Virus record (IMG/VR): IMGVR_UViG_3300044946_000428 | Location: 47,157 to 111,156 of that record | Direction: 5' to 3' (one strand) | From: a virus | Length of the DNA: 64,000 nucleotides | Shown: positions 1 to 64,000 of the stretch, piece by piece | Layout of the letters: each line of letters opens with the position of its first letter | Position numbering within the stretch: the first letter of the stretch is position 1 | The notes under the pieces: model-generated | Told to the model about the DNA's origin: nothing | Seen by the model: only the letters and a program-made list of their open reading frames with translations | The model's database searches: none | Program-made: the position numbers and the translations under genes

Positions 1-97
1 GCACCCGTCGCGGCCGGGGTGCTTAGCTGCGTCGCGTAGGCTTCGGCCTGTGGCTTTCTCTGCGTCGCCCCGACGGGATGGCAGAAGCCTGTGGTAC

Positions 98-138
98 GAT
101 GTAGAGAACGAAATCGACTTGATTTCGTTCTCTACATC
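98..138. repeat. Perfect 18-bp inverted repeat upstream of the HNH gene
   Basis: The arms at 98-115 and 121-138 are exact reverse complements around a 5-nt loop (GACTT). The right arm ends one base before the GGAGG (139-143) of the HNH gene. The transcript would form a long hairpin beside the ribosome binding site. It is unusually A/T-rich for this genome. It could be an operator, a translation-blocking hairpin, or a relic of the element that brought the endonuclease gene. Confidence 0.85.
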
Positions 139-147
139 GGAGGGAAG

Positions 148-1173
148 ATGACGGTCCACACCGGCGGAATCTGCTCGATCGAAGAGTGCCCAAAGCCCAT
201 GTTCGGCCGCACGTGGTGTTCCGCCCACTATGCGCTCTGGCGAAAGTACGGCGACCCACGGTCCCCCGTGCGCGCCTACGCGAAGCAAGGGCCCACGTGT
301 ACCGAAGACGGCTGCGACAGCCCACCCAAGTCCGGCGGCCTGTGCGTAAAGCACCGCCACCTAATGGACCGTCACGGAACGACCGAGGATTCTCGGTCGC
401 GCCGCTTCTGGCAGAAGGTCAACAAGGACGGGCCCATTCCCGCCAGCCGACCCGAGCTGGGGCCGTGCTGGATATGGACGGGCTATGTAGCCCCAAAGAC
501 GGGATACGGCCAGTACGGCGGCCATGGGTCGGGCAGGTCGCGGCTGGTACATCGGGTCGCCTACGAGTACCTCGTTGGGCCGATACCTGAGGGCATGCAC
601 CTGGACCACCTGTGCAGGAATCGGCAATGCGTCAACGCGCTCCAGCACTTGGAGCCCGTGCCCCCGCGCGAGAACATCCTTCGCGGGGATCAGGGCGCCT
701 TCTGGGGCTACGTTCCCGAGGTAGTGCCCCCGGCGCCCAGGAGCGAGAAGCCCGAGATCTGCTCCGAACCGGGCTGCTCGCGCCGCGCAGCCAATCCGTC
801 CAAGCGCGGCATGTGCCGTCCCTGCTACCGGGTGTGGCTCAAGCGCGAGGACCGCCCTGTGCCCCTTACGGTCGAAGAACGGTTCTGGGCGAAGGTCGAC
901 AAGGACGGGCCCATCCCGGAGCATAAGCCCGAGTTGGGGCCCTGCTGGGTATGGACCGCAGGCATCAACTCGAAGACGGGATACGGGCGCTTCGGCGTGA
1001 AGCACGGGCACATGATGGACGCCCACCGCTATGCCTACCTCCTGGAGCACGGCTCGATTCCCGAGGGCTTCGAAGTGCACCACGAATGCCACCGTCGCCG
1101 TTGCCTCCGCATAGATCACCTACGAGCCGTGTCTCGCGCGGAGAACGTGGCCGAGCGCAAAGTGCGCCGTTAG
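148..1173 (+). CDS. HNH endonuclease with two tandem HNH domains
   Basis: 341 residues. I chose ATG 148 because GGAGG sits 5 bases upstream; the frame is open further upstream only through the inverted repeat. Three small Cys/His knuckles (about 9-27, 51-69 and 205-226) alternate with two copies of an HNH_3-type domain. Copy one spans about 86-180 with its core at LDHLCRNRQCVN (152-163). Copy two spans about 245-335 with VHHECHRRRC (310-319). Both copies begin RFW-KV-KDGPIP and contain ELGPCW-WT, so the protein arose by internal duplication. Probably a free-standing homing-type DNase, placed among structural genes where such genes are common. Which copy is active cannot be told; both keep paired His residues. 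Confidence 0.85.
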   Translation: MTVHTGGICSIEECPKPMFGRTWCSAHYALWRKYGDPRSPVRAYAKQGPTCTEDGCDSPPKSGGLCVKHRHLMDRHGTTEDSRSRRFWQKVNKDGPIPASRPELGPCWIWTGYVAPKTGYGQYGGHGSGRSRLVHRVAYEYLVGPIPEGMHLDHLCRNRQCVNALQHLEPVPPRENILRGDQGAFWGYVPEVVPPAPRSEKPEICSEPGCSRRAANPSKRGMCRPCYRVWLKREDRPVPLTVEERFWAKVDKDGPIPEHKPELGPCWVWTAGINSKTGYGRFGVKHGHMMDAHRYAYLLEHGSIPEGFEVHHECHRRRCLRIDHLRAVSRAENVAERKVRR

Positions 1174-1192
1174 TGGGACTCAAGAACATCCG

Positions 1193-1220
1193 AGGCCCGG
1201 ACCACTGCGGTCCGGGCCTT
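1193..1220 (+). terminator. Stem-loop after the HNH gene
   Basis: An 11-bp perfect GC-rich stem (AGGCCCGGACC, 1193-1203, with its complement at 1209-1219) encloses a 5-nt loop. Only a weak T-rich stretch follows, so termination may be partial. It separates the HNH gene from the structural gene at 1256. Confidence 0.6.
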
Positions 1221-1255
1221 CGCCTTTCCCAAACTACTGACCGAGGAGCGCGCTG

Positions 1256-1693
1256 ATGCGCCTTTACAACACTGAGGGCGCGGCTCAGGTCGACGACCCG
1301 GAATACGGAACGTTCAAGCCGGGTGAGTCGGGCGCGTTCGATGGCCTGCCGGACGGCATGTACGCGAAGCTTCACGGCCGGCCGGGCTGGGAGAACGAGG
1401 CGGAGCGAGCGGCGCGGCTCACGGCGGAGCAGATGGAGAAGCTGCGAGACCCGGCAACGATGCTCGCGGAACTTCAGAAGATGACGGCCAATCAGAGCGA
1501 GTTCACGTCGCTGCTGGCGAACGCGCTCGGCATGGCGAAGTCGGCCGACGCCGAGGCCCTGACGCCGCCCGCGCCCGCCGCATCCACCGCTCCGGCCGCC
1601 ACCACTCCGGACGAGACGCCCACTTCGACTCCTGCGCCCGTGAAGCCCACGCGGACCTCGAAGAAGGCTGCTGCCGCGCCGCCCGCCGCCTGA
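1256..1693 (+). CDS. Unrecognised structural-region protein
   Basis: 145 residues from ATG 1256, with GAGGAG upstream. The first 100 residues look folded (a short beta-rich part, then a helix rich in Glu, Met and Leu at about 60-90). The last 45 are a Pro/Thr/Ala/Lys-rich low-complexity tail. It lies just before the head-tail connector genes. In actinophages this place often holds a head-region accessory protein, but no family motif is visible. Confidence 0.75.
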   Translation: MRLYNTEGAAQVDDPEYGTFKPGESGAFDGLPDGMYAKLHGRPGWENEAERAARLTAEQMEKLRDPATMLAELQKMTANQSEFTSLLANALGMAKSADAEALTPPAPAASTAPAATTPDETPTSTPAPVKPTRTSKKAAAAPPAA

Positions 1694-1739
1694 TCCTCTG
1701 CCCGCTTTGAACGCCTCCTGACTGATCGGCCGGGCGGGG

Positions 1740-2726
1740 GTGGTCGGCGTGGGGCTTGGAACGCCGTATGTGACAGGGGCCGTGCTTCAGAATGCCCCGA
1801 CGGGATCGGCGTGGTCGTCGATTCCTACGCCGCAGTCTTCGCTTCCCGCGCAGGAGGCTGAGGCGACCAACGTGTGCTGGCGGGCCACGTCGATCGTGGA
1901 CTCGTATTGCCACCAGGTTCTTCGCGCGACGGTCGCTAACGAGCAGCTGACTGGCCCGGGTGCGCCGCGCTTCGGGTTCATGCCCGGCACCGACCAGTAC
2001 ATGCTGACGATGCGCCAGTGGCCGATCTCGGAGATCCTCGCGATCCAGTACGCGGCCAACCGTCCGCCGCTGACGTGGAACACGGTCGCCTCGGACAAAT
2101 ACCTGATCAACCATCCACTGATCGGGCAGTACACGGACACGGCGTCGGCTACCGCGCCAGACGGCGGCTGGTCGATCCAGGTGGACCCGTGCGCGATCAA
2201 CGCGAGCTCGGGCGGCGTGTATGGGCCGGCGCGTGGCGGCCGGTGGCGGCGTAATGGCCTGCGGCTGTTGGTGTCGTATACGAACGGCTGGCCGCACACG
2301 TCGCTTACCGCGCCTGTCGAGGCGGATGCCACCACGATCGAGGTGGACGACGTTACCGGCTGGGTGGGGGCGTCGGGGTTCTGCTACGACGGTTCGTTCA
2401 CGGAGCAGGTCGCGGTTACGGATGTCGCCGCGAACAGTCCGCTTGCGCTGCCGAACGGCGTCGGGACGGCGCAGACGGGGCCGGGCACGGTGACGTTGTC
2501 GTCGCCGCTCGCTTTCGCGCACGACGAGGGGACGCTGGTCTCTGCGCTGCCCGCGAATGTCATGCAGGCGACGATCCTGGTGGCGACGTCGCAGGTGCTG
2601 GATTCGGGGATCGAGTCGATCAGTGCGCAGACGCTGTCGGGCTCGACGTCGCTGGGCGGCACGGGCGTCGCGGACCTGATCGGGCAGATCAAGGATCTGC
2701 TCAACCCGTACCGGCGGGTGGTCTAG
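1740..2726 (+). CDS. Probable head-tail connector (adaptor) protein
   Basis: 328 residues from GTG 1740, with a G-rich stretch upstream; an in-frame GTG at 1749 is an alternative. The N-terminal helical part followed by a region starting PVEADATTIEVDDVTGW (about 195) resembles a beta-sandwich insert also seen in the tail-tube protein at 4069. The position directly before the tail terminator and tail completion genes is that of a gp6-type connector in siphovirus modules. The role is inferred from synteny. Confidence 0.6.
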   Translation: MVGVGLGTPYVTGAVLQNAPTGSAWSSIPTPQSSLPAQEAEATNVCWRATSIVDSYCHQVLRATVANEQLTGPGAPRFGFMPGTDQYMLTMRQWPISEILAIQYAANRPPLTWNTVASDKYLINHPLIGQYTDTASATAPDGGWSIQVDPCAINASSGGVYGPARGGRWRRNGLRLLVSYTNGWPHTSLTAPVEADATTIEVDDVTGWVGASGFCYDGSFTEQVAVTDVAANSPLALPNGVGTAQTGPGTVTLSSPLAFAHDEGTLVSALPANVMQATILVATSQVLDSGIESISAQTLSGSTSLGGTGVADLIGQIKDLLNPYRRVV

Positions 2727-3209
2727 TTGGCCCTCAACGCGGTCCAATCGTACGTATACGGCTTGATTAACGGGCTCCAGATCCCGTGGGACGGCATCCC
2801 GCCGGTCACCGCGTACATCACCCCTCCGGCGCCGGGCGCGTTCAACGGCCCGATCGCCCTGATTGCCGGTGCCCGCGCCCAGGCATCGCGAGAGACGATG
2901 CCGCGAGGCATGGGTTTCAAGAACCTGGTCTGGACGGTCGAGGTCTACCTGCACTACCAGTCGCCGCCCACGGCGCCGAACCTGGACCAGGTCTTCCCGA
3001 TCATCGTGGACGCGGTCATGGCGGTGATGTGGAGCACGACGATGCCCAAGCCGATCGAGGACCCGACGACGGGCGCGAAGTCGAGTGTGATGAGCGTCGG
3101 CGAGCGGTTCACGGTGGACTACCCGCCGGTGCGCACCGCGAACAAGTCCCAGACATACGTCTACGTGGCGCGGATCCAGTTCGAGGTCAAGGAACTGCTG
3201 CAGGCGTGA
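2727..3209 (+). CDS. Probable tail terminator or head-tail joining protein
   Basis: 160 residues. The start is TTG 2727, directly after the upstream stop. Alternating hydrophobic strands around a central helix (about 85-100), the length near 160 and the place between connector and gp10-like genes fit a gpU-type tail terminator. No catalytic motif is expected. The assignment rests on order and size. Confidence 0.55.
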   Translation: MALNAVQSYVYGLINGLQIPWDGIPPVTAYITPPAPGAFNGPIALIAGARAQASRETMPRGMGFKNLVWTVEVYLHYQSPPTAPNLDQVFPIIVDAVMAVMWSTTMPKPIEDPTTGAKSSVMSVGERFTVDYPPVRTANKSQTYVYVARIQFEVKELLQA

Positions 3210-3221
3210 CGGAGGTGCGCG

Positions 3222-3662
3222 GTGCCCGACTCGTTCTTCTCGGCCGCCCTGGAAGGGGATTCGTCGAAACTCGCCGGTCTCGATGTGACGGCCGAGATGG
3301 CCGCCTGGGCGAAGAAGTGGTCCTCGGTGGTCACGGGCGAACTGGCCGGCGCGGCCCCGGTGGGTCAGGGCGAGAACGCGGGCGCACTACGGGACTCGAT
3401 CGGCGCACCGGCGATCGAGGCCGGTGCGGGCCGGGTGTCGATGACGTGGACGTCGGACGCGCCGTACGCCGGGTTCGTGATCGCGGGTACGTCGCCGCAT
3501 CCGATCTACCCGAAGAACGTCAAGGCGCTGCACTGGGACGACGTGTTCGCCCTGCACGTCAACCATCCGGGCACGCAGCCGGATCCGTTCCCGCAGCGCG
3601 CGATCGATCACCTGTTGCCGGAACTGACCGCGTCGCTCGCGGCAATTTTCGAGGAGATGTAG
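3222..3662 (+). CDS. HK97 gp10-like tail completion protein
   Basis: 146 residues from GTG 3222, with GGAGG 6 bases upstream. The pattern of an N-terminal helix, a GALRDSI segment (about 55), a SDAPYAGFVIAGTSPHPIYP core (83-102) and a C-terminal PFPQRAIDHL helix is characteristic of the HK97 gp10 / minor tail completion family. These proteins sit at the head-tail interface. It lies immediately after the putative tail terminator. Confidence 0.75.
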   Translation: MPDSFFSAALEGDSSKLAGLDVTAEMAAWAKKWSSVVTGELAGAAPVGQGENAGALRDSIGAPAIEAGAGRVSMTWTSDAPYAGFVIAGTSPHPIYPKNVKALHWDDVFALHVNHPGTQPDPFPQRAIDHLLPELTASLAAIFEEM

Positions 3663-3962
3663 ATGCCTGCCTCCACGCGTAAGACCGCCGATGCCACACC
3701 CGCTGACGAGGCCGAGGCCGCCGTTGTGCCGGTCGCGGAGTCGGAGGCGTCGGTGGCCGAGGAGGCGCCCGCCGCGGACGCTCCCGCGTCGCCGTCCGTC
3801 GAGGATTTCCGGGAGCCGGTGATGGTCGTGTTCAACGGGCAGGCGCAGTCGGCGGTGGCCGGCGTGGGCCTGTGTGACCCGGGTGTCGCGTACCTGCTGC
3901 CCGCGGCGGTCGCGGACGACGTGTGCCGGGGCGGGCTGTTCACCCTCGTTGAGTCCGCCTGA
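3663..3962 (+). CDS. Small acidic structural-region protein
   Basis: 99 residues. ATG 3663 follows the previous stop directly, so the genes are probably translationally coupled. The first 40 residues are Ala/Glu/Pro-rich and probably disordered. The rest (REPVMVVFNGQAQS onward) looks like a small beta fold. The gene ends just before a strong terminator, closing the connector operon. Confidence 0.7.
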   Translation: MPASTRKTADATPADEAEAAVVPVAESEASVAEEAPAADAPASPSVEDFREPVMVVFNGQAQSAVAGVGLCDPGVAYLLPAAVADDVCRGGLFTLVESA

Positions 3963-3980
3963 CCCACCCGATCTACCTGC

Positions 3981-4005
3981 GCCCCGCCTCATGCGGGGCT
4001 TTTTC
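3981..4005 (+). terminator. Rho-independent terminator
   Basis: Stem GCCCCGC (3981-3987) with GCGGGGC (3993-3999), loop CTCAT, then TTTTT. A classic terminator separating the connector genes from the tail-tube gene, which probably has its own promoter. Confidence 0.9.
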
Positions 4006-4068
4006 TTTCTCGCCTGCGCTGCACGGCGAGCACCTGTTGATGCCTAAGCGCAGAAAGGCGGCGGCGCC

Positions 4069-5295
4069 ATGACCACGGCGGTGACGGCGAAGTTCGGTGC
4101 CCTCTCGGACACGGGGATGGCGCAGGAGGCGGTGTACGGCCAGCCGCTGTCTGCGACGACGTATTTCCCGATGACCGGCAACGGGATGAACATCGACCCG
4201 GGGCTGTTCTCCCCGACGTTGATGTTCGGGCACCGGGACAAGAACTCGTTCGCGCTCAACGGCCAGTTCAAGAATGCGGGGACGCTGGCGGGCCCGGTGT
4301 GGCCGACGAACGCGGCCAGTCTGATTCCGGGCGCGATCGGAGCGGACGCGCAGGCCGGGTATGGGGTTGTGGGCACGGCCGCTTCGGGCTCGACGACGCT
4401 CTCGGGCGGCGTTTCGGCCGGGGCGACCACTATCACGGTGGCGTCGGCGACGGGCTTCACGACCGGGCAGATCATCCAGCTGGACGTGAACAACACGGCG
4501 ACGCCGACGACCTCGGAATGCCGGAAGATCACCGTCTCGGGCAGCACGTTCACGCTGGACAAGCCGCTCGCCTACGCGCACCTGACGGGTGTGGCCGTGG
4601 TGGGGGTGCAGGCGCCGTACACGCACTCGATCCAGCAGGCCGTCGCGCTCCCGTCCTACACAGTGGAGAAGTGCCTCGGCGGCCCCGCGTCGCTGGGCGG
4701 CCAGTCGATTCTGTTCGCCGGTTCCCGCGTGAACAAGCTGTCGATCAATGTGACGGCGACGGACGCGGAGGCGGCGCTTTCGGCGGACATGGTGGCGCAG
4801 TCGGCGGCGGTGCTCGACTCGCCGACGACCGTCGCCGTGATCAACGAGATGCCGTACGTGTTTGCCGAGGGCACGCTCAGCCTGTTCGGGCAGACGGTGG
4901 CGCAGGCCTCCGGGTTCACCATGGACATCGACAACCACCTGATCTCGACGTACACGTTCAACCAGTCGCACAACCTGCAGTTCCTGACCCCCGGCATGCT
5001 CGAGGTCAGCGGGAAGATCGACCTGGTGTGGCAGTCGTTCGACGACGCCACCTGGGGCTACTGGACCCAGGCGCTCAACGGCGGCCACGGCGTGCTCTCC
5101 TTCACGCTCGCGCACCCGACGAACGGCGGCTCGGTCTCCTTCTCGTGCCCGAACGTGTACATCAAGACGGATGCCGACGACCCGAAGCCCGAGGACATCG
5201 TCATGGAGTCCCTCAACTACCTGGCGTTCCTGAACTTCGCGACGAACAACACGATCTCCGCGACGATCATCGACTCCTCTTACCTGCCGCTCTGA
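4069..5295 (+). CDS. Major tail (tube) protein
   Basis: 408 residues from ATG 4069. The N-terminus (about 1-95) and C-terminus (about 180-408) form the tube fold. Residues about 105-175 hold an inserted beta-sandwich starting TTLSGGVSAGATTITVASAT, like decorations found on siphovirus tail tubes. The gene stands alone behind a terminator and directly before the frameshifted chaperones and tape measure, the standard place for the major tail protein. Strong expression is expected. Confidence 0.85.
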   Translation: MTTAVTAKFGALSDTGMAQEAVYGQPLSATTYFPMTGNGMNIDPGLFSPTLMFGHRDKNSFALNGQFKNAGTLAGPVWPTNAASLIPGAIGADAQAGYGVVGTAASGSTTLSGGVSAGATTITVASATGFTTGQIIQLDVNNTATPTTSECRKITVSGSTFTLDKPLAYAHLTGVAVVGVQAPYTHSIQQAVALPSYTVEKCLGGPASLGGQSILFAGSRVNKLSINVTATDAEAALSADMVAQSAAVLDSPTTVAVINEMPYVFAEGTLSLFGQTVAQASGFTMDIDNHLISTYTFNQSHNLQFLTPGMLEVSGKIDLVWQSFDDATWGYWTQALNGGHGVLSFTLAHPTNGGSVSFSCPNVYIKTDADDPKPEDIVMESLNYLAFLNFATNNTISATIIDSSYLPL

Positions 5296-5366
5296 CCGGC
5301 CCCACCTCCCACGCCGCGCCCGCGCATACCCGCGCCGGGCGCTTCACTGTTTCTAAGGACACGCAC

Positions 5367-5954
5367 ATGGGTTTCATGAGCCGCTATGCCGGGACCGAGC
5401 GGGTCGATGTGACCGACCTCGGGCCCGACGACGGCACCGAGTACTGGGTCGAGATCCGCTCGTCGCTCTCCGGGGACGAGTGGGACCGCGCGGACGCGCT
5501 GCACGTGAAGACGGCCGCGAACATGAAGATGGGCGCCGGCAAGGCGGCCCGTCAGGCTGCCGCGAAGCGCCGGGCCGCGATGGCGAACGGCGCGCAGCCG
5601 GAGGACGACGACGACCTGACCGCGCTGCTGTCCTTCGACACGGTCGCCTACCGGCGGGCGCTGCTCGAGGCCGCGATCGTCTCCTGGAACCTCACGGACC
5701 AGCACGGCCGCCCGCTCCCTCTCAAGGACAAGGAGGGTCGGGCCGCGTCGATCCGGGTGCTGCCCGGGGAGGTGCGGGACCGGCTGTTCGAGCGGATCGA
5801 GGAGGGCCGGCCGAAGAAGCGCACCAAGGACGAGGACGCCGACTTTCCAGGCGACGTGCCGGTCGGCGGCGAGGCGCGGGAAATCGGAGCATCCGCTGAT
5901 CCAGGAAATCTGGATGCGTCAGATCTGGTGGTCGCGAACTGGGCTGACGCTTGA
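5367..5954 (+). CDS. Tail assembly chaperone, short (G-type) form
   Basis: 195 residues from ATG 5367. Basic-acidic helical protein with FDTVAYRRALLEAAIVSW (about 91-108), typical of the first tail assembly chaperone. It lies between tail tube and tape measure. The last 25 residues of this frame overlap a second frame that encodes the T part (5881-6129), so a fraction of ribosomes should change frame near the 3' end. Confidence 0.85.
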   Translation: MGFMSRYAGTERVDVTDLGPDDGTEYWVEIRSSLSGDEWDRADALHVKTAANMKMGAGKAARQAAAKRRAAMANGAQPEDDDDLTALLSFDTVAYRRALLEAAIVSWNLTDQHGRPLPLKDKEGRAASIRVLPGEVRDRLFERIEEGRPKKRTKDEDADFPGDVPVGGEAREIGASADPGNLDASDLVVANWADA

Positions 5955-6129
5955 GCAGGCCCGAGCCCGGCATGACCCGCAGGAGTTCGCGGACGCGCTG
6001 ACGTTCTGGCGGATCGAGGCCGAGGAGCGAAACGCCAAGGGCGGCTCCGGTGGCGGCCAGGACCCCGAGGCGGTGGACGCCGCGTTCGCACGGCTGCCGA
6101 GGATCGAACGGCCCCCGACGGCCGGCTGA
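5881..6129 (+). CDS. Tail assembly chaperone, T part reached by frameshift
   Basis: This frame reads EHPLIQEIWMRQIWWSRT just after 5884 and continues with LEQARARHDPQEFADAL, typical of the C-terminal half of the long chaperone. Relative to the short form it is +1 (equivalently -2). The frame is open well upstream, so the slip site cannot be fixed. A GGGAAA run at 5878-5883 is the best candidate. ATG 5914 exists, but starting there would lose the conserved HPLIQEIW segment. Confidence 0.75.
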   Translation, partial: KSEHPLIQEIWMRQIWWSRTGLTLEQARARHDPQEFADALTFWRIEAEERNAKGGSGGGQDPEAVDAAFARLPRIERPPTAG

Positions 6130-6153
6130 CGTGCACGGGGCGGAGGTGGCCTC

Positions 6154-9100
6154 GTGGCGGACTCGGTCACCGTCCTGCTGATGCTCGAGGCGATCGACAA
6201 GGCCTCGCAGATCATCGAGCGGATCTCGGGGAAGCTCGACGCGCTCGGCGAGAAGGCGCAGGCCGCAGCCGACAAGGCCGGCATGACCGGCGAGGAGCTT
6301 GAGGCCGCGCAGGTCAAGGCCGAGGCTGCCGCGAACGCGTATGCCGCCGCGGTGGACGAGCAGGACGCGGCGCAGGCCCGGCTGCTCGAGTCCACGCAGG
6401 CCGTCAGGGACGCGCAGAGTGCGGCGGCCGAGTCTGCGGCCCGGCTCGCGGAGGCGGATGCGGCCGTGGCCTCCGGAGTGGAGGAGGCGGCGACCGCCGC
6501 GCAGGCCTCGTATGCGGACATCGCGGCTGCCGCCGACGCGTCGTCGGCGGCAGTGAAGGCCGCGATCGCCGAGCAGGTCGTCGCGCTCGATGCGCTCGGT
6601 GTCGCGCAGAAGGAAGCGGCGGCGCGGGCGGATGAGTCGGCGGCGGCGCAGGACGCGGCGTCCACCTCGACGGACCTGTCTGGGATGGCTCTCAAGGGCC
6701 TGGCTATCGGGGCCGCGGCGACGGCGGCGGCTGTGGCGGGCATCGGCTACGAGTCCGTCAAGGCTGCGGCGAACTTCCAGTCAGCCACCACGGTGCTGGT
6801 GACGTCCGGGGGCGAGACTGCGCAGAACATCGAGATGGTGCGTCAGGGGATTCTGGGCCTGGCCTCATCCACGGGTACCGCGACGCAGCAGTTGATCAAC
6901 GGCATGTACCTGATCGGCAGCGCGGGCTACACGGGCGCACAGGGCCTGAACGTCCTCAGGGCCGCGGCGCAGGGCGCGAAAGCGGAGAACGCGGACCTCG
7001 GCACCGTGTCCAACGCGCTGACCACCGTCATGCACGACTACGGACACGGTGCCTCGAGCGCGACGGCCGACATGGATGAACTGATCACCACGGTCCAGAA
7101 CGGCAAGACCACCACGGAGGCGCTCGCGTCGTCGCTTTCCACGGTGCTGCCGATCGCCGCCAAGGCCGGGCTGAATTACGCGCAGGTCGGCGGCGCGCTG
7201 GCGACGATGACCGCCGAGGGCATGAGCGCGCAGAACGCGTCGCGCGACCTGGCGAACACGATCACCAATCTGCAGGGCCCGAGCCAGATCGCATCCAAGG
7301 AGATGGCCCAGATGGGCCTGAACTCCAACGACCTGTCTAAGAACCTCGGCAAGGTCGGGCTCGCCGGGACGATCGAAGAGGTCACGAACGCGATCCAGCA
7401 GCACATGGGCCCGGCCGGCCTGGTCGTGGTCAGCGCGTTCCAGAACTCGGCCGCCGCGACGCAGAACCTTCAGACGATCATGTCGAAGATGCCGGCGGAC
7501 CTGAAGTCCCTGGCGACCGAGATCGTGAACGGCACGATCAGCACCAAGGATCTGCGGACCGCGACCTACGGACTCAACACCGAGCAGGCGAAGCAGATCA
7601 GCCAGCTCGAGACTGTGGTCGGGCAGACCCACGAGTTCAACAGCGCCCTGACGTCCGGGACCCCGGCGCAGATCACGGCCGCGAAGGCCCTGCAGACGAT
7701 GCTCGGGGGCCAGGTCGGGCTGAACTCGGCCCTGATGATCTCCTCCGACAAGTACAGGACGGTGACCGGCGACACGAACGCGATTGCCGCGGCCGGTAAG
7801 ACGGCGGGGGCGAACGTCGAGGGCTGGGCCGAGATCCAGGGCAACATGAATCAGAAACTTGACGAGCTCAGGCAGACGGTGGAGGCCGCCTGCATCCAGC
7901 TCGGTACGGCGCTGCTGCCGATGGTCACGAAGATCCTCGACGTCGTCATGAAGATCGTGGCGCCGATCGCGGACTGGATCGAGCACAACAAGACGTTGGC
8001 CGCCGGGATCCTGCTGGTCGTCGGCGGCCTGGCGATCCTGGTGACGACGATGGTCATAGTCGCCAAGATCATAAAGACGGTGCGCGATGCGTGGAGCATA
8101 CTCGGCAGCGCACTCGACCTGGTTACGGGCAAGACCGCCAGGGCCGCTGCCGCAGCCAAGGCCGCCGCCGCGGAATCGGAGGCGGCCGGGGAAGGGGTCG
8201 CCGCGGAAGCCGCCGCGGCCGACGCCGCCAGCGGGAGCATGGAGGCGCTCGCGGAGACCACCGAGGCCGCCGCGACGGCAGCGGACGACAGTGCGGTCGC
8301 GGCCGACGCGTCGGCGCTGGCGTGGGTCCGCTCGGGGCTCGCCGCCGCGGCTTCGGCGGTGAAATTCGTTGTGATGCAGGCCGCGCAGCTTGCCGCGGCA
8401 GCGGCTTCGAAGGCCGTCGCGGCCGCGCAGTGGCTGGTGAACGCGGCGATGAAAGCGGACCCGATCACCCTGATCATCATCGCGATCGTGGCGCTGGTCG
8501 CGGCGTTCGTCCTGCTGTGGAACGAGTCGGCGGGGTTCCGCGACTTCTGGATCGGCGCCTGGTCGGACATCGAGGGCGCGGCCGAGGCAGTCTGGCGTTT
8601 CCTCGAGACCGTCTGGGCCGCCATTGTCGCAGGGTTCGAACTCGTTGTCGACGGCGCCGAGAGCGCGGTCTCGTGGTTCGAATCGCTCCCCGGCAAGTTC
8701 GCCGCGTGGATGGCCGGCGTCCTGAGTGCGGTGGCCGGCGACGGCGCGAAAATCCTCTCGTGGTTCACGTCCCTGCCGGGGGAGATCCTCTCGGCGCTCG
8801 GCAGCCTCGGAGGGCTGCTCGTCAGGGCGGGCCAAGATGTGATCTCCGGACTGCTCAACGGGATCAAGAACATCGCGGCGTCGGTAACATCGTTCTTCGC
8901 CGGCATCCCGGGCTACATCGAGGGGTTCTTCGCGGGCGCGGGGACGTGGCTGTTCGACATCGGCAAAAGCATCCTCGAGGGCCTGGTCAACGGGGCGAAG
9001 TCCGCGTGGAGCGATGTGACGGGGTTCTTCGGCGGCATCGGATCGGCGATCATCAATATGAAGGGGCCGCCGGAGTACGACAGGGTGATGCTGGTCGGCA

Positions 9101-9414
9101 ACGGGCAGTTGATCATGCAGGGCCTTATGGCCGGGTTCGACTCCCAGGTCCCCGCGCTGCACGCGAAACTCGGATCGATCACCACAAGCATCAAAACGGA
9201 CATGACCGGGCCGCAGAACCTCAGCCAATCGTTCGCCGCGGGGCTCGGCGGGGCCGCTTCGCCGGGCGCCGGCGGCGGCACGCTCGTGCAGCAGACGTTC
9301 ACCGGGAACTACCTGATGTCCGACTCGGACATGACCAAGTTCGCGAACTTCGTCGGGAACAAAGTCGTCACGCAGCTCGCGCCGCAGGGCGGCGTCAAGA
9401 CGTTGCTGAGGTGA
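6154..9414 (+). CDS. Tape measure protein
   Basis: 1086 residues, the longest gene in the window. GTG 6154 is preceded by GGAGG. Residues about 20-185 are an Ala-rich coiled coil. About 205-560 is the TP901-type tape-measure core (FQSATTVLVTSGGETAQN, SALTTVMHDYG). Hydrophobic segments near 615-640 and 770-795 fit membrane-interacting parts. Trp-rich repeats lie at 810-930, with a small C-terminal domain after. Its length sets tail length, and part may enter the cell at infection. It follows the chaperones as usual. Confidence 0.93.
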   Translation: MADSVTVLLMLEAIDKASQIIERISGKLDALGEKAQAAADKAGMTGEELEAAQVKAEAAANAYAAAVDEQDAAQARLLESTQAVRDAQSAAAESAARLAEADAAVASGVEEAATAAQASYADIAAAADASSAAVKAAIAEQVVALDALGVAQKEAAARADESAAAQDAASTSTDLSGMALKGLAIGAAATAAAVAGIGYESVKAAANFQSATTVLVTSGGETAQNIEMVRQGILGLASSTGTATQQLINGMYLIGSAGYTGAQGLNVLRAAAQGAKAENADLGTVSNALTTVMHDYGHGASSATADMDELITTVQNGKTTTEALASSLSTVLPIAAKAGLNYAQVGGALATMTAEGMSAQNASRDLANTITNLQGPSQIASKEMAQMGLNSNDLSKNLGKVGLAGTIEEVTNAIQQHMGPAGLVVVSAFQNSAAATQNLQTIMSKMPADLKSLATEIVNGTISTKDLRTATYGLNTEQAKQISQLETVVGQTHEFNSALTSGTPAQITAAKALQTMLGGQVGLNSALMISSDKYRTVTGDTNAIAAAGKTAGANVEGWAEIQGNMNQKLDELRQTVEAACIQLGTALLPMVTKILDVVMKIVAPIADWIEHNKTLAAGILLVVGGLAILVTTMVIVAKIIKTVRDAWSILGSALDLVTGKTARAAAAAKAAAAESEAAGEGVAAEAAAADAASGSMEALAETTEAAATAADDSAVAADASALAWVRSGLAAAASAVKFVVMQAAQLAAAAASKAVAAAQWLVNAAMKADPITLIIIAIVALVAAFVLLWNESAGFRDFWIGAWSDIEGAAEAVWRFLETVWAAIVAGFELVVDGAESAVSWFESLPGKFAAWMAGVLSAVAGDGAKILSWFTSLPGEILSALGSLGGLLVRAGQDVISGLLNGIKNIAASVTSFFAGIPGYIEGFFAGAGTWLFDIGKSILEGLVNGAKSAWSDVTGFFGGIGSAIINMKGPPEYDRVMLVGNGQLIMQGLMAGFDSQVPALHAKLGSITTSIKTDMTGPQNLSQSFAAGLGGAASPGAGGGTLVQQTFTGNYLMSDSDMTKFANFVGNKVVTQLAPQGGVKTLLR

Positions 9415-9418
9415 CATC

Positions 9419-10807
9419 GTGGTCGCCGCCCCGCACCTGACCCTGACCGTGACGCCGCCGGGCGGCTCGCCCACCGACTACACCACGCACCTCGCGTGGG
9501 CGGGCGCCCAGCAGCAGATGACGGTCACGCAGAATTTCGGGCGTCAGGGCGACACGGCGACGCTCGCGATCATCGAGGACTACGCCGCAGCAGGCACCCC
9601 GACCATCGCGATCCACGGCATGTCGCAGGTCTCGCTCTACGACAACACCGCCGCGGCGAGTCTGTTCGCGGGGGTCGCGAACTCCGTGACCCAATCCGTG
9701 ATCGTCAACAAGGCGCTCAACGAGTGGGACCTCGGCGCCGTCGACTACACCCTGTACGCCGACAACAAAGACGTCCACGGAATCTTCTACGGCTGGACCG
9801 TCGATCAGATCGTCGTCAGCCTGGTCCAGCAGGCGAACTGCGGGATCACCGCCGCGACGGTCGCGAACGGCGGGTACGTCGAGCCCGGCCCCCAGCTGGC
9901 CAGCTACGTGCTCAATTTCAACCCGCTGTCCACGGCGTGGCGGCAGCTTGCGAACCTCGCCGGCTCCACCACCCCGTGGGGCTGGTATGTGGACCAGAAC
10001 CTCGAATTGCATTTCTTCCCCGGCACCGAGGCGCTCTCCTCCGGGGTCACGTTCACCACCTCCGCGACCGCGTCCGGTTCCCTGACCGAGGGCCACATCC
10101 TCCTCGACAGCCAGAACGCCTACCAGCAGGACGGCACCAGCCTCTCGAACGTGATCCTCGTGCAGGGCGCGAACCAGACCATCTCCTACGGGTCCACGAC
10201 CAGCACCCCGACGGATACGTGGCTCGCCGACGGCACGGCCTCGGCGTGGCCGCTGCGCTACACCGTCTCCGGCACGCCCGTCCTGCACATCGGCGGCGTC
10301 GTCACGGCCGTCGTGGTGGCGACGTCCGGGACGACCGCGTCCGGGCCCTGGGTCGTCGAACAGAACTCGATCGGCCAGTATTTCCTGGTCGCCGCGACCG
10401 CCCCGGCCGCGGGCACCGAGATCCAGATCTGGTACACCTACCTCGTGCCGGTGGTCGCGCAGGCCTCCGACCAGGCGTCGATCAGCGAGTACACGGGGCC
10501 GAACGGCGGGGTCTACTCCCAGTTCGTCTCGGACTCGTCGCTCACGACCGTGCCGATGGCGCTCGCCAGGGCGATGCAGATGCGCTCCGAGTACGCGTTC
10601 GTCGTCGAACGCTTCACGTTCAACACGTCCCCCGACTTCATCGGGTGGGTGCGCGCGGGCTGGACGTGCGTCGTGGTCGACATGTTCGCCTACGACATCC
10701 AGAACAGTGTTTTCGGACTCACGGACACGTTCGTGATCGTTGCGAACACGGTCACGTTCGGCGACGGCGGCTACCGGTCGATGCAGGTCACGGCCGTGCG
10801 TATCTAA
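9419..10807 (+). CDS. Minor tail protein, probably baseplate hub
   Basis: 462 residues from GTG 9419, four bases after the tape-measure stop. The sequence pattern (short strands, YTLYADNKDVHGIFYGWTVD near 115-134, VRAGWTCVVVD near 415) resembles actinophage hub-like minor tail proteins that cap the distal tail. It is directly followed by a run of tip and fibre genes. Confidence 0.7.
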   Translation: MVAAPHLTLTVTPPGGSPTDYTTHLAWAGAQQQMTVTQNFGRQGDTATLAIIEDYAAAGTPTIAIHGMSQVSLYDNTAAASLFAGVANSVTQSVIVNKALNEWDLGAVDYTLYADNKDVHGIFYGWTVDQIVVSLVQQANCGITAATVANGGYVEPGPQLASYVLNFNPLSTAWRQLANLAGSTTPWGWYVDQNLELHFFPGTEALSSGVTFTTSATASGSLTEGHILLDSQNAYQQDGTSLSNVILVQGANQTISYGSTTSTPTDTWLADGTASAWPLRYTVSGTPVLHIGGVVTAVVVATSGTTASGPWVVEQNSIGQYFLVAATAPAAGTEIQIWYTYLVPVVAQASDQASISEYTGPNGGVYSQFVSDSSLTTVPMALARAMQMRSEYAFVVERFTFNTSPDFIGWVRAGWTCVVVDMFAYDIQNSVFGLTDTFVIVANTVTFGDGGYRSMQVTAVRI

Positions 10808-10816
10808 GGGGGCCGC

Positions 10817-11032
10817 ATGCCGTCGGGTGTATACCGGCCGATGACGTGGGCGGACCTGCTCAACTCGATCAACGGGCAGAACTCCGCGAGCGTCGACACC
10901 GCCACCTCGGGCCTCGGGTACGTCGCCGAGGCCGACGAGCAGACCGCGTGGGCGGACGCGGCCACGGGGATCGTCTTCACCGGCTACCCCGGCTGGGACC
11001 AGGAGGTGTGGGGTGCCACCGCTTGGCAGTGA
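10817..11032 (+). CDS. Small tail-tip protein, unrecognised
   Basis: 71 residues from ATG 10817 with GGGGG upstream. Begins MPSGVYRPMTWADLLNSING and is rich in Trp and Ala. It overlaps the next gene by 20 bases, which suggests coupled translation. The place among minor tail genes implies a tip component. No motif identifies it. Confidence 0.65.
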   Translation: MPSGVYRPMTWADLLNSINGQNSASVDTATSGLGYVAEADEQTAWADAATGIVFTGYPGWDQEVWGATAWQ

Positions 11033-11672
11033 AATGCGGGGCGCCGCCGCCGCCCACGCGTCCGAGTCTCTCGCGCTGCGTGGACGCCTTGCCGCGACCG
11101 TCGTGCGCGGCAGCGACCGCCTTGCCGCAGCGGACCTCGCCGAGTACCTCGAGTTGACGATGCGCCAAGGACTCACGGGCGCCGACGCGCTGGCCCGGAT
11201 CACCGGCGAACCGGACACGGCCGGCGAGCACCGCGAGGGCGGCAACGTCATGTGCACCACCGGATACAGCGCCCTCGCCGCCGCGCTCGTGTGGTCCGGG
11301 CTCCAGGACCAGGCCTCGAGCCTGGGGTTGGCCTCGGCGACCTTTCTCACGCCCCTGTACGGCGCGGTCGGCTCGGGCACCGGGACTCCGGCGAAGAGCG
11401 ATACGGCGCTGTTCGCGGAGCTCGGCCGGCAGACGGTCGGAGCGGGCGCATCGAACCCGGCGTCGTCGAGCATCGCCGCGTACTGCACGTGGCTGTTCTA
11501 TTTCACCTCTCCCGCGACAGCCTGGACGGTGGCGGAGGCGGGACTGTTCGCGAGTGCATCCTCCACGACCAACAGCGGCACGATGATCGACCACTGGTCG
11601 TTCTCGCCGACCTTGTCCGTTCCGACGAACGACTCGCTGCTGTTGCAAATCAGCCTGCTCCTCGGACCGTAG
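11013..11672 (+). CDS. Tail-tip or fibre-base protein
   Basis: 219 residues from GTG 11013, inside the end of the previous gene. About 1-75 is helical. The rest holds a pattern common in tail fibre proteins: hydrophobic strands around SGTGTPAKSDTALFAELGR (about 125-143) and a beta-rich end. Probably part of the receptor-binding apparatus by position. Confidence 0.6.
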   Translation: MPPLGSEMRGAAAAHASESLALRGRLAATVVRGSDRLAAADLAEYLELTMRQGLTGADALARITGEPDTAGEHREGGNVMCTTGYSALAAALVWSGLQDQASSLGLASATFLTPLYGAVGSGTGTPAKSDTALFAELGRQTVGAGASNPASSSIAAYCTWLFYFTSPATAWTVAEAGLFASASSTTNSGTMIDHWSFSPTLSVPTNDSLLLQISLLLGP

Positions 11673-11681
11673 GGAGGCGGC

Positions 11682-12410
11682 GTGGCAACTCCCGCATGGC
11701 TGGGGGCGACCTCCGGGCAGCGCCCGCAGGCCTCCCAGGTCAACCAGTTCCTCGGCGCCCACGCGGTCTCGTACCTCTACACGGGCGCGCTCATCGGCAG
11801 TCAGACGACGCTGGGCTCCGGTTCGGCGACGACCGCGACGACGTACGTCGCGCAGAGTTTCACGACCCCGGCGAGCACCGTGGCGCTCGGGCGGATCGTG
11901 CTGGACCTGACCTCCACGGGCAGTCCGCCCCCGGTCTCGATCTCGATCCAGGCGGCGGTCGGCGCGGCGCCGTCGGGCACGCCGCTGGTGACGACCTCGG
12001 TGCCCGCGGACTACGTGGGCGGGATCGTCTCGATCCCGGTGCCGTACGCCAGTCTCGCGGCGAGCACGCAGTACTGGATCGTCGCGGCGATCGGGACGTC
12101 GGGCAGCTACTTCTCCTGGCTCAAGAGCAATCAGACGTCGGGAGCCAGCGCTTCGACGAACGGCACGTCGTGGACGGCGCAGACGTACGGGCTCTACTAC
12201 GCGTACTACGACCAGACGGTGACCGCGCCGCTGACCCACACGTGGGAGGACGCGGGCGCGCGCTGGACCGCACCGACGTACAACGCGAACGGAACGCCGG
12301 CGAGCCTGCGGGAGTACACGGTGGCTCAGGGCACCGGTGGATACGTGTATTCGCTGCGTTCTTTCGCCTATGGCGGCGCCGGCTCCGGCTACCTCATCTC
12401 GATCACGTAG
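11682..12410 (+). CDS. Receptor-binding region protein, shorter paralogue
   Basis: 242 residues from GTG 11682, with GGAGG upstream. The N-terminus (WLGATSGQRPQASQVNQFLG) and the phrase LTHTWEDAGARW near 188 recur in the next, much larger protein, so the two are paralogues with a common virion-anchoring head. The middle looks like a jelly-roll. Probably a tail spike or fibre part. Confidence 0.65.
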   Translation: MATPAWLGATSGQRPQASQVNQFLGAHAVSYLYTGALIGSQTTLGSGSATTATTYVAQSFTTPASTVALGRIVLDLTSTGSPPPVSISIQAAVGAAPSGTPLVTTSVPADYVGGIVSIPVPYASLAASTQYWIVAAIGTSGSYFSWLKSNQTSGASASTNGTSWTAQTYGLYYAYYDQTVTAPLTHTWEDAGARWTAPTYNANGTPASLREYTVAQGTGGYVYSLRSFAYGGAGSGYLISIT

Positions 12411-12413
12411 GGG

Positions 12414-14699
12414 GTGGCGGTGGCGACTCCCGTTTACAGCGCGGCGCAGGCCGGCATCGTCGGCAACGCCGGTGCCATCGCGGCGTCCGCGCAGGTCGAC
12501 CAGTTCCTCGGGACGCACGCCGACACGATCGTGTACCAGGGCGCTTCGATCCTGACGCCGAACGGCACGGGCGGCACCGCGTGGAACTATCAACTTTCCA
12601 CGCAGGACATCGACCAGCCGTTCGCAATGTCCGGCACGGCGATCGGGCGCGTCGCGATTCCGCTGCTGCCAGTGGGGAATGGTGCCGACCTGCTCGTCAG
12701 CCTGTGCGCGGACAACTCCGGCACGCCCGGCACGATGCTCAGCCAAACCCGCGTTCCGGCATCGTGGATCACGCAACTTGCTGCCGTCTCCGGCAGCTCC
12801 GGGCCGTCCAACGGCAGCCCTTCCGTGCAGTACACGGGCAACCCGCTGGCCGCAGCACAGTTCAACTCGTTCCACATGTCGGCCCCGGCCACCAAGTCAT
12901 GGCCGTACCCAACGAGCGGTACCGGCGGCCCGTCCACATTCCCCTCCTCCACCTATGTCGGCGACGAGTTCGTCCAGGTCGGCGGGAGTGTCGGCTCCAC
13001 CCTGTACAACAACGTGTACACGATCCCGTATAACGCGAACGGGACCCTCGCGCCGGCGGTTGTCCAGCCCGCGTTCCCCTCCGTCACCGACGGGTCGGCG
13101 ACCGGCGCCGCCTATACAGACTCCAGTGGAAACCAGACCCTGTTCGTCGTCGGCGGCTGCGAGACGCCCAACGTGCCCGTATCCGCCGTCTACGCCGCCA
13201 GCATGGACGCCTCGACCGGCAACATCAACTCGTGGTCGCAGCAGACCTCCCTGCCGTACGCCACGAACCTCGCTGGCGCTGTCGCCAGCAACGGATATCT
13301 CTACGTCCTCGGCGGCCCGTTCAGCACGACGCCGACGACCAACGTCTACTACGCGGCGATATCCAACGGCCAGATCGGGTCATGGACCGCGACGACGCCG
13401 CTCCCGCTGGCGCTTTCTGCATTCTTCACCGTCGTGTCGAACGGATTCCTGTTCATCATCGGCGGAGTGACCCCCAGCACCATCGGGCTGTCCACCGTCT
13501 ACTATGCCCCGCTGCTGGCCAACGGCGCGATCGGGGCGTGGCGCGCGGGGCCGCCGCTGTCGGTGACGCTGTATCAGGCGAGCGGACTGCCGGTGATCAC
13601 GGCGGGCGGCTATGGGATCATCGTCAACGGCAGCGCGACACTGTCCATGCTCGGGGTGGGGCCGGGCGGCCCCGATTCCGCATGGCAGACCGCGAACCTG
13701 TTCCTGGGCGGCGACTTCATCGCCGCCGCCGGCTCCAGCGCCGGGCTGTGGCAGTACTACGGCCTGTACCAGTCGTCGTACACGACGATGCCGATCAGCC
13801 TTACGCCTCGGATCTCAGTCCCGCTGCCCGCCACGGGCCTGACCAGCGGCGGGACCTACCACATCCTTATGCAGCAGCAGGGCGGGGATCCGAACGACTA
13901 TCTGCGCACGCACCTCGACGTGGACGTCTTCACCGGAAATCCGACGCTGCAGACGTCACCGAGGGGCACGTACACGTGGACGGCCGCTGCCGCAGGCAAT
14001 GCCGTGCCGATCCAGATCTACGACCAGACCGCGTTCGGCCTGCCGCTGCATACGTGGGAAGACTCGGGCGCCCGCGTCACCACGATCGTGCGCTCCACGA
14101 CCCCGGACCAGCGGGTGCTCGGCCTGTGCGAGGCGACCCGCATGGGGCTCGGCCTCAACCAGAACCAGGGCTTCGAGTCCGGGCTGACCCCGTGGACGGT
14201 TTCGGGCGGCACGCTCTCGCAGTCCACCGCCCAGTCCTACGCCGGGATCCACTCCGCGCAGATCACCCCGTCCGGGTCCAGCGCGCAGGTCGGGCTGAGC
14301 TCCGAGACCCTCGCCTGCCTGCCCGGGCAGTCGGTCACCGTGGCCGCGCGGTTGTGGTTCACCTCCGCCGTCACGACGAACGCGTCGATATCCGTCAACT
14401 GGTTCACATCCGGCGGGGCGTACATCACGACCTCGTACAACGAAGTCTCCGTGGCGGCCACGACATGGACGCAGATCGCGAACACGTTCACCGCCCCGGC
14501 CACCGCCTACGGCTTCACGATCAACCCGACGCTCGGCGGCACCCCCGCCGCAACACAGATCTGGTACGTCGACAACATCATCGCGACCTACACGTACACC
14601 GGGGCGCAGCAGTCCTCGGTCACCGAGTTCTCCTACGCCAGCGTCTGGCCGGCGACCGGCGCGGCACCCGTCCTGACGTCCACGACAGTCCTGGCCTGA
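12414..14699 (+). CDS. Receptor-binding tail protein with kelch-like propeller and CBM-like domain
   Basis: 761 residues from GTG 12414 (GTG 12420 is equally possible). The N-terminus matches the paralogue upstream. Residues about 190-440 contain repeated blades of kelch type: NGYLYVLGG, NGFLFIIGG and similar, each followed by a VYYA strand and a W-x-x-x-x-P-L turn. After a jelly-roll repeat, residues about 580-735 (NQGFESGLTPWTVSGG onward) look like a carbohydrate-binding module of the CBM4/9 type. The arrangement suggests binding of a cell-surface glycan. No catalytic residues are evident. Confidence 0.75.
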   Translation: MAVATPVYSAAQAGIVGNAGAIAASAQVDQFLGTHADTIVYQGASILTPNGTGGTAWNYQLSTQDIDQPFAMSGTAIGRVAIPLLPVGNGADLLVSLCADNSGTPGTMLSQTRVPASWITQLAAVSGSSGPSNGSPSVQYTGNPLAAAQFNSFHMSAPATKSWPYPTSGTGGPSTFPSSTYVGDEFVQVGGSVGSTLYNNVYTIPYNANGTLAPAVVQPAFPSVTDGSATGAAYTDSSGNQTLFVVGGCETPNVPVSAVYAASMDASTGNINSWSQQTSLPYATNLAGAVASNGYLYVLGGPFSTTPTTNVYYAAISNGQIGSWTATTPLPLALSAFFTVVSNGFLFIIGGVTPSTIGLSTVYYAPLLANGAIGAWRAGPPLSVTLYQASGLPVITAGGYGIIVNGSATLSMLGVGPGGPDSAWQTANLFLGGDFIAAAGSSAGLWQYYGLYQSSYTTMPISLTPRISVPLPATGLTSGGTYHILMQQQGGDPNDYLRTHLDVDVFTGNPTLQTSPRGTYTWTAAAAGNAVPIQIYDQTAFGLPLHTWEDSGARVTTIVRSTTPDQRVLGLCEATRMGLGLNQNQGFESGLTPWTVSGGTLSQSTAQSYAGIHSAQITPSGSSAQVGLSSETLACLPGQSVTVAARLWFTSAVTTNASISVNWFTSGGAYITTSYNEVSVAATTWTQIANTFTAPATAYGFTINPTLGGTPAATQIWYVDNIIATYTYTGAQQSSVTEFSYASVWPATGAAPVLTSTTVLA

Positions 14700-14709
14700 G
14701 GAGGTAGCG

Positions 14710-15198
14710 ATGGCCTCCACGTTCGAAGCGGAACTGCTGGCGAGCACGGCGCAGCTCGCGGTCCCCGTGATCGCGACGCCGACTTCCACGAACTCCACGG
14801 GCAGCGTGACGTCCGGCACCACCGAGACTTTCGACACGGTCCTCGGCTACTACCAGGCGAGCCTCATCGCCGGGCGCCGGTACATGGCCGTCATGAACGG
14901 CTACGTCGCCGGCGGCACGGCGGCCGCCGACCTCTTCGACATCCGGATCCGCAACTCGGGGTCCTCGTCCAATCCGACGACGAGTTCGACGATCGTCGCC
15001 ATGACGCAGTTTTACGTCTCGGCCACCGGCGGCCCTGGCCAGGTGACCGTCTACATCCAGGCGTCTTTCCTCGCACCGGCCACCGGCCTCAATACGTTCG
15101 GCGTCAGCGCGCAGAGGATCGTCGGATCCGGCACCCTCACCCCCTTCAGTTCCGGCGTCCCTCGCGAGCTGTATGTCATGTACCTCGGCGCCGTCTGA
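14710..15198 (+). CDS. Virion surface or fibre protein, unrecognised
   Basis: 162 residues from ATG 14710, with GAGGAGG upstream. All-beta composition (many Thr, Val, Ser and Gly) with IAGRRYMAVMNGYVAGG near 56-72 resembles small virion proteins that follow fibre genes in actinophages. Last gene of the tail block before the HNH-like gene. Confidence 0.6.
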   Translation: MASTFEAELLASTAQLAVPVIATPTSTNSTGSVTSGTTETFDTVLGYYQASLIAGRRYMAVMNGYVAGGTAAADLFDIRIRNSGSSSNPTTSSTIVAMTQFYVSATGGPGQVTVYIQASFLAPATGLNTFGVSAQRIVGSGTLTPFSSGVPRELYVMYLGAV

Positions 15199-15242
15199 TC
15201 CACCACCGGCGCCTCGCGCGCCCGACTTTCGAGAGGGGGCAT

Positions 15243-15722
15243 ATGACCGCCGCCCACGACCACCCGACGCCCCTGCCGCACGAGGCGGGCCCGGAGGAGA
15301 TCGCCGCGCACCGGCAGGCCGAGACCCACCGGTACACCGTCAGCTACCCGGCGCACGGCGACGGCCGGGACACGGACCCGCACTACAGGGCCTTCCACGC
15401 CTACCACCGCAAGTTCGGTCCCACGGCGCGCTGCTACGTCGGCGAGCACGTCGGATTCGAGCACTGCTCGAAGGGCCCGCTCCAACTCCACCACGCGTTC
15501 CTGGAGTGGTCGATGCAGAACGCCGCGTCCGCCGAGGCGCTGCACCGCGAGTTCCCGGCGATCCGGCCCGACGCGACGCAGGACGAGATCGACGCGTGGG
15601 TGGAGCAGGACTCGAATTTTCGCTGGCTTTGCACGTTCCATCACATCGGCCACGGCGGGGCGCACGTCGCCTCGCACTCGGACTGGACGGCGCAGTTGTT
15701 CGTCCCCGGACTGATCACGTAA
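15243..15722 (+). CDS. Possible HNH-fold protein
   Basis: 159 residues from ATG 15243 (GAGAGGGGG upstream). Two Cys at about 64 and 75, then LQLHHAFLEW (82-91) and LCTFHHIGHGGAH (130-142), match the order of metal ligands and paired His of degenerate HNH nucleases. It sits between tail and lysis genes, where HNH genes often occur. A zinc-binding virion protein is the alternative. Confidence 0.5.
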   Translation: MTAAHDHPTPLPHEAGPEEIAAHRQAETHRYTVSYPAHGDGRDTDPHYRAFHAYHRKFGPTARCYVGEHVGFEHCSKGPLQLHHAFLEWSMQNAASAEALHREFPAIRPDATQDEIDAWVEQDSNFRWLCTFHHIGHGGAHVASHSDWTAQLFVPGLIT

Positions 15723-15732
15723 GGCGGCGCAC

Positions 15733-16113
15733 ATGAGCACTGACATCGCTGCAGAGTCTCTGCCTCACCCGGCGGTCGTACACCCCCATGCCTCGCTCAA
15801 CGAAGAGATCGGCGACCGGATCTCCGGCGTCTTCGGGTCGATGCGCACGTTCTGGATCCTGGTGGGCTGGCAGATCGGGTGGATGGTCCTGGCAACGGCG
15901 GGCGCGCCGCTGCTGCGGCGCGACCCGTACCCGTTCACGTTCTGCCTCTTCCTCAGCAACTTGATTCAGTTGTGGGCGCTCCCGGTGCTCGGCAACACCC
16001 AGAACCGGGCCGACCTCAAGCGGTCGCTCAAGGCCGACGCGGACCACCAGGCGCTGACCTACATCGCCACCGCGGTCGACGAGATCCGCCGCAACACCGC
16101 ACCTGACGCGTAG
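15733..16113 (+). CDS. DUF1003 membrane protein, possible holin
   Basis: 126 residues from ATG 15733. Two membrane segments (about 39-59 and 68-87) joined by a short loop with RRDPYPF match the DUF1003 family, whose hallmark is F-G-S-x-x-F and then W. In phages such proteins occur in lysis cassettes. With the lysin 1.2 kb downstream it is a holin candidate, though DUF1003 is not a proven holin family. Confidence 0.75.
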   Translation: MSTDIAAESLPHPAVVHPHASLNEEIGDRISGVFGSMRTFWILVGWQIGWMVLATAGAPLLRRDPYPFTFCLFLSNLIQLWALPVLGNTQNRADLKRSLKADADHQALTYIATAVDEIRRNTAPDA

Positions 16114-16155
16114 GCCGGCCGGATCGACCACCTCGCATGTACGACCGAGCCGGGG

Positions 16156-16521
16156 GTGATCGTGGCCGATGAGCCACTCAGCAACCGCGAGATCCTCTCC
16201 AGGTTCGACGACGAACGCGCCAACAGAAAAGCCATCGACGACCGGCTGACCCAGGTCGCGCAGAACTCAGTCACGGTCGACGCGTGGACCCGTGAAAACG
16301 GCCACCTGCAGCGCGACATCGCCGAGGTCGACGACCACTGCGAGGAACGCCACCAGGTCGCGATGGGCGCCCTCGAGGAACTCCGCAAATCCCTCGGCGA
16401 GGTGAAGTCGGCGGTGGAGAAACGCTCCGAGCTCACGTGGCAGCGGGTCCTGACGGTCGCGGGGATCCTCGTGGCGCTGGGCGCGGCCTGGTATTCCGCA
16501 GTGCACCAGGGGGTGCGGTGA
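16156..16521 (+). CDS. Coiled coil with C-terminal membrane anchor, lysis cassette
   Basis: 121 residues from GTG 16156 (GTG 16162 also possible). Residues 1-95 are a charged helix, followed by one membrane segment (about 98-116, LTVAGILVALGAAWYSAV). This architecture is common just upstream of actinophage lysins. It could be a holin partner or spanin-like protein. The next gene starts on the base after its stop. Confidence 0.65.
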   Translation: MIVADEPLSNREILSRFDDERANRKAIDDRLTQVAQNSVTVDAWTRENGHLQRDIAEVDDHCEERHQVAMGALEELRKSLGEVKSAVEKRSELTWQRVLTVAGILVALGAAWYSAVHQGVR

Positions 16522-17331
16522 ATGCCTGACCGGCTTCGTGCCCGCTGGTTCCCGTCTGCACTCATGCTGTGCGCGCTGCTCGGGCTCGGACTGCTCGCGT
16601 ACCTGCTGCTGATGCTGCATACCGCCTCGACTCAGATCAGTGGGCTCAGCTCGGCGCGCGCGACGCAGGACGCGCAGATCAACGGTCTCGCCGCCGCAGT
16701 GGACTCGGCCAGGGCGCAGATCCGAGGCCTGGGCGGGACGCCGGTCGTGCCCGCGCCGAGCCAGATCCTGGAGACGATCCAGGTTCCCGGGCCGCCGGGA
16801 CCCGCGGGCGTCGGAGCTACCGGGCCTGCGGGCGCTCCTGGTTCGCCGGGTAGTCCGGGCGCGTCCGGCGTGAGCATTACGGGTCCGGCCGGCGCGCCGG
16901 GAAGCGTTGGCCCGAGCGGGCCGGCCGGCGTCCAAGGCGCACCCGGCGTACCTGGCAGTCCAGGCGCCCCAGGCGCTCCGGGAAGTCCGGGCGCCGTCGG
17001 GCCCAGCGGACAAGCCGGCGCGCCCGGCAGCCCGCCCGCAGGCTGGTCCTGGACCGACCCGTCCGGCAACACCTACACGTGCACCGAGAACGGGGCGAGC
17101 CCGGCGCCGCAGTACACGTGCGCGCTCCAGACCCCGACCCCGCCGCCCGCGACCGGGACGGACACCGTCAGCCCCGCCGCCGCACCGCTGCGCGACACGG
17201 GCGGCGCCATCGCGGCCGACGCGCCCGACCCGACCACGCCCCTGCGCATCCCGAGTCCGCACCCGCGGCTGCTGCTCGTCCTGCTGGTCCCGCTGCTGCG
17301 GCGCGACGACCTCTACCTCCTGGAGACCTGA
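16522..17331 (+). CDS. Membrane-anchored collagen-like protein
   Basis: 269 residues from ATG 16522. One membrane segment (about 14-32), a short coiled coil (35-75), then about 75 residues of Gly-X-Y triplets (roughly 90-175) such as [13 protein letters not shown], then a small Cys-containing domain and a Pro/Thr linker. The end has a hydrophobic stretch ([10 protein letters not shown]). Collagen repeats are usual in fibres. Here the protein is embedded in a lysis cassette and its stop overlaps the lysin start (TGATG). It may be a trimeric envelope-spanning factor, or a surface protein made late. Confidence 0.75.
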
Positions 17332-18332
17332 TGTCCGTCAAGGGCTGCGACTACGCGTTCGATCGACCGGCCGTCCCGGCCCTGACCGCCGACGGCATCG
17401 AGTTCGCCTGCCGGTACCTGTCCACCGACCCCGCCAAGAACCTCACCACCGCCGAGCGCGACGCCCTGCACGCCGCCGGGATCAGCATCGTCCTCGTGTG
17501 GGAGACCACCGGCCGCTCCCCGATCGGCGGCTACGCGTCCGGCCTCGCCGAGGCTCGTACCGCCCGGGCGCAGGCGATCGCACTCGGCGCACCCGCGAGC
17601 CTGCCGATCTACTACGCCGTCGACTTCGACCCGACCACCGCCGAGATCACCGAAGTCCTCGACTACCTCCACGGCGCGTCCGACGCCGAAGGCTCCAAGG
17701 ACAAGGTCGGCGTCTACGGGTCATACGAAGTTGCCGAGGCGGCTGCGGCAGCCGGATACGCGTACCTGTGGCAGACCTACGCCTGGTCCGACGGACAGTG
17801 GGAGCCCGCCGCCGTCATCCGCCAGACCCTCAACGGCACAACCATCGGCGGAGTCGACGCCGACATCGACGAAGCGACCGCCGGAAACTACGGACAGTGG
17901 ACGCCCGCCGGGACGCCCGCGACGACCACGGCACCGGCCGTACACCCGGGCCGCCCGCAGGTCGTCGAAGGCAACTCCGGGTACTGGGTCGAGGTGCTCC
18001 AGCGGTCCCTGATGCTCGCCGGCGTCGACCCCAAGGGTGTGGACGCCCACTTCGGCGCGAACACGCTCGCCGCGGTCAAGGATGCGCAGAAGGCGTTCGG
18101 GATCCACGTGGACGGGCAGTGCGGCTCTGTGACGTGGCAGCACCTCGAGGCCCGCACTCTCGTCGTGCAGCACGCCCTCGTCGGCCAAGGGCTCGGTGCG
18201 GGCGGGACGGACAGCGTCGCCGGACCCAACACCGCACAGGAAGTCCTCGCGTTCCAGCGGCAGCACAAGCTGAAGCAGGACTCGATCGTCGGCAAGCGCA
18301 CGTCCAAGGCGCTGGGGATCCCGGCCGCCTGA
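17331..18332 (+). CDS. Lysin: DUF1906 glycoside-hydrolase-like domain plus peptidoglycan-binding repeats
   Basis: 333 residues from ATG 17331. Residues 1-190 match DUF1906 (Rv2525c-like TIM barrel): GCDYAFD at 5-11, YYAVDFD at 94-100, GVYGSY at 127-132 and WQTYAW at 147-152, with acidic residues in the usual catalytic places. After a Pro/Thr linker, two peptidoglycan-binding modules follow (about 215-272 and 276-330). The enzyme should act on actinobacterial cell wall. No signal peptide is present, so export would depend on the membrane proteins upstream. Confidence 0.88.
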   Translation: MSVKGCDYAFDRPAVPALTADGIEFACRYLSTDPAKNLTTAERDALHAAGISIVLVWETTGRSPIGGYASGLAEARTARAQAIALGAPASLPIYYAVDFDPTTAEITEVLDYLHGASDAEGSKDKVGVYGSYEVAEAAAAAGYAYLWQTYAWSDGQWEPAAVIRQTLNGTTIGGVDADIDEATAGNYGQWTPAGTPATTTAPAVHPGRPQVVEGNSGYWVEVLQRSLMLAGVDPKGVDAHFGANTLAAVKDAQKAFGIHVDGQCGSVTWQHLEARTLVVQHALVGQGLGAGGTDSVAGPNTAQEVLAFQRQHKLKQDSIVGKRTSKALGIPAA

Positions 18333-18353
18333 CCTACTGCCCCACGGCTTCAC

Positions 18354-18398
18354 GCCCCGCTTCCCACGCCCCTCGGGCTGGGGAGCGGGGCCTCTTTT
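18354..18398 (+). terminator. Terminator ending the late operon
   Basis: A 12-bp GC-rich stem (18354-18365 with 18380-18391, one G-T pair) and a 14-nt loop are followed by CTCTTTTG. It closes transcription of the structural and lysis genes. Confidence 0.85.
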
Positions 18399-18421
18399 GC
18401 GTGCCCGGAACATGATCGAGA

Positions 18422-18643
18422 GTGCTCACGGCGTGAGCACGGCGGTGTGTTTGCCATGGTAGGCTCTGTGCCAGAGATGGTGCGAGATGTGGTTCGAACC
18501 TAGCCGACCAGCAAGTTTGCAGGTCACGCGGTAGTTCTTTACGGGTTCAAATCCCGTCTCCACCTCAACCGATCAAGCGTCTGACCTGGAGTCGGACGCT
18601 TTTTTGTTGCCCTCGCCCGACTTGTGAGCACGGCCGTGAGCAC
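18422..18643. other. attP: attP-like region: tRNA/tmRNA 3'-end sequence flanked by GTGAGCAC repeats
   Basis: ACGGG-TTCAAAT-CCCGT (18541-18557) followed by CTCCACC is a perfect T arm plus acceptor 3' strand, as at the 3' end of a tRNA or tmRNA gene. No matching 5' half is present. The 8-mer GTGAGCAC occurs at 18433, 18624 and 18636 and inverted at 18422, on both sides of this core, like integrase arm sites. A two-fold symmetric 20-mer lies at 18506-18525. The integrase gene starts 130 bases on. This is what a tRNA-targeting attP should look like. Confidence 0.65.
18576..18605 (+). terminator. Terminator within the attP region
   Basis: Stem AGCGTCTGAC (18576-18585) with GTCGGACGCT (18591-18600), loop CTGGA, then TTTTT. 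It directly follows the tRNA-like core. It may come from the host tRNA or tmRNA gene's own terminator, carried along in attP. Confidence 0.85.
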
Positions 18644-18696
18644 CGGGTCTCCGAAAACGGCTGACACGATCTCCGTTCGGGCCCACACTGAACGCC

Positions 18697-20109
18697 ATGG
18701 CGAACCTCGATCGGCGCAGGAATAAAGACGGGGAAATCATCAAGGTCTACGTCCGCTGGCGAGCCGGCGGCACGCGCGACGGCGACCAGCAGTCAGAGCC
18801 GTTCACCGGACCCGACGCCGAGGACCGCGCCGCGGACTTCGCCCGCGACGTCGAACGCCACGGCCACCAGTGGCCGCCGCTCTACTATCAGCGCGTCGGA
18901 TACGTCTCGCGCGAACAGTACGCGCGCCTCGCCGCCCCGGCCGCAGCGCCCGAGCCCTCCGCCGCCGCCCGCCCGCTCCTGCCGTACTTGCGCGACCGCA
19001 TCTCACTGCTCAGCGGCGTCACGCCCGGCACGCGCTCGGAATACTTCCGGCTGATCGCGAACTACTGCGACGCGTACGAGCCGTTCCGCACCGCCGACGT
19101 CGCAGACCCGGACACTCTCAGCCAGGACACGATCTCCGCGTGGGTGAACTGGCTCAAGGACGGCGACCCGCACCCGGAGATCAAGGACGCGTGGACGCGG
19201 GCCCCGAAAGGCTCCAAAACCATCCACAACGCCCACGGGCTGCTCTTCCAACTCCTGGACTACGCGACCCGCGGAGAGAAGCCGCTGCGGCGCACCAACC
19301 CGTGCGCGCACACGGACCTGCCCCGACTGGACTCGGGCACCACGAACGTGGAGATGGTGGTGCTCACCCGCGACGAGTACGCGTTCCTCTACGGCTGCGG
19401 CAGCGCGATCGCACAGGACATATCCCACCTCGCGGTCGCGACGGGGACCCGGTTCGGGGAGTACACGGCTTTCTTCGTCGGAGACGTGGACCGGGACGCG
19501 CACCCCCCGACGGTGAGCGTGCAGCGGGCGTGGAAGCGGGACGCGACCGTGAAAACCGGCGACAAGCCCGGATACGTGCTCGGGGAGCCGAAGTCCGCGG
19601 CGGGCCGGCGCGCGGTCGCGTTCGACGAGGGCACGCTCGCGATGCTCGAGAAGAACTACCTGGACCGGCGCCGCCCGTCGGAGTACCTGCTGACGGATAC
19701 GCAGGGGCGGCCGTGGACGCACGCGCGGTTCTACCGAGCGCACTGGCAGCCGATGGTCTACCGGGCGATCCGGTGCGAGGAGCATCGGGCGTTCGACCGG
19801 GAGGAGGGGCGCGTGATCAAGGGTAAGCGGGTGCGGATGACCTCGAAGCGGGAGCTCGCGGCGGTGTGGTTCGAGCCGTGTTTCTGTCCGGGGACGCTGC
19901 GCAAGGTGCCACGGATCCACGATCAACGACACACCTGGGTGTCGTGGCTGATCGCGGCGGGCGTCCCCATCACGAAGATTGCTAAGGCGGCGGGGCACGA
20001 CGACATCAAGACCACCTATAAGGTCTACGGCCACCTGATGCCGGAGCTCGATGACGCGGTGGCCGAGGCGATCGGCGCGGCGCTCGGCGGCCTGCGGCAG
20101 GGGGCCTAG
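18697..20109 (+). CDS. int: Tyrosine integrase
   Basis: 470 residues from ATG 18697. An N-terminal arm-binding part and a SAM-like core-binding domain (about 95-215) precede the catalytic domain. Catalytic residues: Arg252 (ATGTRFGEYT), His408 and Arg411 (HDQRH), His434 (AAGHDD) and the nucleophile Tyr444 (YKVYGHL). All are present, so the enzyme should be active. It is longer than most phage integrases; the extra length is an insert near 345-400 with Cys residues. Its 3' end overlaps the convergent membrane protein gene by 4 bases. Confidence 0.95.
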   Translation: MANLDRRRNKDGEIIKVYVRWRAGGTRDGDQQSEPFTGPDAEDRAADFARDVERHGHQWPPLYYQRVGYVSREQYARLAAPAAAPEPSAAARPLLPYLRDRISLLSGVTPGTRSEYFRLIANYCDAYEPFRTADVADPDTLSQDTISAWVNWLKDGDPHPEIKDAWTRAPKGSKTIHNAHGLLFQLLDYATRGEKPLRRTNPCAHTDLPRLDSGTTNVEMVVLTRDEYAFLYGCGSAIAQDISHLAVATGTRFGEYTAFFVGDVDRDAHPPTVSVQRAWKRDATVKTGDKPGYVLGEPKSAAGRRAVAFDEGTLAMLEKNYLDRRRPSEYLLTDTQGRPWTHARFYRAHWQPMVYRAIRCEEHRAFDREEGRVIKGKRVRMTSKRELAAVWFEPCFCPGTLRKVPRIHDQRHTWVSWLIAAGVPITKIAKAAGHDDIKTTYKVYGHLMPELDDAVAEAIGAALGGLRQGA

Positions 20110-20867
20110 TCCTGTTCGGTGCCGGTTGCGGGCAAGGCGGGGCGCTGCTGGACGAGGTGGAGCCTCACCGCCGCAGGGATCCCGTTGGGCTTCTTGTGGC
20201 CGCCCGTCCGCGCGAGAAGTTCGTCGCCGAGCGCGGCATAGGCCCGCTCGAGCCCGTCGGTGGGCGCCGCGAGCAGCGCGCGCACGTGGTCGGCGGCGTC
20301 GCGTTCGTAGTCGTGCGCGGTGGTGATGCCGGCGAGGTAGGCGGCGCGGATGTCGCGTTCGCGGTCGACGACGGCCTGGGCGAGGGCGTAGTCGTGCGCG
20401 GCTTGCTGGTTCTCCAGGGCGACCTCGACGGCGCGGTTGCGGCGGGTGAGGGCGTGGGCCGCGTTGAGGGCGTGGATCGCGCCGGCCTCCGGCATGATGA
20501 TCACGAAGGCCGTGACGAGGACGCTGGTGCGTAGCTGCCCGACCGCGATCAGGATCGCGAGCAGGGCTGTGACGACACCCAGCAGGAGCGCGGCGACGGT
20601 GCAGGCGAGCGGCGTGATGCGGCGGGCGTTGAGGAGTTGGGCGACGAAGACGGGTGCGCCGAGGCAGCCGGCGCCGATGAGGAGGCACTCGGTCAGGGTG
20701 AAGTCGGTTCCGCCGAGGAACCATCGGTGCCCGTAGAGGACCAGGCTGATGGCGGCTGCGCCCCATGTGGCTGCCCCGAGCACCCCGGCGGTTCGGCTCG
20801 AGGTGTCGGCATACCGCTCGGCCAGGGTGCGGCGGCGGTCTTGATCTGACGGTTCGTCGGTGCCCAT
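20106..20867 (-). CDS. Four-helix membrane protein, lysogeny region
   Basis: 253 residues from the ATG at 20867. Membrane segments at about 28-48, 58-80, 84-108 and 112-132 are followed by a long soluble helical tail (about 140-253, rich in Ala, Arg and Glu). It lies between integrase and repressor on the lysogeny strand, so it may be made in the prophage. Superinfection exclusion is a plausible but unproven role. Confidence 0.7.
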   Translation of the reverse strand: MGTDEPSDQDRRRTLAERYADTSSRTAGVLGAATWGAAAISLVLYGHRWFLGGTDFTLTECLLIGAGCLGAPVFVAQLLNARRITPLACTVAALLLGVVTALLAILIAVGQLRTSVLVTAFVIIMPEAGAIHALNAAHALTRRNRAVEVALENQQAAHDYALAQAVVDRERDIRAAYLAGITTAHDYERDAADHVRALLAAPTDGLERAYAALGDELLARTGGHKKPNGIPAAVRLHLVQQRPALPATGTEQD

Positions 20868-20999
20868 GCGATGCTCCCCTGTGCGCGTGCCGGTGCCTGC
20901 GCGCCCCCCGAACGCCCGCGCGCGCCGGGCCTAAATCGGCATGGTAGCCCCGGACCGGCGCGCACGTACGGGCATTCACTCTTTAGGGGGAGGCCCGAA

Positions 21000-21491
21000 T
21001 TATGAGGCCGTGCGCTTTCCGGTCGGCGTATCAGGGTTCGTGTCTTTGTCGCGCAATCGCTGGGCCTTGACCTCGGCGAGCGTGAACCAGTTGCTCGCGT
21101 CCCGGAGCAGGTCTTCCTCGAGGCGGCGGCGCTGCTCGTCGGTCAGGCCGTCGGTGAGGGCGCGGACGCGGGCGATGAGGGGTTCGAGGTAGTCGGGGCC
21201 GGTGCCGTCGCGTGCCGTGACGCGCTCGATGTAGTCGGCGGTGTCGGGGTGGCCGCCTTCGCGCAGGACGAGCGTGGCGGGCAGGTCGAGGACCGCGGCG
21301 ACGCGGACGGCGATCTCGGCGGTGGGCAGGAGCTTGGCCTGGCGCCAGCGGGTGATGACGCTGGGGTCGACGGTGGGGGAGCGGTCGATGAGGCGGGAGA
21401 GCTCGCTGCCGCCGAGGTCCCGCTGGTCGAGTTGCGTGTCAATGAATGCGGCCCACCGGGCGCGGGTGTCGGTGGTTGGTTGGGCGGCCAT
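21000..21491 (-). CDS. Immunity repressor (Cro/CI-type helix-turn-helix)
   Basis: 163 residues from the ATG at 21491. The HTH spans about 28-80: SELSRLIDRSPTVDPSVITRWRQ is the recognition unit, and LPTAEIAVRVAAVLDLP the packing helices. The C-terminal half is helical and may oligomerise. No RecA-dependent peptidase motif is seen, so induction would be by another route. It is transcribed away from the early operon, and two matching operators lie in the intervening region, so it is the best candidate for the lysogeny repressor. Confidence 0.8.
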   Translation of the reverse strand: MAAQPTTDTRARWAAFIDTQLDQRDLGGSELSRLIDRSPTVDPSVITRWRQAKLLPTAEIAVRVAAVLDLPATLVLREGGHPDTADYIERVTARDGTGPDYLEPLIARVRALTDGLTDEQRRRLEEDLLRDASNWFTLAEVKAQRLRDKDTNPDTPTGKRTAS

Positions 21492-21646
21492 GGGTGGGCA
21501 CCTCGTCTAGTCGGCTGGGCGCGACTGAGCTTAACGCATTTGACACCCAACGGGCCGTCGCAGTCCGCTGACGTACGGCGTGTCAGGTCCAATTCAGCAA
21601 GTTTGGGCCGCGCTCGCAAGGGCGCGCGGTAGCGTGCACGTGCATT

Positions 21647-21714
21647 TTTGAAAATCTTCAAAGAAGGGCTTGCGATCAAGCTTGGCCACTGTATAACCTG
21701 TTGAACATCTTCAA
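21647..21714 (+). promoter_or_regulatory. Early promoter between two operators
   Basis: Two palindromes share one pattern: TTTGAA-AATC-TTCAAA (21647-21662) and TTGAA-CATC-TTCAA (21701-21714). Between them lies TTGCGA (21670-21675), 16 bases and TATAAC (21692-21697), a good sigma-70-type promoter pointing into the early genes. A repressor bound to both sites would block it. Confidence 0.75.
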
Positions 21715-21744
21715 AAGCGCATCTCGCGCCCCTCAGGAGAGCCC

Positions 21745-22059
21745 ATGCCAGCCTCGAACCTTCCTTGGCGTTTCGAGCTCCGCCCCGACGCGCTCGAGCG
21801 GACCAACGAAGCCCACGGCAACACCAGTTCGGACGGTACCCCCGGCCGCAACCACTCCCTCCTGCTCGGCAGCCCCAACCGGATGACCGCCACCAACATC
21901 GCCAAGCGGCGCACACTCCCGTCCAACGAAGCACTCGCGACCATCGTCGCGCGCTTCGCCGAAGCCGAGGGCATCGACTGGCCCGACGCCATACCGCGCC
22001 TGCTCCAACTCGTACCCAACATCCGGCCCATCGAGGTGGAACTGGAGCCCGTCGCGTGA
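21745..22059 (+). CDS. First early protein, unrecognised
   Basis: 104 residues from ATG 21745, AGGAGA upstream. The first 45 residues look unstructured. The rest is helical (SNEALATIVARFAEAEGIDWPDAI). As the first product under repressor control it may be a regulator. It overlaps the next start by 4 bases (GTGA). Confidence 0.7.
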   Translation: MPASNLPWRFELRPDALERTNEAHGNTSSDGTPGRNHSLLLGSPNRMTATNIAKRRTLPSNEALATIVARFAEAEGIDWPDAIPRLLQLVPNIRPIEVELEPVA

Positions 22060-22382
22060 GCGCCGACGAGCCCGAGAACATGACCGTCCGGGAACTCGCC
22101 GTGTTCCTCGGGGCCCGCACTCCGGATGAGATCAAGTCCGCTGAGCGATGGATCAAGGACCGGCTCATGCCCGGACATCCGGAGCGGCTGCCGCACACGC
22201 GGCTCATGCGGAACCGGCCGACATTCACCAGGCAGCACCGCACGGAGATCCTCGCCCGCTACGACGTGGCCGGCGCCGCCGATGCCGAGCGCGGTCCGAT
22301 GGCGGAGGTCATCGAGATCGACTCGAAGACCCTGGCCCGGGCCCGCGCCGCGCATGCGCGCGCCGTTCGCGCGGCCTCGTAG
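22056..22382 (+). CDS. Small DNA-binding protein, excisionase-like
   Basis: 108 residues from GTG 22056. MTVRELAVFLGARTPDEIKSAERWIKDRLMP near the N-terminus has the layout of a helix-turn-helix whose second helix and wing follow the MerR/Xis pattern. The place next to the lysogeny region supports an excisionase or Cro-like role, but the match is loose. Confidence 0.55.
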   Translation: MSADEPENMTVRELAVFLGARTPDEIKSAERWIKDRLMPGHPERLPHTRLMRNRPTFTRQHRTEILARYDVAGAADAERGPMAEVIEIDSKTLARARAAHARAVRAAS

Positions 22383-22467
22383 CCCCGCAAAAAACTTCGC
22401 CGCCCGACCCGGAGGCACCCGGGTCAGAGCGGCTGATGAACCACCAGTTCCGTCAACAAGAGAGAGG

Positions 22468-22866
22468 GTGGCCGTGTCCACGGTAACTCTGCCCGGCCGT
22501 ACGGGCAACTCAGAGTCCATCATCACCCGCGCCGACCTGGCCGCGATCCTCCCGTCCGCGGTCGCCGGCCGCGCGGAGTTCGAGCACTTCGGCGACCGTA
22601 CCGCCGCATCGGCGCTGCGCGTCCTCGCCGAGCTCCCGGACTCGGACTGGCACGACGCGGTCCACGAGGGGCACATCGACTTCGCCGCGCTCGTCCTGCA
22701 GCGCGGCTGGGACCTCGGGCGGGCCCTGATGATCAGGGTCGCGGCGTCGTTCTACGGCAGCCCGTTCGCGGGTGCGGACGTGCGCGATCTGGCGGACCTG
22801 ACGCCGGAGCGGTTCGCCGCAGTGATGGACGCGCTGCGGATCGCCCGCGAGGGGCTCGCCTCATGA
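22468..22866 (+). CDS. Early protein, unrecognised
   Basis: 132 residues from GTG 22468 (GAGAGG upstream; GTG 22474 possible). Helical, with SDWHDAVHEGHIDFAALVLQRGWD near 68-91. Stop and next start overlap (ATGA). An 86-base gap upstream holds a small GC hairpin near 22407. Confidence 0.65.
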   Translation: MAVSTVTLPGRTGNSESIITRADLAAILPSAVAGRAEFEHFGDRTAASALRVLAELPDSDWHDAVHEGHIDFAALVLQRGWDLGRALMIRVAASFYGSPFAGADVRDLADLTPERFAAVMDALRIAREGLAS

Positions 22867-23198
22867 CCGCGTCCGAAGGCGCCGTCGAGATCCCGGTCGG
22901 CAAGTACGTGGCGCTGGTCGACGCGGCGGACGCCGAACTGGTCCGCGGCTATAGGTGGCTTCCCTATCGCAACCCCAAGACCGGCAAGATCTACGCCCGG
23001 GCCGTGGAGGGACGCGACCGGATCATGATGCACCGCTTGATCGCCGGAACGCCGGAAGGCTTCGATACCGATCACGCCAACAACGACGGCTTGGACAACC
23101 AGCGGGCCAATCTCCGGCACGCGACGAGGTCGCAGAACAACGGCAACGCCGCGAAGAGGTCACAGCACGCCGGCAAGCCGATCGAGGTCACCGCATGA
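22863..23198 (+). CDS. HNH endonuclease, small homing type
   Basis: 111 residues from ATG 22863. VALVDAADAELVRGYRWLPY followed by MMHRLIAGTPEGFDTDHANNDGLDNQRANLRHAT is the classic HNH_3 layout: His, then D-H (about 68-69), then N (about 73 and 77) and N-L-R. It lacks an AP2 domain, so it is a minimal free-standing nuclease. It is embedded without gaps in the operon, overlapping both neighbours. Confidence 0.88.
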   Translation: MTASEGAVEIPVGKYVALVDAADAELVRGYRWLPYRNPKTGKIYARAVEGRDRIMMHRLIAGTPEGFDTDHANNDGLDNQRANLRHATRSQNNGNAAKRSQHAGKPIEVTA

Positions 23199-23461
23199 CT
23201 GCCCTCACCGTCGAGCGCCGCGGCGCCCGTCTCGCCATCCGCAGCCTGCTCGCGCACCCGGACGTGCTCGCCGCGCTCCTGGACGCGCGGTCCCTGGTCG
23301 ACGCCGCTGCCGACGCGACCGGCGAGGTCCGTGAGGACGCGCTCGCCGACCTCGCTGACGCTCTCGCGCACACGTGGATCCTGGTCCCGGCGCGCGACCT
23401 GGCCGGCGTCGTCGAGGTCGTCGTGGGGCTCGAGGCCCGGGCCCTGGTGGGTGCCGCGTGA
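23195..23461 (+). CDS. Early helical protein, unrecognised
   Basis: 88 residues from ATG 23195, overlapping the HNH stop. Entirely Ala/Leu/Asp-rich helices. The last 4 bases overlap the exonuclease start, so it is probably co-translated with it. It may be a partner of the recombination pair. Confidence 0.65.
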   Translation: MTALTVERRGARLAIRSLLAHPDVLAALLDARSLVDAAADATGEVREDALADLADALAHTWILVPARDLAGVVEVVVGLEARALVGAA

Positions 23462-24489
23462 CCGCCATCGACGACCGCCCATCCCTGCGTCGGGTCACCC
23501 CGACCGCGCGCCTCGTCCTGCCTGCGGACGCGCCGCGCCACGAGTGGCTGGCCGCGCGGCGCAAGGGCATCGGCGCGTCGGACGTGCCCGCGATCCTTGG
23601 TGTCTCCGACTACGGCACGCCGCGCTCGGTCTACTACGACAAGCGCGGGCAGTCCGTGGACGACGGGAACGAGGCCGCGCACTGGGGCACCGTCCTCGAG
23701 GAGCCGGTCGCCCGCGAATGGGCTCGTAGGAACCGGTCCGTGGTGCGCCGCGTGGGCCTGGTCGCGCACGTCGATGACCCGGTCCTGATGTGCACGCTCG
23801 ACCGGCGCGTGACCGAGTGCCCGCTGCCGGATTCGCGCCGGGAGCAGTGCGCCCTTGAGGTGAAGTGCCGTTCGGCGTTCAAGGCGAACCGGTGGCACGC
23901 CTCGCTGCCGGACGACATCACCGGGCAGATGCTGTGGCAGATCGCGGTGACCGGCTACGACCACTTGCACTACGCGGTCCTCGTCGGTGGCAACGACTAC
24001 CGGCAGGGCACCGTGCGGCGGGACGAGCACGAGGCGACGATCCGGCACATCGTCACAGCGTGCAAGCGGCTTTGGAGCGACTTCGTCGTCCCTGGCGTGC
24101 TGCCGGCCGCAGATCCGGAGCGCGGCGATCGTGAGCTTGAGATGTACAAGCGGATGCACCGCAACCGCTCCGGCATCGCCGCGGGCGACTTCGCCGAGGT
24201 GACTGAGGCGCTTCTCACTTACGAGGAGTACCGGATCGCCGAGTCGGCTGCCGCCCGGAAGAAGAAGGTTGCGCAGGCCGAGTTGATGCGCCTGCTCGGC
24301 GACCGCGATGCGGTGCTCGTGGACGGCCATCTCGCGTTCGAGATGCGGCCGGTCAATCGGGCCTGGGCGAACCTCGAGCGCCTAGCTGAGCGCTACCCGG
24401 AGGCGTACCGCGACTGCGTCGTGGACAAGCCGGGCCGTCAACTGTCGATCGATTCCGAGTTCAAGAAGATGGCGGGGATTTTGTCATGA
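23458..24489 (+). CDS. YqaJ-type viral exonuclease
   Basis: 343 residues from GTG 23458. Residues about 30-200 carry the YqaJ (lambda Exo-like) nuclease: R-K-G-I-G-A-S-D (36-43), L-E-E-P-V-A (79-84), C-T-L-D-R (near 118), E-V-K-C-R-S (near 139) and G-Q-M-L-W-Q (near 160), providing the D-(D/E)-x-K metal site and the trailing Gln. It should resect double-stranded ends 5' to 3' and hand the strand to the ERF protein next door. Confidence 0.9.
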   Translation: MTAIDDRPSLRRVTPTARLVLPADAPRHEWLAARRKGIGASDVPAILGVSDYGTPRSVYYDKRGQSVDDGNEAAHWGTVLEEPVAREWARRNRSVVRRVGLVAHVDDPVLMCTLDRRVTECPLPDSRREQCALEVKCRSAFKANRWHASLPDDITGQMLWQIAVTGYDHLHYAVLVGGNDYRQGTVRRDEHEATIRHIVTACKRLWSDFVVPGVLPAADPERGDRELEMYKRMHRNRSGIAAGDFAEVTEALLTYEEYRIAESAAARKKKVAQAELMRLLGDRDAVLVDGHLAFEMRPVNRAWANLERLAERYPEAYRDCVVDKPGRQLSIDSEFKKMAGILS

Positions 24490-25358
24490 GCCTGATGGAG
24501 AGGGCCGCGACGCTCGCGGCTAGTGCGGACGGGTTCGGCACGGGAGCGTCCGAGGATGTTCCGGCTCTGGCGGTTTACACGCCGATGCCCGACCTGAACA
24601 TCCCCGACCCGGACCCGAACGGCTACCCGCAGATCCCGGTCCACCTCGCGTGGCTGCGTATCCGCGCGGACATCAAGTCGATCGGCAAAAACCGCGAATA
24701 CAAGGAGTCGCAGCAGGGTCCGGTGAAGTTCAAGTTCCGCGGGGTCGACGACGCGCTCGAGGCATTCGCGCCGATCACACTGCTGCATGGAGTGAACATC
24801 ATTCCGGAGCGGGTAGACGCCTCGTTCCGGGACGCACGCACCTCCACCGGCAAGCCGACGCGCGAATGCACGGTCACCGTTACCTGGCGCATTGTCGGTC
24901 CGATGGGTGACTCGTTCGTCGCCCAGTCAGTCGGCGAGTCGCTGGACAGTGGCGACAAAGGCTCGGGAAAGGCCCAGTCGGTCGCGCTGCGCGTGCTGCT
25001 CTTCGGTGCTGGCCTGATCCCGCCGAACGATCCGACGGTGGACATGTCCACGATCGAGCGCGGCGAGGCGCCAGTGCGCGACGCCGAGTCGTACGTGGCC
25101 GAGGTGTTCAACCCGGCGACGACGCTCGGGCGCCTGCAGCAGATCTACCGCGAGCTCGTCTCTGCTCGGTTGCGGGATGTCCGGGTGCGTAACGAGATCG
25201 GCGAGAGCGAGTCGGTCGGCGATCTCGTTGTGCGGATCGGCAAGGAGCGCCGGGCGTCCAGCGGCCACGTCGGGCATGGGCCGGGCGGCTGGGCTCAGGA
25301 CTGCGCGGCGTGCGCGTCGCAGTCGGCCGCGGACCGCGAGCTGGCGGCCACATCGTGA
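24486..25358 (+). CDS. erf: ERF-family single-strand annealing protein
   Basis: 290 residues from ATG 24486. The ERF core is clear: KFKFRGVDDALEAF (about 78-91), TVTVTWRIVG (about 130) and GESLDSGDKGSGKAQSVALR (about 153-172). These proteins coat single strands and anneal complementary DNA. They pair with exonucleases such as the preceding gene, with which the start overlaps by 4 bases. Confidence 0.92.
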   Translation: MSLMERAATLAASADGFGTGASEDVPALAVYTPMPDLNIPDPDPNGYPQIPVHLAWLRIRADIKSIGKNREYKESQQGPVKFKFRGVDDALEAFAPITLLHGVNIIPERVDASFRDARTSTGKPTRECTVTVTWRIVGPMGDSFVAQSVGESLDSGDKGSGKAQSVALRVLLFGAGLIPPNDPTVDMSTIERGEAPVRDAESYVAEVFNPATTLGRLQQIYRELVSARLRDVRVRNEIGESESVGDLVVRIGKERRASSGHVGHGPGGWAQDCAACASQSAADRELAATS

Positions 25359-25663
25359 GCGGCGTCCACCTGACGAGCCTGGAGATCGGCTCCCTCATCA
25401 TCACCGTCGGCGTCCTGCTGGGCCTCGCGTGGATGGAGTACGAGAGGCGCCGCGATGAGCGGGAGGTCGCCGAGGCGGCGGGCTGCTTCTGTATGCAGTC
25501 CGTGCGCGAGCGCGACGCCGAGCTCGTTGCCGAACTCGCCGCCCTGCACCCGATGCCGCGGCGTCCCGCGCCGCCGGCCGCCGACCTCGGCGAGCCCTGG
25601 CGGTTGCCTGCTTCTGTGACCGACCCGGCCCGCTTGGTGGAGCAGGCCGAGACCCATGACTGA
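25355..25663 (+). CDS. Small membrane protein
   Basis: 102 residues from GTG 25355, overlapping the ERF stop. One N-terminal membrane segment (about 9-25, IGSLIITVGVLLGLAWM) is followed by a charged helix with Cys-Phe-Cys and a Pro-rich tail. No family recognised. Confidence 0.65.
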   Translation: MSGVHLTSLEIGSLIITVGVLLGLAWMEYERRRDEREVAEAAGCFCMQSVRERDAELVAELAALHPMPRRPAPPAADLGEPWRLPASVTDPARLVEQAETHD

Positions 25664-26642
25664 CAAGAACGGACTGACCATGACTACGACTGACCAGCAG
25701 CGCGAGCTGGCACCCCAACAGCCCGACCCCCGCGGCGCGAACCAGGCGCACGCCGCCGAGCAGCGCCAGTCCGCGGCGCACGTCGGACACGCCGTCGCCG
25801 TCGCCCGGTCCGAGCGGATCCGCGCGCACCACCTGGGCGCGGACAGCCGCCGCCTGGAGGACGCGTTCGACATCCTCGCCCAGCAGATCAACGGCCGTGA
25901 AGACATGACGGTGCTGCGTCCGGGCAACGTGCTGCGGCACGACGCGGGCTCGCCGGAGCAGGGCACGGCGGATGTCGCGGCGGTCTGCGAATTCGTGGAC
26001 CGGATCATCAAGGGCGAGTTGCCGCATGAGGCGCTCGAGGAGATGCATGCGGCGCGGCTGGATCGGCATCTGGCGCCTGCGGTGCGGTATGCGGAGTCGA
26101 TGTATCAGCGTGCGCATCGGCTGGATCACGCGGCGACGGTGCAGCCGGCGCTCCCGGCGGGTGCGGTGTTGCAGCCGCCGGTCGGCGTGCCGTTGCCGCG
26201 TCGTGAGCCGATCGTCCCGCAGCCGCCGGAGTTCCCGCCCGCTCCCCCGGAGTCGCCGCTCGAGCAGACCGGCGCGATCGCGTTGAAGGCGGTGGCTTCG
26301 CTGCGGAAGGCGGGCGAGAAGACGGAGAAGTCGGAGGCGGCGCTCGCTCAGTTGAACGGTGGCAAGGGCCCGGACTTCGGGCCGCCGCCGGACCCGCGGT
26401 TCGGTGCGGCTTCGGTGCTCCCGCAGGCGCAGCACACGCAGCGGATGCCGCGCATCGAGGAGACGCAGGCGTACTCGCCGTTCTTCGACGACGAGGAGTC
26501 CGCCGAGCCGGCCGGGGACGGCACCTCGGGGCCGCGCCCTTTCAAGGTTCCGGGGTACGCCCCGGAGGCAACGGACGGGCCGGCGGCAAGCTCCGCAAGG
26601 TCGGCGGACGCGGCAAGCGGAAGCGGTGACGACGATGCCTGA
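25656..26642 (+). CDS. Early protein with long Pro-rich C-terminus, unrecognised
   Basis: 328 residues from ATG 25656. The first 150 residues are helical and Ala/Arg/His-rich. Residues 160-328 are Pro/Glu/Ala-rich and probably disordered. It overlaps both neighbours. Its place right after the recombination genes may mean a DNA-metabolism accessory role. Confidence 0.65.
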   Translation: MTDKNGLTMTTTDQQRELAPQQPDPRGANQAHAAEQRQSAAHVGHAVAVARSERIRAHHLGADSRRLEDAFDILAQQINGREDMTVLRPGNVLRHDAGSPEQGTADVAAVCEFVDRIIKGELPHEALEEMHAARLDRHLAPAVRYAESMYQRAHRLDHAATVQPALPAGAVLQPPVGVPLPRREPIVPQPPEFPPAPPESPLEQTGAIALKAVASLRKAGEKTEKSEAALAQLNGGKGPDFGPPPDPRFGAASVLPQAQHTQRMPRIEETQAYSPFFDDEESAEPAGDGTSGPRPFKVPGYAPEATDGPAASSARSADAASGSGDDDA

Positions 26643-26976
26643 CCCCTGCGTCCTGGCTGCCGCGGTCGCTGCGGCGCGTGATCTGGCTGCCAAATTCCCG
26701 AGTGCCGTGGCTGCGCGGATCGTGAGCGATGCCGAGCCGTGGCCGGCGCCGCGTTCCGTGGCCGAGGTGATCGTGGACGCCGAGGGCGTGTTCGTGGTGG
26801 CGACCGGCCAGGAGCCCACGCAGCAGCTGTATCTGGTGCACGTTCCGTTGCCGCGTAGTGCGTCGCCGCTGGCCGTGAAGGGCCTGCGGGCGGTGCTGCT
26901 GTGGCACGCGGAGTACGGCATGCATCTGGTGGCCCGGCAAATCTCGCCTGCCGCGGCCCGGCTGTTCAGACCGTAA
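26635..26976 (+). CDS. Unrecognised small protein
   Basis: 113 residues from ATG 26635. Alternating strands and helices (SVAEVIVDAEGVFVVATGQE, LYLVHVPLP) suggest a compact alpha-beta fold. It overlaps the previous gene by 8 bases and ends the first early gene run before a hairpin. Confidence 0.65.
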   Translation: MPDPCVLAAAVAAARDLAAKFPSAVAARIVSDAEPWPAPRSVAEVIVDAEGVFVVATGQEPTQQLYLVHVPLPRSASPLAVKGLRAVLLWHAEYGMHLVARQISPAAARLFRP

Positions 26977-27035
26977 CCGACTCCGGCCAGTGGCTCCCCT
27001 CCACTTCTGGCCGGTAGGCCGCTCCGGCGGCCACG

Positions 27036-27068
27036 GGTCGGCGCTGGCTTCTAGATCCAGCGCCGACC
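27036..27068 (+). terminator. Strong stem-loop between early gene runs
   Basis: A perfect 12-bp stem (GGTCGGCGCTGG, 27036-27047, with its complement at 27057-27068) encloses a 9-nt loop with TCTAGA. There is no T tract, so it could be a Rho-type or bacterial intrinsic terminator without U run, or an mRNA processing/stability element. Confidence 0.55.
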
Positions 27069-27108
27069 TCGGAGGGTCCTAAGTTCCGACTCTGATCTGG
27101 AGGGATCC

Positions 27109-27597
27109 ATGACCATCACCACCGAATGCCACGAGCGCCCGGGCAGTACCGTCATCGACGGCCCCGCGCCGGACAGCCCCGCGGGCATCGTCTACCGCGC
27201 CGTCGACCTCATGCGCGAGCGCGCCCAGAACGCCACCGACGGCGACTGGTACGCCTCGGACGAGGTCGGGCACGGATTCCACGTCGACTCGCATGACGCC
27301 GCCGCCGACTGGCGGGTGGCGTGGACGGGCGACGAGGAGGCCTCGGACGGCGAGCCCACGAACGCGTACGCAGACATGGAGTTCATCGCGTCATTCGGTC
27401 CCGAGCTCGCGGTGCTGCTCGCGGACTCGTGGGGCCGCCAGGCCGACGACATGAACGACTACTACGGCCACTTCCACGTGATGGTGACCGGCCCGGTTGT
27501 CGTGGACGAGCGCGGCGACCTCCGGCACGACTGGACCGCGACCGTGCGCGCCGCCCTGAAGTACCTGCGCGAGACCACGCCGGCGGTGGCGCAATGA
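27109..27597 (+). CDS. Actinophage-type small protein, unrecognised
   Basis: 162 residues from ATG 27109, preceded by GGAGGG. RAVDLMRERAQNATDGDWYA (about 29-48) follows a pattern repeated in many actinobacterial and phage hypotheticals. A related DGDWY phrase occurs in the protein at 28635. Acidic. It starts a new gene run after the hairpin. Confidence 0.7.
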   Translation: MTITTECHERPGSTVIDGPAPDSPAGIVYRAVDLMRERAQNATDGDWYASDEVGHGFHVDSHDAAADWRVAWTGDEEASDGEPTNAYADMEFIASFGPELAVLLADSWGRQADDMNDYYGHFHVMVTGPVVVDERGDLRHDWTATVRAALKYLRETTPAVAQ

Positions 27598-28139
27598 TCC
27601 CGATGCCGTACGACGGCGACATCAAGCGTCTCGCTCCGCTGCCCTCGTCCTGCGAGTCCTACTGCCACCGGTGCAGTGGGACGCTCGCGCCCGAGTTCGA
27701 GTTCACGTGCGTGTGCGGCCACCTGCCGTACAAGGAACTGCACTACCTCGCGCCGGGCGCTGACGGCGGCTGGCAGCAGATGTGCAACGTGTGCGGGTTC
27801 GACACGTCCGTCGGGCAGTGTCCGCTGCACGCCCCGCACGACATCCCGGGGCTCGATCGGGTCGAGTGCCGTACGGTCCCGCCGCACGAGCCGACCTGGA
27901 CCGTGGCGTCCGAGGCCAGGTACGAGAACTGGTGCCCGTGGTGCCTGCTCGACCAGGAGCGCGAGCGGCATCCGGAACCGGACGCGCACGAGGGCCACGG
28001 CCGGTGGCGGTCGTGGCGGATCACGATGCGGATGGTGCGTGTCCTCGAGGTCACGCGGCTCTCGACGGGCCACACGTTCCGCGTCGGTGGAGGCTGTACC
28101 GGTTGCGTGCACCGGGTGGGTTGGCGGTGGGTCCGATGA
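27594..28139 (+). CDS. Multi-zinc-ribbon protein
   Basis: 181 residues from ATG 27594. Five Cys-x-x-Cys or Cys-x-Cys pairs (CHRC, CVCG, CNVC, CPWC, CTGC) suggest two or three zinc ribbons, as in nucleic-acid-binding proteins. No enzyme motif. It overlaps both neighbours by 4 bases. Confidence 0.65.
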   Translation: MIPMPYDGDIKRLAPLPSSCESYCHRCSGTLAPEFEFTCVCGHLPYKELHYLAPGADGGWQQMCNVCGFDTSVGQCPLHAPHDIPGLDRVECRTVPPHEPTWTVASEARYENWCPWCLLDQERERHPEPDAHEGHGRWRSWRITMRMVRVLEVTRLSTGHTFRVGGGCTGCVHRVGWRWVR

Positions 28140-28645
28140 CGACGCTCGCCACTTTCTCGGATGAGGACCTGCTGTTGATGATCCGCGCGGACATCGAGGC
28201 GGAGGGCGCTCTTGCTGCCGGCCTGCGGGCTTTGACGGTCCGCAACCGCCCGGTCCCGTGGGCTGGGCTGATTGCCGCTCGGATCAAGCCTGTGGAGAAC
28301 CGGTCCCGTCGGACGAACCACCGCGGCCCGGTCCTGATCCACGCGTCGGCGAGCCACAAGCCGCTCGCTGCGTACACGGCTCCGGATGGTGTCGCCCACG
28401 AGATTCCGCGGCGCCTTCAGGCGTGCGGCCGGATCCTCGCGCTTGCCATGATCGAGGACTGCCACCAGGCCGACGGCTGCTGCACCCCATGGGGCGAACC
28501 GGACGGCTTCCACTGGGTTCTGAGCGGCGTGCGCGCCCTGCCGAAGCCGATCCCGGCCCGTGGCGCGCTCGGGTTCTGGCGTCCCGGCCAGGACACCGTC
28601 GCCGAGGTCCTGCGGCAGTTGCAGGCGGTGCGCAATGCCGACTGA
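28136..28645 (+). CDS. ASCH-domain protein
   Basis: 169 residues from ATG 28136. RPVPWAGLIAARIKPVENRS (about 38-57) followed by HRGPVLIHAS is the ASCH signature: a strand, then V-E-N-R at the putative RNA- or nucleotide-binding surface, then an R-G-x-h-h-I-H-A strand. ASCH domains bind RNA or modified nucleosides, and some are ribonucleases or N4-acetylcytidine hydrolases. The phage may use it in RNA handling. Confidence 0.75.
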   Translation: MTTLATFSDEDLLLMIRADIEAEGALAAGLRALTVRNRPVPWAGLIAARIKPVENRSRRTNHRGPVLIHASASHKPLAAYTAPDGVAHEIPRRLQACGRILALAMIEDCHQADGCCTPWGEPDGFHWVLSGVRALPKPIPARGALGFWRPGQDTVAEVLRQLQAVRNAD

Positions 28646-28865
28646 CGTTCGCTTCAACCCGTACGCCGGATTCGCCGCTTCCGATGAGGCGGCGCCGGAC
28701 GTCGAGTACCTCGTGGCCCAGCGTGCCCTGTTCGTGGACCTGTGCGTCGTGTACGCGGCGGGCAACGCAGCGGACGGCGACTGGTACGTCGACCCATCCG
28801 TCTGCGCAAACACGTGGCTCAACGCGCTCGCCGACCACGCCTATTCGCAGGAGGCCGGCCAGTGA
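28635..28865 (+). CDS. Small acidic protein, unrecognised
   Basis: 76 residues from ATG 28635, 11 bases inside the ASCH gene. VYAAGNAADGDWYVDPSVC resembles the motif in the protein at 27109. Overlaps the nuclease start by 4 bases. Confidence 0.6.
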   Translation: MPTDVRFNPYAGFAASDEAAPDVEYLVAQRALFVDLCVVYAAGNAADGDWYVDPSVCANTWLNALADHAYSQEAGQ

Positions 28866-29179
28866 CCGCGTCCATTACGGAGAAGCAGTTCCTCCAGCAG
28901 GTGTGCGACCTGGCCCAGTACACCGGCTGGTCGGCGTATCACACCCATGACTCGCGGCGCTCCGAACCTGGTTTCCCCGATCTCGTACTCGCCAACCCGA
29001 AGCAGCAGCGCGTCGTCTACGCGGAGCTCAAGGCCCAGCGCGGCAGGGTGAGCGAGGATCAGCGCCGCTGGCTCGACATGCTCGAGGACTGCGGTGCCGA
29101 GGTCGCGCTGTGGCGTCCCGCGGACATGCCCGTGATCGAAGCCGTGCTCAAGGGGCAGCGGATCGGGGGTGTCGCATGA
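28862..29179 (+). CDS. VRR-NUC domain nuclease
   Basis: 105 residues from GTG 28862. A stand-alone VRR-NUC fold: E7 and Q9 in the first helix, GFPDLVLAN (about 37-45), YAELKAQRGRVSEDQRRWL (about 53-71) giving the PD-(D/E)xK site (D, E-x-K) and trailing Gln. Phage members cut branched DNA such as junctions, and may serve recombination or packaging. It precedes the methyltransferase. Confidence 0.88.
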   Translation: MTASITEKQFLQQVCDLAQYTGWSAYHTHDSRRSEPGFPDLVLANPKQQRVVYAELKAQRGRVSEDQRRWLDMLEDCGAEVALWRPADMPVIEAVLKGQRIGGVA

Positions 29180-30894
29180 CCATCACTGCCGAACTGGTGG
29201 CCTCCCTCCGCGGCGGCGACGTCACCGTGTACGACGAGTTCTGCGGCGGCGGAGGCTCCATGAAGGGTATCCGCGCCATCCCCGGGATGCGCCCGGTGTT
29301 CGCCGCGAACCACGACCCGCACGCCATCGCCACGCATGCCGCGAATAACCCCGGCGTAGATCATTTTCAGGGTGATGTTCAGAAGACTGATATCACCAAG
29401 TTTCCCCACGCGGCATTTTTCTGGTCAAGTCCAGCTTGCCCGAAATGGACCAACGCCCGCGGTGTCGAGCGCGACTTCGACAAGGCGAACCAGATTGCGA
29501 TCCCCGGCATGGAGATCGAGGTCGACGAGAACGTGAAGCGGTCCCGTGCCCTGATGGAGGAAGTGCCACGCTACCTCGCGCACTGGGCACGCCGCGGGCG
29601 GCCGGTCCTTGCCGGGGTCGTCGAGAACGTCATCGAGTGCAGGCTGTGGTCCGACTGGGGCCGCTGGCGCCGTGAGATCGAGGACATCGGCCCGTACCGC
29701 ACGCGCCTGTTCGCGTTCAACTCCATGCACGCCGACGGGACCGTCAACGCGCGAGCGCCGCAGTCCCGCGATCGCCTGTACCTGGCCTACTGGCACGCAC
29801 TGCTCGGCCGGGACCCGGACTGGGACAAGTGGCTGCGCCCTCTCGCTCACTGCGAGCGCTGTCGCCAGGACGTTCGGGCGGTCCAGGTGTTCAAGGACCC
29901 GTCGAAGGACATGGGCCGGTACAAGTCGCAGTACGTTTACAGGTGCCCGACTGCGGGATGCCGCGGCGTTGAGGTGCACCCGCACGTGATGCCCGCAGCC
30001 TCGGTCATCGACTGGTCCGACCTTGGCACCCCGATCGGGGAACGCAAGGACGGCCCGCCGAAACCGAAGACGATGGCGCGTCTCGGCGTGGGAATTCTCA
30101 AGTTCGGCAAGCCGATGGTCGTCCCGGCCGGTGGCACGTGGCGCACGAACGCGACGCAGGCGGCCGAGCCGTTTCCGGCGCGCACCACCCGTGAGTCCGA
30201 CGCGCTCGCCGTCCCGCCGCTGCTCGTCCCAGTCGAGGGCCGGCCGGGCAAGGACGCCGCATCGGTTCTCGCTCCGTCGCGTACGCAGACCACGCGCGCG
30301 GAGACGGCGCTGGCGATTCCGCCGTTCATCGCGACGCTGCGGGGCGGCGGCTCGGCCAAGACCCCGCACGGAATCGACGAGGCGGTCACCACCGTGAGCG
30401 CGTCCGGGAACCATCACGGCTTGGCGCTCCCGCCGGACATCGCGCTGCTCGTGCCGTACTACAGCACGGGTGTCGCGCGGCCGAGCAGCGAACCGGTGGG
30501 CGCGCTGACGACGAAGGACCGGTACGCGCTCGCCCGCACCCCGATGCACGTCGACCCCGAAGCCATCACCCGGGCGGTCGGTGAGATCGAGCGGATCGAG
30601 AAGTTGATCCTGGCGATCCCCGAGTCCCGGCGCAAGGCCGAGCGCGGCCCGTTCGACGCGGAAGCGGCCAAGCACGCGGCGGCGATGGGCCTGGACCCAG
30701 TGCGGTTCCGGATGCTGGGTGTCGCGGAGATCCGGCGGGCGATGGGCGCGGGAGACGACTACATCCTGTTGCCCGCGGCCAAGCGCGACAACATCAGGCT
30801 GCTGGGGAACATGGTGACGCCGCCGGTCGCCGAGTTGTTCGCGGGCGCGCTCATGGAGGTCATCTCCGGCGAGCCGTTGGAGCGTGCGCTGTGA
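29176..30894 (+). CDS. DNA cytosine C5-methyltransferase
   Basis: 572 residues from ATG 29176. Motif I DEFCGGGGS (20-28), motif IV SSPACP with nucleophile Cys88, motif VI E-N-V (150-152), motif VIII Q-S-R-D-R-L-Y (196-202) and a C-terminal L-G-N-M-V motif X. The target-recognition region (about 210-480) is large and has a Cys4 cluster (about 219-245). It probably modifies phage DNA to avoid host restriction; no cognate endonuclease is adjacent, so it is a solitary methylase. Confidence 0.92.
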   Translation: MTITAELVASLRGGDVTVYDEFCGGGGSMKGIRAIPGMRPVFAANHDPHAIATHAANNPGVDHFQGDVQKTDITKFPHAAFFWSSPACPKWTNARGVERDFDKANQIAIPGMEIEVDENVKRSRALMEEVPRYLAHWARRGRPVLAGVVENVIECRLWSDWGRWRREIEDIGPYRTRLFAFNSMHADGTVNARAPQSRDRLYLAYWHALLGRDPDWDKWLRPLAHCERCRQDVRAVQVFKDPSKDMGRYKSQYVYRCPTAGCRGVEVHPHVMPAASVIDWSDLGTPIGERKDGPPKPKTMARLGVGILKFGKPMVVPAGGTWRTNATQAAEPFPARTTRESDALAVPPLLVPVEGRPGKDAASVLAPSRTQTTRAETALAIPPFIATLRGGGSAKTPHGIDEAVTTVSASGNHHGLALPPDIALLVPYYSTGVARPSSEPVGALTTKDRYALARTPMHVDPEAITRAVGEIERIEKLILAIPESRRKAERGPFDAEAAKHAAAMGLDPVRFRMLGVAEIRRAMGAGDDYILLPAAKRDNIRLLGNMVTPPVAELFAGALMEVISGEPLERAL

Positions 30895-31781
30895 GCACCG
30901 CGACCGAGACCCGTCCGAGCCGCCCGATCCAGCCCCACGGCACGACCGCACGCGCTTACGGCCGAGCCGAGTCGGGCATCCCGCCGTGTACCTGCACGCC
31001 ATGCGTCGAGGAGATGCGCCGCGCACACCGGCAGCGGCAGACACTCCGCCAGTTGGGCCACCCAGGAAGGGTGCCCGCCACCGCGGCGGCGCGCCACCTG
31101 AACATCCTGGTCGAAGCGGGCATGACGTGGAACCAGATCATCGAGGCCACCGGCATCAGCCTGGGTTCGCTGGGCAGGCTGCGGAAGCCGGGCGGCGACA
31201 AGAAGGTGATCCTGACCTCGACGCAGGCGCGGGTTCTCTCAGTCCCGATTCCTTCGGCCGGGCAGCGCTCGCGTGGCGAATCACGCGTGGACGGTACCGG
31301 CACTCGTAGGCGCCTGCAGGCGCTCGCGCGGGCCGGGTGGTCGAGCCCGTTCCTGGCCGAACACACGCCGGTGAGTCGTGATGAACTGCGCCGGCTCCTG
31401 CGGTGGGAGCGGGTGACCGTGGGCAGCCGCGCCCGGGTGGCAGCGCTGTATGGGTTGCTGGAGTTCACGCCGGGGCCTTCCGTGGAGGCGTCACGGCGTG
31501 CGGCCCGTAAGGGCTGGTGGCTGCCGTCCGCGTGGGATGGCCTGGACATGGATGACCCGGCCATCTCCCCCGCGTCCGTGTCGAGCCCGAGGGTGGCGCA
31601 GCCGCTGGTGGTCGCCGAGAACGTCGAGTTCATCCGCCGCACGACGGGCGTGGAGGACCGGGAGTTGCTTGCCGAGCGGCTCGGGATGTCGCCCGACACG
31701 TTGAAGCGGAACCTCGACCGGGCTGCGGCAATGAGGCGGCGAGAACCCGGGGCGGACAACGCATCTCCCGAGCCACCCTGA
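30891..31781 (+). CDS. Helix-turn-helix regulator, actinophage type
   Basis: 296 residues from GTG 30891. An N-terminal HGTTARAYGRAESGIPPCTCTPC is a short Cys segment seen in actinophage regulators. Several predicted HTH units follow (about 75-95, GMTWNQIIEATGISLGSLGRL; about 140-165; about 245-270, REEL-like ELLAERLGMSPDTLKRNL). Related proteins in actinophages bind DNA, but their targets are not known. Confidence 0.7.
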   Translation: MSTATETRPSRPIQPHGTTARAYGRAESGIPPCTCTPCVEEMRRAHRQRQTLRQLGHPGRVPATAAARHLNILVEAGMTWNQIIEATGISLGSLGRLRKPGGDKKVILTSTQARVLSVPIPSAGQRSRGESRVDGTGTRRRLQALARAGWSSPFLAEHTPVSRDELRRLLRWERVTVGSRARVAALYGLLEFTPGPSVEASRRAARKGWWLPSAWDGLDMDDPAISPASVSSPRVAQPLVVAENVEFIRRTTGVEDRELLAERLGMSPDTLKRNLDRAAAMRRREPGADNASPEPP

Positions 31782-31811
31782 TCCGCCCACGAGCACGGAA
31801 GCAAAACCCTG

Positions 31812-32237
31812 ATGACCAGCGCAACTCTTGACGCCCCGCCCGGCGACATCGACCGGCCCGACCCTGACGTGGCGCCTCTGCGCGACGGCATGCACGCCCT
31901 GCAGGCCGCGTCCGCACGGATCGCCGACGACCGCGCCACCGCGCTCCTTCTCGCCGCCCACCTGGCCCGTCTTGCCCGCGCGTACCGGCGTGACCGTGAC
32001 CGGCTGTGGCTCGCGAACCTGGGCCTGCAGGCGGATTTGGACAGGTCCGGGGTCCGGGAGGCGTTCACGGCGGCGCAGATCGACGGGTTCGCCGCGCACA
32101 TCGTGGACCTGCAGGCCGAACGGCGCGCACTGGCCGCACGGAACGAGGCGCTGGCGGCCGAGAACGCCCGGCTTCGCGCGAGCAGCGCGGCAGACCGGGC
32201 CGAGGCCCGGCCGGTGCGCGGGCGGTGGCGCCGGTGA
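31812..32237 (+). CDS. Coiled-coil protein
   Basis: 141 residues from ATG 31812. Long Ala/Arg/Leu helices (about 25-130), highly charged. Overlaps the next start by 4 bases. No family recognised; probably a dimeric rod. Confidence 0.6.
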   Translation: MTSATLDAPPGDIDRPDPDVAPLRDGMHALQAASARIADDRATALLLAAHLARLARAYRRDRDRLWLANLGLQADLDRSGVREAFTAAQIDGFAAHIVDLQAERRALAARNEALAAENARLRASSAADRAEARPVRGRWRR

Positions 32238-32425
32238 CCACGCTCGCCCGTATCGCCGCCGCCGGGTCCGGGCTCGCCGCGTTCCTGACGGCGTGCGACC
32301 TCGCGACCCGCGCGCCCTGGTACGACCCGGTCTTGGCCGCCGCCACCGCGATCCTCCTGGCCGCCGTGTCCGCCTGGATCCGGCGCACCACCAACCCGAA
32401 CACCGACGACAAGGACACCCCGTGA
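32234..32425 (+). CDS. Two-helix small membrane protein
   Basis: 63 residues from GTG 32234. Hydrophobic helices at about 6-22 and 32-49 with a short loop containing RAPWYDP. Overlaps both neighbours. Holin-like in shape, but located in the early region, so more likely an early membrane factor. Confidence 0.6.
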   Translation: MTTLARIAAAGSGLAAFLTACDLATRAPWYDPVLAAATAILLAAVSAWIRRTTNPNTDDKDTP

Positions 32426-33003
32426 GCGAGATCCAGAGAACGATCCCAGCCCTAACGGACATCGAACTTGCCAGGTTCCGCGCGAAGATCGCGCCGCGCA
32501 TGAGCCCCGACGGGTGCGAGGAATGGACCGGTGCACACCTGCCGGAGCCGAACCACTACGGCACCGTGCGCATCAGGCAAAGGTTGTACTACGCCCACCG
32601 GATCAGTTATGAGCTGCATCACGGGGCGATCCCGCCAGGGCTCCGCGTCTGCCACCGCTGCGATAACCCACCGTGTACCCGCGGTTCTCACCTGTTCGCC
32701 GGGACCGCGAAGGATAACTCGGTCGATATGCGCGACAAGGGTCGTTGGCGGAACCGGCGCATGGCGGGCTCATTGAATGGCGCCGCAAAGCTCAACGAAG
32801 ACCAGGTGCGCGCCATTCGGGCTGCGTACGCCGGGGGGTCCCGTCAAGTCGATCTAGCCGATGACTTTGGAGTGACTCAGGCATTGATCTCCCTGATTGT
32901 CCGCCGGGAAGCATGGCTGCATGTCGAGCCGACTCCAGTCGAACTGCGGTGCGCGCCAGCGATTGCCGAGCAGTACGCGGACACGCGCCAGGGCGGCGAG
33001 TAG
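32422..33003 (+). CDS. HNH endonuclease with C-terminal helix-turn-helix
   Basis: 193 residues from GTG 32422. The HNH_3 core is at about 25-115: CEEWTG, HRISYELHHGAIPPGLRVCHRCDNPPCTR, LFAGTAKDNSVDM. Residues about 120-165 (LNEDQVRAIRAAYAGGSRQV, then DLADDFGVTQALISLIV) form an HTH of the NUMOD type used by homing nucleases to select sites. Free-standing. Confidence 0.88.
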   Translation: MSEIQRTIPALTDIELARFRAKIAPRMSPDGCEEWTGAHLPEPNHYGTVRIRQRLYYAHRISYELHHGAIPPGLRVCHRCDNPPCTRGSHLFAGTAKDNSVDMRDKGRWRNRRMAGSLNGAAKLNEDQVRAIRAAYAGGSRQVDLADDFGVTQALISLIVRREAWLHVEPTPVELRCAPAIAEQYADTRQGGE

Positions 33004-33006
33004 CCG

Positions 33007-33279
33007 ATGTCCGAGACCGCCGCACGCCGCTACGCCCGCCAGCCCCTCGATGTCGCCGCTCTCCAGTACACGGGCGCCAACGCCGCCGGCATGACCGCGT
33101 TCCTCGGCGCCCATTTCGAGATGTACGGCGGTGATGACGCCGAGGTCCTGACGACGAAGCACTGGTCGTGGACGCCGATCGAACCGGGCAACTGGGCAGT
33201 CCTCGGGCCGGGCGGCTCAGTCTCCGTGATGGACGACGACGACTTCACGGCGATGTTCGCGGCGGTGGGCGATGCCTGA
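33007..33279 (+). CDS. Small phage protein, unrecognised
   Basis: 90 residues from ATG 33007. Beta-rich (VAALQYTG, GNWAVLGPGGSVSVMDDDDF), like a family of small phage proteins with a P-G-(D/N)-(W/Y) turn whose function is unknown. Overlaps the next gene by 8 bases. Confidence 0.65.
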   Translation: MSETAARRYARQPLDVAALQYTGANAAGMTAFLGAHFEMYGGDDAEVLTTKHWSWTPIEPGNWAVLGPGGSVSVMDDDDFTAMFAAVGDA

Positions 33280-33715
33280 CCAGACCCGGATCGCGTCGAT
33301 CAAGGGCAGGCTTCGCGAACTCGGCCCGCGCCTCGATCTCGCCCCCGACCACGTATACGTCGGCCGCTGCTGCAAGCGTGGCGGCTGGGACCTGCCGCAG
33401 TCGCCGTACCGCAACCCGTTCACGGTCACGACGTACGGGTTCGACGGCGCGCTCGAACGCTACCGGCTCCACCTCGTGAGCCGCCCGGACCTGGTCGAGC
33501 GGGCGCGGGCGGAACTGACCGGGAGGGTCCTGTGCTGCTTCTGCACGGATCTGTCCCGCTGCCACTGCGCCGTCCTGGCCGAGGCCTGCGACACGCCCGG
33601 GGTCTGGCCCGCGCCCGTCCTGACCGACTGCGGCGACGAGTTCTGGGGCCGGTCCGTGCCGGTCCGACCGCGCGAGACCGTCCGGCTCTCCCGCGATCTC
33701 GCACATCTCCTCTGA
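33272..33715 (+). CDS. DUF4326 protein
   Basis: 147 residues from ATG 33272. YVGR-x-x-x-R-G-G-W, S-P-Y-R-N-P-F (about 50-56) and L-T-G-R-V-L-C-C-F-C followed by C-H-C-A-V-L match DUF4326, a small Cys-containing family common in phages, of unknown biochemical role. A second member lies at 35786, so the two flank the repeat region and the RAMP-like gene. Confidence 0.8.
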   Translation: MPDQTRIASIKGRLRELGPRLDLAPDHVYVGRCCKRGGWDLPQSPYRNPFTVTTYGFDGALERYRLHLVSRPDLVERARAELTGRVLCCFCTDLSRCHCAVLAEACDTPGVWPAPVLTDCGDEFWGRSVPVRPRETVRLSRDLAHLL

Positions 33716-33726
33716 AAGGAACTGAG

Positions 33727-34305
33727 ATGACCATTCTGGACGACCCCGACGCACCTGCCCGCGACTGCCTGAGCGAGATGAGCGCCCTGATCAACGCTGC
33801 TTTGCCCGATGGCGAGTACGTCGCGCCCCTCGTTGCGCATGACCTGGTGGAGAAGCTGCGGGTGAACGACCCGGACCTTCTCGCCGGCTGGCTGTGGGAG
33901 CGCGCCGAGGTCACGATGACCGCGTACATCAGCGACCGGATCAAGAATCGACGTAACGCCAGCCGCGAATCCCTGTCCCGCTCCGCCTTCGCGGGCGCGG
34001 CCGAGCGGTTCGCTGCAACCGGCGACGGCGCCGCGATGCGGGAAGCCGTCGTTCAGCGCCCGTTCGACGCCGAGCATGTCGTCAACGAGGGTCTGCTTCG
34101 CCGCAAGGTCGCGGAGATGACCGGCGAGGACCACCTGTTCGTGGCCAAGGAGTACGCGGACACGAAACAGACCGCGGCACTGCTGGAGTCCTTTCACCGC
34201 GCCGTCGCCAAGAAGGTCGGCAAGCGCAAGACGAAGGACGTGTTCACCGAGGTTCAGTACGTCGAGATGTACCAGTCGATCACCCGCCGCGAACTGGCTG
34301 CCTGA
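33727..34305 (+). CDS. Helical early protein, unrecognised
   Basis: 192 residues from ATG 33727 with AAAGGAA upstream. Acidic N-terminal half and basic C-terminal half (KKVGKRKTKD near 165). It ends 37 bases before the repeat region, and its leader (GAAAGGAACTGAGATGACC) is nearly repeated before the RAMP-like gene. Confidence 0.65.
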   Translation: MTILDDPDAPARDCLSEMSALINAALPDGEYVAPLVAHDLVEKLRVNDPDLLAGWLWERAEVTMTAYISDRIKNRRNASRESLSRSAFAGAAERFAATGDGAAMREAVVQRPFDAEHVVNEGLLRRKVAEMTGEDHLFVAKEYADTKQTAALLESFHRAVAKKVGKRKTKDVFTEVQYVEMYQSITRRELAA

Positions 34306-34342
34306 ACGCGCATGACAACCCTCCCCGAATCACCTCAGCGCG

Positions 34343-35093
34343 CCGACTACTCGAGCTATCGCGTCACGAATCCATTCGACCCGGCCCTCTCCGACTGCCC
34401 AACCCTGGCCTCCATTGCGCTGCCCGGCACGCCCCACATCGACTTTTCACCTTCACGCTGTTCGCCCAGTCCATTTCTTATCGAGGCTGCCCGACTTCCC
34501 GAGCCGTCGCGAATCCATTCATCCCTACTCGAACCGACTACGCGCCCCGCCTCGCAGCGGCACGCCGCGCCCGCCACTCCTCCCGCTCCGACTAGCCACC
34601 TTTCTCCAACGCAACTCCCTTCCACCCAGCACGGCCCGACTACCCGGCCTTGGCCAGGGTTCGCCCCCGTCTCGATCCGCCACGACCAGCCTGCCCCGCT
34701 CAGGGCACCACTCCCCGGCCCTGCCCGACTTCCCTACGCCAACCCCGTCCTCTCGACCCCTGTTCGACGATCCGTCCCTATTCGTTTCTTCGCAACGCGT
34801 TGCATCGCGTGCCATCCCGAACGACTTATCTCCCCCACGCCCCCAGACCCCGCTCTCCACCACTTGCCCCGACTACGCGGGCCTTCACGCATCTACTCGG
34901 CTCGACCCGCCCTGACTACCCGGCCCGTCCCAGTCTCCATCGTCCCCGGCGCCATCACTCCGGCCCTTATCGACTACCCAGCCCACCAAGGCTCACATCA
35001 CTTCTCTCCGACTACTCAAGCCGGCACGTCACCGCACCGCTCGAACCAATCCGACTACCCGACTCTCGGCGCCCCCGGCCATCGCATCCGACT
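34343..35093 (+). repeat. G-poor region with about 16 copies of a CCGACTA-type motif
   Basis: About 800 bases between genes at 34305 and 35112. The top strand is very C-rich and G-poor (33 C and 8 G in 34561-34620). The motif (C)CGACT, often CCGACTAC, recurs at about 34343, 34391, 34440, 34491, 34534, 34588, 34636, 34725, 34822, 34869, 34913 (as CTGACTAC), 34971, 35008, 35051 and 35088, spaced 37-58 bases where regular. Some units share longer similarity: GAATCCATTC follows copies one and four. Several frames stay open at once, which points to composition rather than coding. It could be an origin, a binding array or a transcribed RNA. Confidence 0.7.
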
Positions 35094-35111
35094 GCTCGAA
35101 AGGAATCTGAA

Positions 35112-35789
35112 ATGACCTCCGTCTTCGCTAAGCACATCCCCCAGGCGTGGCCCCACCGGTACGCCGGAACCCTGCACATCTCGACGCTCGCTGGCGGCAC
35201 CCCGTCCGATCCGAACGTCGCCGAGGGCTGGCTCAAGACGAAGCTCGCCGACAAGAACGACCTCATCCGCGACGCCGTCGCCGAGGTCATGGTCGAGCGC
35301 GGCATCACGGCCGAGGAAGCCGCGAAGGAACTCGACCGGCTCAAGCACCTCAACGGGTTCCGCAAGGACCCGGAGCGCGGCGGCGAACTCTACATCGAGG
35401 GGCGCCAGCTCAAAGCCGGCATCAAGGAAGCAGCGTCCGTCGCCCGGGCGGTCGGGAAGCTCCCGGACCGGTGGGGCCTGACGAAGAAGGGCATCGTCAA
35501 CTTCGTCGCCGAGCACATCCAGGTCGTCGAAGACCGGCTCTACCTCGGCGTCACCGAACCGAGTGACGTGCTCCAGTCGTTCCCGAAGAACGCGCGCACT
35601 GGCCAGACCGGGATCCAGTACACGGAGATCATCCGTGACGCGAAGCTCGACTTCACCCTGATCAGTGACCACAAGTTCAGCGACGACGAGTGGGCGATGC
35701 TCTGGCTCACCGCCGAGCAGCAGGGCATCGGCGCGTCGCGGTCGCAGGGCTTCGGCCGGTACGAGGTCGTCAAGTGGGAGCGTGCGTGA
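35112..35789 (+). CDS. RAMP-like (Cas7/Cas6-type fold) protein, putative
   Basis: 225 residues from ATG 35112 (AAAGGAA upstream). Two features recall the RAMP superfamily of CRISPR RNA-binding proteins: LYIEGRQLKAGIKEA (93-107), which resembles the hIPGSSLKG-h-h-R helix start of Cas7-type proteins, and GIGASRSQGFGRYEV (205-219), which fits the glycine-rich loop G-x-G-x-x-R-S-x-G-F-G. The N-terminus (YAGTLHIST) would be strand one. No Cas genes are nearby. The array-like repeat region ends directly before this gene. Sequence similarity is short, so a chance match is possible. Confidence 0.5.
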   Translation: MTSVFAKHIPQAWPHRYAGTLHISTLAGGTPSDPNVAEGWLKTKLADKNDLIRDAVAEVMVERGITAEEAAKELDRLKHLNGFRKDPERGGELYIEGRQLKAGIKEAASVARAVGKLPDRWGLTKKGIVNFVAEHIQVVEDRLYLGVTEPSDVLQSFPKNARTGQTGIQYTEIIRDAKLDFTLISDHKFSDDEWAMLWLTAEQQGIGASRSQGFGRYEVVKWERA

Positions 35790-36241
35790 CCACGCAGTTT
35801 GGCGGCGAGGGGCGCCCGGCAAGTCTGGGCGTCCCGGCCCGTGTGCGCCTGTCCCGGGCCAAGGGTTTCCGTTTGCAGGAGCATGCGCCAGGCGCGGTCG
35901 TCGTGCGGCGCCCCACCCGGTGGGGTAATCCGTTCACGGTCGCGGACGTGCTCAAGGACGACCCGACGCTCACCGAGGTGCAGGCGCGTGAGTGCTGCAC
36001 CGGCCTGTTCGACCTGTGGCTCGACGGGCTGCTCGTCGGCGTGGACGACCTGGCGGAGCGGCGCGCCTGGATCCTCGGGCACATCGGCGACCTGACCGGC
36101 CGGCCGCTCGCCTGTACTTGTCCGCTGCCTGGGCCGGGCGCCCCGGACTGGTGCCACGGGGCGGTCCTGCTGCGCCACGCGAACCCTGACCTGGCCGAGC
36201 CGGTCCCGGCACTCACGACCGCCTGGGCGGGCGCCCTGTGA
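35786..36241 (+). CDS. DUF4326 protein, second copy
   Basis: 151 residues from GTG 35786, overlapping the RAMP-like gene by 4 bases. R-P-T-R-W-G-N-P-F (43-51) and L-T-G-R-P-L-A-C-T-C-P followed by W-C-H-G-A-V-L-L are the family hallmarks. It is closer to the family consensus than the copy at 33272. Confidence 0.82.
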   Translation: MTTQFGGEGRPASLGVPARVRLSRAKGFRLQEHAPGAVVVRRPTRWGNPFTVADVLKDDPTLTEVQARECCTGLFDLWLDGLLVGVDDLAERRAWILGHIGDLTGRPLACTCPLPGPGAPDWCHGAVLLRHANPDLAEPVPALTTAWAGAL

Positions 36242-36465
36242 CGTACGAACGCTGCCTGAACCCCGCCTGCCGCCGCGAACTGGTCGACCCGGAGTCACGC
36301 CTGCGCGGCTATGGGAGGCGCTGTTGGGAGGCGCGGCGGCCGCAGCCGATCGGCGCCGTCATCCGGCAGCTGCCGATCGCGCGGCGCGCCGCTGAGCTCG
36401 TCCCCGGACAGCTGGAACTCGACCTTGACACGCCGTGTGGCGACGACGCTGGCGGCGCGGCGTGA
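36238..36465 (+). CDS. DUF6011-like zinc protein
   Basis: 75 residues from GTG 36238. C-L-N-P-A-C-R-R-E-L-V-D-P-E-S-R-L-R-G-Y-G-R-R-C (hyphenated) gives two N-terminal Cys and a third at the end of a G-Y-G-x-x-C turn, a small zinc-binding module typical of actinobacterial phages. It ends the gene run before a leftward regulator. Confidence 0.7.
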   Translation: MTYERCLNPACRRELVDPESRLRGYGRRCWEARRPQPIGAVIRQLPIARRAAELVPGQLELDLDTPCGDDAGGAA

Positions 36466-36536
36466 ACGGGGTCGGGGCACGCCGAAACCACCCGTGTGGC
36501 GTGGGGGACGACACGGGCGGTTGCGGGTCGGTGCGG

Positions 36537-36740
36537 CTAGTTGTCGGCGGCTTTCGCAATGGCAGCAGCCTCGCGGCGCTGGTTGCGCTTCCATTCGGCG
36601 ATCCGCTCCTTGGCCCGCATGCGCAAGTCGTCGGAGCGGCTGATGCCGAGGGCCTCGCAGGCAAGGCCGTACTCGGCCCAGGTCTCGTCGTCCATGCGGA
36701 CGACGTGCTGGGGCGTCTTGCCCACGGGTCGAGGTGCCAT
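36537..36740 (-). CDS. Ribbon-helix-helix type regulator
   Basis: 67 residues from the ATG at 36740. KTPQHVVRMDDETWAEYGLA has the ribbon strand (Q-H-V-V-R-M) and first helix of small RHH proteins from actinophages; ISRSDDLRMRAKERIAEW is the second helix. It is divergent from the gene at 36912, and two near-identical 18-mers lie between them. The open frame continues upstream, but this start has the family's usual M-x-R-P-x-G-K-T-P opening. Confidence 0.7.
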   Translation of the reverse strand: MAPRPVGKTPQHVVRMDDETWAEYGLACEALGISRSDDLRMRAKERIAEWKRNQRREAAAIAKAADN

Positions 36741-36834
36741 GGCAACAGGGTAGCCAGGGCATATGCCGTCCGTCCATTGATCGAAGGGGACGATCGGCGG
36801 CATGGCGGGGTTCGCCGGGCGGATGATTCGCGTC

Positions 36835-36888
36835 TCGTGCATAGACACGAGCTTAGCCCAAGCGGTAAGGTCGTGCATAGTCACAAGC
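36835..36888. promoter_or_regulatory. Paired operator-like direct repeats
   Basis: TCGTGCATAGACACGAGC (36835-36852) and TCGTGCATAGTCACAAGC (36871-36888) agree at 16 of 18 bases, 36 bases apart. The first extends to a palindrome CTCGTG-CATAGA-CACGAG. They sit between a leftward RHH gene and a rightward gene, so they are likely sites for that regulator. Confidence 0.6.
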
Positions 36889-36911
36889 GATGCACTAATC
36901 AAGGAGATCGC

Positions 36912-37277
36912 ATGCCTACCGCGCCCCTCGCCGAAGCCCTCACGTTCGAGCGTTCCTTCACCCTGAACGTCTACTCGCACTTCCAGAACCGCTGCTACGA
37001 CGTGACGTTCGAGTCCGAGAAGGCCGCGATCGACTACATCACCCGGCAGGACGCCCAAGACAAGGCGGACAACGCCGCCGAGGGCTGCGACGGGTCCGAG
37101 TTCGCGCCCCCGCACTACCACGTCTGGGACTTCGCGAGCCCTGAGCAGTACGACCTCGTGCCGGAGTCCGTCCTGGACCTGATGTTCCCGGGCCGCAACG
37201 AGACCTGCGAGCACGGCCTGTCGACCGACCTATGCGCCGGATATGGCCACTACCCGCCGGATCGACCCGGCTACTGA
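36912..37277 (+). CDS. Unrecognised protein
   Basis: 121 residues from ATG 36912, AAGGAG upstream. FTLNVYSHFQNRCYDVTFESEKAAIDYITRQD (split here as family-like beta-alpha segment, about 16-47) suggests a small alpha-beta fold; the end has C-E-H-G and C-x-G-Y-G-H-Y, possible metal ligands. First gene behind the operator pair. Confidence 0.6.
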   Translation: MPTAPLAEALTFERSFTLNVYSHFQNRCYDVTFESEKAAIDYITRQDAQDKADNAAEGCDGSEFAPPHYHVWDFASPEQYDLVPESVLDLMFPGRNETCEHGLSTDLCAGYGHYPPDRPGY

Positions 37278-37319
37278 GCAGCCCAGTCTTCTTCCCCCCA
37301 TTTCCGAACGGAGCAGCCC

Positions 37320-37865
37320 GTGAACCGCATCACCCGCACGAAACTCGGCTCGATCGCGCTCGCGGCGTACATCGGCTCGATCGCCGCCGCGAACATCACC
37401 ACCGCGCACTACGGGCTCATCCCCGTCGGCTTCGGCCTGACCGCGACCGCCGGCACCTACTTCGCCGGGGCCGCGCTGATGCTGCGCAACCTCGTCCAGG
37501 ACGCGTTCGGACGCCGCGCCGTCATCGCCGCGATCCTCATCGGCGCCCTGCTCTCGGCCCTCACCTCGCCTGCCCTCGCGCTCGCCTCCGGGTCGGCGTT
37601 CCTCATCGGCGAACTCGCCGACATGACCCTCTACACGCCGCTCCGCAAGCGCGGCTGGGCACGAGCTGTCATCCCCGCCTCCTTCCTCGGCGCGGTCATC
37701 GACACGTTCGTATTCCTGCACCTCGCGCACTTTCCCGTCACAGCCGCCGGGGTCTCCGGCCAGATCGTCGGCAAGACCTGGGCCGTGTGGGTGCCCGTCG
37801 CCCTCGTCGCCACCTATCGGAGCGTGCGTCGTGATCCGGTATCTCGGAACACCGTCGACGCCTGA
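37320..37865 (+). CDS. VUT-family transporter (queuosine-precursor type, YhhQ-like)
   Basis: 181 residues from GTG 37320. Five or six hydrophobic helices, with N-I-T (about 25) and L-R-N-L-V-Q-D-A-F-G-R-R (about 56-67), the motif that defines VUT/YhhQ proteins, plus S-F-L-G-A-V-I-D-T-F-V-F-L (about 122). Characterised members import preQ0 or preQ1 for queuosine or deazaguanine synthesis. The transglycosylase-like gene overlaps its 3' end by 35 bases, so the pair may supply and insert a deazaguanine base. Confidence 0.85.
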   Translation: MNRITRTKLGSIALAAYIGSIAAANITTAHYGLIPVGFGLTATAGTYFAGAALMLRNLVQDAFGRRAVIAAILIGALLSALTSPALALASGSAFLIGELADMTLYTPLRKRGWARAVIPASFLGAVIDTFVFLHLAHFPVTAAGVSGQIVGKTWAVWVPVALVATYRSVRRDPVSRNTVDA

Positions 37866-38490
37866 GATTCGACACGCCATGGCTACCGGACTCATCGACG
37901 CGATGACGGGCCCGTATCAGGGCAACATCCTTCCGGCGTGCCCGTGGGGCGCGGACAACGGCAAGTTCACCGCGGCCGGGCCGCGCGAGCACTGGATTGG
38001 GCACGGCCGCTGGTTCGACTGGCTTGAGGGTCAGGTGGACCGCTACGGCGCGGAGGCGTGCCGGTTCGCTGTCGCCCCGGACGCCCCGTTCGATGCCGCC
38101 GCGACGCTCGATGAGTCCCTGCCGTGGATGGAGAAGATCCGCGAACTCGGGATACCTGCCGCGTTCGCCGCGCAGAACCACTGCGACCTGTACGGCCTGC
38201 CGTGGGACGAGATGGACGTCTTGTTCCTCGCGGGCGACACGGCCTGGAAGATCGGGCCGGTCGCGCACCGCCTCACGATCGAGGCGAAAGAGCGCGGCAA
38301 GTGGGTCCACATGGGCCGCGTCAACTCTCTGCGGCGCCTGCAGATCGCCGAGTGGTTCGGGTGCGACTCGGCCGACGGCACGTACCTGAAGTTCGGACCC
38401 GACATCAACCTCGGGCGCCTCGCGGGCTGGCTCAGCGAGATGAACGCTCGCCCCTCCCTCGCCACGGCCCTCCCGGTGACCACGCAATGA
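37831..38490 (+). CDS. DpdA-like / tRNA-guanine transglycosylase-like protein
   Basis: 219 residues from GTG 37831. Order of motifs: Y-L-G-T-P (4-8), FAVAPDAPFDAAATL (about 74-88), LGIPAAFAAQNHCD (about 107-120), DVLFLAGDTAWKIGP (about 130-144), GKWVHMGRVNSLRRL (about 156-170) and DGTYLKFGPD (about 181-190). These resemble the short DpdA-type proteins of actinophages, TIM-barrel relatives of bacterial TGT that exchange guanine for a deazaguanine in DNA. The adjacent precursor transporter supports this. The synthesis genes are not seen in the window. Confidence 0.7.
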   Translation: MIRYLGTPSTPEIRHAMATGLIDAMTGPYQGNILPACPWGADNGKFTAAGPREHWIGHGRWFDWLEGQVDRYGAEACRFAVAPDAPFDAAATLDESLPWMEKIRELGIPAAFAAQNHCDLYGLPWDEMDVLFLAGDTAWKIGPVAHRLTIEAKERGKWVHMGRVNSLRRLQIAEWFGCDSADGTYLKFGPDINLGRLAGWLSEMNARPSLATALPVTTQ

Positions 38491-38732
38491 CCCCGCATCC
38501 GCTCCCCACCTTGGAGAACCCCTTGAACATCACCCGACCCGTGGACATCGAGGCCTACGAGCAGCGTCGGCAGGCGATCCACGCCCGCTACACGCCGCTG
38601 CTCAAGTCCATGTCCGCCAGCGACCCCGGTTACGGGCGCCTGTGGAACGAGCGCGCCGACGCCCTGCGTTCGCTGGCCGACGAGTACACGCTGCCGACCG
38701 GCATCGAGGAGCATCCGGCGGTGGCCCGATGA
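38487..38732 (+). CDS. Unrecognised small protein
   Basis: 81 residues from ATG 38487 (an internal TTG at 38523 could also serve). Helical, with VDIEAYEQRRQAIHARYTPL. Overlaps both neighbours by 4 bases. Confidence 0.6.
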   Translation: MTPHPLPTLENPLNITRPVDIEAYEQRRQAIHARYTPLLKSMSASDPGYGRLWNERADALRSLADEYTLPTGIEEHPAVAR

Positions 38733-39160
38733 CCGAGCCCCGCCAACACCCCCTCGCCCAGATCGCCCGCGAGTGCGGCCTCACCGTCACCGACGTCCGC
38801 AAGGCCCTGATCGCCGAGTCCTACGAGCACTTCAACGCCGTGAAGCGCGTCATGTCGCGGGCCATCAAGACCAACAAGCTGACCGACGCCGAAGCCGACC
38901 TCTCCGACGCTCACAACACGGCAAGCGCGTACGCGTACCTGCTCGCCGCGCTACTGCGGATCATCGAGGACAGGCACGGCGAGGACGAAGCCCTCGGGAT
39001 GGCGTGCATGGTCGACGCCGTTCGCGAGTCCGGGACCGACGTGCTGGAGGACGCGAACCGCGACCTGGACGGGCGGCCCACGCCGACGGCGACCGAAGCG
39101 CTCGAGGACGCGAACGACGACCTGCCCGAGCCCGTCGCGGCCGAGGCGGTGGCCCAGTGA
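38729..39160 (+). CDS. Acidic helical protein, unrecognised
   Basis: 143 residues from ATG 38729. The N-terminus (LAQIARECGLTVTDVRKALI) is HTH-like in pattern; the C-terminal 40 residues are acidic and repetitive (LEDAN occurs twice). It may bind DNA weakly, or not at all. Confidence 0.6.
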   Translation: MTEPRQHPLAQIARECGLTVTDVRKALIAESYEHFNAVKRVMSRAIKTNKLTDAEADLSDAHNTASAYAYLLAALLRIIEDRHGEDEALGMACMVDAVRESGTDVLEDANRDLDGRPTPTATEALEDANDDLPEPVAAEAVAQ

Positions 39161-39402
39161 CCGCCCGCACTATCCCCGATGTCGAAACCTTGCACCAGGC
39201 CGCAGCCGAGATCCGCGACGACGTGAACGTCGCCACCCGCAGCGTTCGCCCGTTCCTGATCGCCGTCGCCGACTTCCTCCAGGAGTCCGGCGATGACCTT
39301 GCCGAGGCCGCTGGGAACTACGAGTGGTGCAACGGCAACACCATCCGCGCTGCGCTGATCATCGCGCGGGCCTACCTCGGCGAGGCGGTGTCCGGTGCCT
39401 GA
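39157..39402 (+). CDS. Small helical protein, paralogue of the gene at 39583
   Basis: 81 residues from GTG 39157. The C-terminus (NTIRAALIIARAYLGE) resembles the end of the 39583 product (SAIRIASAYLGA), which suggests a duplicated family. Overlaps both neighbours. Confidence 0.6.
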   Translation: MTARTIPDVETLHQAAAEIRDDVNVATRSVRPFLIAVADFLQESGDDLAEAAGNYEWCNGNTIRAALIIARAYLGEAVSGA

Positions 39403-39586
39403 GTCTCCCGCCGCCCTCGAAGTCGAACTCCGTACCGCCCTGGCCGACGTGATCGGCACGGTGCCCATTGTGTTCGCCGAGACCAACGCTGGCCGGACCC
39501 GCTACATCGTCGACATGAGCGAGACGCAGACGGCCGCGCTGCTCGCGAAGCTGTACCACCGGCCGGGAAGGGCGGGTACGCGATGA
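39395..39586 (+). CDS. Small protein, unrecognised
   Basis: 63 residues from GTG 39395. PIVFAETNAGRTRYIVDM forms a likely beta hairpin, followed by a helix. Shares the start P-E-S-P-A-A-L with the next gene (T-E-S-P-A-A-L), a small local duplication. Confidence 0.55.
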   Translation: MPESPAALEVELRTALADVIGTVPIVFAETNAGRTRYIVDMSETQTAALLAKLYHRPGRAGTR

Positions 39587-39798
39587 CCGAGTCTCCCGCC
39601 GCTCTGCTGCGCCGCGCCGCCGAGAAGATGCAGGCCGATGCCAAGCAGTACCGCCCGGGCGGCCAGGACGAACAGTTGCGGCTCACTGTCGCCGACTGGC
39701 TGAACATGGAGATCGCGATGCTGCCCTACGCCACGGGCGACACGGCCAGCGCGATCCGGATCGCAAGCGCCTACCTCGGGGCGGACGCAGATGCCTGA
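39583..39798 (+). CDS. Small helical protein
   Basis: 71 residues from ATG 39583. Helical; related to the 39157 product at its C-terminus (see there). Overlaps the next gene by 8 bases. Confidence 0.55.
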   Translation: MTESPAALLRRAAEKMQADAKQYRPGGQDEQLRLTVADWLNMEIAMLPYATGDTASAIRIASAYLGADADA

Positions 39799-40153
39799 GC
39801 CCACGATCGACGCTGCGGTCGAGCAGGTCGTCAAGAACAGCAGCGACCAGGACGCGCTCACCGCAGCCACGCGGGAACTCGCCGGGCTGCTCGGGTTCGA
39901 CCTCGTGCCCAAGGCGCCAGCGCAGCTGAACGTCGGCGACCGCGTACGTGCCACCTCCGGCAAGTTCACAGGCGCCGTCGGGACCATCGCCGACATCGAC
40001 CCCGAATACACCGCCGGGCCGGTCCTAACGCACCTCGACGCGGGCCAGTGCGGCCGTCCCTACCGGGTGGCGCACGGATTCCAGTTGGAGGAACTGGAGC
40101 ACGAGAGCCACCCCGCCGACGGGCACGACGCCGAGATCGGAGGGCCGGCGTAA
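39791..40153 (+). CDS. KOW-like small protein
   Basis: 120 residues from ATG 39791. LNVGDRVRATSGKFTGAVGTIADID (about 46-70) is a KOW/SH3-like strand pattern, in which G-D-R-V, F-x-G and G-x-I recur. An N-terminal helix and an acidic tail flank it. Such modules bind nucleic acid or protein. Confidence 0.6.
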   Translation: MPEPTIDAAVEQVVKNSSDQDALTAATRELAGLLGFDLVPKAPAQLNVGDRVRATSGKFTGAVGTIADIDPEYTAGPVLTHLDAGQCGRPYRVAHGFQLEELEHESHPADGHDAEIGGPA

Positions 40154-40362
40154 TGACCCGCGCCCGGTCCGCCGCGGCGGACACCGACAGCCTCGACTGG
40201 TCCCACGCCCCAGTCCGAGACCCGCAGCCGTGCGTCCTGTGCGGACGGCCCGCGCTGCTCCGACACCCGAAGACGCTGAGGCCGTGTCACAAGACCTGCA
40301 GTGACGCCAAGGCCGCCGCCGACATCGAGCGCGCATCAGCCGGCTACACGGGAGCCGCCTGA
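40153..40362 (+). CDS. Small zinc-knuckle protein
   Basis: 69 residues from ATG 40153. C-V-L-C-G-R-P-A and H-K-T-C supply a probable zinc site. An 84-base gap with a GC hairpin follows before the next gene. Confidence 0.55.
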   Translation: MTRARSAAADTDSLDWSHAPVRDPQPCVLCGRPALLRHPKTLRPCHKTCSDAKAAADIERASAGYTGAA

Positions 40363-40446
40363 TGCGGAGGCCGCGAGATAGCCGACCGGCGATAGCGCCG
40401 GCACGAGACCCCACTACCCACGCACGGCACAGACAGGAACAAGGCA

Positions 40447-40659
40447 TTGGCTATCAGCTTGGGATTGCGCTGGCAGATCCTCGAGCGCGAGGGGTTCCGC
40501 TGCTTGCTCTGCAAGGGCGCCGGCGTGCCGCTGCGCATCCGTTTCCTCAAGCCCGTCGCGTTCGGGGGCTTGGAGGAGGCTGGCAACCTCGGGGCGATCT
40601 GCGACATCTGTGGCGGCTTCGAGGCGGACGTTGTTCCGGCCGTGGGGGCGAAGTCCTGA
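40447..40659 (+). CDS. Degenerate HNH-like zinc protein
   Basis: 70 residues. TTG 40447 is the only plausible start, preceded by AGGAACAAGG. LRWQILEREGFRC (7-19), CLLCKG and CDICGG match the frame of an HNH nuclease, but the expected D-H between them is replaced by R-F. It is probably inactive or a DNA-binding relic, directly coupled to the replication initiator (stop and start overlap). Confidence 0.6.
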   Translation: MAISLGLRWQILEREGFRCLLCKGAGVPLRIRFLKPVAFGGLEEAGNLGAICDICGGFEADVVPAVGAKS

Positions 40660-41540
40660 TGGCCGACCGCCGTACCTACGTCCGGATGCACGACGGACTG
40701 CCGGACTCGCCGAAGCTGCTCGGCATCGACGCCGACGGGATGACGATCGCCCTGTGCGGGTGGCTGTATGCATCGGGGATCTTCTATGCGTCCCGGGCGA
40801 AGTCTGACGGCCTGATCCCGGTCTCGAAGGTCTCGACCCTGACGACGATTCCCGAAGCAACCGTTGTAGCACTTGCTAAGCACTTGCTAGACGCTTGCTT
40901 GTGGCATGAGCGCGGCCATACGTGCACAACATGCTTGCAACCTCCCGCAAGAAACTATGTTGTGCACGACTACCTGGACCACAACCGTAGTCGTATGGAA
41001 ATCGATGAACTCATCTCGAAGCGCATTGCGGCCGGTCAGCGCGGTGGCCAGGCGAAGGCCGCGAACCACAATAACGTAGCAAACGGGCTAGCAAGTGCTA
41101 GCGGTTTGCTTGTAGCAAAAGGCTACCCAGATACAGATACAACTACAGATAAGAAGAAGACTTCGTCTTCTTCTGGCGGCACGCGCCGCAACAAGAACGA
41201 CCGGCCCGTCGCACCCCGCTTCGACGAGTTCTGGGCCGCCTACCCCCGGCGTGACGACAAGAAGCCCGCCGGCATCGCCTGGACGAAGGCCATCGAAGAC
41301 GAGGGCGCCGACCCGCAAGCCCTCATCGACGGCGCCGCCCGCTACGCGAAAGAACGCAAGGGCCAGGACCGGCAGTTCACGAAGCTCGCCGGGACCTGGC
41401 TGAACAAGCGGTCCTGGGAGAACGAGGCGGCCCCGCTGTTCAACGCCAGCGCGAACGGCCACCAGCCCTACCTCGAAGGACCCGAGGGCTACCAGTTCGG
41501 CACTGACTTCTTCGACGACGACCCCAGGGACATGCGATGA
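40659..41540 (+). CDS. Replication initiator with DnaD-like layout
   Basis: 293 residues from ATG 40659. An N-terminal winged-helix region (MADRRTYVRMHDGLPDSPKLL to about 135), a variable Ser/Thr/Lys-rich linker (about 150-180), then FDEFWAAYPRRDDKKPAG (about 189-206) and a helical end with FTKLAGTWLNKRSW, as in phage initiators paired with DnaC-type loaders. Its coding sequence contains iteron-like repeats and an A/T-rich linker (separate entry), so origin and initiator gene probably coincide. The loader gene overlaps its stop by 4 bases. Confidence 0.8.
   Translation: MADRRTYVRMHDGLPDSPKLLGIDADGMTIALCGWLYASGIFYASRAKSDGLIPVSKVSTLTTIPEATVVALAKHLLDACLWHERGHTCTTCLQPPARNYVVHDYLDHNRSRMEIDELISKRIAAGQRGGQAKAANHNNVANGLASASGLLVAKGYPDTDTTTDKKKTSSSSGGTRRNKNDRPVAPRFDEFWAAYPRRDDKKPAGIAWTKAIEDEGADPQALIDGAARYAKERKGQDRQFTKLAGTWLNKRSWENEAAPLFNASANGHQPYLEGPEGYQFGTDFFDDDPRDMR
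40868..41174. other. ori: Candidate replication origin inside the initiator gene
   Basis: Two exact tandem copies of AGCACTTGCTA (40868-40889) and a weaker third (40890-40900) are followed by an exact inverted copy TAGCAAGTGCT (41089-41099), with TAGCAAA-type copies at 41077 and 41113. An unusually A/T-rich stretch (41128-41170) ends in a perfect 10-bp hairpin (41152-41161 with 41165-41174). Lambda-type phages carry their origin within the O gene in the same way. Confidence 0.6.
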
Positions 41541-42238
41541 CCGACACGAACACCGGGCCCGTCTCGGTCGGCGACCTGCTGGCCACCAACGGCTCCCGTC
41601 TCGCCGCCGCCCGTCAGGCGCTCGACGCCGGGCTGATCGAGATCGAGCCCGACGAGGACCGGCTCACCCCCGAACAGGCCGCAGCCGCCAACCGGGCCCG
41701 GGCCCTCGAATGGCACCAGGCGCACACTCCGCCGCTGTTCGCCAAGGCACGGGCCAGCCACCCGCACGTGATCGAGTGGGCGCGCCGGTACGTCACCAGG
41801 ACGCTCGGGCCCCGCCACTCGCTGCTGCTGCTCGGCGGCGTGGGAGCGGGCAAGACCCACCAGTCGTTCGGCGCGCTGCACGCCATCGCCGACTCCGGGC
41901 ACCCGCCCGTCGCCTGGTACGCGACGACGGCCGCGGACCTGTACGCGCTGATGCGCCCGGGCGGCTCGGACGACGCCGAGGGCGAGTTCGGGCGCATGGC
42001 CGACGCGGACCTGCTGCTGCTCGACGACCTCGGCGCGAGCAAGGACACGATCTTCGTGGAGGACACGACCCTGCGGCTGATCAACCGCCGCTACGTCAAC
42101 CAACTCCCCACGATCATCACGGCGAACGTGCCGCCGAAAGACCTGCGCGCCAAGCTCGGCGACCGCACCGCGTCCCGGTTCGCCGAGATCTGCATCGCTG
42201 TCGAGATGGCCGACGCGGACCACCGGAGGGCTCGATGA
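41537..42238 (+). CDS. AAA+ helicase loader (DnaC-like)
   Basis: 233 residues from ATG 41537. Walker A GGVGAGKT (100-107), Walker B DLLLLDDLG (158-166), sensor-1-like IITANV (about 193) and a final arginine-rich segment. It should load the DnaB-type helicase encoded next, whose start overlaps by 4 bases. The N-terminal 60 residues would contact the helicase. Confidence 0.9.
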   Translation: MTDTNTGPVSVGDLLATNGSRLAAARQALDAGLIEIEPDEDRLTPEQAAAANRARALEWHQAHTPPLFAKARASHPHVIEWARRYVTRTLGPRHSLLLLGGVGAGKTHQSFGALHAIADSGHPPVAWYATTAADLYALMRPGGSDDAEGEFGRMADADLLLLDDLGASKDTIFVEDTTLRLINRRYVNQLPTIITANVPPKDLRAKLGDRTASRFAEICIAVEMADADHRRAR

Positions 42239-43659
42239 CCGCCCTCTACGACGCCCCGCCCGTCGAGGTCTACGCCGACGCGTACAGCGAGCCGCACGAG
42301 CAATCCGGCGCGCGATGGGACCTCATGGCCGAGCGGTACACCCTCGGCGCGATGATCGTCGCCCCGGCCGACGGCCAGATCTTCGACGACATCGTCCGGG
42401 TCGTGAAGCCCGAGATGCTCTACCGCCCGGCGCACCAGGAGATCGCCCGCGAGATCATCGCGATGCGCGAGGAACGCCAGCCCGTCGACCCGGCGTCGCT
42501 CACCGCGCGGTTCATGGCGTCGCGCCGGCTGACGGCGATCGGCAACGCCGGCTACCTGATGGACCTGGTCACGGACTGCCCGGGCGCCATCCACGGCCCG
42601 CACCACGCCGAGGCCGTGCGCGACTTCTGGCTGATGCGGCTCATGGAGTCCGTCGGCGTCCGGATGGCGCAGATGGGCCGCAGCCCCGCCACCGACCGGG
42701 ACCTGATCCCCGAGCTCTACGACACCGCGATCAGGGAACTCGAGACCGCCCGCAACCAGGTCCCCGGCAACACGCGGACGTACAGCGGCGACCTGCTGGC
42801 GCACGCGATGGACCTCATCGAGAACCCCGAGCAGATCGTCGCGATCCCCACCGGCTACCGCGACCTCGACGACGGGATCTACATGGGCCACCGGCCCGGC
42901 GACCTGATCATCATCGGGGCCAGGCCGTCGACCGGGAAGACCCTCGTCGGACTCGACCTCGCCCGACACGCCGCGATCAAGCGGGGCGTCCCCACGCTGT
43001 TCGCGTCCATCGAGATGAGCACCCAGGCCATCATGAACCGGCTCATCGCCGCCGAAGCCCGGGTCAACCTCAACCGCATCCGGACCGGCGCGTGCACCGA
43101 CGAGGACTGGGCGCGCATCGCCGCCCGCGTCCAGGACATCACCGACGCGCCCCTGTGCATCGACCACACGCCCAACATGACGATCGCCGAACTCGACCAG
43201 GCCGCCCGCGACGTCCAGCGCGAGCGCGGACTCGGCCTGATCGTCATCGACTACCTGCAGAAGATGACCCCGCCCAAGGCCGACACCGAGCACGCGGCGA
43301 TCGGCCGGCTCGCCGAGCGCGTCAAGGACCTCGGCGAGAAGTACGACGTGCCGGTCATCGCGCTCGCCCAGCTCAACCGGGGCCCGGAGCAGCGGCGTGA
43401 CCGCAAGCCGCTGCCGTCGGATCTGGGCGGCTCCAACAAGATCGAGGCGCACGCCGACACGATCATGCTGCTGCACCGGGAAGCGCAGTTCGACAGGGAG
43501 TCCAAGCGTGCCGGCGAGATCGACATCCTGCTGTGCAAGCAGCGCGACGGGGCTACGGGCGAGGTGACGCTCTCGTTCCAGGGCCACTACTCCCGCTGTC
43601 AGTCCATGGCTACCGAGTGGGCGCCCGGCGGTGTGCTCGCCGACGGCGTGCGCCACTGA
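42235..43659 (+). CDS. Replicative DNA helicase, DnaB type
   Basis: 474 residues from ATG 42235. DnaB N-terminal domain at about 27-130, linker, RecA-like domain from about 200: Walker A GARPSTGKT (228-236), SIEMS (258-262), Walker B LIVIDYLQ (335-342), ALAQLNR (376-382). All key residues are present. It forms the hexamer that opens the fork after loading by the preceding protein. Confidence 0.95.
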   Translation: MTALYDAPPVEVYADAYSEPHEQSGARWDLMAERYTLGAMIVAPADGQIFDDIVRVVKPEMLYRPAHQEIAREIIAMREERQPVDPASLTARFMASRRLTAIGNAGYLMDLVTDCPGAIHGPHHAEAVRDFWLMRLMESVGVRMAQMGRSPATDRDLIPELYDTAIRELETARNQVPGNTRTYSGDLLAHAMDLIENPEQIVAIPTGYRDLDDGIYMGHRPGDLIIIGARPSTGKTLVGLDLARHAAIKRGVPTLFASIEMSTQAIMNRLIAAEARVNLNRIRTGACTDEDWARIAARVQDITDAPLCIDHTPNMTIAELDQAARDVQRERGLGLIVIDYLQKMTPPKADTEHAAIGRLAERVKDLGEKYDVPVIALAQLNRGPEQRRDRKPLPSDLGGSNKIEAHADTIMLLHREAQFDRESKRAGEIDILLCKQRDGATGEVTLSFQGHYSRCQSMATEWAPGGVLADGVRH

Positions 43660-43732
43660 CTCGAGCAAGTGCCCGCCGACCTCGGCAACCGCAGCATCTA
43701 ATCCACAGCCTATTGATATCGAAGGAGTTCCG

Positions 43733-44194
43733 ATGCCTGGTCAGAGCAATTCGAGGCCCGGTCTGTTGCGGCGCGTGTTCAGGCGCCGCGCCGATTCGGC
43801 CGGCCTGCCGCGGGTCGAGGCGGTGCCGCTGCCGGTGCCGTGCCCGTGCGGCGAGGAGCACGAGGTGCCGCCGGTGGTCGCGGCGGTCATCGCCTCGGCG
43901 CGCAGGGCCGCGTTCCCCGGCGCGGAGGTGGCCGGCCGGGAGTGGGTGGTGGCGTTCGCGGACGCGGTGAAAACCGGCGACGTGATCAACATTCCGCGCA
44001 GCGAGGTCGCGGGGTTCGCGCTGCGGGTCCTGGAGGTGCGGGTGCACGAGGAGGCGGAGGCGGTGACGTTCCTCGCGGTGGACGTCGCGGACGCGTCGGT
44101 GCCGTTCTCGCCGTCGCTGTCGGTGCACACGGGTGTGCGGATCGCGGTGTCGGCGCCGGACTCGCTCGCGGATCTGGCCGGGGGTGCGTCGTGA
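43733..44194 (+). CDS. Unrecognised protein upstream of the LuxR-type genes
   Basis: 153 residues from ATG 43733 with GAAGGAG upstream. A basic N-terminus, then P-C-P-C-G-E-E-H and a helical/beta region (WVVAFADAVKTGDVINIPRS near 78-97). It opens the gene run that encodes the three LuxR-type proteins and overlaps the first by 4 bases. Confidence 0.6.
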   Translation: MPGQSNSRPGLLRRVFRRRADSAGLPRVEAVPLPVPCPCGEEHEVPPVVAAVIASARRAAFPGAEVAGREWVVAFADAVKTGDVINIPRSEVAGFALRVLEVRVHEEAEAVTFLAVDVADASVPFSPSLSVHTGVRIAVSAPDSLADLAGGAS

Positions 44195-44793
44195 CTGCCA
44201 CTGGAACCCTGGAAGCCCTACGAGCCCCGCTGAGGCCCTCGGGGGCGTTCCGCGACGCACGACCGGCAGTCAGCCCCGCGCGCCCGCTGGTGGCCCCCGC
44301 GCGCCCCGGGATGCGCCCGCCACGGCCCGAGGCCGCCACGCGGATCGCACCCGCACCGTCCCGGCCGCTTCCGTCGGCCGCCCAACTACGGGTTCTCGAC
44401 CACCTCGCCGATGGCTACACGCGGGCCCAGACGGCTGCCCGGTTGTACATCTCACCGAACACGGTCATGGCGCACCTGTCCCGGGCCGGCCGGAAGATCG
44501 GATGCCCGACGCAGTCCGGGATGGTCGGCTACGCGTACCGCAACGGCCTGTTCCGCCGCAGCGCCGGTCCCGCCGTGAGGTTGACGGCGCGTCGCACGCA
44601 GGTCGTGTGGTTGGTTGCGAACGGCGCGTCGAACCAGGCGATCGCCGACGAACTGGCGGTGGACATCGAGACGGTCAAGACGCATGTGCGGCTCGCGATG
44701 CGGGACCTGGGTGCGAAGTCGAGGCCGAACCTGGTGCGGCGTGCGGTGGACGCGGGTGCGCTGCCGCCGGCGTGGTGGGGCGGTGCGGCGTGA
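44191..44793 (+). CDS. LuxR-type HTH protein with two HTH units
   Basis: 200 residues from GTG 44191. After a Pro/Arg/Ala-rich stretch (1-60), two GerE-type units follow: QLRVLDHLADGYTRAQTAARL (about 65) and RRTQVVWLVANGASNQAIADEL (about 133), the second with the usual V-K-T-H-V-R-L recognition helix. Each ends in a short strand-helix A-Y-R-N-G-L or A-V-D-A-G-A-L. There is no receiver or sensor domain. Confidence 0.8.
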   Translation: MTATGTLEALRAPLRPSGAFRDARPAVSPARPLVAPARPGMRPPRPEAATRIAPAPSRPLPSAAQLRVLDHLADGYTRAQTAARLYISPNTVMAHLSRAGRKIGCPTQSGMVGYAYRNGLFRRSAGPAVRLTARRTQVVWLVANGASNQAIADELAVDIETVKTHVRLAMRDLGAKSRPNLVRRAVDAGALPPAWWGGAA

Positions 44794-45500
44794 CCGCCCG
44801 CACGTCCACGCCGAAGCCGGACCCGCTCGGCTCGCTCACGCCCCGCCAGCTCGAGGTGCTCGACCTGGCCGCCGACGGGCTGACGAACGCGGAGATCGGC
44901 GCGAGGCTCGGGATCTCCGCGCTGACGGTGAAGCAGACGCTCACGGGCGCCGCGAAGCGCCTGGGCACGGGCAGCCGGGCCGGGATGGTCGGGGTGGCCT
45001 ACCGGTGGGGGCTGCTGGCGCCGGTACCGCTGCCCGCGGGGGTCAGGCTGCCGGATGTGCCCGTCGGGGCGTGGGCGGTACTGCCGTTGATCGCGCGGGG
45101 CCTGGAGTCCAAGGACATCGCGAAAGAACTCGGGGTCACGTCGGCCTCGGCCGAGAAGCGGGCCAAGGTGCTGATGGCCGAGTTCGGGGTGGGTTCGCGG
45201 GCGCACCTGGTGCGAGTGGCGGTGGATGCGGGCGCGTTGACGCCGTCGGGGTCGCTCGCGCCGGGTACGGCCCGGTCGCAGGACGTGCTGCCGCCGCGTA
45301 ACGCGCAGGCGCTCGCGATGGTCGCGCAGGGGATGTCGGATGCGGCGGTGGGCCGGGTCCTGGGCGTTTCGGAGCAGTCTGCGGGCAATCTCGTGCGGGG
45401 CGCGGTGGTGAAGCTGCGGGCCGCGAACCGGGCCCATGCGGTGTTTATCGCGTGCGGGCTGGGGCTGCTGCGCGCGGAGCGGTCGGGGGGCCGGTCGTGA
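44790..45500 (+). CDS. LuxR-type HTH protein with three HTH units
   Basis: 236 residues from GTG 44790. Units begin near 20 (RQLEVLDLAADGLTNAEIG), 93 (GAWAVLPLIARGLESKDIA) and 170 (NAQALAMVAQGMSDAAVG). The first is closest to the GerE consensus; the others have drifted, with E-K-R-A-K in place of a typical recognition helix. It overlaps both neighbouring LuxR-type genes by 4 bases. Confidence 0.78.
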   Translation: MTARTSTPKPDPLGSLTPRQLEVLDLAADGLTNAEIGARLGISALTVKQTLTGAAKRLGTGSRAGMVGVAYRWGLLAPVPLPAGVRLPDVPVGAWAVLPLIARGLESKDIAKELGVTSASAEKRAKVLMAEFGVGSRAHLVRVAVDAGALTPSGSLAPGTARSQDVLPPRNAQALAMVAQGMSDAAVGRVLGVSEQSAGNLVRGAVVKLRAANRAHAVFIACGLGLLRAERSGGRS

Positions 45501-45964
45501 AGACGGCGAACCCGGAGCTGTCGGAGCGTGAGGTGGGTGTGCTGCGGCTGGTTGCGCGCGGGCTGTCGAACGGCAAGATCGGGGCGCGGCTGGGGCTGGC
45601 GGAGACCACGGTCAAGACACACGTGCGTCGGATCTTGAAGAAGCTCGGCGTGTCGGACCGGACGCACGCGGTGGCGCTCGGGTACGAGACGGGGCTTCTC
45701 GCGTCGCCCGCGGTGGCCGCGATCAGGGCGGCGCGTCCGCTGCTACTCGGGATCCCGCAGTGCCGGCGCCACCCGGTGGCCGCGCCGCTTCCCGTCCAGT
45801 GCCCGGAGTGCGCGCGGTGGACGGCGGCCCGCCAGGTCGTGGCGGATCTCGACGCGGCGCTCGCCGGTGTCGCCCCGGCCGGCCGCGCGACGCCGGTTCC
45901 CGTTCGCCCGCCCGCCCCGTCGCGGGCCGCGAACCCCGATTCGAACCCGAGGAGTTCCCCTTGA
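45497..45964 (+). CDS. LuxR-type HTH protein with one HTH unit and Cys motif
   Basis: 155 residues from GTG 45497. LSEREVGVLRLVARGLSNGK and ETTVKTHVRRILKKLG give the best GerE match of the six units. A C-terminal half has C-R-R-H-P (about 92-96) and C-P-E-C (about 105-108), possibly a zinc site, then a Pro-rich tail. Last of three consecutive regulators. Confidence 0.82.
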   Translation: MKTANPELSEREVGVLRLVARGLSNGKIGARLGLAETTVKTHVRRILKKLGVSDRTHAVALGYETGLLASPAVAAIRAARPLLLGIPQCRRHPVAAPLPVQCPECARWTAARQVVADLDAALAGVAPAGRATPVPVRPPAPSRAANPDSNPRSSP

Positions 45965-46311
45965 GCACGACCACTGAGGCCGTCCCGCCGGCGGCGATGA
46001 ATCGCAAGACCCTGGCCGACCGCCTCGCCTACCTGCTGGCGGAGTTCAGGAAGGTCGCGGAGTCCGGCGTCGTGACGCCGCTGCTCGCGCAGGTGGCGGC
46101 GCAGCACCTGGAGCGCGCGGTGGCCGAGGCCGCCGTGCTGGTAGCCGAGGTCGAGATCCTGCGCGCGCAGGCCGCGGACCGCGAGCGGGCCCGGGGCGCG
46201 TTGCAGCAGATGGACCGGGACCTGACCGCCATCGCCGCTGCCGCGCCGGGGCAGTCCGCGCAGTGGGCCGTCGGCCGGATGCGGGCCGCGCTGAACCGGG
46301 TCGCCGCGTGA
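45961..46311 (+). CDS. Helical protein, unrecognised
   Basis: 116 residues; TTG 45961 overlaps the previous stop (CCTTGA). Long Ala/Glu/Arg helices (about 20-100), likely coiled coil. Overlaps the next start by 4 bases. Confidence 0.55.
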   Translation: MSTTTEAVPPAAMNRKTLADRLAYLLAEFRKVAESGVVTPLLAQVAAQHLERAVAEAAVLVAEVEILRAQAADRERARGALQQMDRDLTAIAAAAPGQSAQWAVGRMRAALNRVAA

Positions 46312-46460
46312 TCCGCCGTCTGCTGGCCCGCGCCCGGTGCGCGGTGACGACGCACGTCTGGCCGGCGTGGGACCCGTGGAAGTTCACGGTCCGGGCCCGG
46401 CATGTGCATCGGCGTCGCTGTGTGCGGTGCGGCGCGCGGGGGGTGGCCGTCGATGGCTGA
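46308..46460 (+). CDS. Small basic protein
   Basis: 50 residues from GTG 46308. Arg- and Trp-rich, with C-V-R-C at the end. Supported only by overlap with neighbours on both sides. Confidence 0.45.
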   Translation: MIRRLLARARCAVTTHVWPAWDPWKFTVRARHVHRRRCVRCGARGVAVDG

Positions 46461-46635
46461 GCTCACCGACGCCGCGCTGGTCGCCGAATTCCCTGACGTC
46501 ATCGCCGCCCTGGGTGACGCGGCTGCCGAGCTTCACGCCGCGATCGACCCGGCGGACGGCGGCCGGATCTGGTCGCTCGTCCTGGCCGGCCAATCCTCCG
46601 TCCCTCTTCGGCCCCGATCGGAGCCTTCATCGTGA
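46453..46635 (+). CDS. Small acidic protein
   Basis: 60 residues from ATG 46453. Helical first half (LTDAALVAEFPDVIAALG), short polar tail. Overlaps the previous and next genes by 8 and 4 bases. Confidence 0.5.
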   Translation: MAELTDAALVAEFPDVIAALGDAAAELHAAIDPADGGRIWSLVLAGQSSVPLRPRSEPSS

Positions 46636-47129
46636 TCAGCCCTCAGGTTCCGGACGACCGGATCATCGCGTCGCAGATGCTCGACCGCGATCGCGTGGCC
46701 GACACGATCCAGCGCGGCGTCCGGCTCGAGATCGACCCGGTGTACGCGAAGGCCGCACTGCGCGGGATGCCCGTCGAGCTCACGACGCAGCAGGCCTTGG
46801 ATGTCGCAGACGTCGCGCTCGAGGCGCTCGCCAAGACGCAGCCGGGCGCGAAGTCCTGGCTGATCGACGCGAACAAGGGACTGCGGGAGCGCGGCCATGC
46901 CGACACCCTCCACTGGAAGGCGCTGCTCGCCCGGCAGCGGCGCACGACGGACACCTGGCGCGCCGCCGCGGTCAACGGCTGGGTATGGATGATCGCGTGG
47001 GGCGGCTTGTGGCAGTGGCACTGGTCGCGGTGGATCGTCGCGTCGGTTTTGGTGTCGGGGATGGCCGTGGGGTTCGGGCTGCGTTCGTGGCTGCTGCGCC
47101 GCGACCAGCGGAAGGCGGCCGGGCGGTGA
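46632..47129 (+). CDS. C-terminally anchored membrane protein
   Basis: 165 residues from GTG 46632. A soluble helical part (1-112) is followed by two Trp-rich membrane segments (about 117-133 and 137-153). No family recognised. Overlaps the SLOG gene by 4 bases. Confidence 0.6.
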   Translation: MISPQVPDDRIIASQMLDRDRVADTIQRGVRLEIDPVYAKAALRGMPVELTTQQALDVADVALEALAKTQPGAKSWLIDANKGLRERGHADTLHWKALLARQRRTTDTWRAAAVNGWVWMIAWGGLWQWHWSRWIVASVLVSGMAVGFGLRSWLLRRDQRKAAGR

Positions 47130-47497
47130 CCGCCCGCATTCTCGTGACCGGCAGCCGCGCCTGGACCGACTACGACGTGATCCGGGACGCGATCGAGAAG
47201 GCCGCGGCCGATCTCGGCGGGGACGCGGTTGTCGTGCACGGCAACGCGCAGGGTGCGGACCGGCTCGCTGACCGTGCTGCCCGCGCGCTCGGTTTGCGGA
47301 CGGAGCCGCGCTCTGCACGGTGGCGGACCGAGGGGCGCGCGGCCGGGCCGCTCCGCAATCAGCGGATGGTCGACCTCGGCGCGGACGTCTGCCTGGCGTT
47401 CCCGCTCGGCGAGTCCCGTGGTACCCGTGACGCGATCACGCGTGCTGAGGCCGCTGGAATCCCGGTCCGCGTGTATGGGCGGGACGGTGCCGCGTGA
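47126..47497 (+). CDS. SLOG-domain protein (YspA/DprA-like Rossmann fold)
   Basis: 123 residues from GTG 47126. ILVTGSRAWTDYDVI (5-19), VVVHGNAQGADRLADRAARALG (about 35-56), N-Q-R-M-V (about 78) and G-x-R-G-T-R-D-A-I match the small YspA/DUF2493 group. SLOG proteins bind nucleotide-derived ligands, and some act in defence or counter-defence. Its place among small membrane proteins is suggestive but not decisive. Confidence 0.82.
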   Translation: MTARILVTGSRAWTDYDVIRDAIEKAAADLGGDAVVVHGNAQGADRLADRAARALGLRTEPRSARWRTEGRAAGPLRNQRMVDLGADVCLAFPLGESRGTRDAITRAEAAGIPVRVYGRDGAA

Positions 47498-47697
47498 GCA
47501 TCCCCGATTTCTGCCTCGCGTGCGGCCGTCGCCTCGCCGGCCAGGACCCGTACGTGGCCGACCGCAACCGGGCCCGGCATGCGGCACCTGACCGGCCGCG
47601 CGTGTACCCGGCTGTCGTGGCCGGCGTCCTGTGGTGGGCCGCGGTCGTGGTCGTCGCGGCCGGGTTGGTTGCTGCTGCCGCGTGGGCGGTGGGCTGA
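47494..47697 (+). CDS. Small zinc and membrane protein
   Basis: 67 residues from GTG 47494. N-terminal C-L-A-C, then one membrane helix (about 43-65). Downstream of the SLOG gene with 4-base overlap; stop and next start share a base. Confidence 0.55.
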   Translation: MSIPDFCLACGRRLAGQDPYVADRNRARHAAPDRPRVYPAVVAGVLWWAAVVVVAAGLVAAAAWAVG

Positions 47698-48026
47698 TGC
47701 CGCGCCGCGCCCTGGAGCCGCCGTGCCCGAACGAGGCCTCCCATACCGACGTCCGTGGACACGACGAAGCGGCGCGCATGTGGCGAACCCACGAGCAGTC
47801 ACAGTGCCCGGACTGCAAGCTGTACGTGATCTGGACGCCGCTGCCCGCCGGGTCGCCCGCAATCTGCTGGTCGTGCAACGAACGCAACGTCGACCCGGCA
47901 ACGCTCGGCGAGGACGACGGCATCCCGGACGAGCCGCTGTGCACGGACTGCATCGCGAAGGAAGCGGCGTGGCTCGCGGCGCAGCGGCAGGCCCGGCTCG
48001 ACGCACGCTGGAACGAGGCGACGTGA
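47697..48026 (+). CDS. Zinc-finger protein, unrecognised
   Basis: 109 residues from ATG 47697. C-P-x-x-x-x-H (about 10-16), C-P-D-C (about 37-40), C-W-S-C (about 57-60) and C-T-D-C (about 82-85) indicate two zinc-binding units. Acidic in the middle. Overlaps the next gene by 4 bases. Confidence 0.6.
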   Translation: MPRRALEPPCPNEASHTDVRGHDEAARMWRTHEQSQCPDCKLYVIWTPLPAGSPAICWSCNERNVDPATLGEDDGIPDEPLCTDCIAKEAAWLAAQRQARLDARWNEAT

Positions 48027-48148
48027 CCCGCCGCCGGAGGACGTCGTTCGGGCTGCGCTGCTGGCAGGGCATTGCCGCGCCCGCAGCGCTTGCGGCAGTC
48101 GCGATCGGGCTGCACTGGCTCGCCACGCTCGTCGTGCGGGGGTGGTGA
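48023..48148 (+). CDS. Tiny membrane protein
   Basis: 41 residues from GTG 48023: a basic N-terminus (TRRRRTS) and one hydrophobic helix (about 17-38). Last gene of the rightward run; the next gene is convergent. Confidence 0.5.
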   Translation: MTRRRRTSFGLRCWQGIAAPAALAAVAIGLHWLATLVVRGW

Positions 48149-48155
48149 CGTGGGG

Positions 48156-48590
48156 TCAGTGCGGGATCTGCGATTCGGTCAGGTACTCCTCGTCCAGAGC
48201 AACGGCGACGAGCAGGTAAGGCCGTTCGTCGGCGGCCACCCCGGCAGCGACGCGCTGCGCCCATCCGTCCGGTGCGGCTTCCTCGGCCTTGGCGGCCAGG
48301 CGTCTGATGGTTTGGGCGTTCAGCGATCGGATGTCGGCGCGGATCTCGGCGTCAGGTTCGGACGGTTGCAGCCCGAGACCGGCAGCTTCGAGTCGTTCCG
48401 CTGCGGTCATGGCGTTGTACCGCTCGAGGAAGCGCGTGATCACGTTGGTGATGGTGGTGCCGTCGCCCTTGGCGTGATCGAGCGCTGGCACCCATACCTC
48501 GTCCTTGACGCGCAGGTTGCGGACTGGGGTGACTCCGGTCGCGGGTCGCGGCATGCGATCAGTGTCGCACGTGTACTTACGAGTTTCCAA
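48156..48590 (-). CDS. Probable ribbon-helix-helix repressor
   Basis: 144 residues. The TTG at 48590 is preferred because GGGAG lies 8 bases upstream; the in-frame ATG at 48554 has no ribosome binding site. VTPVRNLRVKDEVWVPALD (about 20-38) followed by TTITNVITRFLERY (about 45-58) is a ribbon-helix-helix pattern. The C-terminal part is helical. It faces a divergent gene, and a palindrome with an extra half-site lies between and overlaps its own 5' end, implying autoregulation. Confidence 0.7.
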   Translation of the reverse strand: METRKYTCDTDRMPRPATGVTPVRNLRVKDEVWVPALDHAKGDGTTITNVITRFLERYNAMTAAERLEAAGLGLQPSEPDAEIRADIRSLNAQTIRRLAAKAEEAAPDGWAQRVAAGVAADERPYLLVAVALDEEYLTESQIPH

Positions 48591-48649
48591 GATTCTTTCT
48601 CCCTTCGGCTTGAATCTGTACTTACACTTACTCTAAGCTGTAAGTACAG
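48572..48649. promoter_or_regulatory. Operator: 11-bp inverted repeat plus a half-site
   Basis: CTGTACTTACA (48616-48626) and its perfect complement TGTAAGTACAG (48639-48649) are separated by 12 bases; another TGTACTTAC lies at 48572-48580. The interval is A/T-rich, unlike its surroundings. It lies between the divergent genes at 48156 and 48678 and should control both. Confidence 0.75.
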
Positions 48650-48677
48650 AAACGGCAACGCCGCAAGGGAGCCCGAG

Positions 48678-49064
48678 ATGACCGTCATCGCGATCCACCG
48701 TCCCGCCCGAACCACCGGCATCCTCGAGCCCCTCACCGGCCGCGTCACCGCCTGGCGCCAGCGCCGCACCGAGGCCCGCATGGCCCGCCAGGTCGCCGCC
48801 GCGAACACCGGCATCATCACCGTCCGCGAGTTCCTCGCCCGCCTCGGCGCCGACGACGCCACAATCCGCGCCGTCGAGTCGCAGTTCGGCAAGAAGGTCG
48901 CCAAGGCGTACCGCGAGACCACCGGCCACGACCCGGTCAAGTCCGGCCAGGCGATCGTGCGCGGCGAGATCTACGCCGTGTACGGCTACGGCTGGAACCG
49001 CCTCGACCTGTTCACCCGCGTCGCCGCCAACACCCCCGCTGTCGCCGCCCTGATCGGAGCTTGA
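48678..49064 (+). CDS. Unrecognised protein under the palindromic operator
   Basis: 128 residues from ATG 48678, AAGGGAG upstream. Basic helical N-terminal half. Residues about 50-70 (TVREFLARLGADDATIRAVE) and 70-105 (FGKKVAKAYRETTG) look like a small DNA- or protein-binding fold. First gene of a new rightward run. Confidence 0.65.
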   Translation: MTVIAIHRPARTTGILEPLTGRVTAWRQRRTEARMARQVAAANTGIITVREFLARLGADDATIRAVESQFGKKVAKAYRETTGHDPVKSGQAIVRGEIYAVYGYGWNRLDLFTRVAANTPAVAALIGA

Positions 49065-49065
49065 G

Positions 49066-49275
49066 ATGGCCGCCCAATCCGCCTATCGACTCGGTCAGCA
49101 CGTCCGCTGTGGCGCGCGCATCGTCGAGGTGTGCGACTACTCGCCCCGCTACGGCGGCAGCTACACCCTCCGGGGCGTGTGGCCGCCGGATTGCGCGGGC
49201 GGCCAGCAGAGGCCGCTCCCGCCGCCACCGGCCCCGCCGCCGGCTGACCGCCACACCACACCAGGAGCGACATGA
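49066..49275 (+). CDS. Small protein with Pro-rich tail
   Basis: 69 residues from ATG 49066. Beta-like core (RLGQHVRCGARIVEVCDY, GSYTLRGVW) then a Pro-rich tail. Two bases separate it from the previous stop; it overlaps the next gene by 4. Confidence 0.55.
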   Translation: MAAQSAYRLGQHVRCGARIVEVCDYSPRYGGSYTLRGVWPPDCAGGQQRPLPPPPAPPPADRHTTPGAT

Positions 49276-49787
49276 ACGACCCCATCCGGACCGCACGGCT
49301 CGCCGAGATCCGCGAAGCCGACCGGCGCGACTACGCCGACGGCCAGATCATCCGCAGGCGACCACGATCCGCCATCGCACAGCGCCGCGAACTGCTCGCC
49401 GAGGTCGACCGGCTCACCGCCGAACTCGCCGATGTTGAGCTCCGTGCCATGGCAGAGCCCGATGGTCTGCTGCGCGCCATCGCTCGCAGCACCGAAGAAC
49501 GCGACGAGGCACGTGCGTTCGCTCGCCGCTTCCGTGCCATGACCCTCGACGGGTTCGACAACCCCACCAGCGCCGCCCGCCAACTCGGCCTCAGGCTGGA
49601 CGACCTGCCCCCGTGGTTCGCCACCCCGCCGCTGGGGGCCGCCGCGCCGACCACCGCGTCAGACGACGTCGCCTCGGTCGACGACCTCCCCGGCATGTGG
49701 GACCAGTCGGACCTCACCGGCGGCGAGACGGACGCGGTCGCACAGGACCGTGCCGCCGACCCGACCGCCGCGGGGGACCCGGCATGA
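49272..49787 (+). CDS. Coiled-coil protein, unrecognised
   Basis: 171 residues from ATG 49272. Charged coiled coil (about 35-95), then a Pro/Asp-rich acidic tail. Overlaps the next start by 4 bases. Confidence 0.6.
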   Translation: MNDPIRTARLAEIREADRRDYADGQIIRRRPRSAIAQRRELLAEVDRLTAELADVELRAMAEPDGLLRAIARSTEERDEARAFARRFRAMTLDGFDNPTSAARQLGLRLDDLPPWFATPPLGAAAPTTASDDVASVDDLPGMWDQSDLTGGETDAVAQDRAADPTAAGDPA

Positions 49788-50410
49788 CACGCGACGCCAA
49801 GCTCGATCCCGTCTACGTGGCCAACCTGACCGAACTGCGCGGCGACGTGGTCCACGGGCTTAAGACCGACGGCACGTTCGCCACGGTCCGGATCCCCGCG
49901 CTCGACAACGTGCTGCGCGTCGTCGACGAACTGCTGCAAGCGCTCGCCGACACGCGCGACGAGAACCAGCGGCTGTTCGTCGACTACAGCACCGAGAAGA
50001 GCCGCCGCGAACTGATGGAGGACGCGTTCAACGAGACGCGTACCGCCCGCGACCGGCTCCGGACCGAGCTCGCCGACACGCGACAGCAGCTCGACGAGGC
50101 CACGGCGAAGCTCACCGCCGCGCTCCGCACCGTCGCCACAGCCGACCAGCTAGCCCTGACCAGCACGCACCTGCAGAACGAGCTCACCGGTGTGCGGGAG
50201 CGCTACGAGTGGATGCTCCGCGACCGCGACCGCTGGCGCGAGGAATACCTGCGTGCCGCCGGGCCGACGCGACCACGCCCCGACGCCACCCTGGCCGCCG
50301 ACATGTGCCCGCGATGCAAGGGCGACAACGAGGAGGCGTGGGCGCTCTGCCAGTCGTGCGCGGAGACGAAGCAACAGGGCCACGACACCACCACCAGCGA
50401 ACAGGACTGA
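49784..50410 (+). CDS. Coiled-coil protein with C-terminal zinc ribbon
   Basis: 208 residues from ATG 49784. A long coiled coil (about 45-165) leads to C-P-R-C (about 175-178) and C-Q-S-C (about 190-193), a rubredoxin-like zinc pair. Probably a scaffold or nucleic-acid-binding rod; no known family. Confidence 0.6.
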   Translation: MTRDAKLDPVYVANLTELRGDVVHGLKTDGTFATVRIPALDNVLRVVDELLQALADTRDENQRLFVDYSTEKSRRELMEDAFNETRTARDRLRTELADTRQQLDEATAKLTAALRTVATADQLALTSTHLQNELTGVRERYEWMLRDRDRWREEYLRAAGPTRPRPDATLAADMCPRCKGDNEEAWALCQSCAETKQQGHDTTTSEQD

Positions 50411-50412
50411 CC

Positions 50413-50814
50413 ATGGGCGACACCAACCGCTACTCCGGCGCCATCACCATCACGCCGCCGCTCACCGGCGCCGAGATCCGCAAGGCCCCGGACTCCGTGC
50501 TCGATGACGTCCGGCTCAAGGTGCGCGAGACCGCGACTCCGACCGACGACGGCGAGATCGTCGTGCGTACCGCCGACGCGATCGTGCCGACCTGCGATGG
50601 GCGCAGCGGGCGAAGCTTCGCCGAGGATCTGCAACTGCTCGTGGATCACCTGCTCATCGAGTCCCCGGGCCGCGTGTTCGCCGGCTACATCGAGGTGGAG
50701 TGGGATCCGGGCTATGGGCTGACCCCGCCGTCCCGGTATGTGGTGCGTGACGGGCGCGTGGTCGAGGTCAAGGCGCAGATCGTGTGGCCGGATGAGGGCG
50801 GCGATCGCGATTAA
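50413..50814 (+). CDS. DUF6205-like protein
   Basis: 133 residues from ATG 50413. NRYSGAITITPPLTGAEIRK (5-24) and FAGYIEVEWDPGYGLTPPS look like a family I recall as DUF6205 from Streptomyces and their phages; function unknown. It overlaps the next gene by 23 bases. Confidence 0.6.
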   Translation: MGDTNRYSGAITITPPLTGAEIRKAPDSVLDDVRLKVRETATPTDDGEIVVRTADAIVPTCDGRSGRSFAEDLQLLVDHLLIESPGRVFAGYIEVEWDPGYGLTPPSRYVVRDGRVVEVKAQIVWPDEGGDRD

Positions 50815-51181
50815 CTCCTACTTCCACGCCAAGTCGGCCACCCGAAAGTGGGGCGGCACGATCGACGATTTCCTTGCCATCGAGGAGTTCATCGACAGCT
50901 CCAAGATGGTGATCGGCGACGTGCGGCACCGCTCGCTCTACCACCACACGCTCGGCGTGTTCCTGTGCGAACGGATCTTCGGCAAGACCATCGCCGTGGG
51001 CCGCAAGCAGATCCCGGTCCGCCTGATCGCCGAACGACACATCCTTGAAGATCTCGGCTGGCTCCCCTCGCCGGCCGACTACATCGACGGGATGCCGATC
51101 AAAACGTGGATGTCTGGCGCTCAGCGCAAGGACGTCCCGCTCTCTCACCTTCTTCTCACTGCATCGGAGACCACGCAATGA
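50792..51181 (+). CDS. DUF6915-like protein
   Basis: 129 residues from ATG 50792. SYFHAKSATRKWGGTIDDFL, DSSKMVIGDVRHRSLYHHTLG (about 35-55) and RLIAERHILEDLGWLPS resemble a family I know as DUF6915. The conserved His pairs (R-H-R, Y-H-H) could bind metal. Overlaps the next gene by 4 bases. Confidence 0.65.
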   Translation: MRAAIAINSYFHAKSATRKWGGTIDDFLAIEEFIDSSKMVIGDVRHRSLYHHTLGVFLCERIFGKTIAVGRKQIPVRLIAERHILEDLGWLPSPADYIDGMPIKTWMSGAQRKDVPLSHLLLTASETTQ

Positions 51182-51665
51182 CCATGACGTTCCTCGGCAT
51201 TCCCGTCGAAGGCGACATCACCCTGGCCGACAAGCGCACCCCGCAGCGTCCGCTGGAGGAACTCGCGCCGCTCATGCAGGCGGTGTTGGACGACGACGGG
51301 ATCGCCGCGTTCGGCTGGCGCCAGTACACGCCGTACTTCAACGACGGCGACGCCTGCATCTTCGGCACCAGCGGCGTCTGGGTGCGCACCGTGGATGACA
51401 CCTGCGAGGACGGGGACACGTACGGACTTGAGGTGTCGCGGACGCATCCGTCGCTCGGCAACGAGCGGTGGAACGGTACTGCGGGCCGCTGGGAGACGTA
51501 CGTGAACGAGCGCAACGACGCGGCCCGGTACGACCGGTGCGAGGCGCTGTCCTCCGCGATCGAAGGCGGCGCGTCGACGACGTGCTCCTGGAGGCGTTCG
51601 GCGACCACGCCGAGATCACCGTCAGGCGCGACGGGATCTCGGTCGCCACGTACGAGCACGGGTGA
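51178..51665 (+). pseudogene. Frameshifted gene of unknown family
   Basis: From ATG 51178 the frame reads normally to about residue 132 (ALSSAIEGGA). It then turns into Ser/Arg-rich nonsense that runs over the next gene to 51828. The -1 frame continues naturally as DDVLLEAFGDHAEITVRRDG and stops at 51665, 4 bases into the next gene as usual here. GGCGCG-TCGACGAC at about 51567-51580 lacks one T that would give G-A-F-D-D. So there is a single-base deletion near 51572: a real mutation, a sequencing error or, less likely, programmed shifting. Confidence 0.75.
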
Positions 51666-51877
51666 CATCCCGCAACGCTGCGGCGCGCCCGCTGATCAGG
51701 TGGGCGCGTTCGCTCGGCTGCGAGGTGACGCGGACGCGCAAGCAGCACTGGCAGATCGCCTATCAGGGCCGCGTCATCTGCGTGGTGTCTGGCACGCCGT
51801 CGAGGCCGAGTTCGATGAAGAACGCTAAGGCGCAGATCAGCCGAGGCGTCAACAAACTGACAGAGAAGGAGGCCTGA
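51662..51877 (+). CDS. HicA-like small protein
   Basis: 71 residues from GTG 51662. [25 protein letters not shown] followed by strands and [15 protein letters not shown] matches the dsRBD-like fold of HicA/YcfA proteins, where a His in the strand is catalytic in toxins. No HicB partner is adjacent, so it is probably a stand-alone phage version, just before SSB. Confidence 0.6.
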
Positions 51878-51879
51878 CC

Positions 51880-52404
51880 ATGGCCGGAGAGACGCTCGTA
51901 ACGATCATCGGGACGCTGGTGGCGGACCCGGAGTTGAGGTGGACGCAGAGCGGCGTGGCGGTCGCCAGCTTCCGGATCGCTTCGACGCCACGCAACTACA
52001 ACAAGGACACCAGCAAGTTCGAGGACGGTGAAAGCCTCTTCATGTCGTGCTCGGTCTGGCGGCAGTACGCGGAGAACGTGGCCGAGTCGCTGACCAAGGG
52101 CATGCAGGTGATGGTGCAGGGCCGGCTGAAGCAGCGGTCGTACGAGAAGGACGGCCAGCAGCGCACGGTGATCGAGCTCGACGTGGAGGACGTGGGCCCG
52201 ACGCTGCGGTTCGCGACGGCGAAGGTCACCAAGTCGCAGCGTGGCGGTGGGAACGGCGGCGGCTCGAGCAACTCGGCCGGTTCCGGTGGCGACTGGGGTT
52301 CGGGCTCCGGTGGCGTGCAGCGGTCCGGCGGCCAGCAGCCCCGGGCGACAGAGGCTGACCCGTGGGCGACCGGCGGCGGCTACTCGGATCAGCCTCCGTT
52401 CTGA
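51880..52404 (+). CDS. ssb: Single-stranded DNA-binding protein
   Basis: 174 residues from ATG 51880, GGAGG upstream. OB-fold at 1-110 ([38 protein letters not shown]), a Gly/Ser linker, and the acidic-aromatic tail ending D-Q-P-P-F that recruits partners. It will coat single strands made by the exonuclease and helicase. Confidence 0.95.
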
Positions 52405-52460
52405 TCAGACGTTTCCGCCCGGCCGGGGCCTGCGGGCTCCGGCCATCCCGAAGGAGATCC

Positions 52461-52664
52461 ATGGACACCGCACCAAGCCTGCCCGACGATGTCCGCGAGT
52501 TCATCGAGAAGATCCCCGGCCGATTCGGCTGGTCCTTCCCACGCGATCAGCGGACGTACGAGGTTGTCGCTGCCCAGATGCTCGAGCGCGGCGTCTCGAC
52601 CGAAATGCTCTTCGCTTGGCTCGGGGCGCTCTACCTTGCCGCGACGAACGAACGCAGAGGCTGA
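52461..52664 (+). CDS. Small protein, unrecognised
   Basis: 67 residues from ATG 52461, AAGGAG upstream. PDDVREFIEKIPGRFGWSFP and a helical second half. Separated from the SSB gene by 56 bases. Confidence 0.6.
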   Translation: MDTAPSLPDDVREFIEKIPGRFGWSFPRDQRTYEVVAAQMLERGVSTEMLFAWLGALYLAATNERRG

Positions 52665-52666
52665 CG

Positions 52667-53134
52667 ATGAACGACACCACTATCTACGCCGAGCGGCGCA
52701 TCCGCACCCTGCTCGCCCGGCTCGACCCCGGCACGTACAACCTCGGCGATGAGATCGCGTACGACAAGGCGTTCCGGTCCGAGGAGTGGCCGCGCAACTC
52801 CTACGCCCTCAGCCGGCCCGACATGGAGGCGGTGCTCGCGCTGCTCGACCATGCCCGGTCGCTGCGCCTGGCGTCCCCCTACATGGCCGTCGATCCGGCC
52901 GTGCACACCCCGGAGCGTGTCGCCGCGTACCTGACGGCGCGCGGCTGGCGGCAGCGGGAGGCGGAGCCGGGGTTCTGGGACCTCGGCGGCCTGGAGACCG
53001 TGCTCGTGCACCGCGTGGCCACGGCGTCCGACTACGCGGGCCGTACGGGGCTGCTGGCGTCGGATCTCGCGTCGATCTACAAGACCGGCGAGCTGCAGAT
53101 CCTCGCGGACATCGCGGAGGCTGGCAATGGCTGA
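52667..53134 (+). CDS. Unrecognised actinophage protein
   Basis: 155 residues from ATG 52667. A helical N-terminus with Leu/Arg repeats, then VAAYLTARGWRQREAEPGFWDLG (about 84-106), a pattern seen in several actinobacterial hypotheticals. Overlaps the next gene by 8 bases. Confidence 0.6.
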   Translation: MNDTTIYAERRIRTLLARLDPGTYNLGDEIAYDKAFRSEEWPRNSYALSRPDMEAVLALLDHARSLRLASPYMAVDPAVHTPERVAAYLTARGWRQREAEPGFWDLGGLETVLVHRVATASDYAGRTGLLASDLASIYKTGELQILADIAEAGNG

Positions 53135-53336
53135 CGCCGTGGATGCCGCCCTGGATCGTCTCAACCGCGGCCTGGCCGAGGCCGGGATGCCGACCGCGAC
53201 ACTCACCGTCACGGGCCGGGTGCTGTTCGGCCGACCTGAGGCGGTGGTGCGGCTCGTACATACAGACGACCCCGACACGGCGTACGGGGAGATCCGGATC
53301 CCGCTCTCGATCATGCAGGAGGCTGCTCATGCTTGA
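53127..53336 (+). CDS. Small protein, unrecognised
   Basis: 69 residues from ATG 53127. A helix (DAALDRLNRGLAEAG) then two or three strands (TLTVTGRVLFGRPEAVVRLV). Overlaps both neighbours by 8 bases. Confidence 0.6.
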   Translation: MADAVDAALDRLNRGLAEAGMPTATLTVTGRVLFGRPEAVVRLVHTDDPDTAYGEIRIPLSIMQEAAHA

Positions 53337-53589
53337 GGGCGCCCTGATCCTGCTCGTCGGCATCGTCGTCGGCCGGTTCATGCCGGGCCGGCGGCGCAAG
53401 CCGAAACCGCCCGCGCCGGTCAAGCCGATCTGCGGCTGCGGACACCATCGCAGCTTCCACGAGAACGGCGGCGCCTGCAAAGAACGGGTGTACGTCGGCT
53501 ACATCGAGGGCCATAAGCCGTGCACGTGCCGTCACTACGTCGGGCCTGAGCCGATGACCGAGCTGTACGCCCCCGAGATCGCGAGCTGA
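53329..53589 (+). CDS. Membrane-anchored zinc-binding protein
   Basis: 86 residues from ATG 53329. One N-terminal membrane helix (about 3-18), a basic/Pro linker, then C-G-C-G-H-H-R-S-F-H and C-T-C-R-H-Y, a Cys/His cluster for one or two zinc ions facing the cytoplasm. Confidence 0.65.
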   Translation: MLEGALILLVGIVVGRFMPGRRRKPKPPAPVKPICGCGHHRSFHENGGACKERVYVGYIEGHKPCTCRHYVGPEPMTELYAPEIAS

Positions 53590-53598
53590 AGGAGACTC

Positions 53599-54057
53599 AT
53601 GCCGTTCATTCACAACCGCACGCGGAAAGCCATCAAGCGCGACTACGAGGACGCCGCGCACGCGTTCGCGCTCTCCCCCATCCTGCTCGCCGCCCTGTTC
53701 CTCGTCGCGGCCCTGATCGCGGTCGGGATCTGGCTGTGGACCGCGTCGTCCGGCGCCCGCGGCAACGCGTCGGTGACCCGGCAGCACAACTCCGGGCAGA
53801 ACCAGGTCGCGCAGAACACGAAGCTGCTCGGCGACCAGGCCACCGTGCTCTCCGACCAGCAGAAGATCCAGTCCCTGGCCGGGGGTGTCGTGACCGAGCA
53901 GGACCGCATGGACCTGTCCGGGCTCGAGCTCAACTGCCAGTCCGACGTCGCCGCGTACAACGCCGACGTCCGCAACATCCTCGCCTCGGGCTACCTGCCC
54001 GCCGGCCTGCCCTCGTCGTACCCGGCGGCGGCGTGCGACGCCCCCACCTCGAAGTAG
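53599..54057 (+). CDS. Membrane protein with extracytoplasmic coiled coil
   Basis: 152 residues from ATG 53599, AAGGAG upstream. A basic N-terminus, a membrane helix (about 26-49) and a Gln/Asn-rich extracytoplasmic part (55-152) with two Cys that could pair. Directly followed by the lipoprotein gene, so the two may act together at the cell surface. Confidence 0.65.
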   Translation: MPFIHNRTRKAIKRDYEDAAHAFALSPILLAALFLVAALIAVGIWLWTASSGARGNASVTRQHNSGQNQVAQNTKLLGDQATVLSDQQKIQSLAGGVVTEQDRMDLSGLELNCQSDVAAYNADVRNILASGYLPAGLPSSYPAAACDAPTSK

Positions 54058-54064
54058 GAGAGTC

Positions 54065-54667
54065 ATGAAGAACCTCAAGTCCAGCCACCTGCGGCGTGTC
54101 CGTGTCGGCATCTCCAGCGGCGTCCTGGTCGTCGTGGCGGGCCTCGCGCTCGCCGCGTGCACCGGGAGCAGCGGCGGCTCGCAGTCCGCGGTCAACGCGT
54201 CCGACACGACGGCGCAGCAGGAGTACAACGAGTTCACTGCGGCGGTCCCGTACCCGTACGCGAACGCGGCGCCGTCGAACCCGCTGGAGCGGGAGAACCT
54301 GGCGAAGCGGCTCAAGGCCTATGACAGCTCCGGCGACACGAACTACATGTACATCATGACCTTCAGCGGCCAGGTGATCGGCTACTACGTCATCGACGGC
54401 AAGGTGTCGTCCACCGGCTCCGAGATGACGTCCACGCAGCAGGTCACGAACTGCGGCACCGGGAACAACGGCGGCGGCGGCGGTTGCTCCGTCACCGACG
54501 CGATCGGCGACGACGGGTCGTACGGCCCGGAGGAGGGCGGTTCGTTCGGCGTGTTCGCATTCACCTCGACTGGCGCTTTGATCGAAACCGACAGCCCGTT
54601 CCTCGTTTCCTCGCAGCCGATTGCCCTCTACGCCAAGGTTCCCCAACTCGACGCACCGGCCAATTAG
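54065..54667 (+). CDS. Phage-encoded lipoprotein
   Basis: 200 residues from ATG 54065, AGGAG upstream. A basic signal peptide ends in the lipobox L-A-A-C (Cys at about 32), followed by a Gly/Ser linker and a beta-rich domain (YMYIMTFSGQVIGYYVIDGK near 98-117). Lipoproteins of temperate phages often block superinfection. Its last 18 codons resemble those of the following HNH gene (see findings), so the 3' end was probably rebuilt when that gene inserted. Confidence 0.8.
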   Translation: MKNLKSSHLRRVRVGISSGVLVVVAGLALAACTGSSGGSQSAVNASDTTAQQEYNEFTAAVPYPYANAAPSNPLERENLAKRLKAYDSSGDTNYMYIMTFSGQVIGYYVIDGKVSSTGSEMTSTQQVTNCGTGNNGGGGGCSVTDAIGDDGSYGPEEGGSFGVFAFTSTGALIETDSPFLVSSQPIALYAKVPQLDAPAN

Positions 54668-54686
54668 CTTCGGGATTGGATTGACG

Positions 54687-55559
54687 ATGCCAGCGCACAG
54701 AACACTCAGCGCCGAGGCCGGACAGCGGTTCGGCCGGGGCACTGTCATCGACGCCGAGGTTGGTGTCGGCCGGTTGGGCCGACACCGCGGCGCCCGCCTC
54801 CGATGCGATTGCGGGAACGAATACACCGCAGCAATCAAGTATCTGCACAACGGCGACACCCAGTCGTGTGGTTGCCTGCGCATGGAGTTGTGCGCCGTCA
54901 AGGTCGAGGCCGGCGACGCCTACGAGCGCCTTACCTTCACGGGCAGTGCACACTACGAGAGGCGGTTCTGGGTTCTCGAGTGCACCTGCACCTGTGGGCG
55001 CAGCGTTGCCGTGCGGTCCGACCGGTGGGGCGTCACCAGCCGATGCTTTCTCTGCCTCGTGGCCTTTCGGTCTGCAAGGAACACGACGCACGGGCTCTCT
55101 CAAACCGGGGCCTACTCGTCGTGGTGGTCGATGATCGATCGCTGCACGAACCCGCGGGCCAGTGGCTGGGAGAACTATGGCGGACGCGGGATAGCCGTGT
55201 GCGACCGCTGGTTCGACGTCCGAAACTTCGTGGCCGACATGGGGTCGCGGCCCGAAGGCACGACGATCGACCGAATCGATAACGACAAGGGCTACTTTCC
55301 GGACAACTGCCGCTGGGCCACGCCTGCGCAGCAGGCCGCGAATCGGCGTGCGCCAAGGCGGAGCGGGATGTGTCGCAAGGGGCTGCATCCGATGATCCCA
55401 GAGAACCTCTATATCAACCCGACCTCCGGGGCAGCGACATGCAAGGCGTGCGCGAAGAAACGCGCGAGCGATCGGTACCTTCGGTTGAAGGAACGCTCGT
55501 CGGCGCCGGTCGAGCTCTACGCGAACGTTCCCCAGCTCGACGCACCGGCTTCAAAGTAG
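54687..55559 (+). CDS. HNH endonuclease with zinc ribbons, inserted homing gene
   Basis: 290 residues from ATG 54687. Zinc pairs C-D-C-G / C-G-C (about 33-55) and C-T-C-T-C-G (about 88-93) precede the HNH core at about 138-222: YSSWWSMIDRCTNP, ENYGGRGIAVCDRW, TIDRIDNDKGYFPDNCRWAT. A third zinc ribbon (C-x-K-G-L-H-P to C-K-A-C, about 232-264) follows. The last residues (ELYANVPQLDAPASK) are those of the upstream lipoprotein (ALYAKVPQLDAPAN), so this gene invaded the lipoprotein's 3' end. Confidence 0.9.
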   Translation: MPAHRTLSAEAGQRFGRGTVIDAEVGVGRLGRHRGARLRCDCGNEYTAAIKYLHNGDTQSCGCLRMELCAVKVEAGDAYERLTFTGSAHYERRFWVLECTCTCGRSVAVRSDRWGVTSRCFLCLVAFRSARNTTHGLSQTGAYSSWWSMIDRCTNPRASGWENYGGRGIAVCDRWFDVRNFVADMGSRPEGTTIDRIDNDKGYFPDNCRWATPAQQAANRRAPRRSGMCRKGLHPMIPENLYINPTSGAATCKACAKKRASDRYLRLKERSSAPVELYANVPQLDAPASK

Positions 55560-55576
55560 CGGCGCCTGAAAACGGT

Positions 55577-55608
55577 GCCGCCCCGGGCTGTCTGCGGACC
55601 GGGGCGGC
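55577..55608 (+). terminator. Stem-loop after the HNH gene
   Basis: Perfect 10-bp stem (GCCGCCCCGG, 55577-55586, with 55599-55608) and a 12-nt loop. No T tract. A second, weaker hairpin lies near 55648-55672. Together they probably end lipoprotein/HNH transcription. Confidence 0.55.
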
Positions 55609-55733
55609 GACCCGCGAGGAGTCAGCGGGTTCGGGGTGGCGGCCCGATCGGGGGAGTCCGGGCCGCCGGTTCCAGGGTAGCGAGTTCGCAGCGATTCCGA
55701 CGCGAAACCGGGGATCTGCGGTACACCTATGGC

Positions 55734-55988
55734 GTGGAGAACGAGCTGTCGCCGGACCTCGCGTGGAGCCTCGCCTCGGCCTACCTTGATCGGAAGAGTA
55801 TTCACACCGACCTCTGCCGGGCGACGGACGGATGCGGCGTCCCCACGCTGCTCACGGAACTTGTCGAGTTGCTCATCCCCGGGTTCGTCGAGTACGCGGA
55901 GCGGCACGGCCTCGAGGACAAGCCGTTCTGGGCGCCGGATCACCCGGAGGCGCTGGCGGGGCGTATGAAGGCCGGGACCGCGCCGTGA
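55734..55988 (+). CDS. Small acidic protein, unrecognised
   Basis: 84 residues from GTG 55734 (no strong ribosome binding site). NELSPDLAWSLASAYLDRKS at the start and CRATDGCGVPTLL in the middle; helical. Overlaps the next start by 4 bases. Confidence 0.55.
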   Translation: MENELSPDLAWSLASAYLDRKSIHTDLCRATDGCGVPTLLTELVELLIPGFVEYAERHGLEDKPFWAPDHPEALAGRMKAGTAP

Positions 55989-56185
55989 GCGTCTCCCCGG
56001 GCACGATCTGGCGCCCGACTGCGGGCCGGGCCGGCACGGTCGTGGTCCGCTCCGTGACGGGCACCGTGGCGACCGTGGTGCCGTGGCCTCAGCGGGGACG
56101 GCCGAAGCTGACGCCGCGCCGGGTGCCGCTCACCGCGAACGGCGCCGGGCTCGTCGGGTACACGGCGACCGGGCAGCGCGGGTAA
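55985..56185 (+). CDS. Small beta-rich protein
   Basis: 66 residues from GTG 55985. Val/Arg/Gly-rich (GTVVVRSVTGTVATVVPW), probably an SH3-like barrel. Last protein gene before the Y-RNA cluster. Confidence 0.55.
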   Translation: MSVSPGTIWRPTAGRAGTVVVRSVTGTVATVVPWPQRGRPKLTPRRVPLTANGAGLVGYTATGQRG

Positions 56186-56234
56186 CGCCCAAACGATTCG
56201 CACGTTGAGCCACGGATCGGCTACCGTGGCGTCA

Positions 56235-56308
56235 GGCCCGGGTGCGAATGGGATCGGCTACTTCTTTCTTGCAGAAATCACGCCGAACCCGACTCCGATC
56301 TCCGGGCC
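56235..56308 (+). ncRNA. Y RNA 1 (compact, no tRNA-like domain)
   Basis: Lower stem GGCCCGG (56235-56241) with CCGGGCC (56302-56308). Internal loop GTGCGAAT (5') against GACTCCGATCT (3'). Then a 3-bp helix GGG/CCC, an A-A mismatch, TCGGC/GCCGA, and an apical TTTCT-TGC-AGAAA hairpin. The same order of lower stem, asymmetric loop ending GATCT, 3-bp helix and mismatch recurs in the next three RNAs and corresponds to the Ro60-binding stem of Y RNAs. About 74 nt. A 7-bp hairpin at 56209-56230 lies just upstream. Ends are inferred from pairing. Confidence 0.65.
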
Positions 56309-56315
56309 GCAAGTT

Positions 56316-56459
56316 TGACCTCGCTGGGTGTGCAGGCAACGGTTCCTTCCTCCTGTTAAGAGGCTGATGTCGGTTCGAGTCCGGCCCAGACCTTCGGGTC
56401 CGGTAGCTCAATGGCAGAGCAGCTGTGCACCGTGGCCGTCTTGATCTCCGGCGGGGTCA
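56316..56459 (+). ncRNA. yrlA: Y RNA 2 with permuted tRNA-like domain (YrlA type)
   Basis: The 12-bp lower stem pairs TGACCTCGCTGG (56316-56327) with CCGGCGGGGTCA (56448-56459). Internal loop GTGTGCA against GTCTTGATCT; GGC/GCC, A-G mismatch, ACGGT/ACCGT. Inside lies a tRNA-like unit in permuted order: T arm GTCGG-TTCGAGT-CCGGC (56369-56385), acceptor 3' strand CCAGACC (56386-56392), TTCG tetraloop, acceptor 5' strand GGTCCGG (56397-56403, one C-A mismatch), TA, D arm GCTC-AATGGCA-GAGC. A hairpin with loop CTGTTAA (56349-56363) precedes the T arm. About 144 nt. Confidence 0.8.
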
Positions 56460-56485
56460 CTAGAGTTCGACAACTGAATACCGCA

Positions 56486-56586
56486 CCTCCCGGTGCGATG
56501 ACCGCCGTTACTTCGGTTCAGAGCTCTCCCATGGAGGGCTGCGGTTTCAACACCGCTACACGGCAGTCGCCCTTGATCTCGGGAGG
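56486..56586 (+). ncRNA. Y RNA 3 (stem-loops, no tRNA-like domain)
   Basis: Lower stem CCTCCCG (56486-56492) with CGGGAGG (56580-56586). Internal loop GTGCGAT against GCCCTTGATCT. GAC/GTC, C-A mismatch, GCCGT/ACGGC. The head contains hairpins AGCTCTCC-CAT-GGAGGGCT (56522-56540) and GCGGT-TTCAAC-ACCGC. The loop sequences match Y RNA 1 on the 5' side and Y RNAs 2 and 4 on the 3' side, which links all four. About 101 nt. Confidence 0.65.
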
Positions 56587-56596
56587 GACTGCATCG

Positions 56597-56744
56597 GGTC
56601 GCGCCCGGTGTGCAGGTAACGGGTACTTCCCTTTGGAGGACGTGGTCGCGGGTTCGAGTCCCGCTCGGCTGCCTACGTGCGGCCGGTAGCTCAGCGGATA
56701 GAGCGCGTATGTTCCCCGTCGCCGTCTTGATCTCGGGCGCGACC
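56597..56744 (+). ncRNA. yrlA: Y RNA 4 with permuted tRNA-like domain (YrlA type)
   Basis: Perfect 11-bp lower stem GGTCGCGCCCG (56597-56607) with CGGGCGCGACC (56734-56744). Internal loop GTGTGCA against GTCTTGATCT, identical to Y RNA 2. GGT/GCC, A-C mismatch, ACGGG/CCCGT. The tRNA-like part: T arm GCGGG-TTCGAGT-CCCGC (56648-56664), acceptor 3' strand TCGGCTG (56665-56671), loop, acceptor 5' strand CGGCCGG (56680-56686, all 7 pairs possible), TA, D arm GCTC-AGCGGATA-GAGC. It ends 37 bases before the Ro60 start and is probably on the same transcript. Confidence 0.82.
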
Positions 56745-56781
56745 GCTTGCCGCTCCTCCTTCCTTCTCGTGGGAGTTGAGC

Positions 56782-64000: not shown

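Follow-up and report, generated by a model that had tools for sequence, protein, structure and literature searches.

The window is a 64,000-nucleotide stretch of virus DNA (positions 47,157 to 111,156 of the IMG/VR record IMGVR_UViG_3300044946_000428). It contains, in this order, a gene for a helical protein, a C-rich array of pentamers and a gene for a RAMP protein. The arrangement is compared below with VIPR (Viral Interference Programmable Repeat), which a 2026 preprint describes as a stand-alone phage RAMP protein (Vipr) with pentamer-repeat vrRNAs (PMC13142463). The features of the locus are as follows.

33727..34305, + strand: conserved all-helical protein of 192 aa, candidate VIPR-accessory protein (vap); present in 32 loci, AlphaFold2 model
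34314..35097, probably + strand: guide-RNA (vrRNA-like) array of NN-c-Y-C pentamers and 3-nt GAC inserts, about 18 GAC-led units; array score and C autocorrelation
35100..35106, + strand: ribosome-binding site of the Vipr gene (AAGGAAT), which follows immediately on the last GAC unit; read from the sequence
35112..35789, + strand: RAMP protein of 225 aa with ATG start, remote Vipr homologue; predicted Cas7/Csm3-like fold, two motifs, profile match to SUSP1-type Vipr

This module has a separate DUF4326 gene on each side (33272-33715 and 35786-36241 of the window). Upstream of it are a C5-cytosine methyltransferase and an HNH endonuclease (29179-30894 and 32422-33003). At 37320-37865 and 37831-38490, a gene of the Vut_1 family (queuosine-precursor transporter-like) overlaps the gene of a phrog_15826 protein of unknown function. 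The same two genes also occur together in one of the related loci (L016), and we take the pair to be possibly involved in 7-deazaguanine DNA modification.

The RAMP protein and the array

The RAMP protein contains the motif EGRQLKAGIKEA at residues 96-107 and the C-terminal glycine-rich loop GIGASRSQGFGRYEV at residues 205-219. Both are present exactly as the preliminary description of this DNA had claimed, and both are among the best-conserved columns in an alignment of 42 phage homologues. In this alignment, K105, E106, G205, G207, R210 and G215 are invariant, R98, K101, A102, S211, Q212 and G213 are conserved in at least 90% of sequences, and the G-loop GIGASRSQGFGRY is conserved. With the 42-row alignment as input, AlphaFold2 returns a model with a mean pLDDT of 78.4 and a pTM of 0.73. 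Among solved structures, the model comes closest to the backbone subunits Csm3/Cas7 from type III-A and type VII complexes (Foldseek E 6e-8 with a probability of 1.00; VIA-align Z of about 10 across 150-167 residues). The earlier assignment as a RAMP protein is thus confirmed by the predicted structure, though Pfam and PHROGs, which return no significant family for it, miss it. PADLOC gives only weak C-terminal matches to Csm3 and Cas6 (E 0.004-0.03). The protein has the features of a stand-alone phage RAMP, with an RRM core and a glycine-rich loop. The absence of cas genes that was described previously also holds, in that neither Cas1 (PF01867) nor RAMPs (PF03787) has a match in the whole 111 kb record.

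A profile of Vipr from phage SUSP1 and four relatives aligns with the window RAMP family over 141 columns that include the G-loop (hhalign E 1.4e-4, probability 53%). An unrelated profile does not match the family, and pairwise BLASTP between the window RAMP and SUSP1 Vipr is not significant. As a positive control, the published YNNGG arrays and Vipr of SUSP1 were recovered. By this profile match, the window RAMP is a remote homologue of SUSP1 Vipr. GU169904.1, labelled "Staphylococcus phage SA1", also encodes a Vipr (91679-92263) that shares 98.5% identity with the coliphage SUSP1 protein, which suggests that this record is a mixed or mislabelled assembly.

The array is a 0.8 kb non-coding region, rich in C and poor in G, that separates the RAMP gene from the gene preceding it. 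It starts where that gene stops and ends with GACTGCTC, immediately 5' of the ribosome-binding site. Pentamers of the form N-N-c-Y-C follow one another head to tail, with the last C present in 94-97% of them. Every 5-10 units, the pentamers are interrupted by a GAC insert, and the next pentamer is usually rich in T/A, for example TACCC. Because the 3-nt GAC lies between pentamers, GAC-to-GAC spacings are 3+5k (33, 38, 43, 48 or 53 nt), and the GAC-to-GAC runs leave no space for a 3' tail. The array scores 194, compared to 18 +/- 5 (maximum 34) in 100 dinucleotide shuffles of the same sequence, and the autocorrelation of C peaks at lags 5, 10 and 15. No long identical or CRISPR-like repeats are found in the array, where only the short GAC motif recurs. 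A tandem of pentamers with a conserved triplet and a hypervariable NN is the feature that marks VIPR vrRNAs. The triplet reads c-Y-C on the vipr strand and G-R-g on the opposite strand. No sigma-70-like promoter was seen in positions 33600-36300.

Distribution in related phages and the transcribed strand

The IMG/VR scan yields 44 relatives of the RAMP protein, with identities of 43-96%. Microcystis phage Mae-JY09, a named phage, encodes a homologue with 33% identity. In GTDB genomes, a scan with a short pattern recovers no Vipr homologues. Arrays were identified with a grammar-based detector, for which the null maximum is about 14 bits in 12 kb shuffles. Of 43 distinct loci, 39 have a pentamer array close to the gene; three of the remaining four are contigs cut less than 60 nt from the gene, and the fourth is L031. 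In most cases, an array starts where the upstream gene stops, often in the form TGAC, and the median distance from its end to the RAMP start is 27 nt. Across loci, there are 680 GAC-bounded units. Some single phages have a very long array, which extends over about 1.9-2 kb and carries 42-55 GAC inserts (L027, 4163-6066; L035, 7158-9199; L021, 3288-5160), and the largest number of inserts in one array is about 55 (L027). In Mae-JY09 (L001, PP395641.1), the whole system is unannotated. The accessory gene is at 5375-5917, the Vipr homologue at 5920-6666 and the array, directly downstream of the Vipr homologue, at 6669-7036.

The accessory gene is present in 32 loci, which are nearly all of those with enough flanking sequence, and is usually located just before the array. 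Its product is predicted to be all-helical (AlphaFold2, pLDDT 88.9). The model has no match in PDB and BFVD, a result that does not by itself show a new fold. By hhalign, the protein is unrelated to SUSP1 vap1, the sole vap that was compared. The locus has the form of a minimal VIPR locus with a vap gene, in which a conserved candidate accessory gene lies beside the array. The preliminary description is correct in its RAMP reading, but it overlooked both the array and this gene.

The C-rich strand is the strand of the vipr gene in 52 of 53 arrays. The only exception is the inverted array of L040 (5142-5904), which is on the strand opposite to vipr and is separated from the gene by about 100 nt; in L040, the accessory gene is downstream of vipr. 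Alternatively, the G-rich minus strand could be the transcribed one, antisense to vipr, and yield GRg/NN units near the published GGY/NN. In favour of this, the reverse complement of the window array reads G-R-g-N-N, and SUSP1 vrRNAs, on the vipr strand, are GG-rich. This alternative is unlikely, given the common direction of the C-rich strand and vipr. The arrays abut the upstream stop and the vipr ribosome-binding site, so there is no room for an antisense promoter, and it is the single inverted array that has a promoter-sized gap. The G-strand also folds much more strongly than the C-strand, which is unstructured in the window array (folding z 0.87, no more folded than shuffles). Four observations together argue for the C-strand as the transcript: its shared direction with vipr, the absence of space for a promoter, the inverted array of L040 and the weak folding of this strand. 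The target code is identical for either strand, so the decoding described below does not decide between them.

Conservation and decoding of the NN letters

Guides common to different phages keep their NN letters while the scaffold letters change, which shows selection on NN. There are nine identical 6-unit NN windows between phages, compared to 0.05 expected. The members of the best guide pairs differ 4 times within pentamer positions 1-2, compared to 26 times within positions 3-4 (p 6e-5 by a binomial test, although the pairs are not all independent). All six NN pairs are identical between one guide of Mae-JY09 and one of L040, and counterparts of window guides 15 and 16 occur in L002 and L005. 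The NN composition best fits codon positions 1-2. This fit is weakly informative, since shuffling units between guides yields the same result.

According to the preprint, VIPR reads dsDNA through its NN letters with one base skipped per step, usually the codon wobble (PMC13142463). A bulk search with all guides and skips of 0-3 nt in 1.2-2.7 Mb of DNA (both strands counted) finds no excess over shuffles, including for the 1-nt skip; this amount of DNA is too small for guides of 12-18 nt. The 1-nt-skip code with the skip at the wobble position does fit natural targets for two guides of relatives.

The first of these guides (L019#2/L022#5) reads HELGH(L/I/M)V(M/I)H in reverse complement, which is the ImmA/IrrE metallopeptidase motif. 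Its exact 1-skip pattern has 84 matches in IMG/VR, compared to one for a unit-shuffled control. Among 80 fetched matches, 56 encode HELGH[LIM]VMH in the reading frame, and the skipped base is at the wobble position. The matches that were checked lie in XRE-ImmA genes. All of these (12 of 12 records) fit the RosmerTA model for RmrA, at E 1e-45 to 1e-154; this model is broad and also detects genes in 13 of 14 control genomes. HMM scans of the decoded peptides are an insensitive method that missed the PprDinG control, but HELGHLVMH matched RmrA in them (E 0.02).

The second guide (L014#1/L019#8) decodes to LLSVERGHNI or LAIERGHNI. It falls in frame in DinG helicases of actinobacterial pPIWI_RE islands in GTDB genomes (PprDinG, E 1e-91 to 1e-213; Pfam pPIWI_RE_Z). 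The only differences between the two versions are in the S/A and V/I codons, which are those that vary in pPIWI_RE DinG helicases. The full 10-unit L014 guide has an exact match in Nocardiopsis chromatogenes, and among 246 genomes of the class of this species it matches that known genome only. This case is weaker than that of HELGHLVMH, given the large size of the genome collection and the presence of part of the motif in the ABC-F family.

Two other targets were considered for the second guide. A phage portal gene in IMG/VR (SIERGQNM), taken at first as the target, was discarded in favour of the pPIWI_RE helicase, which the longer L014 guide (LLSVERGHNI) fits. Matches to an ABC-F ATPase (SMERGQKI) come mostly from mixed Y/M combinations within the pattern. 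L019#8 alone also fits some ABC-F genes.

No target of the window's own guides was found. Window guides 14 and 12 have no exact target, and the 14 matches to the pattern of guide 16 are incoherent. Another gene of the window has Streptomyces-phage homologues, which makes actinobacterial hosts plausible.

Proposed function and comparison with known systems

The locus is very probably a phage-encoded RNA-guided DNA-recognition system of the VIPR type. The preliminary description had offered three proposals, of which an unknown RNA-guided system is the best supported, given the adjacent array of the VIPR kind. This type of system became known with the 2026 preprint (PMC13142463). We infer the RNA strand and processing, RNP formation, DNA binding, silencing and the accessory role as follows. 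The accessory gene, the array and the vipr gene are likely co-transcribed. Cleavage of the C-rich array RNA at the GAC inserts or close to them would release vrRNAs about 6-13 pentamers long, and Cas7-like Vipr monomers would coat each RNA, one per pentamer. Vipr would grip the conserved c-Y-C letters and present the two variable letters, and the NN pairs would read dsDNA as NN-x-NN-x, with the skipped base at the codon wobble position. By analogy to another VIPR type, for which the preprint demonstrates dsDNA binding and silencing (PMC13142463), the bound complex may silence the target gene.

A second alternative is that the RAMP protein is a decoy or an anti-CRISPR, which captures host crRNA or binds RNA non-specifically. 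The protein is phage encoded and has a predicted Cas7-like fold, and RNA-based anti-CRISPRs (Racrs) are described (PMC10651486). In nearly all relatives, however, the gene is accompanied by a guide array of its own and by a conserved accessory gene, and the guides carry conserved NN information and decode to genes. The window array lacks a CRISPR-like repeat, and the 680 GAC-bounded units across loci do not resemble the solitary repeat mimic of the Racr type. This alternative is accordingly very improbable, and the proposal of a decoy in type I/III CRISPR finds no support, because the array has no CRISPR-like repeats and the RAMP co-occurs with its own array and accessory gene. Although an open frame of 267 aa crosses the array (34312-35115), a coding or low-complexity stretch with the pentamer period as a by-product is scarcely credible, since the period of 5 with 3-nt inserts is no multiple of 3 and is not recovered in dinucleotide shuffles, and the grammar recurs in 39 loci while the sequence between motifs is unconserved.

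A more specific version of the VIPR-type reading is proposed tentatively, and is less probable than the general one. In this version, the clade would be a distinct VIPR type in which long, compact, GAC-processed C-rich arrays silence host immunity genes (pPIWI_RE helicase, RmrA-like XRE-ImmA) and rivals, as a programmable multi-guide anti-defence. The clade is an independent check, from sequence alone, of the non-contiguous code of VIPR, and it adds a different RNA scaffold, a different array architecture and an unstudied accessory protein. If the pPIWI_RE and XRE-ImmA guides are real, phages turn RNA-guided silencing on host immunity, which is not in the main text of the preprint (PMC13142463). 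Decoding the NN letters of further arrays could in that case point to host genes that are important to a phage.

The preprint mentions seven VIPR types, "a related consensus" and staggered arrays, and states that array architecture varies by type (PMC13142463). In type II (Escherichia phage SUSP1), the consensus is YNNGG (GGY triplet), and the vrRNAs are about 100 nt with a structured, invariant 3' tail (PMC13142463). The window system is similar to type II in its stand-alone RAMP with a G-loop, its pentamer RNA with hypervariable NN and its minimal locus with one accessory gene. The NN-x target code with the skip at the wobble position is also similar, here for two guides of relatives. The scaffold is different, with C-rich NNcYC in the window system on the vipr strand and YNNGG in SUSP1, so either the RNA polarity or the consensus differs from characterised type II. 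Vipr homologues with CNNGG arrays are present in Mycobacterium phage LittleE (L049, 1672-1866 and 3163-3448) and Gordonia phage Trine (L050, 2625-2689); both scaffold types therefore exist in actinophages.

The window clade has many GAC-separated guides in a continuous, tail-less array, unlike the approximately 100-nt RNAs of SUSP1 with their structured tail. Because array architecture varies among VIPR types in the preprint, the missing tail bears on type II membership only. The all-helical accessory protein is unrelated to SUSP1 vap1. Guides of relatives within the clade decode to host-defence helicase and XRE-ImmA genes, whereas the targets of the SUSP1 system in the preprint are satellites. 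The window system may be one of the seven types of the preprint.

VIPR is proposed in the preprint as a possible ancestor of class 1 CRISPR (PMC13142463). With Cas7/Csm3 of CRISPR-Cas types III-A and VII, the window system shares a predicted backbone RAMP fold (VIA-align Z of about 10) and the proposed coating of a guide RNA. Of the features of class 1 CRISPR-Cas, neither cas genes beside the RAMP, sought as Cas1 and Pfam RAMPs across the 111 kb record, nor identical repeats with unique spacers are found. Unlike CRISPR-Cas loci, the window record lacks Cas1, a Pfam-RAMP member and identical repeats. The repeat unit is 5 nt in the window system, compared to 6 nt in CRISPR-Cas, and the pairing would be non-contiguous.

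Follow-up and report, generated by a model that had tools for sequence, protein, structure and literature searches.

In the stretch of viral DNA analysed here (the window; 64,000 nucleotides that form part of the 111,156-base virus record IMGVR_UViG_3300044946_000428), a putative HNH homing gene very probably entered a lipoprotein gene some 20 codons ahead of the stop codon and brought a replacement end with it, and the native end appears to have become the tail of the HNH protein. The earlier note on this DNA had proposed that the HNH gene inserted into the lipoprotein gene and supplied it with a new 3′ end, and comparisons with relatives, sequence distances and codon use now support this proposal. 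A similar layout, with diverged duplicates of a host gene end on both sides of an HNH gene, has been found at several other phage loci.

A lipoprotein gene end on both sides of an HNH gene

The lipoprotein gene (54065–54667, + strand), identified as an ORF and through its relatives, encodes a protein of 200 aa with a signal peptide and an LAAC lipobox, both judged by eye. It lies behind a gene for a 152-aa membrane protein (53599–54057, + strand), which alignment with the relative L003 marks as its conserved upstream partner; the region 53589–54667 aligns with L003 at 75%. A 19-nt spacer (54668–54686, + strand) separates the lipoprotein stop codon from the HNH ORF (54687–55559), and the last 20 codons and the stop codon of this ORF are a second copy of the lipoprotein gene end. 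The lipoprotein ends in SSQPIALYAKVPQLDAPAN and the HNH ORF in SSAPVELYANVPQLDAPASK, each followed by a stop codon. The upstream copy (54608–54667, + strand) is the putative replacement end, as judged from the repeat and the distances to relatives, and the downstream copy (55497–55559, + strand), the in-frame tail of the HNH ORF with its stop codon, is the putative remnant of the native lipoprotein 3′ end.

A 35-base match with three differences between 54626–54660 and 55515–55549 had been reported before and is exact (32/35 bases identical); it forms part of an ungapped repeat of 53 nt (54608–54660 and 55497–55549) with 81% identity. Over the whole-codon span (54608–54661 and 55497–55550), 43/54 positions are identical. 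Hence, the duplication described in the earlier note is real, but its extent had been underestimated, the remnant covering about 20 codons (from 55497) and not 13. The local alignment of the sequences upstream and downstream of the HNH gene scores 14.4 SD above shuffled sequence, the next best of 84 HNH loci reaching 5.7, which rules out a chance repeat. The differences between the copies are unevenly spread: of the whole-codon span, the left 30 nt contain about 10 and the right 24 nt a single one, hinting at gene conversion or at a constraint on the DNA itself, for example an enzyme recognition site.

The body of the HNH gene (54687–55496, + strand) belongs to phrog_374 (PHROG E 7e-54), and the protein also matches other HNH families in PHROG. 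Translation starts at the ATG at 54687, the 312-aa ORF that begins at 54621 being simply an open frame. The protein body contains two CxCG/CGC zinc-ribbon-like motifs, an HNH core, the residues of which are conserved across homologues in an alignment, and a C-terminal zinc-ribbon-like tail. Pfam gives no match for the HNH protein, and no sequence match was obtained among solved structures. Neither IMG/VR nor 394 genomes of one bacterial class yielded a donor phage carrying this HNH gene, the best relatives being about 44% identical.

HNH-less relatives and the native gene end

Searches with the lipoprotein returned 22 viral loci and three loci in bacterial genomes, Actinospica and Streptomyces among them, and all 25 relatives have a single gene end without an adjacent HNH gene. 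The lipoprotein gene occurs as an occupied allele in the window and as empty alleles in these relatives. For eight relatives the complete genome or record was searched with the HNH protein of the window and gave no match, in a set without a positive control. In close relatives the lipoprotein ends in VPQLDAPAK, VPQLDAPAKK, VPQLDARAK or VPQLDK directly before the stop codon, with the final lysine of the downstream copy. The comparison with empty sites proposed in the earlier note, which hinged on the form of this end in HNH-less relatives, thus came out as that note predicted: they carry a single lipoprotein end of the downstream form. The HNH tail directly matches the lipoprotein ends of other phages over 18–20 residues (75–83%, E 3e-6 to 8e-6), and comparison with the lipoprotein ends of L042, L043, L046 and L044 gives 55–83% over 17–20 residues. 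These matches bear out the earlier claim that the original lipoprotein end is fused in frame to the HNH protein, and, together with the single-ended HNH-less relatives, they identify the HNH gene as the newcomer and its tail as a lipoprotein end.

Several lines of evidence indicate which of the two ends is foreign. Over 45 nt, the downstream and upstream copies differ from eight relatives at 7 v 9, 12 v 14, 9 v 15, 13 v 13, 12 v 12, 9 v 13, 18 v 18 and 14 v 14 positions, respectively, so that the downstream copy is equal or nearer in 8/8 relatives, by a small margin for single relatives. Codon use within the lipoprotein gene shifts at about position 54539, with A/T-ending codons making up 5/158 before and 11/42 after this point (permutation p 0.0003). 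The segment of foreign codon use defined by this AT3 shift (54539–54667, + strand) would comprise the imported 3′ end and a co-converted tract; its apparent start lies about 23 codons ahead of the duplication, in keeping with co-conversion. A comparable 3′ rise in AT3 is present in 0/37 other genes of the window, and relatives' lipoprotein genes keep a high GC3 up to the gene end. The sharing of synonymous codons with relatives drops in the segment from 54539 in 7/8 comparisons. In the downstream copy, codon use is normal for the phage (4/20 AT3, found in 17% of sequence windows), and the GC3 of the HNH gene is 0.80. The downstream stop codon is followed by a GC-rich stem, a candidate terminator (GCCGCCCCGG / CCGGGGCGGC; 55577–55608, + strand), and several relatives likewise have a GC-rich stem after the lipoprotein stop, as judged by eye. 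There is no such stop-then-stem context at the stop codon of the upstream copy, beyond which the HNH gene begins after 19 nt. Taken together, the distances to relatives, the codon use, the codon sharing and the stop-stem context suggest that the upstream end was imported and that the downstream end is the native one, now displaced.

A possible, though less probable, variant of the insertion model is that the whole block of HNH gene and both ends was imported by homing, the duplication having been born in another phage, so that neither end would be strictly native; its mechanism is not exclusive of the one proposed here. Homing normally copies flanks on both sides, and both copies in the window share GTT and GCA codons and are nearly identical in their right half, where they differ from each other (at 1 of 24 nt) less than either does from the relatives. 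Shared recent ancestry, gene conversion or a constraint at the level of the DNA may lie behind this likeness. However, import of the whole block does not fit well with a downstream copy that has normal codon use next to an unusual upstream segment and that retains the stop-then-stem context of the relatives.

The same layout at other HNH genes

A scan for DNA-level repeats at 84 HNH loci of the family detected the window only, and the further cases come from a translated scan. This wider scan covered 206 non-redundant HNH genes of the same family by translated comparison, followed by blastp of the open fragments lying up to 700 nt away on either side, and about 10 of these genes, including the one in the window, are abutted on both sides by diverged duplicates of a host gene end. 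With a threshold of E<1e-3 and abutment on both sides, there are 8/206 HNH genes (window included) vs 2/627 control genes (Fisher p 4e-4), the abutment counts of both sets having been tallied by hand from match coordinates. L164 (E 7e-3) and L092 (translated comparison only) were added by inspection, their stop or start being in register. The translated matches at L145, L107 and L077 were dropped as compositional or out of frame, as was the first match at L083, for which a different, real pair from blastp was kept; L078 was discarded as a match of HNH against HNH, and at L294 and L030 the matches do not adjoin the HNH gene.

The duplicated end is the 3′ end in L035 (a peptidase-like HExxH protein, by eye), L190 (phrog_7029), L080, L164 (DNA polymerase I, phrog_17) and L257 (endolysin-like, by eye, with the HNH gene antisense). 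In the mirror-image 5′ type, a short remnant lies ahead of the HNH gene and the full gene behind it, as in L113 (SSB, phrog_44), L083 (DnaE-type polymerase, phrog_405), L092 (helicase, phrog_62) and L189 (GMP reductase/IMP dehydrogenase-like, by its matches). The host genes hit thus include DNA polymerases, SSB, a helicase, a GMP reductase, an endolysin-like gene and genes for small proteins. The remnant of the forward 3′ types starts within 11 nt of the HNH stop, except in the window, where it is fused, and the distance from HNH stop to gene start is no more than about 10 nt in the 5′ types. In L257 (reverse strand, 2775–2861 and 3537–3623), the duplicated 3′ ends are 82% identical over 28 aa; orientation seems irrelevant, because the 3′ end is duplicated here even with an antisense HNH gene. 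The 5′-swapped GMP reductase/IMP dehydrogenase-like gene of L189 (3591–5693) also contains a long in-frame intein-like insert (CYSDDTEILTINGWK...), and two kinds of mobile element may therefore be present in this one gene.

Empty sites have been found for some of these loci. Pseudomonas phage vB_PsaM_M1 possesses an L190-type gene without the HNH insert, and its end, FEEKKEAADAVFDKYVELTGYNQ, matches the L190 remnant FEEKKEAASAVFKKYEELTQYND at 56/72 nt vs 51/72 for the in-phase end FEEKQDEANEVFKKYKELTDYDE. On these sequences, L190 is an independent replicate of the native affinity of the remnant. For L092, five helicase relatives have no such HNH gene in front and show a single start, M..YxEFLxxK or similar; HNH-less relatives of L035 and L257 were searched for and none was found. 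The L190 result bears on the view that the HNH gene of the window landed after the lipoprotein gene, with the downstream copy as a passenger fragment of a former host and the upstream end as the native one. Although this arrangement would give the same map and the margins for single relatives are small, it is unlikely, as it is the upstream end that bears foreign codon use, the relatives are overall nearer to the downstream copy, and the HNH-less phage matches the remnant of L190 better than the in-phase end.

The divergence of the two ends has a coding signature. The ten pairs, 224 codons in all, have 71, 50 and 133 differences at codon positions 1, 2 and 3, respectively, and protein identity is above neutral expectation in every one of them. 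As read from these sequences, the third-position excess is in line with divergence of the two ends within functional genes before they were joined rather than with a drifted duplication, a test that is partly biased, since all cases but the window were found by protein similarity. A target-site duplication, in which local sequence was doubled on insertion and the copies have since drifted, would account for a direct repeat on both flanks of the insert. It is nevertheless improbable: foreign codon use is present on one side only, protein identity in the window itself exceeds neutral expectation (14 vs 10.9, p 0.02), and at the other loci the copies share just 49–76% of their DNA sequence, but reading frame, stop or start and similarity of the protein are preserved, with the third-position bias. 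That the HNH gene lies within a group I intron or an intein, which often house HNH enzymes, is rejected with near certainty, as the lipoprotein reaches its own stop codon ahead of the HNH gene, splicing does not explain two copies of one end, and an Rfam scan of 53500–60500 gave no intron, only tRNA and YrlA matches.

The YrlA (bacterial Y RNA-like) matches are two sub-threshold hits at 56365–56420 and 56619–56728 (+ strand), directly 5′ of a TROVE/Ro60-like gene (56776–58446, + strand; Pfam E 1e-14). Diverged repeats at the two matches suggest, at the level of sequence, a duplicated tRNA-like Y RNA unit, which ARAGORN predicts as a tRNA-Gln at 56602–56673.

A model for gene-end replacement by homing

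In the model favoured here, insertion of the HNH gene with a replacement end, the mobile unit would consist of the HNH ORF and a spare version of the end of the host gene itself. The free-standing HNH enzyme would nick or cut an empty gene end, and recombinational repair from an occupied copy would move the HNH gene together with the replacement end, accompanied by co-conversion of about 20 codons upstream. The replacement end would be joined in frame to the body of the native gene, and the host gene would stay whole, surviving because the imported copy restores its end. The displaced native end would be left on the far side as scrap, in the window forming the final 20 codons and stop codon of the HNH ORF, and the diverged replacement end would presumably resist the enzyme.

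The closest known counterparts are the mORFs of fungal mitochondria (Allomyces, Glomus), in which the C-termini of atp6, atp9, cox2 and nad3 are duplicated [PMC3630166]. The inserted end is in phase with the gene, the native C-terminus lies downstream and is closer to ORF-less relatives, and the two copies have diverged [PMC3630166]. The window shares with the mORFs an endonuclease ORF near the 3′ end of a gene that carries a foreign C-terminal segment in phase [PMC3630166]. Its duplicated gene end flanks the endonuclease ORF on both sides, with one copy in phase with the gene body, and the displaced end is the one nearer to ORF-less relatives (equal or closer in 8/8 in the window, by small margins, and 56/72 vs 51/72 in L190). 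However, the mitochondrial enzymes are of the LAGLIDADG or GIY-YIG type, whereas those of the phages are HNH enzymes; the element in the window thus appears to work like an mORF, yet outside those endonuclease families. Also, in contrast to mORFs, the phage cassettes occur as the 5′ mirror image and once in antisense, and may have their remnant fused to the enzyme.

Among phages, the free-standing HNH homing endonucleases mobA–E of T4-like phages [PMC2988022] are similar in that an intron-less HNH gene lies beside or inside conserved phage genes and is present or absent between relatives [PMC2988022]. The gene in the window is likewise outside any intron or intein, the host gene stopping before the HNH gene. 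The insertions of Aeh1 mobE and T4 mobA split their host genes [PMC2988022, PMC5009743], whereas in the window the replacement end leaves the host gene intact. In the ShiLan type, an HNH insert lies within a phage methylase gene, also without intron or intein [PMC11855218], but there the host frame reads through the insert, while in the window the host gene terminates in the copy of its end that the insert carries. Gene-end replacement is not mentioned in the accessible parts of three recent publications (a phage HEG survey of 2023, a Skunavirus HNH survey of 2025 and a hidden-HNH paper of 2025), and a literature search, with subscription papers largely outside it, found no phage report of end-swapping homing genes.

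Phage free-standing homing genes have so far been described between genes or splitting genes. We consider it likely that widespread phage HNH homing cassettes insert at conserved gene ends, 3′ or 5′ and in either orientation, each supplying a diverged replacement end by which the gene remains functional and the site probably becomes resistant, and that homing is a general maker of chimeric gene ends. Such a self-repairing cassette, a phage counterpart to the fungal mitochondrial mORFs, would explain how conserved coding sequence can be targeted without killing the gene and why short gene-end fragments lie beside HNH genes, as well as how chimeric polymerase and SSB ends may form.
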